Positions 1 through 45,853 of a DNA stretch of 45,853 nucleotides are shown here, in pieces (the stretch's first letter is position 1; every line of letters starts with the position of its first letter). Source of the DNA: Candidatus Coatesbacteria bacterium (GTDB lineage Bacteria > RBG-13-66-14). The notes beneath the pieces were generated by a model. It was not told where the DNA came from. It worked only from the letters and a program-made list of their open reading frames with translations, and searched no databases. The stretch is from the NCBI GenBank assembly GCA_014728225.1, contig WJLX01000059.1, positions 1 through 45,853 of the forward strand, written 5' to 3'. The position numbers and the translations under genes were made by a program.

Positions 1-276
1 GTCGCCGTCCACATCCGCGGCGTAAACCGAATAGGCGCCGTCGAAGCCGCCGTCAACGCTGTGCTCTATCGTCGGGTCAAGAACCGCTCTGCTTAAACCG
101 ATTTCGCCGGGAACTCCCGACCAGTTGATATCGGTAGAAGTATCGAACTGGTCGCCCCAGTCGGTTACCGGCCCGGGCACGCCGTCGCCTCCGCTCCAGT
201 CGGTCTGGTTGGCCTCGTCGCCAAAGGCGGGGAGGAGCAGGCACAGAGTAAATAAAAGACCTACCAGCCGTTTCAT
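1..276 (-). CDS. Secreted protein, N-terminal fragment (FG-GAP/VCBS-like start)
   Basis: Reading the minus strand from ATG at 276 gives 92 open codons running off the window edge, so only the N-terminus is present. It begins with a typical signal peptide (MKRLVGLLFTLCLLLPAFG), then a Trp/Asp/Gly-rich segment with WSG and WGDQFDTS motifs. The last visible residues, VYAADVDGDVDG, resemble the calcium-binding Asp/Gly stretch of FG-GAP/VCBS beta-propeller repeats in large secreted proteins. A GGAGG-type ribosome-binding site (CCTCC on the plus strand at 281-285) lies just upstream. The family call is inference from a short motif; the secretion signal is clear. Confidence 0.75.
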   Translation of the reverse strand, partial: MKRLVGLLFTLCLLLPAFGDEANQTDWSGGDGVPGPVTDWGDQFDTSTDINWSGVPGEIGLSRAVLDPTIEHSVDGGFDGAYSVYAADVDGD

Positions 277-496
277 CGTTCCTCCTACGGTGTGCATTCG
301 GTAAGCTTTTGTGACGAGATAACTATAGCACCCCCCGGCGCTTCGCCGCAAGGACGCACCTCCCCCGGCGGTGTCGTCGGGTCTTGCTTTTTCACCGCTT
401 CCCGTCGTAATCTTGCTGGTGATAAGGTCGGACGCACCCCTTTTTTTACCCCCGCGATTCCACTACGACAACCTCAAGTCAGCCACGGAGAAGCAG

Positions 497-1851
<1,355 letters not shown>

Positions 1852-1852
<1 letters not shown>

Positions 1853-3336
1853 TGGCCGACAAGCGCCCGCAACAGCCGATCGAGCCCGCGATCTACGCCC
1901 ACTCGACCCCCGGTCGTCGCGGCTATCGACCCCCCGCGGTCGACGTGCCCGCCAAACCAATCGACGAACTGATCCCCGCCGGCCTGCGGCGGAACAAGCC
2001 CCCGGCGCTGCCCGAGGTCGACGAGCCGACCCTGGTCCGGCACTACGTCAAGCTGTCCCAGCTCAACCATAACGTCGACGTCGGCTTCTACCCCCTGGGG
2101 TCCTGTACGATGAAGTACAATCCCAAGATCGCCGACGCCGTGGCCGAGCTGCCCGGACCCAACGCCCTGCACCCCCTGTTGCCCGAAGCGCTCTGGCAAC
2201 CGGCCCTGGAGATCCTGGCCGAGCTGGAGCGGATGCTGAGCGCGGTCACGGGGATGGACCGCTACACCCTGCAGCCCGCCGCCGGCGCCCAGGGCGAGTT
2301 CACCGCCATCAAGATGATCCGGGCCTACCATACCGCCCAGGGCGACCCGCGCAAGGTGCTGCTGGTGGCCGATTCGGCCCACGGTACCAACCCGGCCTCG
2401 GGGACGATGTGCTCCTACGACGTCGTCGAGGTGGCCTCCGACGAGCGCGGCAACGTCGACCCGGCGGCGCTGAAGGAACTGCTCTGCGAGGACGTGGCCG
2501 CCCTGATGCTGACCAATCCCAGCACACTGGGCCTGTTCGAGGAGCACATCCTCGAGGTGGCCGAGCTGGTGCATTCCGTCGGCGGCCAGTTGTACTACGA
2601 CGGCGCCAACCTCAACGCCCTGATGGGCCGTATCCGTCCGGGCGACATGGGCTTCGACGCCGTGCACCTCAACCTGCACAAGACCTTCGGCACGCCCCAC
2701 GGCGGCGGCGGCCCGGGCTCCGGACCCGTGGGGGTCAAGGAGCACCTGGCGCCCTACCTGCCCGTGCCGACTATCGAGCGGCACGGCGAGGGCTGGACCC
2801 TGGACTGGGACCGTCCCGACTCCATCGGCAAGCTCAACGCCTTCTACGGCCACTTCCTGGTCAACCTGCGCGCCTGGGCCTATCTACGTTTCCACGGTCT
2901 GGAGGGCCTCAGGAACGTCAGCGCCCACGCCGTCCTCAACGCCAACTACCTGCTGGCCCTGATCAAGGACCTGCTGCCGCCGGCCCATGACCGGACCTGC
3001 ATGCACGAGTTCGTCGTCAGCGCCAGGGAGCTCAAGGAGCAGACCGGGCTCAGCGCCCTCGACCTCTCCAAGCGGATCATCGACTACGGCTTCCATCCGC
3101 CGACGAACTATTTCCCCCTGATCGTGCCCGAGGCCTGGATGATCGAGCCGACGGAGACGGAGACCCGGGAGACCCTCGAGGCCTTCGCCGCCGCGCTGCG
3201 CCAGATCATCGAGGAGGAGGCGCCCGCTGATCCGGAGCTGCTCCACGGGGCGCCCTGGACGGCGCCGGTGCGCCGCGTCGACGAGGTTCAGGCCGTTCGC
3301 GAGCTGGATGTCTGCTGGCCCGAGGAGAGTGACTGA
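1852..3336 (+). CDS. gcvPB: Glycine dehydrogenase (decarboxylating) subunit 2
   Basis: This is the C-terminal, PLP-binding half of the split P-protein, 494 residues. The motif LNLHKTFGTPHGGGGPG contains the expected Schiff-base lysine (Lys277 from this start). The family signatures NVDVGFYPLGSCTMKYNPK and HGTNPASG are also present. Its ATG overlaps the gcvPA stop by one base, giving a fixed ratio of the subunits of the active heterotetramer. The C-terminal 20-30 residues (RRVDEVQAVRELDVCWPEE) match the usual ending, so the gene is complete. Confidence 0.97.
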
Positions 3337-3673
3337 GCGAAGGTGGCGTATACATACCGCGGCCCCGGGGGAGGCCTCCCCGGGGCCGTCGCGGCAAGGT
3401 CGTATCCCCCCTGTCGGAACGGGATGATAAGCTCGTCCGCGTTTGCTGAAGGGGTCGCGATTCGGATAAGCATCCAAGGCGGGGGCGTGAGTGGAAGCTC
3501 CCGCCCTCGCCACGATCAGCCGTTCCCCCCTCACCCCGGCCCCGTCTCCAGCAGGGAGCGGGAAGCTGACCCAGCCGTTGTAGAGATCAACCACGCCGGG
3601 CGGTCCGCGGGGCTTGATCCCCGGGTCCGCCCTGCCTGAACCGGCGTTATCCGGATCAACGGACGAGCCGTCG
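3337..3673. other. Convergent intergenic region with GC hairpin
   Basis: This gap separates the converging gcvPB and priA genes. At 3361-3387 it holds a strong hairpin: GGCCCCGGG pairs with CCCGGGGCC around a palindromic GAGGCCTC. That is a plausible transcription terminator for gcvPB, although no T-run follows. Beyond it I see no convincing gene; the open frame at 3343-3639 lacks a ribosome-binding site and family features. Confidence 0.5.
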
Positions 3674-6106
3674 CTACATCAGACTCACCGGATCGACATC
3701 CACGGCCAGGTGCGGCTTGGACCAACCCCGGGCGCTGTCCCGGGCCGTCTTCAAGACCCGCTTGAGGATCTCCCCGCTGGAAGCCTTGAGCAGCAACTGG
3801 AAGCGCCAGCGGCCGCGCACTCGTTCCAACGGCGCCGGAGCCGGGCCGAGGAGCCGATAGCGCCGCCGATCATAGTGCTCGGCCAGCAGGCCGCCCAGCT
3901 CGTCGGCCAGATCGACGGCGGCGCCGTGAGCCTGCGGCGCCGCCTCGGCGCTGACCACTAGGGAGGCCAGCCGGACGTAGGGCGGCAGCAGGGCCCGGCG
4001 CCGGAAATCCAGCTCGGCCTCCAGGTACTCGGCGTAACGCCCCCGGGCGGCGCAGTCGACGGCGTAGTGCTCGGCCTGATGGGCGGCGATGATCGCCCGA
4101 CCCGGCCACAAGCCCCGTCCGGCCCGGCCGATGACCTGGGTCAGCAGGTTGAAGGTCCGCTCGGCGGCGCGGTAATCGGGCAGGGCCAGACCGGCGTCGG
4201 CGCGCAACACCCCGACGACGGTGACCCGGGGAAAGTGGAAGCCCTTGGCGACCATCTGGGTGCCCAGCAGAACGTCGGCCTGCCCGGCGGCGAAGCGGGC
4301 CAGCACGCCCTCGTGTCCCCCGGAGCCCCGGGCGGTGTCCGAATCCAGGCGTACCACCCGCACCAGGGGCAGCAGGCGGTTGAGCTCCTGCTCGATGCGC
4401 TCGGTGCCGACGCCGAGGGGCGCCAGGGTTCCAGTGCCGCCGCAGCTCGGACAGCGGGGCGGGAGCGGCTCGACGGCGTCGCAGTGGTGGCAGCGCAGCT
4501 CGTTGCCGGTGCGATGCAGTACCAGGGGCACGTTGCACTGGCCGCAGACGGGGATGAAGCCGCAGCGTTCGCACTGCAACCCGGCGGCGTAACCCCGGCG
4601 GTTCAGCAGCACGATCCCCTGGCGACCCCGCTTGACGGCCTCGCCGAGGGCTGTGGAGAGCTCGGGCGGGACGAGGGTTTCGGCCTCGCGACCGCGCAGA
4701 TCGACGAGCTGGACGGCGGGGGGGGCGGCGCCGTCGACGCGCTCGGTCAGCTCCAGGGTCTCCAACCGACCCTCCCGGGCCAGGTGGGCGCTCCAGATAC
4801 TGGGCGTGGCCGACCCCAACAGCAGGGGGCAATCGTTGAGGCGGCAGCGCCGGGCGGCGACCTCGCGGGCGTGGTAGCGGGGGACCTCGGCCTGCTTGTA
4901 GGCGTCCTCGTGCTCCTCGTCGATGACGACGAGGCCCAGGTCTTTGATTGGCGCGAAAACGGCTGAGCGCGGCCCCAGGGCCACCCGGGCCCGGCCCTCG
5001 TAGAGCCGCAACCACTCGCCCCGGCGCCGCGCCGGACCCTGGCGGGAGTGCAGCAGGGCCACGGCGTCGCCGAAACGGGCGCCGAACTGCCGGGCCAACT
5101 GGGCGGTCAGGGCGATCTCGGGCACCAGGACGATGGCGCCCCGTCCGCGCTCCAGGGCCGCGGCGACACACCGCAGGTAGACCTCGGTCTTGCCCGACCC
5201 GGTGACTCCGCGCAGCAGGAAGGCCGACCAGGAACCCAGCGCGGAGCAGACCCGCCCCACGGCGCGGGCCTGCTCGTTATTCAAATCGTGGCCGGCGTCG
5301 TCGCCCTCGTCGACGCCCAGGCGCTCCAACCGGGCCGACTCGACCCAGCCCCGGCGCTCCAGGGCGTGGAGGGTCGAATGGCCGGTGTCGGCCCAGCGGC
5401 AGGCGTCGGCGGCCCAAACGTATTCCCCCGGCGCCCCGTGGGCCTCGAGGGCCGCCAGCAGCCGGGCCTGGGCCGGGGCCTTGTCCGCCAGCTCATCGAG
5501 GTCGGGCAGCCCGTCGGTCAGGCGCACCGCCAGGCGCTCTCTGGTCTTGAGTTTCGGCGCCAGCGGTTCGTCCCAGCTCCGCAGGTGCCCCGTCTCGACG
5601 AGACGGTTCAGCTCGGCGGCGGCCTCCTTGGGCAGTCCATCGAGCAGGGCCCGCCGGTTGAGCGGGCCGTCGCCGAGGCGATCCCACAGCTCCAGGGCCG
5701 GCCCGACGAGCTCCAGCGGCCGACCCGCCGGACCCCAGCCGTACATCCGCCGGGTGCGCGAGGAAACGGGCAGCATGGCGTCCAGGGCCGCCCCGAGGGG
5801 CGCCTGATAGTACTCGGCCAGCCAGCGGCCCAGCTCCAGCCGCTCGGCGTCGATCAACGGCCGGCGGTCGATCACCCCGCGGACGGCCTTGACCTTGGCC
5901 GGCTCGAGACCCGGCGGCGGCTCCGCGGTCACGCCGACGACGAAGCCCACCTCCCCCCGACCGCCCAGGGGCACGTGAACCCGGGCCCCGAGCCGGGCGT
6001 CCATCCCCCGGGGCAGGCGGTAGGTCAACGGATCGCCCAGATCCAGGGGCAGGGCCACCTCGAGGTAGGGCGGACGCTCCGGCAACACTGGCACCTCGTC
6101 GCTCAT
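3674..6106 (-). CDS. priA: Primosomal replication protein N' (PriA helicase)
   Basis: PriA is the 3'-to-5' superfamily 2 helicase that reloads the replisome at collapsed forks. From ATG 6106 the product is 810 residues, slightly longer than the E. coli protein. The order of parts is normal: an N-terminal 3'-binding domain (YLEVALPLDLGDPLTYRLP), Walker A GVTGSGKTEVY (Lys306), a DEEH box, a Cys cluster (CERCG, CGQC, CHHC, CPSCGG, beginning near residue 512) that binds zinc, and the helicase C-terminal domain with QVIGRAGR. The track frame extends to 6400, but homology starts at MSDEVPVLPERP; ATG 6115 is an in-frame alternative. Neither start has a clear ribosome-binding site. Confidence 0.96.
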   Translation of the reverse strand: MSDEVPVLPERPPYLEVALPLDLGDPLTYRLPRGMDARLGARVHVPLGGRGEVGFVVGVTAEPPPGLEPAKVKAVRGVIDRRPLIDAERLELGRWLAEYYQAPLGAALDAMLPVSSRTRRMYGWGPAGRPLELVGPALELWDRLGDGPLNRRALLDGLPKEAAAELNRLVETGHLRSWDEPLAPKLKTRERLAVRLTDGLPDLDELADKAPAQARLLAALEAHGAPGEYVWAADACRWADTGHSTLHALERRGWVESARLERLGVDEGDDAGHDLNNEQARAVGRVCSALGSWSAFLLRGVTGSGKTEVYLRCVAAALERGRGAIVLVPEIALTAQLARQFGARFGDAVALLHSRQGPARRRGEWLRLYEGRARVALGPRSAVFAPIKDLGLVVIDEEHEDAYKQAEVPRYHAREVAARRCRLNDCPLLLGSATPSIWSAHLAREGRLETLELTERVDGAAPPAVQLVDLRGREAETLVPPELSTALGEAVKRGRQGIVLLNRRGYAAGLQCERCGFIPVCGQCNVPLVLHRTGNELRCHHCDAVEPLPPRCPSCGGTGTLAPLGVGTERIEQELNRLLPLVRVVRLDSDTARGSGGHEGVLARFAAGQADVLLGTQMVAKGFHFPRVTVVGVLRADAGLALPDYRAAERTFNLLTQVIGRAGRGLWPGRAIIAAHQAEHYAVDCAARGRYAEYLEAELDFRRRALLPPYVRLASLVVSAEAAPQAHGAAVDLADELGGLLAEHYDRRRYRLLGPAPAPLERVRGRWRFQLLLKASSGEILKRVLKTARDSARGWSKPHLAVDVDPVSLM

Positions 6107-6212
6107 GGGTTGCATTCTAGCACGAAGGACGGCCCGCGCGCTTGCTAGGGAACCCGCGTCTCCTGTATGATAGTTACTCTCGCAACCGACATCACCCGCC
6201 CGGAGGTCAGCC

Positions 6213-7328
6213 GTGGAGTCGCGCAAGACCTGGAAGATCGTCATCATCGTCGCCGCCGCCCTGGCCGCCGGCACCCTGGCCGTACTGCTCAACATCCGCA
6301 CCGAGGAGGTCGTCGAGGGCGTCGAGGCCCGCCTGTTCTTCGGCTCCCTCTCCAGCGACGAGGCCGCCCGCCTCCTCGGACTGGCCGAGGAGGCCCGCAC
6401 CGCCGGCGATCTCGAGCGGGCCCTCGGCCTGGTGACCTACGCCTACACCCGCCACGACGAGGAGCTGGTCGACGACCTGATGCTGCTCTGGGGACGCATC
6501 CTCCTAGAACAGGACAAGGCCGACGAGGCCGTCGAGGTCCTGCGACGCCTGATCGACGATCACCCCGAGGGCGACGTCATCGTCGACGACCTCCTCGGCC
6601 CCCAACTCTACGCCGTGGCCGAGGCCTCCTCCAGCAGCGACAGCATCGACTACGCCCTGACGGTCAAGCTGGCCGGGCTGGCCCGCCGGGCCGATTCCGC
6701 CGCCCTCGAGCGCTTCCAAACCCTGATGGACGGCTGGCTGGCCCGGGACTTCGACCTGGATTGGACCTACGAGCATCAGGGCGAGATGGAGTACCACAGC
6801 CGCTCCACGGCGCGCTCCGATGTCGGCGCCGCCGAACACGAAGCCGAACTGCGCGCCCCCGGGCGCTTCGCCGCCGAGCTGAGCACCGTCCTCAACCTGG
6901 GACCGCCTCCCGGCGAAGAGGAGCCCCTCGTCTCCGAACCCAAGCTGGCCGAGTATCTGACCCTGACCGAGCGTATCACCGTCGAGGTGCGCGGGACCGC
7001 GGTCGAGGAAATCGAACCCGAGGAGGACGCAGAAGACGCCGAGGACGCCGAACCCGCCGCAGGCGACGAGGACGAAGAGGAAGACGACTGGCTGACCGAA
7101 CACCTCGCCGAGGGCATGACCGAAGAGGAGGCCGCCCTGCTGCGCGAAGTCCTCAGCGCCACCCCCACCCCGGAGGACCGCGCCAGCTACCGCGCCGTGA
7201 CCCGGGTGGACTGCCGCCTCGAGGGCTTCTCCCTGGGCGAACTGTTCGACCACCTCGGCCTGGAACCCTACACCGGACGGCCCGCCCTGCCGGGAAGCCA
7301 GCTTTCGCCGGAGGAGGATGGGGAATGA
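6213..7328 (+). CDS. Membrane-anchored TPR-like protein, unknown role
   Basis: The product is 371 residues, starting at GTG 6213 with a clear GGAGG site seven bases before it. After a few charged residues comes one hydrophobic segment (about residues 8-25, IVIIVAAALAAGTLAVLL), which is probably an N-terminal membrane anchor. Next comes an alpha-helical region with TPR-like spacing (LLGLAEEARTAGDLERALGLVTYAY and LEQDKADEAVEVLRRLI). A very acidic stretch rich in Glu/Asp follows at about 265-295. I recognise no specific family. It stands alone, divergent from priA, and repeat element A follows about 620 bases downstream. Confidence 0.8.
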   Translation: MESRKTWKIVIIVAAALAAGTLAVLLNIRTEEVVEGVEARLFFGSLSSDEAARLLGLAEEARTAGDLERALGLVTYAYTRHDEELVDDLMLLWGRILLEQDKADEAVEVLRRLIDDHPEGDVIVDDLLGPQLYAVAEASSSSDSIDYALTVKLAGLARRADSAALERFQTLMDGWLARDFDLDWTYEHQGEMEYHSRSTARSDVGAAEHEAELRAPGRFAAELSTVLNLGPPPGEEEPLVSEPKLAEYLTLTERITVEVRGTAVEEIEPEEDAEDAEDAEPAAGDEDEEEDDWLTEHLAEGMTEEEAALLREVLSATPTPEDRASYRAVTRVDCRLEGFSLGELFDHLGLEPYTGRPALPGSQLSPEEDGE

Positions 7329-7947
7329 ACTGTCGGGGCTGTTCGCCTAACCGCCGTTCAGCCGCGAATAAGCCCGAGACGTTCCTTCAACGAGTATTTA
7401 CACCTGTCCGGGCCATTTTCACTGCTGAAAGATGAACTCGGTGGTGAACGGGGTGAGTTCAATCCAGCCGTCGGCCGGGCTTCCCGGGCTGAACAGCGCT
7501 TCCGCCGGTGAACTAAGGCCGCAGGCCACTGTTCAACCGTCGGCGACCCGCGGATGGAAGCGGCGGATTACTACCGGATTAGCTCCGTCGGGAGCCATCG
7601 AGCAGGCGCAATGCTTCGACCGACGAGCCGTCCTTCACCGGTCTGCCGCCGCAGTTGGAGACCTATCCCCCGCGCGGCCGACGGCGTCCGGCCGGCGACG
7701 CCCACCGCTCCCACTGCGAGCACTGGTTATTGGCCCGCCGGAGGCCTACAGCGCCGATCATCGATCATTGGAGACCCCGACGGCGAGTATCAGTATCGCT
7801 TCGAAAACCTTCAGCTACGAATCCACCTCTTTCCCGCGCTACCCGACTGGTTCGCAACGCAATGCCCGTGGCCGAACGGGGATGAGCTACATCGAAGAGG
7901 ACCGGGTCGAGGAGCCGAACACCGAGCACCGCGTTCCAGCCGCAGGA
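7329..7947. other. Long gene-free stretch
   Basis: These 619 bases separate the TPR-like gene from repeat element A. Several open frames cross it (for example 7432-8094 and 7554-8159). None has a ribosome-binding site, a recognisable domain or the codon use of neighbouring genes, and two of them run on through the palindromic repeat. It may be relics of a lost gene; I can assign nothing. Confidence 0.45.
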
Positions 7948-8133
7948 CCGCCCCGGAAAACCGCTCCAGCGAAACCGTCACCAAGCCGCCCGCCCCGGAA
8001 CCGGCACGGTTTTTGCATCTCGGCGACCGTTGGAGCGACGATAGCGGTCCGCCTCCGCAAAAACCGTGCCGGTTCCGGGGCGGGGAGGGTGTGATCAGCG
8101 GTAAACAAGCTCAGGAGCGGTTTTCCGGGGCGG
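7948..8133. repeat. Nested palindromic element, copy A
   Basis: Outer arms 7948-7967 and 8114-8133 are perfectly complementary over 20 bp (CCGCCCCGGAAAACCGCTCC on the left). Inside them, 26-bp inner arms at 7991-8016 and 8057-8082 are also perfectly complementary and contain the family core GGAACCGGCACGGTTTTTGC. The 40-base loop (8017-8056) carries a small stem, ACCGTT with AGCGGT. The loop is in the inverse orientation to copies B and C. It lies just upstream of the ABC exporter genes. Confidence 0.93.
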
Positions 8134-8155
8134 CTCCAATCGTAAGACAACACGA

Positions 8156-9148
8156 GTGAGGTACGGATTGCGCGAGTCGACAACAGCGGCGGTCGAGGTC
8201 GCGGGCCTGAGCAAGAGCTTCGGCGCGGTCGTCGCCGTGGCGGGGGTGGATTTCGCCGTTCGCCCCGGCGAGGTGTTCGGCCTCCTCGGTCCCAACGGCG
8301 CCGGCAAGACGACGACGATCAAGCTGTTGACGGGCCTGGCGCGGCCCGACGGGGGCCGGATCCGTTACTACGGCGAGGATTACACCGCCCGGCTCAAGGC
8401 GGCCCAGCATCTTTTCGGCGTCGTCGCCGACGGCAACAACTTCTACAACGAACTCAGCGGGCGGGAGAATCTGGAGTTCTGCGCCGCGCTCTACGGCGTG
8501 GAGCGCGGGGAGGCCCGGCGGCGGGCCACGGAGTTGCTGGAGCGATTCGGTCTGGAGGGGGCCGCCGAGCGGCCCTTCGGCGGCTACTCTCGGGGGATGG
8601 GACGCCGGTTGTGCATCGCCGCGGCCCTGATCCACCGGCCGCGGCTGTTGTTTCTGGACGAGCCGACCACGGGGATCGACGTGCCCAACGCCCGGGACAT
8701 CCGCCGGTTGTTGGCCGGCCTGGGCGAGGAGGGCACGACGATCTTCCTGACGACCCATTACCTCGAGGAGGCCGAGCGGCTCTGCGACCGGGCGGCTTTC
8801 ATCGACCGCGGTCGGATCGTCCGGCTGGCTTCGGTGGCCGAGCTGCTGACCGACGCCGAGGGGCGTCAGAGCCTGGAGTTGGAGCTGGACACCGAGCCGG
8901 CGGCGCTGTTGCCGATCCTGCGCCACGCCTTCCCCCTGCTGGAGTGGCGGATCCTGCCGGGGCGACGGCTGCGGGTCAGCAGCCTCGACGGGATCGAGCT
9001 GGCGCCGTTGACCGCCCTGCTGACGACCCACGGTGTGCGGGTCTTCGAGGCCCGGCGGCTGCGCCCCAGCCTGGAGGAGGTCTTCATCGCCGTCACCGGG
9101 AATAAAGGCGGGGAGGCGGTCCGCGAGAAGGGGGGCGGTCGTGGGTAA
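8156..9148 (+). CDS. ABC transporter ATP-binding protein (ABC-2 exporter type)
   Basis: This is a cytoplasmic ATPase subunit of about 330 residues that powers the permease encoded next. It has Walker A GPNGAGKTTT (Lys51), a YSRGMGRRL signature, Walker B LLFLDEPTTGID and the switch-histidine segment TTHYLEEAE. The architecture matches the DrrA/CcmA/NatA-type families that export drugs, lipids or polysaccharides; the substrate cannot be told from sequence. GTG 8156 is the outermost start. TTG 8168 is a good alternative, because GAGGT at 8158-8162 would sit five bases before it. The end overlaps the permease by eight bases, so the two form an operon. Confidence 0.93.
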   Translation: MRYGLRESTTAAVEVAGLSKSFGAVVAVAGVDFAVRPGEVFGLLGPNGAGKTTTIKLLTGLARPDGGRIRYYGEDYTARLKAAQHLFGVVADGNNFYNELSGRENLEFCAALYGVERGEARRRATELLERFGLEGAAERPFGGYSRGMGRRLCIAAALIHRPRLLFLDEPTTGIDVPNARDIRRLLAGLGEEGTTIFLTTHYLEEAERLCDRAAFIDRGRIVRLASVAELLTDAEGRQSLELELDTEPAALLPILRHAFPLLEWRILPGRRLRVSSLDGIELAPLTALLTTHGVRVFEARRLRPSLEEVFIAVTGNKGGEAVREKGGGRG

Positions 9149-9875
9149 ACGCAGCGCCTTTTGGGCCATCCTGCGCAAGGACCTGCGGGCCTACTACTTC
9201 AAGCCACCCAACATCAGTTGGGGCCTGGTCTTTCCCCTGGCCTGGACGCTGATGTTCTTTCTGCGCTCCGGCGGCGAACTGGACATCGTCCGACTGCTGC
9301 CCGGGGTGACGGCGATGAGCATTCTCTTCGGCACCACCTCGATGCTGGCGGTGACGATCACCTTCGAGCGACGGGTGGCGGCCTTCGACCGTCTGCTGCT
9401 GGCCCCGCTGCCCCTGGAGGGGTTGATGCTGGCCAAGCTGGGCGGCGCGGTGCTGTTCGGCGTGCTCAACTCCGCCGTCCCGCTGGGCCTGGGCTTCATC
9501 CTGACCGACGTCGGCCCGGTCCAGTGGCTGGTCGTCGGGCCGGCGATCCTGCTGATCGCCTTTTCGGCGGCCCTCGTCGGGCTGTTCGTCGCCGTCAGCG
9601 TCAGCGAGGTTTTCGAGGCCCAGACCTTCTCCAACTTCCTGCGCTTCCCGATGCTCTTCCTCTGCGGGCTGTTTTTGCCCCTGGCCCAGCTTCCGGTCTG
9701 GCTGCGGCCGCTGTCCTACGCCCTGCCGCTGACCTACGGCGTCGACGCCCTGCGCGGCGGCCTCGGTGGCGGGCTGTATCTGCCGCTGTGGCTGGACTTC
9801 ACCGCGCTGTCCGGTTTCTGCGTTCTGCTGTTCCTGCTCAGCCTGCGCAACATCAAGCGCCACTGGATCCTCTGA
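9141..9875 (+). CDS. ABC-2 type transporter permease
   Basis: This is an integral membrane subunit of 244 residues, starting at GTG 9141 inside the end of the ATPase gene. It has about six hydrophobic segments in the ABC-2 arrangement. The conserved ABC-2 motif lies near the C-terminus, LRFPMLFLCGLFLPLAQLPVWLRPLSY, followed by PLTYGVDALRGGL. Together with the upstream ATPase it makes a complete exporter with two homodimeric halves. The longer open frame from 9033 is spurious because it runs through the ATPase gene. Substrate unknown. Confidence 0.92.
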   Translation: MGKRSAFWAILRKDLRAYYFKPPNISWGLVFPLAWTLMFFLRSGGELDIVRLLPGVTAMSILFGTTSMLAVTITFERRVAAFDRLLLAPLPLEGLMLAKLGGAVLFGVLNSAVPLGLGFILTDVGPVQWLVVGPAILLIAFSAALVGLFVAVSVSEVFEAQTFSNFLRFPMLFLCGLFLPLAQLPVWLRPLSYALPLTYGVDALRGGLGGGLYLPLWLDFTALSGFCVLLFLLSLRNIKRHWIL

Positions 9876-10304
9876 GGTCAGTTCGGGAAGATGCTCAGGG
9901 CCAGCGGTGACGGGGGGTTTGCTCAAGCAGCCGCGAACCCCCTGACCCGGCAGCCTGAGCAGCTGATAATCATAGGTGAACCGCCACAACCAGCTCGTTC
10001 GATCAGCAGACCAATTTGCTGCCTAACCGCCTTGAGCGAAATAACTTGCCGGTAGCCTTAGGTCAATCGCAACGAGGTGCTCCCGGGCATAGTTATTCTT
10101 AACCGTTCCGGGCCCCGCCCGGCGCCAAACCGCCATCTACGGGCTGTGAAAACCACCCGTCGGACCCCTGGCTTGGTGCGTGGGGCGAGCCCCGCCGCGG
10201 CAGCGGGGTCTGAGCCGGCCTTGGTCATGGAGCGGGGCGGCCGGTTCACGGTTTTGTCTCCAGGCGGGCAGCCTGTCAAATCCCCAAATCCGTCGAGGTC
10301 CCCG
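9876..10304. other. Intergenic region between ABC exporter and MutL-like gene
   Basis: The gap is 429 bases. A GGGGGTT/AACCCCC pairing (9913-9919 with 9936-9942) about 40 bases after the permease stop could act as a terminator. A GC-rich palindromic patch lies near 10180-10212. I looked for a cobalamin riboswitch because the next gene resembles a B12-mutase accessory protein, but saw no recognisable B12 box. GAGGT at 10295-10299 is the likely ribosome-binding site of the next gene. Confidence 0.4.
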
Positions 10305-13190
10305 ATGAACGAGACACGGTTGAACCAAGCCCGGCACCTGTTGCTGACCGACATCGGCAGCACGACGACCAAGGCCCTGCTGCTGGAGCGTCGGCCGGGC
10401 GGCTACCGCTTCGCCGCCCAGGCCGAGGTGCCGACGACGGTGGAGAAGCCGGTCGAGGATGTGCGGGTCGGCGTGCGCCGGGCGATTGCCGCCTTGCAGG
10501 CAAGCTCCGCCGTCGCGCTCCTCGACGACGACGGTCCGCGGGTGCCCTACCTGACGACGAGTTCGGCGGGCGGCGGCCTGCAGATGCTGGTCTTCGGCAA
10601 CAGCGCCGTGGAGACGGGGCGCATCGGCCGGCTGGCGGCCTACGGCGCCGGCGGGGTGATCCTGCGGACACTGACCATCGACGACGAGCTGTCGGCGGCC
10701 GACAAGGTCCGGCTGATTCGGGAGCTGCGCCCGGACATGGTGCTGATGGCCGGGGGGCTGGACGGCGGGGCCATCACCAGCGTGGTGCGGCTGGCCGAGC
10801 TGCTCAAGGTGGCCGATCCGCAGCCCAAGTTCGGCGGCGGCCGTCCGCCCCTGGTCTTCTGCGGCAACCGCGACGCCCGGCGCTTCATCGCCGAGGTCTT
10901 GGGCGACGGCTTCGAGTTGCACATGGTGGACAACGTGCGCCCGGACTTCCAAACCCTCAACCTGGAACCGGCCAAGCGCAAGGTGCGCGAGCTGTTCATG
11001 GAGAACGTGATGGAGCGCGCGCCGGGCTACGAGGCTCTCAAGGACTGGACGGCGGCCGACATCCTGCCGACGCCCGCCGGCGTCGAGCGCATCCTGCGCC
11101 TGCACACCGCCGACAGCGAGGAGAATGTGCTCCTCGTCGACATGGGCGGAGCCACCACGGACATCTTCACCCTGCTGGGCGGCGACTTCCAGCGCACCGT
11201 GGCGGCCAACATCGGGTTGAGCTACTCCCTGGCCAACATCCTCAAGGAGGCCGGGCTGGAGAGCATCCTGCGCCACCTGCCCGACTACTTCCCCGCCGAG
11301 CCGACCCGCGACTACCTGGTCAACAAGACGCTCAACCCGACCTACGTGCCGCAAAAAGACGCCGAGGCGCTGATCGAGCGGGCGGCGGCCGTCGAAGGCC
11401 TGCGGATCGCCTGGCTGCAGCACCGGCAGACGGGCTTCGAGCTGGCCGAGGACGGCGGTGGGCGGCGCTGGCGGCGCGACGCGGCCTGCAACCGCTGCGA
11501 GGACGTCTACCTCGACCCGCAGGGCCGACCGCTGCAGCTCTCGCAGTTGGACCTGCTGATAGGCGCCGGCGGGATCTTCGCCCACGTCGACACCCCGGTC
11601 CAGGCCTTCTGGATGCTCGTCGAGGGCTTCCAGCCCCGGGGGATCGTCAAACTGGCCCTGGACCGGGCCTTCAAGAGCCCCCACCTGGGCGTGCTGTCGA
11701 CGCTGCTGCCCGAGGCCGCTCTGGGGCTCTTCCGCCGCGAATGCCTGCGCGAGCTGGGCTACGTCGTGGCACCGACGGGGCGTCTGGAACCCGACAAGAC
11801 CGCCCTGAGCGTCGAGGACGTCCGCGGCGGCGAGGTCCAGCGGCTGGCCGGCGGCGAGCTGCTCTATCTGGCCCGCGGCGGCGAGCTGGAGATCACCACC
11901 CACCGCGGCGTGGGCCTGCGCGGCGCGCAGCGGCGGTTCCAGCTCGCCACGGACCTGCCCGTACTGCTCGACTGCCGGGGGCGCGACGAGCTGACCGACG
12001 AGGCGGCGAGACAGCTCGGCGATCCGCTGAACCGCTCGGGGGTCTCGGCCTTCAGCTTCCGGCCCTGGCCCGTGGAGACGGCCATCGAGCCCGGCGAGCG
12101 CGAAGAACCCCGTCGCGGGGAGTTCGAGGTCCAGCGCCGCCTGCCCTATCCCGGTCGGATCCTGGTCCGCCCCGCAGACACCGTCCAGCCGGGCGACGAG
12201 GTCGCCGTCAACAACTACGAGCCGCCCCGGCTGTTCGTCCTCGACCTCAACCACATCACCGGCCGCCACGAACCCTTCAGCGAGGAGGAGGTTCGGCGCT
12301 GCCTGCTGGTCGGGGAGGGCGACGTCATCGAGCCCGGACAACGCGTCTTCGACTTCCGCAGCCTGACGGGTGTCGCCCAGGCCCAGGACTACTCGGCCAC
12401 AATCCGCGGCCGGGTCTTCCGCATCGAGCCCCGCGGCGTCGTCCTGGTGCGCGAGCTGCAGGACTACGACGGCGAGCCCCACGTCATCAACGTCGCCGAG
12501 CGGCTGGGCATCGAACCGGCCAAAATCAAGCGGCACCTGCGACTCAACGTCGGCGATTTCATCTCCCACGGCCAGATCATCGCCCCCCAGATCCTCTTTC
12601 AGACCCGCACCCTGGTCGCCGACAAGGAGATGACCGGCACCCTCAAGGACATCGATACCGAACAGGGCACCATCACCGTGCAGTACGAACTCAACCCGGT
12701 CAGCCTGTGCGCCGCGGTTCAGGGGACGGTCGGCGGGATCGAGGAGGGCCGCGCCGTGACCCTCCAAGGGCGCGGCACCATCCTGCACGGCGCCGTCGGC
12801 TTCGGCGCCGAGGCCTGGGGATGCCTGAGTGTCCTCGACCCCGGCGCCACCCCGACGGTCAAACACGCCGCCGGGATCGTCGTCAGTCCCGCACCTCTCG
12901 ACGGGGACTTCCTGCGGGCCGCCGCGGCGGCGGACGTCGCCGGCGTCGTGGCTCCCGCCCTCCCCAACGCCGACTGGATCGACTTCTCCGGCCTCGAGCT
13001 CGGCGTGGCCCTCACCGGCGACGAGGAACCGCCCTTCAGCCTGCTGCTGACCGAGGGCTTCGGCGAGTACCCCATGCGCGAGGACTACCGCGAGCTGCTG
13101 GCCGCCGCCGCCGGCCGGACCGCCTCCCTGGCCCCGCGGACCCAGATCCGCGCCGGGGTCATCCGCCCCCGGATCATCATCGGCGAATGA
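10305..13190 (+). CDS. MutL/GlmL-like ATPase with long C-terminal extension
   Basis: The N-terminal half belongs to the MutL/GlmL family: actin-fold ATPase-type proteins found with B12-dependent glutamate mutase and thought to act as a reactivase or chaperone. Visible motifs are LLLTDIGSTTTKALLL near the start, LMAGGLDGGA, and VDMGGATTDIFTL (Asp279 onward). ATG 10305 fits the family start. At 961 residues it is about twice the usual length. The extra half contains beta-rich segments (RILVRPADTVQPGDEVAVNNYEP, LNVGDFISHGQIIA) that look like a barrel-sandwich region of unknown role. No mutase subunit gene is adjacent, so the partner cannot be deduced. The family call is firm; the function of this long form is not. 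Confidence 0.8.
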   Translation: MNETRLNQARHLLLTDIGSTTTKALLLERRPGGYRFAAQAEVPTTVEKPVEDVRVGVRRAIAALQASSAVALLDDDGPRVPYLTTSSAGGGLQMLVFGNSAVETGRIGRLAAYGAGGVILRTLTIDDELSAADKVRLIRELRPDMVLMAGGLDGGAITSVVRLAELLKVADPQPKFGGGRPPLVFCGNRDARRFIAEVLGDGFELHMVDNVRPDFQTLNLEPAKRKVRELFMENVMERAPGYEALKDWTAADILPTPAGVERILRLHTADSEENVLLVDMGGATTDIFTLLGGDFQRTVAANIGLSYSLANILKEAGLESILRHLPDYFPAEPTRDYLVNKTLNPTYVPQKDAEALIERAAAVEGLRIAWLQHRQTGFELAEDGGGRRWRRDAACNRCEDVYLDPQGRPLQLSQLDLLIGAGGIFAHVDTPVQAFWMLVEGFQPRGIVKLALDRAFKSPHLGVLSTLLPEAALGLFRRECLRELGYVVAPTGRLEPDKTALSVEDVRGGEVQRLAGGELLYLARGGELEITTHRGVGLRGAQRRFQLATDLPVLLDCRGRDELTDEAARQLGDPLNRSGVSAFSFRPWPVETAIEPGEREEPRRGEFEVQRRLPYPGRILVRPADTVQPGDEVAVNNYEPPRLFVLDLNHITGRHEPFSEEEVRRCLLVGEGDVIEPGQRVFDFRSLTGVAQAQDYSATIRGRVFRIEPRGVVLVRELQDYDGEPHVINVAERLGIEPAKIKRHLRLNVGDFISHGQIIAPQILFQTRTLVADKEMTGTLKDIDTEQGTITVQYELNPVSLCAAVQGTVGGIEEGRAVTLQGRGTILHGAVGFGAEAWGCLSVLDPGATPTVKHAAGIVVSPAPLDGDFLRAAAAADVAGVVAPALPNADWIDFSGLELGVALTGDEEPPFSLLLTEGFGEYPMREDYRELLAAAAGRTASLAPRTQIRAGVIRPRIIIGE

Positions 13191-13209
13191 ATGGCGCAAG
13201 ACCGCCATG

Positions 13210-13281
13210 GGCCCGGCGCGCGTTCTTGCCCGAACCCTCCCGGCGACGGGAGGGTTCGGCATGCAAGAACCGTGACGGGCC
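13210..13281. repeat. Short 72-bp hairpin element with CACGGTTCTTGCA-type core
   Basis: An inner perfect stem (CCGAACCCTCCCG at 13230-13242 with its complement at 13247-13259, loop GCGA) sits inside an outer stem. The outer stem contains GTTCTTGC (13222-13229) and GCAAGAAC (13263-13270), and pairing continues imperfectly to 13210 and 13281. The 16 bases TGCAAGAACCGTGACG (13262-13277) recur in inverse orientation at 21178-21193. It lies between converging genes and may terminate both transcripts. Confidence 0.8.
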
Positions 13282-13366
13282 CGGTGCGCAGAGCGCGGGG
13301 TCGATGAAAAGAGACCCCGCGGGGCCTCTGGTTGATTGCGCTGGAAAGCGTCGGTAGCGGCGCGGT

Positions 13367-13894
13367 CTACGTCCCGGGCAGCTTCTCGAACTCCTCGCGC
13401 AGGTACTGCAGGTCGTAGTAGCGATCGGCGGCGTTGATCAGCTCGATGGCCACCATCCCCCGGGTCGAGACGACGATGACCTCCTTGCCCTTGGTGCGCA
13501 GCAGCTCCAGGGCGCGCTCGAAGTCGGAGTCGCCGGAGAAGACGATCGCCCGGTCGTAGTTGTCGACGGTGTTGAACATGTCGACGACCATCTCGGTGTC
13601 GAGATTGGCCTTGCGAACCTCCTCGCCGGTGTCGAGGTCGAAGATGACCTTGACCTTCTTGCGCCGCACCGTATAGCCCATCATCGTCAGGGCATTGAGG
13701 AAGTTCTCCTCCTTGGACTCGGTGGGCTGCTGGACGCCGGTGTAGTAGAAGGCGTTGTAGAGGTTCTCCGGATTGGGGACGAAGTAATGCAGGATACGCT
13801 TGTAGTCGAGGTGCCAGCCCAGCTTCTTCTGAGCGTAGAACATGTTGACGCCGTCGACGAACAGAGCGGTTTTATTGTCCTGGGATTTGACCAT
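13367..13894 (-). CDS. NYN-domain (LabA/DUF88-like) protein
   Basis: The product is 175 residues covering one NYN (PIN-like) nuclease-fold domain of the LabA/DUF88 type. The acidic residues expected for metal binding are visible: FVDGVNMFYAQ near the N-terminus, LDTEMVVDMF in the middle and IVFSGDSDFERAL towards the end. The terminal segment GKEVIVVSTRG...AADRYYDL is also characteristic. Proteins of this family are probably RNases or RNA-binding regulators; a specific role is not known. ATG 13894 is preceded by AGAGGA. The gene converges with the MutL-like gene. Confidence 0.9.
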   Translation of the reverse strand: MVKSQDNKTALFVDGVNMFYAQKKLGWHLDYKRILHYFVPNPENLYNAFYYTGVQQPTESKEENFLNALTMMGYTVRRKKVKVIFDLDTGEEVRKANLDTEMVVDMFNTVDNYDRAIVFSGDSDFERALELLRTKGKEVIVVSTRGMVAIELINAADRYYDLQYLREEFEKLPGT

Positions 13895-14195
13895 CGTAAT
13901 CCTCTCTCGTTGGCTGGAGAAGCCCTACGGTGGAGCCGTTGCGGGATGCCGGTAACTCCGGGGCGGTTGGTGGTTTGCGAAGATAGGGAGGTAGCTGCAG
14001 GCTATGGGGTCCGATACTGAAGGCAGAGTTTAGCAATGGATGTGACGGCTGTCAAGACGGGGGACGAGCGCTCCCGCTCGACGACGGCAGCTCCCCGCGC
14101 TCCCGACCCCGGCTTCCGGCAGACGAGACGAACGCTTTAGACCGACGAGGGAGCCGAAGCTCCCCCGTCGCTGCCTGACTGCTCTTGATACGGGA
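13895..14195. terminator. Gap with terminator-like hairpin after the clostripain-like gene
   Basis: About 26 bases beyond the stop of the minus-strand protease gene, CGACGAGGGAGC (14143-14154) pairs with GCTCCCCCGTCG (14159-14170) around a CGAA loop with one mismatch. No T-run follows, so this is a probable but not textbook terminator. The rest of the 301-base gap holds the upstream region of the NYN gene and nothing else I recognise. Confidence 0.5.
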
Positions 14196-16721
14196 TTAGC
14201 GGGTGACGGCCAGTCGACGGGTCGCCGTGTCACCGGCGGCCTCGAGGCGGATCAGGTAGATGCCGGAGCTGTGGCTCGCGGTGTTCCAGGTGACCTCGTG
14301 GCGACCGGCGGCCAGCTCCTCGTCGACGAGGGTGGTGACCAGGCGGCCGGCGAGATCGTAGATCCGCACTGTGACAACGCCGCTCTCGGCCAGCTCGAAG
14401 GGGATGGTGGTGGCGCCGGCGGTCGGGTTGGGGTAGTTCTGTCCCAGGCTGGTGACGCGGTCGGCGGCGCAGAAGCTGACGCTGATCGGACCGTGAAGCT
14501 CGCTGCGCCCGGCGGTGTCGATCAACTCCAGCTTGTAGGAATAGCTGGCGTCGGTCTCGACACCCCGGTCGAGGAAGCGGCGGTCGCCGATGGCGTTATC
14601 GTTGAGGCGGAGGTAGTCGCCGCCGTCGCTGCGCAGGATGTTGACGCCGCTGAGTTCGGCGGGGTCGCCCACGCTCCAGCTCAACAGGACGCCCTCATCT
14701 TCGGCGTCGGCCCGGAAGACGACGTCGTCGAAGCCCTGCTGGACCGCATCGATGAAGAAGTCGTCGAAGTAGAAACCCTCGTAGTTGACGTTGTAATCGC
14801 TGTAGAAGCGGAAGCGCAGCTTGACGACGGAACCCTCGTAATCGGAGAGGTTGTATTCGAGCTCCTGCCAGCTCAGCTCGTTGCCGTTGTAGGTATCGAG
14901 GGTCTCCCAGCCGCCGCCGTCGTCGATCTCGAGGTAGACGTAATCATAGCCGGACTCGACGTAGTACCTGGTCTGGAAGGTCAGCTCGTAGTGGTCGGCG
15001 TCGATGAAGATCGGCACCGTGGTCAGGGTCGATTCCTGATCGTCGGCGTAATCACCGGAGCCGGTGTCGCCGCATTTCCAGGAATAAGTGCCCGAGACGG
15101 CGTCCTCGTCGGAGAGATGCCACTCGTCATTGGCGCCCTGATGGGTCCACAGACCGTCGCCGGACTCCATGTCGTCGACGAAGCCGGCGCCGACGACGAT
15201 ACCGAAGGTCAAGTCGTTGCTGTAGCCGCCGTCGGCGCTGGCGGTCAGGTCGGCGGAGGTGTTGTAGGGCGGCGGGCATTCCTCGGCGACCTCGAAGGTG
15301 TAATCCTCGGCGGCGGTGCCGCCCGAGGCGATGGTGCCGAAATCCGCCGAACCGTCGGTGACGGTGAAGTAGGTGTCATCGATGGCCAGCTCGGCGCTGA
15401 CACCGGTGGCCGTGTCGGTGCCGTTGTTGATCAGGGTCACCGTGGCGACGATGGTTTCCCCGGGATCGATCTTGCCGTCGCCGTTGCCGGCGGAATCATC
15501 GAAGCTGACGCCGTCGACGGCCAGCATGACGGGTTCGACGGGGAAGGGATCGGCGTACATCTCGAGGAATTCGTCCCAGAGGGTCTCCGAGAAGTCGATG
15601 TTGTTCTGGTAACTGGTCCAGCTCGAATCGCCGGAGCCGTTGGTGGGGAACCAGATGGTCAGCCCGCCGGAGCCGTCGATGGGGTTGTGCATCCCGCCGG
15701 CCAGCACGTAGCTCTCCAGGTTGCTCTCCACGGCGGCGGCCGCGTCGCGCAGCTCAGCCGGCAGGTCGCCGTCGGCGGCCAGGACGCTAATGAAGTCGTA
15801 GAGATCGCGGTCCTCCGAGGTGTTCCAGTAGCTGGCCGAGTTGCGCGCCGCGGTGATGTCGGACTCGTATTCGTAGCAGTAGTCGTACAGCAACTGGCAG
15901 AGGTTGTCCCAGTCGGCTGACATCACACTGTCCCAGTTCTTGACATCAGCGGCGCCCTGGGTTACCCCGCTGCCGTAGAAGTCCAGGTAGTCGTCGACGA
16001 TCCGGGCGGCCAGTTCCTCCGGGGTGACGTCGCTGTCCTCCTGGAAGATCTCGAAGGCCTGGTAGTCCCAGCCCTCGCCGGGCTCCGAGTCCGGGCTGGC
16101 GATCTGGATGCCGACGACGTCGTCTTCCATCTGGTAGCCGGTCTCGATCTGACCCAGCAGGCAGACGTCGTAGCCCAGGATGTCGATATAGGTGCCGACG
16201 TTCTTCAGCGCGCTCTCGAACTCCCAGATCTTCAGATCGCCGCAGGCGCCGCGATCGATCCAGTCCAGGGTGTCGTCGCGCCAGATGCCCGAGCCGTGGT
16301 CCCAGGCCGAGATGGCGTAGTGATCGGCCGGGTAGTTGTCGACGCACCACTGGACGAGGTTCTCGAAGGCGTCGATGTCGGTGTCCATGTCCAGGGTGTC
16401 GTCCCAGATGCCGTGACCGTCGATCTCCGTGGAGACGACATGGCTCATCCCCTCGTCACCGTCGTAGTACTGGGGATCGTAGTCGACATGGTAGAGCTGC
16501 GCTTCGTGGCTGCCGTAGCCCCCGGTGGTGCCCAACAACCAGATGACGTCGACTCCGTCGGCGTACTGGCTGTAGTCGCAGGTCTCCATCTCGTTGAGGT
16601 CGTCATGGCCGTAGGAATAGAGGTTGTTCTGGTTGTTGCACCAGACGATCACCGTCCACGAATCGGCGACCACGGCCGTCGGCAGGACGATGAGCAGCAG
16701 GACGAGCAGCAGGCGTTTCAT
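14196..16721 (-). CDS. Secreted clostripain-like (C11) cysteine protease with FlgD/T9SS-like C-terminus
   Basis: The product is 841 residues with a signal peptide (MKRLLLVLLLIVLPTAVVA). The N-terminal 400 residues match clostripain family C11: TVIVWCNNQNNLYSY, the histidine motif AISAWDHGSG (His142) and the cysteine motif DILGYDVCLLGQ (Cys187) form the expected dyad. Next comes an Ig-like CARDB-type segment (about 405-510, DPGETIVATVTLINNGT). A MAM/jelly-roll-like beta domain follows with the DGLWTHQGANDEWHLSD motif. The C-terminal about 80 residues are of the FlgD/type IX sorting kind (NYPNPTAGATTIPFEL, VRIYDLAGRLV, WNTASHSSGIYLIRL). AAGGAG precedes ATG 16721. It is probably exported and surface-attached or released; the secretion route is inferred. 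Confidence 0.9.
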   Translation of the reverse strand: MKRLLLVLLLIVLPTAVVADSWTVIVWCNNQNNLYSYGHDDLNEMETCDYSQYADGVDVIWLLGTTGGYGSHEAQLYHVDYDPQYYDGDEGMSHVVSTEIDGHGIWDDTLDMDTDIDAFENLVQWCVDNYPADHYAISAWDHGSGIWRDDTLDWIDRGACGDLKIWEFESALKNVGTYIDILGYDVCLLGQIETGYQMEDDVVGIQIASPDSEPGEGWDYQAFEIFQEDSDVTPEELAARIVDDYLDFYGSGVTQGAADVKNWDSVMSADWDNLCQLLYDYCYEYESDITAARNSASYWNTSEDRDLYDFISVLAADGDLPAELRDAAAAVESNLESYVLAGGMHNPIDGSGGLTIWFPTNGSGDSSWTSYQNNIDFSETLWDEFLEMYADPFPVEPVMLAVDGVSFDDSAGNGDGKIDPGETIVATVTLINNGTDTATGVSAELAIDDTYFTVTDGSADFGTIASGGTAAEDYTFEVAEECPPPYNTSADLTASADGGYSNDLTFGIVVGAGFVDDMESGDGLWTHQGANDEWHLSDEDAVSGTYSWKCGDTGSGDYADDQESTLTTVPIFIDADHYELTFQTRYYVESGYDYVYLEIDDGGGWETLDTYNGNELSWQELEYNLSDYEGSVVKLRFRFYSDYNVNYEGFYFDDFFIDAVQQGFDDVVFRADAEDEGVLLSWSVGDPAELSGVNILRSDGGDYLRLNDNAIGDRRFLDRGVETDASYSYKLELIDTAGRSELHGPISVSFCAADRVTSLGQNYPNPTAGATTIPFELAESGVVTVRIYDLAGRLVTTLVDEELAAGRHEVTWNTASHSSGIYLIRLEAAGDTATRRLAVTR

Positions 16722-16959
16722 TCAGATCTCCTTGTTGCCGGGTGGGGTCCGGTAAACACAGCCGCCGGGAGCAGTGGGCGGCGGCCCGCCGTGCGCCCCG
16801 GGCGTCGAGGACACTTGCGTCGTTGTGAATACAAAGGATAAGCTAACCGAAAAGATGGCCGCTGTCAACCTGTGAGCGCAGCAATCGCTGCCGGGTGCGG
16901 TTGCCCCGGCCGTCGAGGCATAGTAAACTCGGCGGCGCCCCCGTGAGACTGGAGTCCCT

Positions 16960-17301
16960 GTGCTGATCATCAAGCCCGCCGAGCGTCCCCTAAAAGACAA
17001 CCCCCACGGTGTCGACGTCCGCGGCCTCTTTCGCGGCGAGCGCGCCCAGGTCTCCCTGGTCAGCCTGCAACCCGGGGAGCGGCTGCGCCTGCACCGCACC
17101 CCCGTCGACGCCCTGTTCTACCTGCTGGAGGGACGCGGCGTCGTCACCGTCGGCGTCGAGGAGGCCGAGGTCGACGCCGAGGCCCTCGTCGACAGCCCGG
17201 CCGGACTGCCCCACACCTGGCGCAACACCGGCGACGGCCCGCTGCGGATCCTGGTCCTCAAGACGCCGCCCCAGAGTGAGCCGACCGAACTGCTGGAATG
17301 A
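16960..17301 (+). CDS. Small cupin-domain protein
   Basis: The product is 113 residues forming a single cupin barrel. The first cupin motif is recognisable (GERLRLHRTPVDALFYLLEGRG), but the second histidine of the HxH pair is replaced. The second motif is PAGLPHTWRNTG. With one usual metal ligand missing, a catalytic role is uncertain; such small cupins are often sugar-binding or regulatory. It starts at GTG 16960 after a weak TGGAG. The stop overlaps the recG start (ATGA), so the two are cotranscribed and probably coupled. Confidence 0.85.
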   Translation: MLIIKPAERPLKDNPHGVDVRGLFRGERAQVSLVSLQPGERLRLHRTPVDALFYLLEGRGVVTVGVEEAEVDAEALVDSPAGLPHTWRNTGDGPLRILVLKTPPQSEPTELLE

Positions 17302-19697
17302 ACGAGGCCCTCGCCAGAGCGGCAGCCAAGCTCGCCGGCCCCCTGAGGGCGCTGCGACGCAGCGATTTCGCCCTGGCGGCGCGCATGCCGACGCTGGGGG
17401 CCACGATCAGCGGCTGGCTGGACGAGCTCGAGGGGGTCCTCGCCGAAGGCCGGCTGGCCGCATTGCGCGAACCCCTGGCCAGTCTCGACGACCGGGCGCC
17501 GCGGGAGAGGAGCGCCCGCCTGCGGGAGTTCGCCCGGCGCTGGGCCGCCGTCGTCGACGTCGGAACGGCCGGGAAGGACCCGGCTCCCGCTCCCCAACCC
17601 GTCAACAGCGCCCCGCCGACCGGTCCGTCCACCCTGGCCCGGCTGGCCGCCGTGCCCCTGCGCGGACGCCGGGGCGTCGGGCCTACCCGGGCCGAACGCC
17701 TGCGACGCCTGGGTCTGGAGAGTGTGGCCGATCTGCTGACCTACCGGCCCCGGGACTACCAGGACCGCCGCCGCCTCGTCCCGCTGAACAAGGCCCGGGT
17801 CGGCGACGAGATCGCCGTCATCGGCCGCCTGCGCAGCGTCGAATACAAACGCAGCCGCCGGCGGGGCGGCCGGGGCAGGTTGGTGGCCCTGCTGGCCGAC
17901 GACTCCAGCACCCTGCTGCTGACCTGGTTCAACGCCCCCTACCTCAAGCGCCTCCTGCGCGCCGGACAGCGACTGGTGGCCTTCGGCCGCGTCGACGCCT
18001 ACGGCGGCGGCCAACTGATCAACCCGGACTTCGAGCTCCTGGGCGATGACGCCGACAGCGACCCCCTGGCCGCCGGACGGATCGTGCCGATCTACGGCCT
18101 GACCGAAGGGCTGGGGCAGGGCTTCCTGCGCCACCTGGCCCGCCGCCTGCTCGACCGCTGCCTGCCCGACCTCGTCGACCACCTGCCCGAAGCCGAGCGC
18201 ACGGTCCTCGGTCTGCCCCCCCTGGCCGAGGCCCTGGAGGGGCTGCACTTCCCCGCCGACCCCGACGGACCCCGCCGGGCTCGGCGGCGCCTGGCCTTCG
18301 ACGAGCTGCTGTTGCTCCAACTGGCCGTTCTGCGGCGGCGGCGCCGCCTGGGCGAACTCGCCGGGGCGGTCATCGAGCCCGCGGGTGAGCTGGCCCGGCG
18401 CCTGACCGCGGGCCTGGACTTCGAGCTGACCGGCGCCCAGCGGCGCGTCCTCGAGCAGATCCGCGCCGACCTGGGCCGCCCCCGGCCGATGAACCGCCTG
18501 CTCCAGGGCGACGTCGGCTCCGGCAAGACCCTCGTCGCCGTGCTGGCCATGCTGCTGGTGATCGAGGCCGGCTACCAGGCCGCCCTGATGGCCCCCACCG
18601 AGGTGCTGGCCCGGCAGCACCAGCGCAAGCTGCGCCGCCTGCTCGAGCCGCTGGAGGTGCCTTGCCGCCTGGTGACCGGCTCGGTCAAGGCCCGCACCCG
18701 CCGCCTCAACGCCGAGGCCGCCGCCGCCGGGGAACCCGGCGTCTGGATCGGCACCACCGCCCTGCTCTCCCGGGACTTCAACCTCCAGCGGCCCGGCCTG
18801 GTGGTCGTCGATGAACAGCACCGCTTCGGCGTCGCCCAGCGCGCCGGGCTCTACGACGAGCGGGCCAACCTGTTGGTGATGACCGCCACGCCGATCCCCC
18901 GCAGCCTGGCGCTGACCATCTACGGCGACACCGATACCAGCGTCCTCGACGAAGCGCCCCCGGGCAGGCGCCCCGTCACCACCCGCTGGCTGCGCCGCAA
19001 GGACGCCGCCGAGGCCTTTGCCTGCCTGCGCCGGGAGGTCGAAGCCGGCCGCCGGGGCTTCGTCGTCTGCCCCCTCGTCGACGACGAGGCCGGTGGACCC
19101 GTCGCCGCCGTGCCCCGCTTCGAGGAGCTGGCCACGGGCGAGCTGGCCGGACTGCGACTCGGCCTGGTCCACGGCCGGCTCGAGGCCGCCGACAAGGAAC
19201 GCGCCATGCGCCGCTTCGCCAACGGCGAGCTCGACGTCCTCGTCGCCACCACCGTCGTCGAGGTCGGCGTCGACGTCGCCGAGGCTACGGTCATGATCGT
19301 CGAGGAGGCCCAGCGTTTCGGCCTGGCCCAGCTCCACCAGTTGCGCGGCCGCGTCGGTCGGGGCGACGATCCCGCCCGCTGCTACCTGATCTCCGGCGAC
19401 GAGCCGACCCCGGAGGCCCGCCGCCGACTCAAGGCCCTGACCAACTCCACCGACGGCTTCGAACTCGCCGAGCTGGACCTCGAGCTGCGCGGCCCCGGCG
19501 AACTGCTGGGCACCCGCCAGCACGGCATGCCCGACGCCGCACTGGCCGCCCTGGTCTCCGACCGCCGCCTCGTCGAGGACGCCCGCGAAACCGCCCGCGG
19601 CCTGCTCGACGCCGCGCCCGAACTCGAGGATCACCCCCTGCTGCGCGAGGCCCTCGAGCTGCGCTACGGCGACGACGCCCCGCCCCTGGTCGGCTGA
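17298..19697 (+). CDS. recG: ATP-dependent DNA helicase RecG
   Basis: RecG remodels stalled forks and branch-migrates Holliday junctions. The product is 799 residues, longer than the usual roughly 690 because of an N-terminal extension of about 100 residues before the wedge domain (LRGRRGVGPTRAERLRRLGLESVADLLTYRPRDYQDR). It has Walker A LLQGDVGSGKTLVA (Lys410), the DEQHRFGV box (Asp505), MTATPIPRSLALT, and the C-terminal LRGRVGRG motif. The last residues DAALAALVSDRRLVEDARE match the family end. The start overlaps the cupin gene by four bases. Confidence 0.96.
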   Translation: MNEALARAAAKLAGPLRALRRSDFALAARMPTLGATISGWLDELEGVLAEGRLAALREPLASLDDRAPRERSARLREFARRWAAVVDVGTAGKDPAPAPQPVNSAPPTGPSTLARLAAVPLRGRRGVGPTRAERLRRLGLESVADLLTYRPRDYQDRRRLVPLNKARVGDEIAVIGRLRSVEYKRSRRRGGRGRLVALLADDSSTLLLTWFNAPYLKRLLRAGQRLVAFGRVDAYGGGQLINPDFELLGDDADSDPLAAGRIVPIYGLTEGLGQGFLRHLARRLLDRCLPDLVDHLPEAERTVLGLPPLAEALEGLHFPADPDGPRRARRRLAFDELLLLQLAVLRRRRRLGELAGAVIEPAGELARRLTAGLDFELTGAQRRVLEQIRADLGRPRPMNRLLQGDVGSGKTLVAVLAMLLVIEAGYQAALMAPTEVLARQHQRKLRRLLEPLEVPCRLVTGSVKARTRRLNAEAAAAGEPGVWIGTTALLSRDFNLQRPGLVVVDEQHRFGVAQRAGLYDERANLLVMTATPIPRSLALTIYGDTDTSVLDEAPPGRRPVTTRWLRRKDAAEAFACLRREVEAGRRGFVVCPLVDDEAGGPVAAVPRFEELATGELAGLRLGLVHGRLEAADKERAMRRFANGELDVLVATTVVEVGVDVAEATVMIVEEAQRFGLAQLHQLRGRVGRGDDPARCYLISGDEPTPEARRRLKALTNSTDGFELAELDLELRGPGELLGTRQHGMPDAALAALVSDRRLVEDARETARGLLDAAPELEDHPLLREALELRYGDDAPPLVG

Positions 19698-19739
19698 GTC
19701 CACGGTCTGCTACAATCACCCCGCAACGTACCCAGCGCG

Positions 19740-19928
19740 CCGGGAGACCTTTGAAAAAAACCCCACCCGACCAACTCCGCCGAACCCGCGGGCCGGAACC
19801 GGCACGGTTTTTGCGGAGGCGGACCGTTAACATCAGCCGTAACGGTCTCCGAGATGCAAAAACCGTGCCGGTTCCGGCCCGCGAAGGACACCCGCGGCGC
19901 ACGAGGCTGTTTTTCAAAGGTCTCCCGG
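19740..19928. repeat. Nested palindromic element, copy B
   Basis: Outer arms 19740-19758 and 19910-19928 pair perfectly over 19 bp (CCGGGAGACCTTTGAAAAA on the left). Inner arms 19787-19814 and 19856-19883 pair perfectly over 28 bp and contain the core GGAACCGGCACGGTTTTTGC. The 41-base loop has a 7-bp stem (ACCGTTA with TAACGGT). The loop orientation is opposite to copies A and D. It sits 42 bases after recG. Confidence 0.93.
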
Positions 19929-20023
19929 CCGGAACCCGGACGGGACTACGAGCATGGGCAGCGATTGCCAAATCGGCGGCACAGGTCGACGAGCCGGGCC
20001 GCCAAGCAAGCGAGGAACCGTCG

Positions 20024-21157
20024 ATGATCAAGAGCCGTGTCCTGCTGTGTTTGATACTGACGATCGTCGCGCCGATCCTGGGCCTTGAGGTCGTCGGAAC
20101 GGGCTGTTACGAGGAGGAGGGCGTGACCTACGCCGTCCTCGAACTCGACGCCGCCGCCGAGGTCGGCTTCTCGACGGAACTGACCGAGCGCCCCTCCCTC
20201 GGCTTGGTGGTCTACGATTGCGAGCTGGAGGGTGCCGGACGGTTGACCGAGGCCGTCGGTCTGGCCGCCGGCGGCGGCTACGAGGCCCGGGGTGACGACG
20301 CCGTCTTCTTTCTCTACCCCGCCGCCGGCGCGGGGAGCTATCGCGTCTATCTGGCCCGCGATCCCTGGCGCGCCGTGCTGGAGATCCTGCCCGGCGGGGA
20401 CGCCGGAAACGGCGGGACGGCCGTCGAGGTCGACGAGATCGATGAAAGCGAAGACACCTACCCCAGGCCGCCGGACCTCTCGGGCTGGACCAGGGGGCCG
20501 ATCCTGTTGGTCGATGACGACGACGGCCCCAACAACGGCAACCGCTTCGGCGTCGACGCCCAAGAGCGCTACATCGGGGCGCTGGAGACGCTGGGCGCGC
20601 CCTACGAGTTGCGCGTCGTTTCGCACCACGCCAACGGTCCCTCCGCCGTCGAACTGGCCGGCTACGAGGTCGTCGTCTACTTCACCGCCGGCGACGCCTA
20701 CAAGGTCTGTCTCAGCGCCGCCGACCGGCGCAACCTGCGCAGCTATCTGGACAACGGCGGCCGCCTGCTGCTGATCAGTCAGAACTACCTCGATCAGGTA
20801 CGCTCCTCGGGCAGCGCCGGGGCGGGCTCCCTGGCCGAAGCCCTCGGCGTGGCCCGCTGGACGGGGGACGTCTGCAGCACGATCGCCCTGGGCGAGCCCT
20901 ACCACGAGATCAACGCCGGGTTGTCCCTGGAGCTCTTCGGCAGCCGCTACAACGTCGGCTGCTGGGGTGACGGACTGGAACTCAACGATCGCGGCGAGCC
21001 CGTCTTCAGCAATCTGGGCAGTGGCGATTACTGCGGTGTGGCCGTAGAGCAGCCCGGCTACCGTTCGGTTTTCTTCAGCTTCGCCTGGGTCAACACCGTC
21101 GTCGACGAGGAAGCCGTCGCCGTACTCGGCCGGGCCCTGGAGTGGCTGGCGCGTTAG
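20024..21157 (+). CDS. Secreted protein of unknown function
   Basis: The product is 377 residues, starting at ATG 20024 after AGGA, with a signal peptide (MIKSRVLLCLILTIVAPILG). The second half begins with GPILLVDDDDGPNNGNRF, then RYIGALETLGAPYELRVV and a VVYFTAGDAY...LRSYLDNGGRLLLISQNYL segment. This resembles the glutamine-amidotransferase-like or Rossmann-like module found in secreted peptidases of FCB-type bacteria. The extreme C-terminus lacks a type IX sorting domain. No catalytic triad is obvious, so it may be a binding or structural module. The name is deliberately general. Confidence 0.8.
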   Translation: MIKSRVLLCLILTIVAPILGLEVVGTGCYEEEGVTYAVLELDAAAEVGFSTELTERPSLGLVVYDCELEGAGRLTEAVGLAAGGGYEARGDDAVFFLYPAAGAGSYRVYLARDPWRAVLEILPGGDAGNGGTAVEVDEIDESEDTYPRPPDLSGWTRGPILLVDDDDGPNNGNRFGVDAQERYIGALETLGAPYELRVVSHHANGPSAVELAGYEVVVYFTAGDAYKVCLSAADRRNLRSYLDNGGRLLLISQNYLDQVRSSGSAGAGSLAEALGVARWTGDVCSTIALGEPYHEINAGLSLELFGSRYNVGCWGDGLELNDRGEPVFSNLGSGDYCGVAVEQPGYRSVFFSFAWVNTVVDEEAVAVLGRALEWLAR

Positions 21158-21172
21158 CTTCGCCCCCCCCCC

Positions 21173-21243
21173 GGCGGCGTCACGGTTCTTGCATTCCGCG
21201 TTCACCCTGGCGGGTGAACGCGGGCAACAACCGCGCCGCCGCC
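21173..21243. repeat. Short 71-bp hairpin element, second copy
   Basis: The inner perfect stem CGCGTTCACCC (21197-21207) pairs with 21212-21222 around TGGC. The outer stem pairs GGCGGCG...GGTTCTTGC with GCAACAACC...CGCCGCC with a few mismatches. CGTCACGGTTCTTGCA (21178-21193) is the exact inverse of 13262-13277. It lies 15 bases after the secreted-protein gene, where a terminator would be expected. Confidence 0.78.
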
Positions 21244-21296
21244 TACGTCGTATCGCTGATCAAACCCGCGAAAGCGATCCTGGAGCAGTCGGCTCG

Positions 21297-22334
21297 ATGA
21301 GTGAACGGGAGCAAGTCGCGGCCTACCGGCGGCGCCTGGCCGGCGGGCTGCTGGTCGCCCCGCTGGCGGGGACGAGCGATCCGGCCTGGTACGGTCTGTT
21401 GGCCGACGCCGAGCCGGCGGCCTTCTACGGTGAGATGATCACCGCCGACGGTCTCTTCCGGGGCAGCCGCAAGACCCGGTCGATGATATGCGGTCTGGAC
21501 GGCGGGCGGCGGCTGCCCGGTTGCGAGTATCCCCGGGCCTATCCGGAACTCGGCGTGCCGGTGGCCTGCCAGCTCTTCGGTCATCTGCCCGAGGCCTTCG
21601 CCCAGACGGCGGCCTTCGTCGAGGCCTGCGGCTACGAGGCGATCGACCTCAATTACGGTTGTCCGGCCAAGAAGGTCGTTCGCTCGGGCAACGGCGTGGC
21701 CCTGATGCGCGAGCCGGGTCTGGCCGTCGAGATCGCCCGGGCGACGGTCGAGGCCGTCGCGTTGCCGGTCAGCGCCAAGCTGCGCCTGGGGTTCGCCGAC
21801 GCTCCCGAGGCCTACCTGCGCCTGGGTGAGTCCCTGGCCGGTGCCGGGGTGGCCTGTTTGATCCTCCACGCCCGCACCCGGGAGCAGGTTTTCGGCGGCC
21901 GGGCGGATTGGCGCGCTATCGAGCGGCTGGTCGCGAGCGTCGGGATCCCCGTGATCGGCAACGGCGACATCGAGGGACCGGAGGACGCCCGACGGATGCT
22001 CGAGCGGACGGGTTGCCACGGGGTAATGGTCGGTCGGCGGTTGATCCGGGCGCCCTGGGAGGCGAGGCGTATCAGCGCGGCGCTGCGCGGTGGGGAGCCG
22101 CCGCCGGAACCCGACTGGTCCGACCGGTTGGAGTGGACCCGGCGCCACGGCCGCCGACTTGCCGCTTATTACGGTGAGAAGACGGGTATGATGCGCATCC
22201 GCCGCTTCGCCCTCTACTACCTGCGTGAGGTTCGCGGCGCCCGGGAGCTGCGCCGCCGGATCGTCCGGGTGGAGAGCCTGGCCGAACTCGACGCCGTCCT
22301 CGACGAGGCCCGGGAGCTGGGGGGTGAGGAATGA
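21297..22334 (+). CDS. dus: tRNA-dihydrouridine synthase
   Basis: This FMN enzyme reduces uridine in the tRNA D-loop. The product is 345 residues from ATG 21297. It shows the signature DLNYGCPAKKVVRSGNGVALMREP, including the catalytic cysteine, then VSAKLRLGF, LILHARTREQVF, GNGDIEGPEDA and HGVMVGRRLIRAPW (FMN phosphate region). The N-terminus LLVAPLAGTSDPAWYGL corresponds to the usual MAPMAGVTD motif with changes. The in-frame region back to 21189 overlaps the hairpin element and is not part of the gene. The stop overlaps the next start, indicating an operon. Confidence 0.94.
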   Translation: MSEREQVAAYRRRLAGGLLVAPLAGTSDPAWYGLLADAEPAAFYGEMITADGLFRGSRKTRSMICGLDGGRRLPGCEYPRAYPELGVPVACQLFGHLPEAFAQTAAFVEACGYEAIDLNYGCPAKKVVRSGNGVALMREPGLAVEIARATVEAVALPVSAKLRLGFADAPEAYLRLGESLAGAGVACLILHARTREQVFGGRADWRAIERLVASVGIPVIGNGDIEGPEDARRMLERTGCHGVMVGRRLIRAPWEARRISAALRGGEPPPEPDWSDRLEWTRRHGRRLAAYYGEKTGMMRIRRFALYYLREVRGARELRRRIVRVESLAELDAVLDEARELGGEE

Positions 22335-22954
22335 TGATCCGGTTGCTAACGGCCGCCGGCGCGGCGGAGCTGGTCGCCCGCGGCTCGCGTTTTATCGCCG
22401 CCGCCCGCGCCGTCATCGATCGCGACGAGGTCGACGGTCTGGTCGCCGGATTGCGTCGTGAGCACCACCGGGCGAGCCACGTCTGTTTCGCCTACCGGCT
22501 GGGCCGGGAGCGCAGCGAGGAGTTCGGCAGCGACGCCGGTGAGCCGTCGGGCACTGCCGGCAAGCCGCTGCTGGACGCCCTGCGTTCCTGTGAGGTCGTC
22601 GACGCCCTGGTCACCGTGGTGCGCTACTTCGGCGGGACCAAGCTGGGGATTCGGGGCCTGATCGACGCCTACGGCGGTGCGGCCCGGGCCGCCCTGGAGG
22701 CGGCGCGCATCGCCCCGGTGGCGCCCTTTCGCCGCTGGCGGGCCGTGGTGGATTACGCTGCTCTGGCAGCGCTGCGCAGCCGGGTCAACGAGCTGGGGGG
22801 GCGCTGCGAGGCCCTGGAGTACGGCGCCGGTGTGCGCGTCGAGATGGCCTTCCCCGCCGCGGCCGACCTCGAGGGCTGGCTGGTCGACCTCGTCGGCCGG
22901 GGGACCCTGGAGGGGTTGGAGGAACTGACCGTCGCCTGGCTGCCGTTGGGCTGA
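22331..22954 (+). CDS. IMPACT/YigZ family protein
   Basis: The product is 207 residues of the YigZ/IMPACT family. The UPF0029 N-terminal domain has SRFIAAARAV, HHRASHVCFAYRLG, the DAGEPSGTAGKPLLDAL motif, and VTVVRYFGGTKLGIRGLIDAYGGAA. These motifs are diagnostic. The C-terminal half is the DUF1949-type domain. Bacterial members have been linked to ribosome or translation control; the exact role is not settled. Two adjacent ATG codons (22331 and 22334) overlap the dus stop, so it is translated from the same message. Confidence 0.93.
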   Translation: MMIRLLTAAGAAELVARGSRFIAAARAVIDRDEVDGLVAGLRREHHRASHVCFAYRLGRERSEEFGSDAGEPSGTAGKPLLDALRSCEVVDALVTVVRYFGGTKLGIRGLIDAYGGAARAALEAARIAPVAPFRRWRAVVDYAALAALRSRVNELGGRCEALEYGAGVRVEMAFPAAADLEGWLVDLVGRGTLEGLEELTVAWLPLG

Positions 22955-22995
22955 GCGTGGGCCGTTGTCTTCATCCCCATCGTCGGTGATAGTCG

Positions 22996-23025
22996 AACGG
23001 GTCGGGTCCGGGGACCCGACCCGTT
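22996..23025. terminator. Bidirectional terminator hairpin between IMPACT and holA genes
   Basis: AACGGGTCGGGTCC (22996-23009) is perfectly complementary to 23012-23025. The two genes converge on it, so it probably ends both transcripts. No long T-run follows. Confidence 0.65.
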
Positions 23026-23057
23026 GGCTAATCGCCCGACCCCGTCCGGGGGCTTGT

Positions 23058-24119
23058 TCAGCTTTGCGGCCGCAGGACCGCCGGTGCGGCGGCGGTCGAC
23101 TCCGGATCCACAGCGCCGGGCAGGTCGGCGAGGTAATTGGGCCAGCCCGCTTCCCCGCCCCGGGCCAGGACGTAGATCAGTTCGAGGAAGGCGGTCTGCG
23201 GATCGGGCAGGCCGAGCTTGAGGGCGGCGTCGAAGGAGGTCAGCACCCGGCGGGCGTTGAGGACCTCCTCGGCGCACAACCGTCGCGCGGCGGCCTTGTA
23301 CTGCCCCAGGTATTTGTAGTAAACGCCCGTGGCCGAACCCAGCTCCTTGTCCGAGCGCCCCAACCGCAGCAGATGGCCGACGAGCTGGACGATGCGGTAG
23401 TGACGGGCAATCAGGCCGACGAGGGCCAGGGGCTCCTCGCCGGCGACCAGACCGATGCGGGCCTGGGCGACGGCGGCGGCGGGCCGTCCGGCGGTCAGCA
23501 GATCGCAGAGGCCGAAGCGGTCGAAATCCGGCGAGGCCGACAGCGCCCGGCGTACCTGCTCCGCGGTCAGGGTCTCGCCTTCGCCGACCAGCAGGGCCAG
23601 GGCCTCGACCCGGTTCTCCAGGCTTTCGACGCTGCTTCCCCCGGCCAGCAGGATGTACTCGACGGCGTCGGCGTCGGCCCGGACGCCGCGCTGTTTGAGG
23701 AAGTACTGCACCGAACGGCGCAGCTCGGCCTCACCGAGGGCCGAGCAATCCACCGTCACCTCGGCGAGGCTCTTGTAGAGCTTCGAGCGTTTATCGAGCT
23801 TCTCCAGCAGCAAGGCCAGATAGTTGGGGGCCTGGACCCTTGCGGCCAGCGCCAGCAGCCGTTCGGCGCGCTCGCCGGTCAACCTGCCGGTGCGCAGGAC
23901 GGTCAACCGGGCCCCGGAGAAGAAGGGCAGGGTCTGCAGGGCGTCGGCCAGCTCGGCGGGATCGAAATCGCCGTCGAAGTGTTCCTCGTCGACGTCACCC
24001 CCGAGGGCCGAGCGCAGGTGCTCCAGGGCTCGGCGGCGCAGGCCCGGATCCTCGCCGGCCAGCAGGCAGACCGGCGGGAGCTGCTGTTTGAGGTGCTTGC
24101 GCCACTGGGCGGGTTTCAT
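23058..24119 (-). CDS. holA: DNA polymerase III subunit delta
   Basis: Delta is the wrench of the clamp loader that opens the beta clamp. The product is 353 residues from ATG 24119, typical for HolA. The N-terminal region has PVCLLAGEDPGLRRRALEHLR and the GARLTVLRTG segment, corresponding to the strand after PFFS (compare the family's PLFSERRVV). The middle has LLAGGSSVESLENRVEALALL. The C-terminal collar domain has EEPLALVGLIARHYRIVQLV and LKLGLPDPQTAFLELIYVLA. An upstream in-frame extension to 24179 is unlikely; GGGAG sits about 11 bases before ATG 24119. Confidence 0.92.
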   Translation of the reverse strand: MKPAQWRKHLKQQLPPVCLLAGEDPGLRRRALEHLRSALGGDVDEEHFDGDFDPAELADALQTLPFFSGARLTVLRTGRLTGERAERLLALAARVQAPNYLALLLEKLDKRSKLYKSLAEVTVDCSALGEAELRRSVQYFLKQRGVRADADAVEYILLAGGSSVESLENRVEALALLVGEGETLTAEQVRRALSASPDFDRFGLCDLLTAGRPAAAVAQARIGLVAGEEPLALVGLIARHYRIVQLVGHLLRLGRSDKELGSATGVYYKYLGQYKAAARRLCAEEVLNARRVLTSFDAALKLGLPDPQTAFLELIYVLARGGEAGWPNYLADLPGAVDPESTAAAPAVLRPQS

Positions 24120-24558
24120 CGGCACGGCGGCTCCCTTAGTCGTCCCGCCAAGGATAACGCCCCCCGCCGGGGATGGCAAGGGGTCGCCTTCGCGTCCACG
24201 GTCACGACGCTTGTGCGCCGGCGAGGTTTCCCGCGTAACCGGTCACAGGGGGATCCCGCCGCCGGTGTATCAAACAGCCGACCTCGCTGAGCGACAAAGT
24301 CACCGCCCGGCCGGCGCTGCGCTCGATCCCGCGCACAAGCCGTCGGCAACGCCGCCGGGCGACAAGCCGCGCAAGCCGCTACATACCGCCCGGTAACGGA
24401 CGCACAGTAAATAACGGTCGGTTTTTTTGTGTCCGCCCTTGCCATACGGGAAGTTTTATCTTAATACATAGAACGGCCCTAAGCTATCTGGAAGATATTA
24501 GAAAAGCGCCATCATTCTTCGTTGACCTTGCGTTCCCGTTTACCTTGAAGGAGGACCG
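24120..24558. promoter_or_regulatory. Divergent promoter region of holA and the C25 protease gene
   Basis: This gap between divergent genes becomes AT-richer towards the protease. TTGCCA (24439-24444), a 17-base spacer and TAATAC (24462-24467) make a possible but weak sigma-70-type promoter for the protease gene. The strong site AAGGAGG lies at 24548-24554. I see no coding features; the frame at 24116-24445 on the minus strand lacks support. Confidence 0.4.
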
Positions 24559-27135
24559 TTGCGAAAACTGCTGCTGACACTCCTCGTGCTGCCCGTCGTC
24601 TGTCTGGGCTTCACCTACACCATCGATCCCGCCCAGGTCGAGCTCAAGACCAGCCACGGCTATACCCGGCCCGTCATCGCCGGCGCCGGGGACATCAACG
24701 AGCCCGGCTCCCCCGCCCTGCCCTGGCTGCCCCTGCAGATCGCCACCGAGGCCGGCATGGGCACCGCCGACGTTCACGTCGTCAACCTGCGCACGATCGA
24801 ACTGCCCGGTTTCCATGTGGTCTTCCCCACCCAGCAAGCCCGGCCGATCTCCCAGCCCGGCGACTTCGTCGAGAACTTCGACCAGGCCGTCTACGCCGCC
24901 GACACTCCCTACCCGGCCGAACCCCTGCGCGCCGCCGGCGGCGGTAACCTGGCCGGACACGGCGTCGCCGGAGTCAACTTCTGCCCCTTCATCTACCATC
25001 CGGACAGCGGCAAGCTGGAGCTGATCACCGAGATCACCTTCACGATCGAGTACGAGAGCCTGCCCTACAGCGTCCGGCGCCCCGCCGCCCTGACCCCCCG
25101 CGTCGCCGAGGCCAACGCCGAGCGGGTCCGCAACCTGGTGATCAACCCCGAGGCCGTCGGTCTGCCCGCGCCCGTGGTCGAACCAAACGTGATCGGCAGG
25201 GGATACGAGCCGTTGGAGGATGAACCCGACTACGGCGACACCGCCGAATGGGTGCTGATCACCGACGAGTCGATGGTCGACGCCTTCGAACCCCTGGCCG
25301 AGTGGAAACTGCAGAAGGGCTTGACTACGGCGATCGTCACCACCCAGTTCATCGCCGACAACTACTCCGGCGTCGACGCCGCGGAAAAGATCCGCAACTT
25401 CATCATCGATGCCTTCGAGAATTGGTCGACCCAGTACGTCGTCCTCGGCGGCGACTGCAACATGGTCCGCGAACGCCGCGGCTGGGTCACCTACTACACC
25501 GATGACGACACCAGCCGCATCCCCTGCGACTACTACTACTCCGACCTGGACGGTGACTGGAACGCCGACGGCGACGACAAGTGGGGCGAGTGGGGCTCCG
25601 ACAACGTCGACCTCTACGCCGATGTCCACGTCTCGCGCCTGCCGGCCCAGAACGCAACCGAGGCCGAAGGCATGGTCGACAAGGTCCTGGTCTACGAGCA
25701 GTCAATCCCCGCCGATTTCCCGCTGACCACCTTGTTCTTCGCCGGCAGGCTGGACAGCAATCCCACCTGGGGCGGTGACGGCAAGGATTACGTCGCCGAC
25801 GAGCTGCCCAGTCAGTTCCTGCCCTACTCGACGTTCTACGAACGCGACATGACCTACAACGCCGCCGACATCATCGTCGAGTACGAGGCCGGCAACTCCG
25901 CCGTCGTCAACCAGCTGCACCACTCCAGCTACACCGTTATCGGCGCCGGCTACGACTACATCTATACCTCCGACGCCATGTCGATGAGCAACGGCGATTA
26001 CTCGGGCTGGATCTACCTCCAGGGCTGCATGTGCGGCGGTTTCGACCGCTCGCGCAGCGCCTGTGAGGGCCTGGTCGTCAACGCCGACGGCGGTTCGGTG
26101 GCCTCGATGTGCAACTCGCGCTACGGGCTCTACCAGCCCGGCAGCCCCGAGTACGGCCCCAGCAACGTGCTCGATAAGGCCTACTTCGAAGGCGTCTTTA
26201 CCGAGGGCCTGACCGCCTTCGGCGCCGCCCAGTCCTACAGCAAGGACTACTTCGTCCCCCAGGCCGGTAACACCTCCATCCGCTGGTGCATGTACGTCCA
26301 GAACGTGCTGGGCCCCTGCGAGACGCCGAGTTGGACCGACACGCCCTACGATCTGGTCGTCGATCATCCCGACACCCTCGACGGCTATGAACTGACCGTC
26401 AGCGTCGACGACACCACCCGGGCCGCCGTCAACGGCGCCACGGTCTGCCTCTTCATCGCCGATATGCTGCACAAGGTCGATTACACCGACGCCGCCGGCG
26501 AGGTGACCTTCGACCTCTCCAGCGATCCCCTAGACGGCGACATCACCATCACCGTCACCGCGCCCAACCGATACTACTACCAGGGATACTGCTCCGTGGT
26601 CAGCACCGACAGCGACGTGGCCGAGTTCAACGGCAGCGCCACCGAGGAAGGCGCCCTGATCAGTTGGCGGCTCGAAGACGGAGCCGACTACGCCGGCCTG
26701 CATATCCTGCGTGACGGCGAGCGCCTGACCAACAGCCCCCTCGAACGCACCGCCGGCAGCTACCTCGATCGCCAAGCCGCCGGCTCCGCCGATTATTACC
26801 TCGAGCTTATCGACCACTCCGGCCGCTCCACCGAGTACGGACCGGTCACCGTGGTCCTGCCCGAAACCTCCGGCGTCCGCGCCCTGTCGGCCGCCTACCC
26901 CAACCCGGCCCGCGACGCCGTCAGCCTCGAGCTCAACCTGCCCGAGAGCGAGAACGTCAACGTGGCCGTCTACGACCTCTCCGGCCGCCGCGTGGCCACC
27001 CTGACCGAGGGCGAACTGTCCGCCGGTCGACACCTCATCGCCTGGAACTGCGCCGCCGCCCCCGAGGGCCTCTACCTGGTCCGGCTGGTCGGCGAAGCCG
27101 GCGTGCTGACATCACGTCTGGTCATCGCCCGCTAA
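24559..27135 (+). CDS. Gingipain-like (C25) secreted cysteine protease with sorting-type C-terminus
   Basis: The product is 858 residues, starting at TTG 24559, fixed by AAGGAGG four bases upstream and by the signal peptide RKLLLTLLVLPVVCLG. A gingipain propeptide-like region covers about 20-215. The C25 catalytic domain follows: WVLITDESMVDAFEPLAEWKLQKGL, YVVLGGDCNMV, a histidine pair in NQLHHSSYTVIG (His454/455) and a cysteine pair in LQGCMCGGFD (Cys490/492), which place the expected dyad. A carboxypeptidase-regulatory-like Ig segment follows (about 615-680), then a FlgD/type IX-like tail (AAYPNPARDAVSLEL, VAVYDLSGRRVATL, WNCAAAPEGLYLVRL). TTG starts usually reduce translation. It is exported and probably processed; its substrate is unknown. 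Confidence 0.9.
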   Translation: MRKLLLTLLVLPVVCLGFTYTIDPAQVELKTSHGYTRPVIAGAGDINEPGSPALPWLPLQIATEAGMGTADVHVVNLRTIELPGFHVVFPTQQARPISQPGDFVENFDQAVYAADTPYPAEPLRAAGGGNLAGHGVAGVNFCPFIYHPDSGKLELITEITFTIEYESLPYSVRRPAALTPRVAEANAERVRNLVINPEAVGLPAPVVEPNVIGRGYEPLEDEPDYGDTAEWVLITDESMVDAFEPLAEWKLQKGLTTAIVTTQFIADNYSGVDAAEKIRNFIIDAFENWSTQYVVLGGDCNMVRERRGWVTYYTDDDTSRIPCDYYYSDLDGDWNADGDDKWGEWGSDNVDLYADVHVSRLPAQNATEAEGMVDKVLVYEQSIPADFPLTTLFFAGRLDSNPTWGGDGKDYVADELPSQFLPYSTFYERDMTYNAADIIVEYEAGNSAVVNQLHHSSYTVIGAGYDYIYTSDAMSMSNGDYSGWIYLQGCMCGGFDRSRSACEGLVVNADGGSVASMCNSRYGLYQPGSPEYGPSNVLDKAYFEGVFTEGLTAFGAAQSYSKDYFVPQAGNTSIRWCMYVQNVLGPCETPSWTDTPYDLVVDHPDTLDGYELTVSVDDTTRAAVNGATVCLFIADMLHKVDYTDAAGEVTFDLSSDPLDGDITITVTAPNRYYYQGYCSVVSTDSDVAEFNGSATEEGALISWRLEDGADYAGLHILRDGERLTNSPLERTAGSYLDRQAAGSADYYLELIDHSGRSTEYGPVTVVLPETSGVRALSAAYPNPARDAVSLELNLPESENVNVAVYDLSGRRVATLTEGELSAGRHLIAWNCAAAPEGLYLVRLVGEAGVLTSRLVIAR

Positions 27136-27158
27136 CGGCAAACCAACCAACGCAAACG

Positions 27159-27186
27159 ACAGGCGGCCCCTGGCGGGGCCGCCTGT
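27159..27186 (+). terminator. Terminator after the C25 protease gene
   Basis: A perfect 12-bp stem (ACAGGCGGCCCC with its complement) closes on TGGC, 24 bases after the stop codon. It is followed by TAAATC. Confidence 0.8.
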
Positions 27187-27222
27187 TAAATCCTGAGCCA
27201 TATGCTGAACAGCGGTGCGGGA

Positions 27223-27409
27223 GCCTGGAAAAACAGCCGACGGCCGAACCGAACCCTGTCGACCGCTCAGCCCCCCGGAACTGGCACGGTTTTTGCGGAG
27301 GCGTACCGTTATCGTCGTCCGTAACGGTCGCCGAGGTGCAAAAACCGTGCCAGTTCCGGGGGGCAGTCACGATGAGCGGCGCGGTTGCAGCACGGCTGTT
27401 TTTCCAGGC
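27223..27409. repeat. Nested palindromic element, copy C
   Basis: Outer arms 27223-27239 and 27393-27409 pair perfectly over 17 bp (GCCTGGAAAAACAGCCG on the left). Inner arms 27270-27296 and 27338-27364 pair perfectly over 27 bp. The core here is GGAACTGGCACGG, with the matching change in the other arm (CCAGTTCC). The 41-base loop has the ACCGTTA/TAACGGT stem and the same orientation as copy B. Confidence 0.93.
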
Positions 27410-27525
27410 GGCGCTGATCCATCAGCGCTTAGTTAATGCGCAAGTGCTTATCATATCTTATGTTATCATTATCAGAGCCTTTTTGTTTACCAACCATACC
27501 TGCCAACCGAGTGAGGTTTATCAAG

Positions 27526-28134
27526 ATGTTTGAGACCAACCATCGATTCGCAGCTTTACTGGTCATCGTCTTCCTGGCCCTGACGGTCCCGACCTACGCC
27601 GAGGTGCTCTGGGAGTGGCCCTACGACATCGACCAGGGCAACAACAACCTCCCCGGCAGCTACGGCGACTTTTACATGGCCGACGACTTCGAGCTGAGCG
27701 ATGCGGCGTCGGTTGAATCGGTCCGGGTTTACGGTTGCTACATCAACGGTACTCCGGGTTCGGACTTCGACGTTTTCCTCTACACTGACGACGGCGGTGC
27801 GCCGGGAGCCGAGCTGATCGCGGAGGTTTGCTACCCGGACAACTACTGGGGCGGCGATACCTGGGGCTACCACGACTACGCGGTCTACCGAACGGACCTC
27901 GTCCTGGCCGATCCTATCCTGCTGGACCCCGGCGATTACTGGCTCTGCGTCCACTACAGCGGTGACCGCTGGTACTGGTTCGCCGACGAGACCGACGGCA
28001 ACGCCCACCGGGACGACGGCTCGGGCTGGGAGGAAATCGCCGGCAGCTACCAACTGGTCTTCACCGTCTACGGCGAGTGGAGCGGCAGCAACATCGAGCC
28101 GGCCAGTTGGGGGCGGATCAAGGTTCTCGATTAA
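27526..28134 (+). CDS. Small secreted protein, predicted beta-sandwich
   Basis: The product is 202 residues with a signal peptide (about residues 8-25, FAALLVIVFLALTVPTYA). The start at ATG 27526 is supported by GAGG upstream. The mature part is acidic and Trp/Tyr-rich. It contains the pattern YMADDFELSDAASVESVRVYG...DFDVFLYTDDGGAPGAEL...LDPGDYWLCVHYSG, found in beta-sandwich modules of secreted proteins in FCB-type bacteria, often next to sorting domains. Here it stands alone with no sorting tail. Upstream is an AT-rich promoter-like stretch (27440-27490). Function unknown. Confidence 0.82.
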   Translation: MFETNHRFAALLVIVFLALTVPTYAEVLWEWPYDIDQGNNNLPGSYGDFYMADDFELSDAASVESVRVYGCYINGTPGSDFDVFLYTDDGGAPGAELIAEVCYPDNYWGGDTWGYHDYAVYRTDLVLADPILLDPGDYWLCVHYSGDRWYWFADETDGNAHRDDGSGWEEIAGSYQLVFTVYGEWSGSNIEPASWGRIKVLD

Positions 28135-28238
28135 CCGCCGGGGTTTTATTCAGGTGTGGCTCGAGCTCTGAGCATCAGCGGTGCGGCGTCGACGGATCCA
28201 CCCGTTACCGCCGCCCGCTGTTAAACGACCGATTAAAA

Positions 28239-28263
28239 AAACCAGGCTCGACCGGCCTGGTTT
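28239..28263 (-). terminator. Rho-independent terminator of the pilin-like gene
   Basis: AAACCAGGC (28239-28247) pairs with GCCTGGTTT (28255-28263). On the minus strand the stem is followed by a T-run (the A-run at 28234-28240), 45 bases after the pilin stop. Confidence 0.8.
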
Positions 28264-28307
28264 GCCGCGGTAAGAAACGGCCTAAATCGATCAGGGCGGA
28301 TCAGTGA

Positions 28308-28808
28308 CTACTCGCCGCCGCCGAGGCGGCCGTGGTTGAAGTCGGCGTCGGCGGAACTGACCCGGCCGGTATTGTCGACGGCGCACTCGATGTGGCCCTC
28401 ATCGTCGGAGTAGGCGTAATGGTAGCCGACGGGATTTTCATCCTCGCCGATCTCGGGACAGACCATCATCCGGCGGATGTTGTCCGGGGTGGCGGAGTTG
28501 GCCATCAGCTCGGTGGCGTTGGGGTGGGCGTTGGGATCGGAGAGGCGGGCGCCGGCGGGGCCGGGCTTGACCGTCGGGTGGGTGGTCAGGTACCGGCTGA
28601 CCTCCAGCTCGAGGTTGCTCTGGTTGGTGATACAGGCGGTGCGGTTGGCGTCGTTGATGTAGTCGATGATGTTGGGCACGGCGATGGCCAGCAGCACGGC
28701 GATGATCGCCAAGACGATCATCAGCTCGATGAGCGAGAAGCCCCGCTCGCTGATATGGCGCAAGGTGGAGCCCAGCTTGTGGATCCAACGACGGACCAGG
28801 CGACGCAT
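28308..28808 (-). CDS. Type IV pilin/pseudopilin-like protein
   Basis: The product is 166 residues with the prepilin peptidase motif RG/FSLIELMIVLAIIAVLLAIAVP. Cleavage after Gly23 leaves N-methyl-Phe1 and the invariant Glu5. The leader of 23 residues is long and basic. The C-terminal globular part has two cysteines (VCPEIG and IECAVD) that could form the D-region disulfide, and contains HYAYSDDEGHIECAVDNTGRVS. It may be a pilus, competence or type II secretion pseudopilin; no other machinery gene is nearby to decide. GGAG precedes ATG 28808. Confidence 0.9.
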   Translation of the reverse strand: MRRLVRRWIHKLGSTLRHISERGFSLIELMIVLAIIAVLLAIAVPNIIDYINDANRTACITNQSNLELEVSRYLTTHPTVKPGPAGARLSDPNAHPNATELMANSATPDNIRRMMVCPEIGEDENPVGYHYAYSDDEGHIECAVDNTGRVSSADADFNHGRLGGGE

Positions 28809-28916
28809 CGTTTACTCTCCAAGGTTGAGTCAGACAGACAAAGAGTATAGCCCCCCTTCGGGCGGCGGGTCAAGCAACGCTTGAGCCGAAATCGGCGGTT
28901 CTTCCCGGATAGAAAA

Positions 28917-28936
28917 ACGGGCCCCTCGGGGCCCGT
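28917..28936 (-). terminator. Rho-independent terminator of the ferredoxin gene
   Basis: ACGGGCCCC (28917-28925) pairs with GGGGCCCGT (28928-28936). On the minus strand a run of T follows (A-run 28913-28917). It starts 17 bases after the ferredoxin stop. Confidence 0.82.
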
Positions 28937-28953
28937 AGCGATTTGGCTGTTGC

Positions 28954-29206
<253 letters not shown>

Positions 29207-29311
29207 GAGATGGGCCGAAACGAGGCCTAATCGATTATTTGTCTCAACTGTCGCCGCTAAAAAGTTGGCCAAGAAGACAAATCGCTCCAATTGCATTAGG
29301 TTTAGCGAATG

Positions 29312-29938
29312 TCAACCCAGGCGACGGACGGTCTCCTCCGCGGCGCGACGGCGCGGTGCCCCCGGTTCCTCGGCCGGCCGACCCACCGGGATGATCGCCA
29401 CCAGCCGCCGACCAGCGGGCGGTTCGAGCAGGGTTTCGAGACGGCCGCGGGCGATCAGCGGCGCCCCCAACCAGCAGGCGCCGTAGCCCAGGGCGTGAAC
29501 GGCCAACAGCAGGTTCTGGATCGCCGCCGCCGTCGACACCAGCCAGGACTGGCTGTTGCCGGCCGCCGGGTGTTCCGGCTCGAGCTCGCGCAACGTCGAG
29601 CGCCAGCTCGACTGCTGCGGCTCGCCGCAGACGTAGAACACCAGGGGCGCGTTCTCGAAAAAGGTCGAATAGCGCTCCAGGCGCTCACCGGTGGCGCGGA
29701 AAGCGGGATGCCGTTGACCGATCGCCGCCACCTCCTCGCGAATGGCGCCCGCGGCGGCACTGTTGACTGCGCTGTCGCGGCTGGCGATCAGAAACCACGG
29801 CTGCTTGTTGGAGCCCGAGGGCGCCCAACGGAAAGCCGCGAGCATCCGTTCCAGGTCTTCGTCGGCAACGGGCTCGTCGGTGTAGCGCCGCACGCTGCGA
29901 CGTTTTTCGAATACCTCGGCCAGCTCTCGATAATCCAT
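29312..29938 (-). CDS. Nitroreductase family protein
   Basis: This is an FMN-dependent oxidoreductase of 208 residues. Diagnostic segments are the N-terminal KRRSVRRYTDEPVADEDLERMLAAFRWAPSGSNKQPWFLIA (FMN phosphate contacts and SxxxxQPW-type motif), QNLLLAVHALGYGACWLG in the middle and VAIIPVGRPAE near the end. Physiological substrates vary widely within the family (quinones, nitro compounds, flavins) and cannot be specified. GAAAGAGGT precedes ATG 29938. The upstream side carries repeat element D. Confidence 0.92.
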   Translation of the reverse strand: MDYRELAEVFEKRRSVRRYTDEPVADEDLERMLAAFRWAPSGSNKQPWFLIASRDSAVNSAAAGAIREEVAAIGQRHPAFRATGERLERYSTFFENAPLVFYVCGEPQQSSWRSTLRELEPEHPAAGNSQSWLVSTAAAIQNLLLAVHALGYGACWLGAPLIARGRLETLLEPPAGRRLVAIIPVGRPAEEPGAPRRRAAEETVRRLG

Positions 29939-29978
29939 GTTACCTCTTTCAGTTTCAGTACCTGGAAAAACCGCGTCC

Positions 29979-30173
29979 GCCGCGCCCGGCGAAACCCGCC
30001 ACCCGCCTTCGGCTTACGTTACGGCGACGGCCGCCCCCCGGAACCGGCACGGTTTTTGCATCTCGGCGCCCGTTACGAAGGATGATAACGGTCCGCCTCC
30101 GCAAAAACCGTGCCGGTTCCGGGGGGGCGGGTGTATCGACCGGTGCGCCGGGGCGGGTTTCGCCGGGCGCGGC
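29979..30173. repeat. Nested palindromic element, copy D
   Basis: Outer arms 29979-30000 and 30152-30173 pair perfectly over 22 bp, containing CGCGCCCGGCGAAACCCGCC. Inner arms 30031-30059 and 30101-30130 pair, with one extra G in the right arm, and contain GGAACCGGCACGGTTTTTGC. The 41-base loop (30060-30100) has a CCGTTA/TAACGG stem and the orientation of copy A. The right edge reaches the stop codon of the radical SAM gene at 30173. Confidence 0.93.
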
Positions 30174-31111
30174 TACTCGGGGGCGTTGCGGCGCGGGACA
30201 TAGAAGTCGCCGGCTTCCATCCGTCGCAGTCGGACACGTCCGGCGCTGACCAGTTGTTTGAGCGCCCCGGCGACGGCCTCGGCGGGTTGGCCGAGCATGG
30301 CGGCCAGGTCCTCGACCCGTCCGGGCCGCCGACCCAGGTAGGTCAGCACCTCGCGCTCCAGGTCCAGGGCGCGGTGTTTGGTGGTGGCGCCGTGGAAACC
30401 GGCGATGACCTCGACGGGGTGGTCGAAGGTGGCGGCGATCTCTCGCAGGTGCTGCGGTTCGAGGGGCCGGGCGTTTTCTTCGGCGGGGGGGCGGACGACG
30501 GTGTTGAGCTGGACGAGGTCGGGGTCGATGCGCTCGACGGCGTCGCGCAGCTTCTCGAGGTGTTGTTCGTTATCGTTGAGTCCGGCGACGAGCATGATCT
30601 CCAGCCAGAAGCGTCCGCTGCTCTCCCGCCGCAGGGCGCTGAGGCCCTCGATGATCGCGTCGATCTCGAGCCCCGCCGCGGGCCGGTTGATCCGTTGGAA
30701 GGTCGGCTGGTCGGCGGCGTCGAGGCTGGGCAACAGCAGATCGGCGGCGCTCAGCTCCCGGCGCAGCTCGGGGTCGGTGGTCAGGGTTCCGTTGGTGATC
30801 ACGCAGGTCGGGGCGTCGAGGCGCTGTGCGGCACCGCGGATCAGGGCGCCGAGGTCGGCGTTGAGGGTGGGCTCGCCGGAGCCGGCGAAGGTGGCGTAGT
30901 CCAGTTGGGGCAGTTCGGGCGCCCGGCGTTCGAGGCGGTTGAAGAAGACGTCGGTTGCGAAGAAACGGCGGCGCCGGGTTTGGGGCGTCGCCGTCGGCCC
31001 GAGCTGACAGTAGACGCAGTTCAGACTGCAGACCTTGGCCGGGACGACGTCGAGGCCCAGGGAGACCCCGAGGCGGCGGCTGGGCACGGGTCCGTAGATG
31101 AAGTCGGTCAC
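30173..31111 (-). CDS. Radical SAM protein (MoaA/NifB-like superfamily)
   Basis: The product is 312 residues from GTG 31111, with AAGGGAG five bases upstream. The N-terminus FIYGPVPSRRLGVSLGLDVVP is followed by the cluster motif CSLNCVYCQLG (CxxxCxxC). Next come FAGSGEPTLN (the GGEP equivalent), CVITNGTL and SLDAADQPTFQRINRP. The C-terminal 70 residues look like a winged helix (VEDLAAMLGQPAEAVAGALKQLVSAGRVRLRRM). This family is widespread in anaerobes and its reaction is unknown to me. An alternative start at 31144 would only add residues without a ribosome-binding site. Confidence 0.9.
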   Translation of the reverse strand: MTDFIYGPVPSRRLGVSLGLDVVPAKVCSLNCVYCQLGPTATPQTRRRRFFATDVFFNRLERRAPELPQLDYATFAGSGEPTLNADLGALIRGAAQRLDAPTCVITNGTLTTDPELRRELSAADLLLPSLDAADQPTFQRINRPAAGLEIDAIIEGLSALRRESSGRFWLEIMLVAGLNDNEQHLEKLRDAVERIDPDLVQLNTVVRPPAEENARPLEPQHLREIAATFDHPVEVIAGFHGATTKHRALDLEREVLTYLGRRPGRVEDLAAMLGQPAEAVAGALKQLVSAGRVRLRRMEAGDFYVPRRNAPE

Positions 31112-31216
31112 ACTGCTCCCTTTGGCGGTGGAGCTGAGGAACACCGGACGTCGCCGTGGCCGTCTGATGCAGCGGGTCCGGCGAGGCGGCTGGGTCCGGT
31201 GAAGCGTGGTCCGCGC

Positions 31217-31879
31217 TCAGGCCAGCTTGAGAACTTCCTCGACGAGGCGGTCGATGCCGGTGTAGACCTCGGCGATATTGCGGGCGCTCATGTAGGCCGG
31301 GGTGGAGACGATCCGGTTGTCCTCGTCGACGACGCAGTCCGTGGCCGGACACTCGACGTGGACGGCGCCCATCTGTTCCAGGTCGGCGGCGGTCGTGGGT
31401 TCACGGCCGATGGTCAGCCGGGGCTTGACCTCGCTGCCGCGGAAGATGCTGGCGATGACCGTGGGCGAGATACAGATGGCCCCGACGGGCTTGCCGACGG
31501 CGTGCATGGCGCGCACGGCCTTGGAGACCTCGGGGTCCGGAGTGGCCCGGGCACCCTTGAAGGCGTAATCGGAGAGGTTCTTGGCGCTGCCGAAGCCGCC
31601 GGGGATCACCAGGGCGTCGAGCTCTTCGGCGTCGAAATCGACGAGGTTCCGCACCTCGCCCCGGGCGATCCGGGCGGCCTCGACGAGGACGTTGCGGGTT
31701 TCGCCGCCGACGGCGGCTCCCTTGAGGTGATCGATGACGTCGCGCTGGGTCTTGTCGGGGGCGTAGCAGACGTACTCGGCTCCGCGGCGGTTGATCGCCA
31801 GCAGGGCGCTGACGGCCTCGTGGATCTCGGCGCCGTCCTTGACGCCGCAACCGGACAGGATGACGGCTACCGTGGGCAT
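31217..31879 (-). CDS. elbB: ElbB-type DJ-1/PfpI family protein
   Basis: The product is 220 residues, DJ-1/PfpI superfamily, ElbB subgroup (annotated as isoprenoid biosynthesis protein or glyoxalase). Distinctive segments are VAVILSGCGVKDGAEIHEAV, LDALVIPGGFGSAKNL, KPVGAICISPTVIA (nucleophile Cys) and STPAYM. The isoprenoid role is historical and weakly supported; glyoxalase-type activity has been reported for relatives. AGGGAGG precedes ATG 31879. The neighbouring coaX is transcribed divergently. Confidence 0.93.
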   Translation of the reverse strand: MPTVAVILSGCGVKDGAEIHEAVSALLAINRRGAEYVCYAPDKTQRDVIDHLKGAAVGGETRNVLVEAARIARGEVRNLVDFDAEELDALVIPGGFGSAKNLSDYAFKGARATPDPEVSKAVRAMHAVGKPVGAICISPTVIASIFRGSEVKPRLTIGREPTTAADLEQMGAVHVECPATDCVVDEDNRIVSTPAYMSARNIAEVYTGIDRLVEEVLKLA

Positions 31880-31913
31880 GTTGCCTCCCTTGTTGCCGGC
31901 GGTGGGCCGACGA

Positions 31914-31942
31914 TTGCTCAGACAGTTCCACTGTAGTAGACT
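31914..31942 (+). promoter_or_regulatory. Predicted promoter placing the transcript start at the coaX ATG
   Basis: TTGCTC (31914-31919), a 17-base spacer and TAGACT (31937-31942) fit a sigma-70-type promoter. Transcription would begin about 7 bases later, at or next to ATG 31949. No ribosome-binding site precedes that ATG, consistent with a leaderless message. Confidence 0.45.
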
Positions 31943-31948
31943 ACAACC

Positions 31949-32683
31949 ATGGTAAAACTCCTGCTCGACATTGGCAACAGCCGGGTAAAAACCGCCCCGC
32001 TGACGACGGGGGGTCGCGGCCGGGTAAAGGCGCGCTCGACGGCGCGAATCGCGAAGGACCCGGCGACGCTGCTCGAGGCCCGGCCGACCGTCGAGGCCGT
32101 CTGGTACAGCTCGACGCGGCCGGAGCTGACGGCGGCCCTCGCGAAGCTGGCGGCCGAGCGGGGTCTAACGTTGATCCGTGGCCGGGAACGCTGCCCCCTG
32201 GCCGTCGATTACGGCCTCGGCTTGGGCGACGACCGCGTCCTGGCCGCCTTCGAGGCCGTGCGGCGCCTGGGAGCCCCCTGCGCCGTGGTCGGCTGCGGCA
32301 CGGCGGTGACCGTCGATCTGGTCGAGCAACGCGACGGTCCGCTATTCGTCGGCGGCGCCATCCTGGCCGGAGAGCGGCTGATCCTCGCGGCGCTGGGCGG
32401 GCTGTCGACCCTGCCCGAGCTGACGCCCGGCGCTGCGGAACTGGAACGTAACGGCGGCACGGCCGCCAACATGCTCCACGGCGCCCGAACCCAGGTCGAA
32501 GCCGCCGTGGCCGCCCTGCTGGCGGAGTACAACGAACGCAGCGCTCCGGGGCCCGCGGGGCTGCCCGTCCTCGTCCACGGTGGCGACGCCGCGCGCTACC
32601 TCGGCGGGCGGCGGGGGGTCTTACGGCGGGAGTACGCCGTCCTCGAGGCCCTGGCCCGTCTGGCCGGTGAACAGCGGGGTTGA
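31949..32683 (+). CDS. coaX: Type III pantothenate kinase
   Basis: This enzyme performs the first step of coenzyme A synthesis and is an ASKHA-fold kinase unrelated to CoaA. The product is 244 residues. Family motifs are LLLDIGNSRVKTA (phosphate loop with Asp7 and Asn10), DYGLGLGDDRVLAAFEA (normally GxDR with the catalytic Asp), VVGCGTAVTVDLV and FVGGAILAGERL. The C-terminus has LPVLVHGGDAARYLGG. There is no ribosome-binding site; see the promoter entry. Confidence 0.94.
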   Translation: MVKLLLDIGNSRVKTAPLTTGGRGRVKARSTARIAKDPATLLEARPTVEAVWYSSTRPELTAALAKLAAERGLTLIRGRERCPLAVDYGLGLGDDRVLAAFEAVRRLGAPCAVVGCGTAVTVDLVEQRDGPLFVGGAILAGERLILAALGGLSTLPELTPGAAELERNGGTAANMLHGARTQVEAAVAALLAEYNERSAPGPAGLPVLVHGGDAARYLGGRRGVLRREYAVLEALARLAGEQRG

Positions 32684-32738
32684 AGGCGGCTCCAACCTGG
32701 GGTAGGCTTGGTTGGGGTTGCAGCAACGGGAGAAGGCC

Positions 32739-34358
32739 ATGATGGGTGATGTCGCGACACGGAGCGGGAAAGGCGCACAATGGTGGCTGATCGGCGCCCT
32801 GGCGGTCTCGCTGGCCCTGTCGGTCTACTTCGCCCTGGCTTTCGACTGGCTCTCCCTGGACGATGTTTACATCAGCCTGCGCTACGCCCGCAACTGGGCC
32901 GAGGGGCACGGCCCCGTCTATAACCCCGGCGAGGCCCCCGTCGAAGGCTACACTAATTTCGCCTGGACGGGCCTGCTGGCCCTGGCGCTCAAGCTGGGGC
33001 TGCCCGGGCCGTTGACGGCCAAGGTGCTGGCCGAGCTGGCCCTGTTGGGAACGATCATCATGGCCTGGTTGCTGGGCCGGCGCCTGGGCGGCAAGGAGGG
33101 CTGGGCCGGACCGGCGGCGGCCTGGGGCGTGGCGCTGTCCGGCACGGCGGCTTTCTGGGGTCTGGCCGGGGCGATGGAGGTCGCCCCCCTGGCCCTGGCC
33201 TTGACGGCGGGTTTCTACCTGCTGCTCAAGCTCAGGGACGCCGAGGCCGGGACGCGGCGCAGCCGCCTGCTGTTGGGTGCCGGTCTGCTCTTCGCTTTGG
33301 CCGGGCTGCTGCGACCCGAGGGCAACCTGTTCACTCTGGCGGGCATCGCCTACGTCTGGCCGGGACGGGAGGGCCGGACAAAGCGGTTGCTGCTCTATCT
33401 GTTGCCCGTCATCGTCCTCGTCGGCGGCCACGAGGTCTTCCGGCTGGCCTACTACGGCGAACTGCTGCCCAACACCTTCTACGCCAAGGTCGGACTCAGC
33501 GGACGCCTGCTGCTGCGCGGTCTGCGTTATCTGGGTCTGTTCCTGCTCAGCCACGCCCCCCTGGTGCTGTTGACCCCGGCCCTGCCGCGCAAGCAGGCCC
33601 GCCGCTTGCTGCCCGTGCTGATCGCCGTCGGCCTCTACGTCCTCTATCTGGTGCTGATCGGCGGGGACTGGATCGTCTGGCGCCTGTTCGTCCCGATTCT
33701 GCCCCTGCTGGCTGTCTGCGCCGGGCTGGGTCTGGAGCGTCTGCGCCGGGTCTGGTCCGCCAGAAGGTGGGCCGCCGTGCTGACGGCGGTCGTCGCCGGC
33801 GGCGGTTTGCTGGCGCTCTCGACGACCCGGGGCGAGTACGCCCATCTGGAGGGCTTCACCTTCCACGAATCCCTCCACTTCACCACGGGGGAGTGGCTGG
33901 CCGCGGTCAGTGATCCCGACGATGTCATGGCCGTCTCCAGCGCCGGGATCATGCCCTGGGTCACCCGCCTGACGACCATCGACGCCCTGGGTCTCAACGA
34001 CCGCCACATCGCCCGCCACGGCGTCGAGCTCGGCGGCTTGGCCTCGCCGGGCCACGAGCGTTACGACAACGACTACCTGTTGGAGCGGACACCGGAGTGG
34101 ATCGTCCTAGGCCTGACGACGGAATCCTTGTTCGCGGGCACGGTGCCCGAGTTCCTGCCCGACCGCGACCTGGTGGCCCGGCCCGAGTTGTGGCGTGATT
34201 ACCACGCCCTGGCGCCCGTCGAACCTACCCGGGCCGTGCTGCACCGCCGCGACGACGAGGCCGGTCTGGAGCGTCTGCCCGACGAGAGCTGGCGGCGCAG
34301 TTGGGGCTTCATCCATCCCCTGGCGGCCCGGCGGATGGCCCCGTCGTCGGCGTATTGA
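32739..34358 (+). CDS. Multi-spanning membrane glycosyltransferase-like protein
   Basis: The product is 539 residues with about ten hydrophobic segments through residue 370, then a soluble C-terminal domain. The N-terminal loop [42 protein letters not shown] carries the Asp pair expected of GT-C glycosyltransferases. It closely resembles the arabinofuranosyltransferase-like or PMT-like family that uses lipid-linked sugars. Acceptor and sugar are unknown. ATG 32739 follows GGGAGAAGG; ATG 32742 is adjacent. Confidence 0.85.
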
Positions 34359-34388
34359 GCCTTACCGGCACCCGTCGCCCATCCACGC

Positions 34389-34423
34389 GGAACAACGGGA
34401 CCCGACTCGGGTCCCGTTGTTCC
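34389..34423. terminator. Terminator between the glycosyltransferase and H-NOX-like genes
   Basis: GGAACAACGGGACCC (34389-34403) pairs perfectly with 34409-34423 around GACTC, 30 bases after the stop. The genes on both sides converge here. Confidence 0.75.
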
Positions 34424-34593
34424 TGTCGTTTGCAGTTCGTCTGGATCCTGTTCCGCGGGCCAACGGTCCCGCCGAAGCTCAACCGCCACCGCACCCTCCG
34501 TCCGCCGTCGCGACGAAGCGGGGCGGGCGTCCGGGTTTTCCGCTTCAAGCCCTCGGGGGCGGCGGAGGCCAATGACGCCGCCTCCGGGCTGGT

Positions 34594-35123
34594 TCACCCC
34601 TTGATCTGAACCTCGAACTCGATATTGGAGAGGTCCCGGATGGTAATCGGCGTTTTGTAGTAATCGCTCAGGCCTTCGACCAACCCCTTGGAGTAGGCGG
34701 TGCTGCCGAAGGGCGATTCGTAGCGCACCCGGTAGGTTCCCTCGTCGGGCCGACGGACATCGACGGCCGCTTAATTGCCTATCTCCCGGCCCTCGAGGGC
34801 GATGGAGCAGACCCGCGGGAAATTCTGCAGCGCCTTGCGGAACTCCCGGTTGAAGATGTAAAGGGCGCGGTAGTTCTGCGGGGCGTAGGTGCTGGCGAAG
34901 AAGCGCCCCCCCTCATGAACGGCCTCCAACAGGTTCATCTCACGGTCCTTGCCCAGCAGGGTGATGAAGCCGAAGACCAGCTTGTTGGGTAGTCCTTGGT
35001 GGCCGGGAGGGCCTTGTCCGCCAGGCCGCTCTTTTCCAGCAGCTCTCGTGTTTTCTCCTAGCCGAGGAGCTCTCTGGCGTACTCCCGTGAAGCGACGATG
35101 ACGGCCTTAAGGTTGTCTACCAC
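34594..35123 (-). pseudogene. Decayed duplicate of the H-NOX-like gene
   Basis: Read on the minus strand this region aligns end to end with the intact neighbour at 35191-35724, including the C-terminal ending (...IRDLSNIEFEVQ then K-G). Four lesions are visible. The ATG position carries GTG (35121-35123). A TAG stop lies at 35058-35060, about 21 codons in. One G is missing at about 34987-34990 (GGGTA instead of GGGGTA), which shifts the frame. A TAA at 34771-34773 replaces a tyrosine codon. The upstream ribosome-binding site is still present. It is a dead tandem copy, with identity high enough to suggest fairly recent duplication. Confidence 0.9.
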
Positions 35124-35190
35124 TTGGCGTTTACTCCCTCACTTCCTTTTTAGACGATATCGGGCGGCCCGCCACGGTCGACCCGGTTGC

Positions 35191-35724
35191 TCACCCCTTG
35201 AGCTGAACCTCGAACTCGATATTGGAGAGGTCCCGGATGGTAATCGGCGTTTTGTAGTAATCGCTCAACCCCTGGACCAACCCCTTGGGGTAGGCGGTGT
35301 TCTGCAGCGGCGAGTCGTAGCGGATGCGGACGGCGCCATCGTCAGTCTCCCTGACGGTCAGCGCGGCGTAGGTGCCCACGTCCTGACCCTCGGTGGCGAT
35401 GGAGAAAATCTTCTGGAAGTTGAGCAGCGCCTTCTTCAAGTCCCCGTTGAGCAGGTAGTAGGCGCGGTAATTCTGCGGGGCGTAGGTGCTGGCGAAGTAG
35501 CGGCCCCCCTCCTGGATGGCCTCCAGCATGTTCATCTCCTGATCCTTGCCCACCAGGGTGATGAAGCCGAAGACCAGCTTGTTGGGGTAATCCTTGGTGG
35601 CCAGGATGGGCTTGTCCGCCAGGCCGCACTGCTCGAGCAACTCCCGGGTGCGCCTTGGACCCAGGCTGTGTTTCGCATACTCCCGCGCCACGACGATGAT
35701 GATCCCTTTCAGGTTCTCGCTCAT
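35191..35724 (-). CDS. H-NOX/DUF2378-like sensor-fold protein
   Basis: The product is 177 residues from ATG 35724 with AGGGAG seven to eight bases upstream. The layout resembles haem-NO-binding (H-NOX) and related myxobacterial DUF2378 proteins: an N-terminal helix pair (LKGIIIVVAREYAKHSLGPRRTRELLEQCGL), a helical middle (YRAYYLLNGDLKKALLNFQKIFSI) and a beta C-terminus VRIRYDSPLQNTAYPKGLVQGLSDYYKTPITIRD. The only histidine lies near residue 19, so the proximal haem ligand of true H-NOX is missing and haem binding is doubtful. The longer frame to 36042 is unsupported. The family assignment is inference from pattern; function unknown. Confidence 0.7.
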   Translation of the reverse strand: MSENLKGIIIVVAREYAKHSLGPRRTRELLEQCGLADKPILATKDYPNKLVFGFITLVGKDQEMNMLEAIQEGGRYFASTYAPQNYRAYYLLNGDLKKALLNFQKIFSIATEGQDVGTYAALTVRETDDGAVRIRYDSPLQNTAYPKGLVQGLSDYYKTPITIRDLSNIEFEVQLKG

Positions 35725-36041
35725 TGCTGTCACTCCCTTGCACCATGTGCTAACAAAGCAGTTTGATCGGCCGAAAGGCTCAGTACGACACCTAACCACT
35801 ATACCAAAAACCGACAGCGGCGAGAATGAGTCACCGCTATTTGCAGCTTCGGAGCTGACGATCGTTCGACAACCTGCCGCAAACGACACCGCCGAACAGC
35901 CATCGGTGATGGTCGAATACGAAGCAGGTCCATCAGTTTCACCCGCGCCGCTCAGCTTCGCAACGGCATGAAACAATTTTAGTTTTTCGCTATACTTAAC
36001 CAATGCAGGTTCAAAGAATAATCGAAACCCGGCGGTACGCA
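35725..36041 (+). promoter_or_regulatory. Divergent intergenic region with a promoter for the GIY-YIG-like gene
   Basis: ATGAAA (35968-35973), a 17-base spacer and TATACT (35991-35996) give a plausible promoter with a start near 36003. That favours ATG 36042 over ATG 36003 as the translation start. The AT-richer part from 35790 to 36000 otherwise shows no gene. Confidence 0.45.
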
Positions 36042-36464
36042 ATGAAGGTCAGTTGGAACCCCGCACAGCCGTTGAAGGGCATTGCCAGGGCCGCCGAGCC
36101 CAGGGCCGGCGAGCTGGGCGTCTATCTGCTCTTCAGCGACGACGGCATCGTCTACGCCGGCTCCGGCGAACTCCTCGCCGCCCTCAAGCAACACGCGAAA
36201 CTCGACCCCGCCGACGATCCCGAGCTGCGCGCCTACCTGGAAGCCCGGAAACGGCAAATCACCTACTCCTACTTCGTCGAACACAACGACGCCCGGCGCT
36301 TGGGTGCCGAGGCCTTCATCCTCCTACTGCGCGAGCGCCTGGGCCTGCTGAACAAGAACGAGGCCTCCGCCGACCCGCTCTACGTCAATCCGCCCCAACC
36401 CGAGGTCTACAGCAGACGTGTTTCCAGCAACGGTACCTGGAAATCCCTCTTCCGCGACGACTGA
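36042..36464 (+). CDS. GIY-YIG-like small protein
   Basis: The product is 140 residues. LGVYLLFSDDGIVYAGSGELLAALKQHAK resembles the GIY...YIG core strand pair and first helix. RRLGAEAFILLLRERLGLLNKNE resembles the later helix with the catalytic Glu and trailing Asn. The usual Arg of the first helix is replaced, so nuclease activity is uncertain. ATG 36042 is preferred on promoter position although its ribosome-binding site is weak; ATG 36003 would add 13 residues. A rho-independent terminator follows. Confidence 0.6.
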   Translation: MKVSWNPAQPLKGIARAAEPRAGELGVYLLFSDDGIVYAGSGELLAALKQHAKLDPADDPELRAYLEARKRQITYSYFVEHNDARRLGAEAFILLLRERLGLLNKNEASADPLYVNPPQPEVYSRRVSSNGTWKSLFRDD

Positions 36465-36509
36465 ACGACTGAAGTATCGACCCCCGCTCACACCCCCCCA
36501 GTAATAGCA

Positions 36510-36534
36510 CCGGGTTGCCGACCCGGCTTTTTTT
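36510..36534 (+). terminator. Rho-independent terminator
   Basis: CCGGGT (36510-36515) pairs with ACCCGG (36521-36526), followed by C and seven T. It lies 46 bases after the GIY-YIG-like gene. Confidence 0.85.
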
Positions 36535-36578
36535 CAACCGTCACGCCAAACTGAACACCATTTCGAGATTGCTCACGC

Positions 36579-36768
36579 CCCCGGCCGCGACCTCGCTCAC
36601 TTCTCGGCCCATGTCCAGAACCCGCCCCCGGAACTGGCACGGTTTTTGCAGCGTCGCAACCCGTGGACCGTCCCCCGGGTTATCCTGTTGCAAAAACCGT
36701 GCCAGTTCCGGGGGCTCAGCGGCCGGTGCAGGTTGAGGGTGGTGGTGCGAGCGCGGCCGCGGCCGGGG
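36579..36768. repeat. Nested palindromic element, copy E (divergent)
   Basis: Inner arms 36624-36650 and 36689-36715 pair perfectly over 27 bp, with core GGAACTGGCACGGTTTTTGC as in copy C. The 38-base loop differs from the other copies in sequence but still has a 6-bp stem (AACCCG with CGGGTT). Outer arms are imperfect: CCCCGGCCGCG (36579-36589) pairs exactly with 36758-36768, and pairing continues inwards with mismatches. Confidence 0.88.
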
Positions 36769-36772
36769 CCGA

Positions 36773-36806
36773 GGAAAACGGGACGGCGTGGGCCGTCCCG
36801 TTTTCC
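36773..36806 (-). terminator. Terminator of the Cas2-like gene
   Basis: GGAAAACGGGACGGC (36773-36787) pairs perfectly with 36792-36806, 25 bases after the stop of the minus-strand gene. The T-rich strand is inside the stem. Confidence 0.75.
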
Positions 36807-36831
36807 AGATTTCCGACCCACAGCGGCGGCG

Positions 36832-37116
36832 TTAGATACCCCCGCAGTCGCTATGGGTCTCGTCGCCGATCAGGCAGTAGAGGCTGGTTACTTCGCCCTC
36901 CTTGGCTTCGACGGCCTCGACGAGGGTTTTGATCAGCCCCTCCCGGGTGACGTCGTCGGCGACCAGGCCGACGAAGGTATTCTGGGGGCAGAGGCGCTGG
37001 ACGCCGTCACCGGTCCAGCTGTCGGCCAGGCCGAGCTCCTTGAGGGCCTCGCGGGCCGCCTCGTGGTGTTTGGTGCTGCCGTCGCGCAGATCGAAGGTCA
37101 GCATGGCGTGCTTCAT
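36832..37116 (-). CDS. Small ferredoxin-fold protein, Cas2/SinR-like
   Basis: The product is 94 residues from ATG 37116. The pattern KHAMLTFDLRDGS (strand), an alpha helix, LCPQNTFVGLVAD (strands), VTREGLIKTLVEAVEAKEG (helix) and EVTSLYCLIGDE (strand) suggests a beta-alpha-beta-beta-alpha-beta fold. It is similar to solitary Cas2/VapD/SinR-like proteins found outside CRISPR loci. No CRISPR array or cas gene is nearby. The fold is inferred from pattern; a nuclease role is unproven. Codon use is normal for the genome and a terminator follows, so it is a real gene. Confidence 0.6.
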   Translation of the reverse strand: MKHAMLTFDLRDGSTKHHEAAREALKELGLADSWTGDGVQRLCPQNTFVGLVADDVTREGLIKTLVEAVEAKEGEVTSLYCLIGDETHSDCGGI

Positions 37117-37165
37117 CGTCAACCCCGCTGGGTGGTTGTTTGTTTATCTTGTTGACAGTGTTGAA

Positions 37166-37357
37166 TTATACTCCCTCGGGGTCGTTTTGTAAATACCCTG
37201 CCGGCGGGGCGTCGGCGGTGGTCAGCCGCTCCCGCCGGTCCAGCAGGGCCGCCAGGCAGCGGTGGACGCCGTCGTCGTCGCGCAGCGTGCATTGCTGGGC
37301 CCGGCAGTGGGCGGTCAGCCAGACGGCGGCGGCGGGGAGCGAATAGGTTCGTTTCAC
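37166..37357 (-). CDS. Possible small ORF
   Basis: This is a 63-codon frame from GTG 37357 without a clear ribosome-binding site. It has a Cys/His-containing stretch (LTAHCRAQQCTLRDDDGVHRC) and a basic/acidic middle. I recognise no family. Third-position GC is high, which is compatible with coding but also with background. Confidence 0.3.
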   Translation of the reverse strand: MKRTYSLPAAAVWLTAHCRAQQCTLRDDDGVHRCLAALLDRRERLTTADAPPAGYLQNDPEGV

Positions 37358-37532
37358 ATCAAGCTGATCGGGGTTACGCTGACGATGGTAAATCCACCCC
37401 CTGACGGGGTCGGACCGCCGCGTTGACCGCCCCGGCCCCGGCTGCTATCATCGTTTCGTCCAGCAACTGCGGGCCCAGCGTATCCGCGGCCCGCCGACCG
37501 ATTGACCATCAACCTGCACAAGGAGCCGCAAC

Positions 37533-39029
37533 ATGCCCGAACTCAAACACTTCAAGAACTACATCGGCGGCAAGTGGGTCGAGTCCGCCACCGGCGAGCG
37601 CTACGAGAACCTCAACCCGGCCGACACCGACGACGTCGTGGCCACCCACTGCAAGTCCGACGCCCGCGACGTCGACGCCGCCGTGGCCGCCGCCGCCGAG
37701 GCTTTCAAGACCTGGCGCCTGGTCCCCGCTCCCGAGCGCGGCCTGCTGATCCACAAGGTCGTCGAGATCCTCAAGCGCCGCAAGGAGGAGATCTCGCAGA
37801 TGATGACCCGGGAGATGGGCAAGGTCATCGCCGAAACCCGGGGCGACACCCAGGAGGCCATCGACTGCGGGATGTACGCCGCCGGTGAGGGCCGCCGCCT
37901 GTTCGGCCGTCACACCCCCGTCGAGATGCCCGACAAATTCGGCATGGCCATCCGCCGGCCCGTCGGCGTCTGCGGCATGATCACCCCCTGGAATTTTCCG
38001 ATAGCAATTCCATCGTGGAAAATGTTTCCAGCTTTAATATGCGGCAACACCTGCGTCATCAAGCCCGCCACCCTGACCCCGGCCAGCGTGGGCAACTTCA
38101 TCGAGGCCTTCGAGGAGGCCGGTTTCCCGCCCGGCGTGGTCAATATGGTCACCGGCGGCGGCTCGACCGTCGGCCGCGCCATGGTCGACCATCCCGGTAT
38201 CAACCGCATCTCCTTCACCGGGTCCGTCGAGATCGGTAATCTCCTCGCCGGCCAGTGCGGCGCCAAAGGAAAACCCTTCTCCGCCGAGCTGGGCGGCAAG
38301 AACGCCCAGATCGTCATGCCCGACGCCGACATGGACCTGGCCCTCGACGGCGCGCTCTGGGGCGCCTTCGGCACCACCGGCCAGCGCTGCACCGCCACCA
38401 GCCGCCTGATCCTCCATAAGGACATCCACGACGAGTTCGTCGAGAAGCTCGTGGCCCGCGCCAAAGAGCTCAAGGTCGGCGACGGCCTCGACGAGTCCGT
38501 CGACATGGGCCCCGCCGTCAGCGAGGACCAGCTCAAGACCGACCTGCACTACGTCGACGTCGCCGCCAACGAGGACGGCGCCGAGCTGGTCCTCGGCGGC
38601 AAGCGCCTGACCGGCGGCGCCTACGACAAGGGCTACTTCATCGAGCCCACCATCTTCACCGGCGTCACCCCCGAGATGCGTCTGGCCCAGGAAGAGGTCT
38701 TCGGCCCCGTCCTGGCCGTGATCAAGTTCCGCGAGTTCGAGGAGGCCGTCGAGATCCTCAACAACACCGAGTTCGGCCTCTCCTCCTCGCTCTACACCCG
38801 CGACGTCAACCGCGCCTTCAAGGCCATCCGCGACATCGAGGCCGGCATCACCTACATCAACGGCCCGACCATCGGCGCCGAGGTGCATCTGCCCTTCGGC
38901 GGCGTCAAGGGCACCGGCAACGGCCACCGCGAGGCCGCCTGGACCGTGCTGGACTTCTACAGCGAGTGGAAGACCGTCTACGTCGACTACTCGGGCAAGC
39001 TCCAACGCGCCCAGATCGATAACAAGTAG
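37533..39029 (+). CDS. NAD(P)-dependent aldehyde dehydrogenase
   Basis: The product is 498 residues of the ALDH superfamily with AGGAG before ATG 37533. It has the cofactor/substrate segment TPWNFPIAIPSWKMFPAL, the FTGSVEIG coenzyme loop, the catalytic general base in SAELGGKNAQIV, the nucleophile in GQRCTATSR and EEVFGPVLAVIKF. The C-terminus is complete. The subfamily resembles semialdehyde dehydrogenases of sugar-acid or amino-acid breakdown, but the substrate cannot be assigned. Codons for TPWNFPIAIPSWKMFPALICG (37985-38044) are strikingly AT-rich compared with the rest. Confidence 0.93.
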   Translation: MPELKHFKNYIGGKWVESATGERYENLNPADTDDVVATHCKSDARDVDAAVAAAAEAFKTWRLVPAPERGLLIHKVVEILKRRKEEISQMMTREMGKVIAETRGDTQEAIDCGMYAAGEGRRLFGRHTPVEMPDKFGMAIRRPVGVCGMITPWNFPIAIPSWKMFPALICGNTCVIKPATLTPASVGNFIEAFEEAGFPPGVVNMVTGGGSTVGRAMVDHPGINRISFTGSVEIGNLLAGQCGAKGKPFSAELGGKNAQIVMPDADMDLALDGALWGAFGTTGQRCTATSRLILHKDIHDEFVEKLVARAKELKVGDGLDESVDMGPAVSEDQLKTDLHYVDVAANEDGAELVLGGKRLTGGAYDKGYFIEPTIFTGVTPEMRLAQEEVFGPVLAVIKFREFEEAVEILNNTEFGLSSSLYTRDVNRAFKAIRDIEAGITYINGPTIGAEVHLPFGGVKGTGNGHREAAWTVLDFYSEWKTVYVDYSGKLQRAQIDNK

Positions 39030-39052
39030 ATAAAGTAACCCCCATCATATCC

Positions 39053-39108
39053 TCGCCCTCTCCCCTCTGGGAGGAGCCAGCCCACGGGCCGGGGTGAAGG
39101 GGGAACGG
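39053..39108. repeat. Intergenic CTCTCCC...GGGGTGA-type repeat
   Basis: The stretch CTCTCCCCTCTGGGAGGAG...CCACGGGCCGGGGTGAAGGG resembles a class of intergenic sequence seen across many unrelated bacterial genomes. It can fold through CTCCC/GGGAG pairing. It lies about 35 bases after the aldehyde dehydrogenase gene. Only one copy is in this window. Confidence 0.45.
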
Positions 39109-39135
39109 GGTAAGGTAGACGGTCTCCCAACGTTA

Positions 39136-39164
39136 ACAAGGCGGGGCTCCATGCCCCGCCTTGT
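39136..39164 (+). terminator. Terminator at the edge of the AT-rich island
   Basis: ACAAGGCGGGGC (39136-39147) pairs perfectly with 39153-39164. It is followed by GTAAAAAAG and could serve transcripts from either side. Confidence 0.7.
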
Positions 39165-39251
39165 GTAAAAAAGAAGGGCGGAGTTTTATACCCCTCCCAC
39201 CTAACAGATGTAGTTTCAATAGTTATCAACAATGACAGTATAAATAGCTAA

Positions 39252-40588
39252 TTAATTTTCAGCATAATTAGGCATCAAATCGTCTATTATATTTTTGAGT
39301 TGTTTATATCTTTCTTTTTGGTTACATTTATTTATAGGTATTTTAAATTTTCCATACTTTGAGTATACTTCAGCTGGACACCCCCCCCTTTGCAATATTT
39401 AATATATTCACATTTTTGACAATCATATGAATTATCAACTACATCAAAGTTGTACTTATTGCGTTTATTTAGTATATCTTTGAGAGATTCTTGCGGATAT
39501 TTTCCTAAAACAAATGAAACATTAGATGATGTATTTGCAAGATCGCATTTACCAAAAAACCCCTTGCAAAAGGATATTTCACCATTAGGTGATACTGCAA
39601 TACCATTTGATATTCTTGAGCAAGCGTTGAACGAGTACCCCTCTTCTTCTAATTTGATATTACGTATTATTGTTGATATATAGTTGTTATAATTAATTGA
39701 TTTTGCATATTTGACTGCCAATTTATAGCAGATCATATCAAGTTTATTGCTATCTATTGTTGGGGCCATCAGCTTAGCATATAAAGCGCGACCAGCTTGT
39801 ACTAATGCACCTGAAGAAAACGCGCTTGCGCCACATTTTATTGCACAATTAATTGTATCTTCCAGATAGTAATAATTATCATTTGTAAGCACCATTGCCA
39901 TGCCAAAGTTAATATTACTCTTTTTTAACGATTCTACCCCTCTAAGCATAGAATAAAAAGTATTAGCTCCACGTATATGCTCGTGTTGTTCTTTATTATG
40001 ACCATCTAATGATACTTGAGCATAAATAACATTACACTGTGACATATATTTAGCAATACTATCATTGATAAGACATGCATTAGTAAGTATTTTTACAATA
40101 AAACCTTTATTATATATATATTTAAGTAGTTTATAAAAATATGGCTTTATTAGTGGCTCGCCACCACTAAATACAATTATTTTAAAATGATTATCAAATA
40201 ACTCATCTACTAAATTTTTACATTCTTCATATGTTAATTCATTATCTAATGAATTACCTGCATTTACCATGCAATGTTTGCAGTTTAGGTTGCATTCATA
40301 TGTTATATCCCACTCAACAGTCCAGTTGTTATAACCATCATGTTCTTTCATAAATCGTAAATGTTTAAGTTCGTGTATAAAATTATAGATATCATTTAGT
40401 TCAATATTATTGTTTTTGCTCAACTTACTTATAATATTATTAATATTATATCCTGCAAAAAGCATATTCGCTATAATGTAACCTTGATGATTTAACTCAA
40501 CTCGCATACCAATATTCAAATTAGTTATATAATAGCGTCCATTGTTTTCGTTAATTATAACAGATGGGCATAATAAGTTATTATTCAT
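39252..40588 (-). CDS. Radical SAM/SPASM RiPP maturase with RRE-like N-terminus, frameshifted
   Basis: The N-terminal about 80 residues have the PqqD-like pattern of a RiPP recognition element (GYIIANMLFAGYNINNIISKL...IHELKHLRFM). The radical SAM domain follows with CNLNCKHC (Cys99, 103, 106), FSGGEPL and QVSLDGHNKE. The SPASM region has Cys323, 341 and 348, then CQKCEYIKYCKGG (390-401). At 39381-39388 a run of eight G (minus strand) puts the gene out of frame, ending it as 418 residues at 39332. Removing two G or adding one restores GGCPAEVYSKYGKF and an open frame to a stop at 39252. The gene is about 27% GC against the surrounding roughly 68%. It lies 14 bases after the precursor gene and lacks its own ribosome-binding site, so coupling is likely. 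Confidence 0.9.
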
Positions 40589-40602
40589 ATCAATATATCA
40601 GT

Positions 40603-40698
40603 TTAAGCGCCGAGGACGCATATCCTTGCACAACGATGGACAATTTCAATCACTCCGATAACCTTAGGTTTTTCGTTCTCATCTGCGGGCTTTCTCAT
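40603..40698 (-). CDS. Putative RiPP precursor peptide (31 aa)
   Basis: ATG 40698 is preceded by GGAGG with five-base spacing, the best ribosome-binding site in the island. The frame gives 31 residues. A charged leader (MRKPADENEKPK) leads into a hydrophobic segment (VIGVIEIV), and the end, HRCARICVLGA, has two cysteines spaced C-x3-C. Immediate adjacency to a radical SAM/SPASM enzyme with an RRE-like domain is the usual layout for sactipeptide- or ranthipeptide-like peptides whose cysteines become thioethers. I know no described precursor with this sequence. That it is a precursor is inference; that it is translated is likely. Confidence 0.75.
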   Translation of the reverse strand: MRKPADENEKPKVIGVIEIVHRCARICVLGA

Positions 40699-40745
40699 CT
40701 TAACCTCCGGTAGTTAGGTTGTGTAACATAAGGCGATTTAAACGT

Positions 40746-40776
40746 ATTATATGATGATTGTCTACAGACTATAGTC
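40746..40776 (-). promoter_or_regulatory. Promoter and operator-like palindromes of the RiPP locus
   Basis: On the minus strand a perfect TATAAT box lies at 40746-40751, about 48 bases before the precursor ATG. No good -35 box is present. Just upstream are two overlapping palindromes, GTCTACAGAC (40760-40769) and GACTATAGTC (40767-40776), sharing GAC, in the position an activator or repressor would bind. Confidence 0.5.
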
Positions 40777-40868
40777 ACCTTTTTTTTAAATTGCTATCCC
40801 CCCCCCTTGCCACATCGCCGCTCTCGGGTTATTATTATCGTGAGGCTTCAACCTACGGGAGGGTGGCG

Positions 40869-41111
40869 ATGGACCCCCACGAATACTACTACGTCGAAGT
40901 CAAGATGAAGGACGGCGAGGTCTGCCGGGCCATGGCCATCGGCGACACGGCGGCCTGGATCTGCCCCTACTGCCACCAACTGATGATGGGCCGGCTCTCC
41001 CCGGACCCCAAGCAGCGCCCCACCAGGGCGCAGAAGTGCTGCTCGCGCCGCTACCTGATCCACGGCGCCCCGGGCAACGGCGATCACATCCGCTCCATCG
41101 AGGAATTCTAA
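40869..41111 (+). CDS. Small Cys-rich (zinc-type) protein, unknown
   Basis: The product is 80 residues from ATG 40869 with GGGAGGGTGG upstream. It has an acidic/aromatic start (MDPHEYYYVEVKMKDGEVCRAM), the CPYCHQLM knuckle, and a later CCSRR pair that could complete a zinc site. High third-position GC shows it belongs to the host genome, not the AT-rich island. I do not recognise the family. A GC hairpin terminator follows. Confidence 0.7.
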   Translation: MDPHEYYYVEVKMKDGEVCRAMAIGDTAAWICPYCHQLMMGRLSPDPKQRPTRAQKCCSRRYLIHGAPGNGDHIRSIEEF

Positions 41112-41206
41112 CTACCACTTGATGCCCGGTTGCGTTCAAGCCGGACTGCCAACCGGCTTCCACCCCACCCGGTCACTGTGTCGACACACCATCGCCCAAC
41201 AAGTCG

Positions 41207-41227
41207 ACGGGGCCGTAACGGCCCCGT
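41207..41227 (+). terminator. Terminator-like hairpin
   Basis: ACGGGGCC pairs with GGCCCCGT around GTAAC; TTGCCTGTTGT follows. It lies about 95 bases after the small Cys-rich gene. Confidence 0.65.
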
Positions 41228-41285
41228 TGCCTGTTGTCTCCGGCTCGGGTAAGATTGCCTCGACAACCTACGCGGGAGTGAAACG

Positions 41286-41930
41286 GTGCGGCGGAGCCTT
41301 GTGCTGATCCTGATAGTCTGCGCGGCGGCGGCGGCCCAACTCGATACGGGCAGCCTCCACCTGCGCCTGCTGAGCCCCCTCGGCGACCCCTACGGCGACG
41401 AGGGCGACGTCATCGACCGCGGAGCGCAGTTCGGCTTCCACGCGGGCTACGACTTCGAGCTGTTATCCGGCTTCTACCTCGGTCCGCGTATCGGCGGGCT
41501 GTTCTACCGCGACGGCCGCACGGAGGATTCCGCCGGCTTCAGCTACCACTCCGACCTGGACTGGGTCGAGCTGATCTTCGGCGGCGGACTGCGCTACCAG
41601 ATATACACCGGCGGCGACCTCGAACCCTGGTTCGGTGTCGACGTCGGTCTCGGCTGGGCCAACCTCAACGCGACGCTAACCGTTAACACCGGCGGTCTCG
41701 AAAGCAGTTACGAGGACAGCGGCCAGGGGACCGGACTGGCCGTCGAGCTCCGCGGCGGGGTTTGCTACTGGCTCAGCCGGGGTCTCGGCCTCAGCCTGGC
41801 GGCGGAGTACCACCTCAACACCGTCAAGGAGCTGAGCTGGGAGGACGAGGACGGCGAGGTCCAGACCGGCGACCTCGAGGACAACCTCAACGCCCTGGGC
41901 CTCGGCTTCGGGGTCTTCTACCAGTTCTAA
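41286..41930 (+). CDS. Outer-membrane beta-barrel-like protein
   Basis: The product is 214 residues from GTG 41286, with GGGAG seven bases upstream and a short signal peptide (RRSLVLILIVCAAAAAQ). The mature part alternates polar and hydrophobic residues in strands with Gly and aromatic residues (FGFHAGYDFELLSGFYLGPRIGG, IFGGGLRYQIY, WFGVDVGLGWANL, GLGLSLAAEYHLNTV). It ends with an aromatic terminal residue (LGFGVFYQF), as recognised by the BAM machinery. It resembles OmpA/opacity-type eight-strand barrels. Function unknown. Confidence 0.85.
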   Translation: MRRSLVLILIVCAAAAAQLDTGSLHLRLLSPLGDPYGDEGDVIDRGAQFGFHAGYDFELLSGFYLGPRIGGLFYRDGRTEDSAGFSYHSDLDWVELIFGGGLRYQIYTGGDLEPWFGVDVGLGWANLNATLTVNTGGLESSYEDSGQGTGLAVELRGGVCYWLSRGLGLSLAAEYHLNTVKELSWEDEDGEVQTGDLEDNLNALGLGFGVFYQF

Positions 41931-42076
41931 CTCGGAACACTGTCGGCTCGCGGCGGGCTGACAGCAGCGCTATCGAGCTAACCCCCTGAAGCTGAGAACC
42001 CCCCCCGGCGTTCAATAGGTCAACGACACAGGCCCGGATTGGGGATGGGACCGGCGGGTGGCTGAACGGTGAAGAA

Positions 42077-42107
42077 AACGGGCGGTTCCCGGCTGGAACC
42101 GCCCGTT
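42077..42107 (-). terminator. Distal terminator of the tRNA transcript
   Basis: AACGGGCGGTTCC (42077-42089) pairs perfectly with 42095-42107. On the minus strand the stem is followed by TTTTCTTC, giving a rho-independent terminator. Confidence 0.75.
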
Positions 42108-42168
42108 GCGCAGGTGAGGGGTCGGGATCCGACTCGACCCCCACGGTCAGTCGAGGCAATCGTAAAAC

Positions 42169-42192
42169 GGGTGGTCCCGGCCGGGACCACCC
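42169..42192 (-). terminator. Proximal hairpin behind tRNA-Met
   Basis: A perfect 24-base palindrome (GGGTGGTCCCGG with its complement) is followed on the minus strand by GTTTTACG. It starts 41 bases after the tRNA, ahead of the second terminator. Confidence 0.65.
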
Positions 42193-42232
42193 ATGGTCTC
42201 GAGAATGGAGGGGACCCAAATCCAGGCCCCCG

Positions 42233-42309
42233 TGGTGGCGGAGAAGGGACTCGAACCCTTGACGCCACGGATATGAGCCGTGTGCTCTGACCGACTGAGC
42301 TACTCCGCC
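42233..42309 (-). tRNA. tRNA-Met (CAT)
   Basis: The minus strand folds as a standard 77-base tRNA including encoded CCA (42233-42235). The acceptor stem is GGCGGAG with CTCCGCC and the discriminator is A. The D-loop has the AGCTCAGTCGG form. The anticodon loop CTCATAT sits on a CACGG/CCGTG stem, and the T arm contains GGTTCGAGTCC. The fully paired first base pair argues against initiator tRNA; elongator Met is likeliest, and Ile2 (lysidine-modified CAT) cannot be excluded. Confidence 0.95.
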
Positions 42310-42375
42310 GTACTCCGATCGCCGCAGGATTGCCGCGGAGGGGTATTATAGGCCACCGGCGGAGGGTTTGGCAAG

Positions 42376-42825
42376 CTAGTAGCCGTAGAAGTAGCCGAAA
42401 TCGCCCATGGCGTTGTTGATGGTGTTCATGCAGTCCATGTGTTTCTGCATCATCAACCCGTTCATCGCCTCGTCGTACTCGGAACCGCCGCCGCCCTCGG
42501 CGTAAGCCTCGCCTTCGGTGTAGCCCGTACCCGAGGTGCCGCCGTCATCGATATAGCTCATGTAGATAAACTCGTCGTAGGCCGGTTCGTAGTAGTAGTA
42601 GCAACTGTCCGAGATCTCGAAGGCGAACAGGGCGTTTTTGTAGGGTTCGTACATGTAGACGACGCCGTACTCGTCCATGGCGTAGTACATCTGCGAGGCG
42701 TCGTCCCAGTACCACTCGTCTTCCTGGGCCGACACAGCGCCGGCCGACAACATCAGGAACAGCAGCGCTGATAGAGCAATTGGTATCCGCAGAAGTCTCC
42801 TCCAGGTTAGGGATTGGGTGAACAT
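42376..42825 (-). CDS. Small secreted Tyr/acid-rich protein
   Basis: The product is 149 residues. A basic N-terminus and hydrophobic core (PIALSALLFLMLSAGAVSAQ) form a signal peptide. The mature part is rich in Tyr, Asp, Glu and Gly (WYWDDASQMYYAMDEYGVVYMYEP, CYYYYEPAYDEF) and ends GDFGYFYGY with two cysteines in between. I recognise no family; such composition suggests a structural or surface-coat role. The start is uncertain: ATG 42825 lacks a ribosome-binding site, while GGAGGAG occurs inside the frame without a well-placed start. The inverted repeat AATTAGG/CCTAATT (42830-42851) just upstream may be regulatory. Confidence 0.75.
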   Translation of the reverse strand: MFTQSLTWRRLLRIPIALSALLFLMLSAGAVSAQEDEWYWDDASQMYYAMDEYGVVYMYEPYKNALFAFEISDSCYYYYEPAYDEFIYMSYIDDGGTSGTGYTEGEAYAEGGGGSEYDEAMNGLMMQKHMDCMNTINNAMGDFGYFYGY

Positions 42826-42849
42826 ATTAAATTAGGGATTATCACCTAA

Positions 42850-43340
42850 TTATGAACAAGCGCGAAGTATGGTCCTGAGAATGTATAGTGTGCTTTCGGC
42901 GTCTCGATGGATGAAGCTGAACGACCTTTCAGGGATCAAGAGTCCGAAGCTGTGCTTGAAGCCGTCGTGGCAGGCTTTTCGGCGGCGATGCGCTCGCGGA
43001 TTAGCTTCTAGTAGCGATATGCCGTATTGCGCCGGCTGCCCAAATCCCCGGCGGCTCGGACGGTCGGGACGCCGAGCCGGAACAGACGGGCTGTCTCGCC
43101 GCGTTTTGCCGGCGGCGGCGCTTTGCGACGTTCCTGGGGACGACGCTTGAACAGCTTGCCGCGACACTCGCCTTTTTAACGTCCGTCGGCGCAGCGTTAG
43201 TGATGGCGGTAATTGCAGCTGGAACAGCTGGCGTGCCGGTACTCCGACCCGCACTTCCCCGCCACATTGCCCCCCGCGTCGGTGGCGAGCTGACAGACCC
43301 GTTCACGCCGCTGGAAGTATCCAACTGCAACAGCTGATGT
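42850..43340 (-). pseudogene. Decayed transposase-like remnant (IS1595-like)
   Basis: In one minus-strand frame, broken by several stops, I read a Cys-rich zinc-ribbon-like stretch (KCGSEYRHASCSSC). A helix-turn-helix-like stretch follows (LFRLGVPTVRAAGDLGSRRNTAYRY, then a stop, then KLIRERIAAE). In another frame comes FKHSFGLLIPERSFSFIHRDAESTLY. This order resembles the N-terminal zinc finger and HTH and the VFGLL strand of IS1595-type transposases with the catalytic core deleted. No terminal inverted repeats are evident. The family is a tentative inference. Confidence 0.4.
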
Positions 43341-43402
43341 TCAGCTTCTGTGATGATCCCTTAAAATATTGCCCGTCTCACCGGCGGCGACCAGCGGGAT
43401 TG

Positions 43403-43432
43403 AAAAAAACGGGGAACCCGCGTGGGCTCCCC
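43403..43432 (-). terminator. Rho-independent terminator of the small basic gene
   Basis: CGGGGAACCC pairs with GGGCTCCCCG with one mismatch. On the minus strand seven T follow (A-run 43403-43409). It lies about 23 bases after the stop at 43455. Confidence 0.75.
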
Positions 43433-43454
43433 GGGAGGCGGTGTTCCAGTCGGG

Positions 43455-43634
43455 TCAGCTTTCGCGGTATCCCCGGCCTTCGGAATGCTTGTAGCCGCCC
43501 GGACTGCGGCCGTGGCGCGCCGTGATCATCGCCCGGCTGTGCAGCCTGGCCTGTCGATCGAGGGCGTGGTTGATGATCTGGCGCAGACTCCGGGCCTGCT
43601 CTTCCGCGTTCTTGCCTCCCTTGGGCCGGGTCAT
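43455..43634 (-). CDS. Small basic protein, unknown
   Basis: ATG 43634 is preceded by AGGAGGAG, and the frame encodes 59 residues ending in TGA at 43455. The sequence is basic and hydrophilic (MTRPKGGKNAEEQARSLRQI near the start, then ALDRQARLHSRAMITARHGR) with a Gly-rich end (GGYKHSEGRGYRES). A strong ribosome-binding site and a terminator downstream make it a real gene. Helical first half; no known family. It may bind nucleic acid, which is inference from charge. Confidence 0.7.
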   Translation of the reverse strand: MTRPKGGKNAEEQARSLRQIINHALDRQARLHSRAMITARHGRSPGGYKHSEGRGYRES

Positions 43635-43814
43635 GGGCTCCTCCTGATGGCGGTTCTTCGTACTGGTGAATGAGTCCGTCGCCGGGTGTGCTATTGGTCA
43701 CGTCAGCAAGGCTGTCTGGCCCCCTGGACGTGTGTCATCACCCAGCGTATACTACATATAACAAAACGGCAGTGATTGCAAGACAAGCAAAAAGCGGGCC
43801 AAGCGGGAGGATTC

Positions 43815-45779
43815 GTGGTCGTCATCTTGAAAAAAAGCGCCATAGCCTTGACAACGCTGGGGATAATCGTCGCAATACTCGTCTGGAGCGCCCCGGCCCA
43901 GGGACCCGAACTCCTCGTCGTCAGCACCCAGGAGGCCTACTGGCGCTACGAGGTGGCCGAGTTCTTCGCCGACGGCGTCGATCCGAGCGTTACCGAGCTC
44001 GTCGGCCTGCCGCTGCTCGACGGCGAAGCCGTCCCCGGTGTCAGCGGACTTGACGAAGTGCCCTTCAAACCGTTGGGAGACGGCCGCTGGCGGGCCTGCT
44101 GGGCCATGCCCTGGGACCCGGAGCTCGGCGGTTACGAGCTGCGCGTCGAGGGCCGCGACGCCGCCGGCGCGGTCGTCCAGACCACGACCGTGCCTTTTCG
44201 CCTCCGCGGCCGGGCTCCCGGCACCCGGGTCAAGCTGCCCCACTTCGCCCTGACCCTGGAGACCGACGCCGACTACTTCACCGCCGGCCTCCAGGGTCCC
44301 CGGTTGCGCGTCCCCGGCTGGAAGAACGTCATCGCATGGGCCGAATACGCCGGGGCCGATTCCTTCTGGTTCGGCGCCGCCCTCACCAAGGCCGTCTACA
44401 ACCCCACCGCCGAGAACCCCTGGTACCAGCCCAACGTCGACCTCACCCCCCTGTTGGCCCGGGAGGCCCACCGCGCCGGGCTCGAGTTCGGCGCCTGGAT
44501 CTCCGCCTTCTTCCCCTATGGCGCCCGGCGCCCCGCCATCGACTACGACTACTCGCGCAACTACGTCTTCCCCGAAACCGACGACGGCGCCGCCTCCTCC
44601 GAGGGTGAATTCTGGTGGACGCTCAACGCCAGTCTCAACTGCGAGCTGCGCAAGAGCCATCTCATCGCGATGGCCCGCCGCCTCGAGGCCGAGCCCCAGG
44701 TCGACTACATCGGCCTGGACTACATCCGCACCGGGCCCGGCGGCTACGAGCTGGTCAGCGACTTCGCCCGTGAACTCAACCTCGTCCCCTGGGAGGGCTT
44801 CCTCGAAGCACCCCTCGAAGAGCAGATGACCTGGCTGGTCGGCCAACTGCGCGGCCGCAACCGGGCGATGATCAACCTCTGGCAGTGGTGGCGCGCCTCC
44901 AAGGCCGCCCGAACCCTCAAGGAAGTGAAAGAGGAAGCCGGCGTAACAAAACCCTTCTGGTGCTTCACCCTCGGTTGGGAGATGGGCCACCAGCACGGCC
45001 AGGACATCCTGATGATGACCGACGCCGGCGCCGACTTCTGCGCCGTGATGATGTACGACGCCTCGCGCAACGAGTGGGACGGCATGACCACCGACTGGCG
45101 CGAGGCCTACCGCGACGGCCGCGGTAACGTCGTCGCCGGGGTCATCGCCGACCCGCCCCAACTCGAGAACCCCTACAACCCCCGCGCCCCCTACCCCCTC
45201 GAGCTGGGAAATCGCGCCGCCGAGGCCGCCTTCGAGCTCGCCCACGCCGCAGGCCCCTGGGACGACCTCCCCGAGCCCGAGTCCTACGCCGCCCTGCGCG
45301 CCGACGGCCTGACCGAGGGCCTGTTCCTCCACGACCTCGAGCGCATGGCCTACCGCAACGGCGGCTGGTGGCTGGCCGACTACGTCATCGCCGGGGCCGC
45401 CGCGATGAGCGAGCTCCGGGCCGCAACGGGCGATTGTCCCGTCACCCTCGAGGTCCACCGCCCGCAGCCCATCGGCGCCTTCCTCTTCGAACTCCCCGTC
45501 GACGTCACCAACATCTCCGGCGAGACCGTCACCAACCTCGAGGTGCGCTCCGAGCCCACCCGGTACTCCTCGGTCACCAAGGGCGGGACGATCGAGATCG
45601 GCGAGCTGGCCCCCGGCGAGACCGTTTCCGTCAGGCCCCGCTGGTACGCTTACGAGTACACCGCCGAGCACGCTCCCGCGGCCGGGGCGGTCTGGGGCGG
45701 CCGCTCGCCCCGCGAGCGGGCCTTCGCGATCAGGTATCAGATACCGTGGCAGGAAAAGGAGGAGGGGGAGGGAGAGTAA
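43815..45779 (+). CDS. Secreted/membrane-anchored glycoside-hydrolase-like (GHL10/DUF187-type) protein
   Basis: The product is 654 residues from GTG 43815, chosen because GGGAGG ends four bases upstream. A hydrophobic N-terminal segment (SAIALTTLGIIVAILVWSA) is a signal or anchor. An Ig-like region precedes a TIM-barrel segment (about 150-560). WAEYAGADSFWFGAALTKAVYNPTAENPWYQPNVDLTPLLAREAHRAGLEFGAWISAFF and VDYIGLDYIRTGPGGYEL are typical of the hypothetical glycosidase GHL/alpha-amylase-like clan. A beta-domain ends the protein (IGEL APGETV region). The substrate is unknown, probably an extracellular polysaccharide. Confidence 0.8.
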   Translation: MVVILKKSAIALTTLGIIVAILVWSAPAQGPELLVVSTQEAYWRYEVAEFFADGVDPSVTELVGLPLLDGEAVPGVSGLDEVPFKPLGDGRWRACWAMPWDPELGGYELRVEGRDAAGAVVQTTTVPFRLRGRAPGTRVKLPHFALTLETDADYFTAGLQGPRLRVPGWKNVIAWAEYAGADSFWFGAALTKAVYNPTAENPWYQPNVDLTPLLAREAHRAGLEFGAWISAFFPYGARRPAIDYDYSRNYVFPETDDGAASSEGEFWWTLNASLNCELRKSHLIAMARRLEAEPQVDYIGLDYIRTGPGGYELVSDFARELNLVPWEGFLEAPLEEQMTWLVGQLRGRNRAMINLWQWWRASKAARTLKEVKEEAGVTKPFWCFTLGWEMGHQHGQDILMMTDAGADFCAVMMYDASRNEWDGMTTDWREAYRDGRGNVVAGVIADPPQLENPYNPRAPYPLELGNRAAEAAFELAHAAGPWDDLPEPESYAALRADGLTEGLFLHDLERMAYRNGGWWLADYVIAGAAAMSELRAATGDCPVTLEVHRPQPIGAFLFELPVDVTNISGETVTNLEVRSEPTRYSSVTKGGTIEIGELAPGETVSVRPRWYAYEYTAEHAPAAGAVWGGRSPRERAFAIRYQIPWQEKEEGEGE

Positions 45780-45847
45780 TAATGCTTTACTATGGAATGA
45801 TATCCGTGTAAAATTAGTACGTCATAAGTAAGCTAAGGACGTAAGTA

Positions 45848-45853
45848 ATGAAA
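45848..45853 (+). CDS. Possible start of the next gene
   Basis: The window ends with ATGAAA, preceded by AAGGACG about eight bases upstream and an AT-rich promoter-like region (45780-45840). Only two codons are visible. Confidence 0.3.

What the first reader, a model, noticed from the sequence alone, without database searches (positions are those of the whole stretch)
40588..40710. Putative new RiPP locus: 31-residue Cys-x3-Cys peptide next to an RRE-radical SAM-SPASM enzyme
Seen directly: a short frame (40603-40698) missed by length cut-offs has the best ribosome-binding site in the island (GGAGG, five-base spacing), a charged leader and a C-terminus HRCARICVLGA. Fourteen bases later starts a radical SAM/SPASM gene whose first 80 residues look like a PqqD-type recognition domain. 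Established: this pairing is how sactipeptides, ranthipeptides and related thioether peptides are made. Inference: the two cysteines are the modified residues. I know no described family with this core. No transporter or protease is adjacent, so the product may be exported by host machinery.
Basis: partly seen in the sequence, partly recalled or inferred. Interest (0 to 1): 0.9.

Follow-up and report, generated by a model that had tools for sequence, protein, structure and literature searches.

The report
Orphan radical-SAM peptide locus, enzyme frame-broken
A short gene for a 31-residue peptide sits just before a gene for a peptide-modifying radical enzyme, which looks like a small acquired natural-product locus, but the enzyme gene as assembled changes frame in a run of eight G's and no relative of the pair was found elsewhere.

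Summary
On the minus strand, 40603-40698 encodes MRKPADENEKPKVIGVIEIVHRCARICVLGA behind GGAGG with 5-nt spacing, 14 nt before a radical SAM gene (39332-40588). Both lie in a 1.6-kb AT-rich island in a 66% GC contig. The enzyme assignment is now well supported: Radical_SAM and SPASM domains, and an N-terminal beta3-alpha3 domain that folds like lasso and CteB recognition elements (RREs). The whole model's nearest solved structures are SkfB, CteB and SuiB, all RRE-fused RiPP maturases. That the peptide is its substrate rests on position, ribosome-binding site and leader character only. No relative of the peptide was found, and none of the enzyme closer than 38% identity over the core. Nine comparable tracts inside genes of this genome all keep frame, so systematic assembly error is not favoured; pseudogene, phase-off variant and slippage stay open. 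Best reading: a horizontally acquired orphan RRE-rSAM-SPASM RiPP locus of unproven activity and unknown chemistry. New member of a known kind; moderate interest.

The parts
40603..40698 (-). 31-codon ORF, candidate RiPP precursor MRKPADENEKPKVIGVIEIVHRCARICVLGA (Cys23, Cys27); KVIGVIEIV is a likely strand-forming recognition stretch (inference)
   Evidence: shuffle null 0.18% for an ORF of this length with RBS at this place; no family match
40704..40708 (-). Shine-Dalgarno GGAGG, 5 nt before the ATG
40746..40751 (-). TATAAT, possible -10 element of the peptide/enzyme unit; no good -35
   Evidence: sequence only; not found by the two-hexamer scan; weak
39332..40588 (-). radical SAM/SPASM enzyme ORF as assembled, 418 aa; no RBS of its own, ATG 14 nt after the peptide stop (translational coupling inferred)
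   Evidence: Radical_SAM 2.7e-24, SPASM 7.5e-5; CX3CX2C at C99, C103, C106
40334..40588 (-). N-terminal RRE-like domain, residues 1-85, beta3-alpha3
   Evidence: AlphaFold2 alone, mean pLDDT 78.7; best PDB matches TbiB1 with leader peptide, TM 0.79, then a lasso B1 protein, CteB, TigE; weak match to lasso PqqD model, E 0.0027
39779..40321 (-). radical SAM core, residues 90-270
39381..39388 (-). G8 run (C8 on the + strand) at which the enzyme frame leaves the SPASM domain
   Evidence: TIGR04085 33.1 bits in the assembled frame, 36.9 bits with the downstream frame attached
39252..39380 (-). remainder of the SPASM domain in the other frame (..CPAEVYSKYGKFKIPINKCNQKERYKQLKNIIDDLMPNYAEN)
39170..40806 (.). 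AT-rich island (about 25-33% GC through the enzyme gene) in 60-70% GC surroundings; a C9/G9 tract (40798-40806) lies at its right edge, 100 nt upstream of the peptide ATG

Best explanation
The locus is a minimal, horizontally acquired RiPP-type unit: a 31-residue precursor peptide followed at 14 nt by a radical SAM/SPASM maturase with a fused RRE. The likely working is that the RRE binds the leader around KVIGVIEIV as an extra beta strand (inferred), that SAM cleavage at the CX3CX2C cluster starts radical chemistry on the C-terminal core HRCARICVLGA with help from the SPASM clusters (inferred from the family), and that one or both cysteines become thioether donors (a guess; epimerisation of Val/Ile or a carbon-carbon crosslink is also allowed). 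Shown: the ORF, its RBS, the domain architecture, the island, the frame break. The enzyme as assembled is interrupted in its SPASM domain at a G8 run, so it makes a complete enzyme only if the tract differs in other cells, if slippage rescues the frame, or if the assembly is wrong there.
For: Radical_SAM 2.7e-24 and SPASM 7.5e-5. RRE topology predicted in the whole model and in the domain alone. The nine top PDB chains for the whole model are SkfB, CteB and SuiB, all RRE-fused RiPP maturases; the domain alone matches leader-bound lasso RREs and CteB. The NCBIfam sactipeptide maturase StsB model aligns over residues 14-407, RRE included, though far below its cut-off. A peptide ORF with RBS at this place is rare in shuffles, 0.18%. 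Island composition. The architecture is the one described for RiPP radical SAM enzymes in PMC8326336 and PMC7470986.
Against: No homologue of the peptide in anything searched and no close homologue of the enzyme. Enzyme frame broken at 39381-39388. No protease or transporter beside it. The best whole-protein profile scores are to heme and mycofactocin radical SAM families, so the core alone would not say RiPP.
Confidence: 0.6

Rival explanations
1. Decayed remnant: an acquired RiPP locus whose maturase is now a pseudogene, the frame lost in the G8 run; the peptide ORF is still readable because it is short.
For: Frame change in the SPASM domain; isolated pair without export or protease genes; strongly foreign composition; all nine intragenic G/C tracts of 8 or more examined elsewhere keep frame, so a general homopolymer error of the assembly is not the obvious cause.
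Against: No other stop or frame change in about 400 codons and an intact catalytic motif; the downstream frame is still open to a natural-looking C-terminus, so any loss is recent.
Confidence: 0.35
2. Phase-variable RiPP locus: the G8 tract in the enzyme gene (and perhaps the G9 tract 100 nt upstream of the peptide) are slippage switches; the assembly caught the off state.
For: G/C tracts of 8 or more number 53 in 2.96 Mb (counted), yet five lie in this 46-kb contig and two in or at the edge of this 1.6-kb AT-rich island, where they are least expected; the tract sits where a length change switches the last SPASM cysteines in and out.
Against: No reads or second genome to show length variation; counted after the fact; the G9 tract is not in a recognisable promoter spacer; no paper holding RiPP, phase variation and homopolymeric together was found.
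Confidence: 0.12
3. Assembly or sequencing error in the G8 run; the gene is intact.
For: It is a homopolymer in a draft genome; the rest of the gene is undisturbed.
Against: Nine of nine intragenic G/C tracts of 8 or more in the same assembly keep frame, and two apparent changes were ordinary gene junctions.
Confidence: 0.25
4. The peptide ORF is not the substrate: it is a chance or regulatory (leader) ORF, and the enzyme acts on another peptide or protein encoded elsewhere.
For: No conservation could be shown; an ORF of this length in this place occurs in 9% of shuffles if the RBS is ignored.
Against: 0.18% with the RBS; the 14-nt junction and lack of an RBS for the enzyme suggest one translational unit.
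Confidence: 0.3
5. The peptide is the degraded start of another radical SAM gene, since VIEIVHRCARICVLG recalls EITHRCNLKCxHC.
For: Visual likeness to the motif, e.g. SITHRCNLKCIHC in L115.
Against: Scored with a matrix of 100 such motifs it gets -5.4 bits against a median of 45.5 for real ones, and 13% of its shuffles do as well; no continuation in any frame.
Confidence: 0.02

Closest known systems
SkfB / SkfA (sporulation killing factor, sactipeptide)
   Same: N-terminal RRE + radical SAM + C-terminal auxiliary-cluster domain; best PDB match of the model (6efn) and best sequence match in the PDB
   Different: 18% identity in the structural alignment; SkfB has a twitch, not a full SPASM (PMC8326336); known loci carry export and immunity genes (own knowledge), this one has none beside it
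CteB / CteA (SCIFF ranthipeptide)
   Same: RRE + radical SAM + SPASM; second structural match (5why, 5wgg)
   Different: SCIFF precursors have about six Cys in 45 residues (PMC8172795); here two Cys in 31
SuiB / SuiA (streptide)
   Same: RRE + radical SAM + SPASM; third structural match (5v1q); small peptide gene beside the enzyme gene
   Different: streptide needs a Lys-Trp crosslink (own knowledge); this peptide has no Trp, Tyr or Phe
StsB family sactipeptide maturases (NF045574)
   Same: profile aligns over residues 14-407, including the RRE
   Different: 90 bits against a cut-off of 625, so not a member
PQQ and mycofactocin (PqqA/PqqE, MftA/MftC)
   Same: precursor of about 30 residues (own knowledge); the MftC profile scores well on the core
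   Different: separate RRE protein there; the Tyr needed in those precursors is absent here

Membership tests
RRE-fused radical SAM RiPP maturases (general architecture) | radical SAM core with CX3CX2C | tested here: met
   C99-C103-C106; Radical_SAM 2.7e-24
RRE-fused radical SAM RiPP maturases (general architecture) | RRE, winged helix of three strands and three helices | tested here: met
   (structure); sequence profiles only weak
RRE-fused radical SAM RiPP maturases (general architecture) | complete SPASM (seven Cys: CX9-15GX4C, CX2CX5CX3C, C) or twitch domain | tested here: inconclusive
   C323-X12-G-X4-C341 and C390-X2-C393-X5-C399 are in frame; the last two Cys lie beyond the frame change at the G8 run
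RRE-fused radical SAM RiPP maturases (general architecture) | co-encoded precursor peptide | tested here: inconclusive
   ORF and RBS present; conservation of the pairing could not be tested for want of relatives
sactipeptides | Cys sulfur to alpha-carbon thioether in the product | not testable with these tools
   needs mass spectrometry
sactipeptides | maturase belongs to a known sactisynthase family | tested here: not met
   StsB, AlbA and SkfB models all far below their cut-offs
ranthipeptides | SCIFF-type (about six Cys in 45 residues) or CX3D/E-type precursor | tested here: not met
   core CARIC has no Asp or Glu at that spacing and only two Cys; no NCBIfam model matches the peptide
PQQ / mycofactocin type cofactor precursors | Tyr in the precursor core | tested here: not met
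   no Tyr in the peptide

The most novel reading that the evidence does not exclude
A phase-variable RiPP: length changes in poly-G tracts switch the SPASM domain of the maturase (and possibly expression) on and off, so only part of the population makes the modified peptide, whose HRCARICVLGA core belongs to no described class.
Probability: 0.08. Interest if true: 0.75.

Novelty: new member of a known kind. Interest (0 to 1): 0.42.

Why it matters
If the pair works, it adds an orphan class of radical SAM peptide from a little-sampled lineage, in the smallest possible format (one peptide, one enzyme). The frame break matters in practice: heterologous expression of the gene as assembled would give an enzyme without its last SPASM cysteines and a misleading negative.

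Tried and rejected
Close relatives of the enzyme: single-sequence scans of 85k species and of viral contigs found none; a motif scan for CNLxCxHCMxNA gave seven loci, none close; 98, 386, 290, 48 and 297 genomes gave nothing beyond about 38% identity over the core. Not exhaustive: these scans rest on exact short patterns or on samples. Peptide relatives: weak genome hits are short, without a comparable small ORF before a radical SAM gene; the two followed up lie antisense to, or overlap, ordinary genes; viral pattern hits were out of frame in a capsid-like gene; phage hits E 8 in a terminase; plasmids none. Small ORFs upstream of Lachnospiraceae RRE-rSAM genes (L115, L117, L119) do not resemble the peptide. 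Degraded radical SAM start: rejected by shuffles. General homopolymer error: nine of nine comparable tracts keep frame. A four-letter-codon reading for a full-length fold failed because GGGG occurs in frame earlier in the gene. Terminal repeats of an inserting element around the island: none convincing.

Full report
Observation. The minus strand reads GGAGG-TTAAG-ATG at 40698 and runs 31 codons to TAA at 40603: MRKPADENEKPKVIGVIEIVHRCARICVLGA. Fourteen bases later an ATG opens a 418-codon frame to 39332 that has no Shine-Dalgarno of its own, so the two are probably one translational unit (inference). In 20,000 dinucleotide shuffles of the 212 upstream bases, 9.2% hold an ATG ORF at least as long ending within 60 nt, but only 0.18% hold one with a comparable ribosome-binding site. 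The ORF is more GC-rich than its immediate flanks, 0.46 against roughly 0.2-0.36. I take it as probably translated.

The island. The enzyme gene is 29% GC with GC3 0.22; the neighbouring aldehyde dehydrogenase gene has GC3 0.93. The AT-rich stretch runs from about 39170 to 40800 and holds only the peptide and the enzyme. It is foreign by composition; no terminal repeats of an inserting element were seen. The window is a whole 45.9-kb contig of a 2.96-Mb draft genome, 96.8% complete.

The enzyme. Pfam finds Radical_SAM (2.7e-24) and SPASM (7.5e-5). NCBIfam gives many radical SAM models, best AhbD, mycofactocin MftC and NirJ2, none near its cut-off; the sactipeptide maturase StsB model aligns over residues 14-407. 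The first 88 residues match PqqD-type models weakly (0.0027 for the lasso chaperone, 0.072 for PqqD). AlphaFold2 on the whole protein with seven sequences gives mean pLDDT 65.6, with three strands and three helices at the N-terminus; the N-terminal 85 residues alone give the same at pLDDT 78.7. Foldseek on the whole model ranks SkfB, CteB and SuiB chains as the nine best; on the domain alone the best are TbiB1 with bound leader (TM 0.79), another lasso B1 protein, CteB and TigE. This is the RRE architecture described for RiPP radical SAM enzymes in PMC8326336 and PMC7470986.

The frame break. After C390-X2-C393-X5-C399-Lys the gene enters a G8 run (plus-strand C8, 39381-39388) and, as assembled, continues as GGGVQLKYTQSMENLKYL-stop. 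In another frame the sequence goes on as CPAEVYSKYGKFKIPINKCNQKERYKQLKNIIDDLMPNYAEN, which carries the last two SPASM cysteines; attaching it raises the SPASM-domain score from 33.1 to 36.9 bits. As a control I fetched 40 other stretches around G/C tracts of eight or more in the same genome. Together with the tract in the priA gene of the window, nine lie clearly inside a gene, and all keep frame; two apparent changes were gene junctions. So the assembly is not generally wrong at such tracts, though nine is a small control. The genome has 53 such tracts (my count), five of them in this contig and two in or at the edge of the AT-rich island, a suggestive but post hoc clustering.

The peptide as substrate. 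Nothing in Pfam or NCBIfam matches it, and nothing in plasmids, phages, 98 genomes or viral contigs resembles it beyond chance. The enzyme has no close relatives in the searches I could run, so conservation of the pairing is untested. The leader's KVIGVIEIV could form the extra strand that RREs bind (inference). The core has two Cys, His, Val and Ile but no aromatic residue other than His, which speaks against PQQ-, mycofactocin- and streptide-like products and leaves thioether or epimerisation chemistry, or a His crosslink.

How it most likely works. The RRE binds the leader, the radical SAM cluster generates a radical on the core, and the SPASM clusters assist; a host protease would free the product. 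Only the architecture is shown; substrate, chemistry and activity are inferred. The broken SPASM frame means the locus may be silent in the sequenced population.

Verdict. The likeness of HRCARIC to the radical SAM motif was tested and is chance.

Noticed in passing
window 39381-39388, 40798-40806, 41999-42006, 21163-21172, 4718-4725: Five of the genome's 53 G/C homopolymer tracts of eight or more lie in this one 46-kb contig (expected about 0.8).
   Followed up: partly
window 3677-6400 (-): Intact priA with a C8 tract inside the coding sequence, in frame.
   Followed up: yes
window 40849-40865 and 41264-41280: A 17-nt near-repeat (CAACCTACGGGAGGGTG / CAACCTACGCGGGAGTG) lies just upstream of two neighbouring plus-strand genes, perhaps a shared leader or RBS motif.
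   Followed up: no
window 40869-41111 (+): Small Cys-containing protein (CPYC, CC) without any Pfam match, next to the island.
   Followed up: partly
window 24559-27132 (+) and 14199-16721 (-): Gingipain-like C25 and clostripain-like C11 peptidases with Por-type secretion tails.
   Followed up: no
window 42850-43400: A stretch without a clear intact gene, possibly decayed gene remnants, near tRNA-Met (42233-42309).
   Followed up: no
G000 contigs C135 and C145, first bases: Contigs that begin with runs of 11 and 23 C, perhaps sequencing-chemistry artefacts.
   Followed up: no
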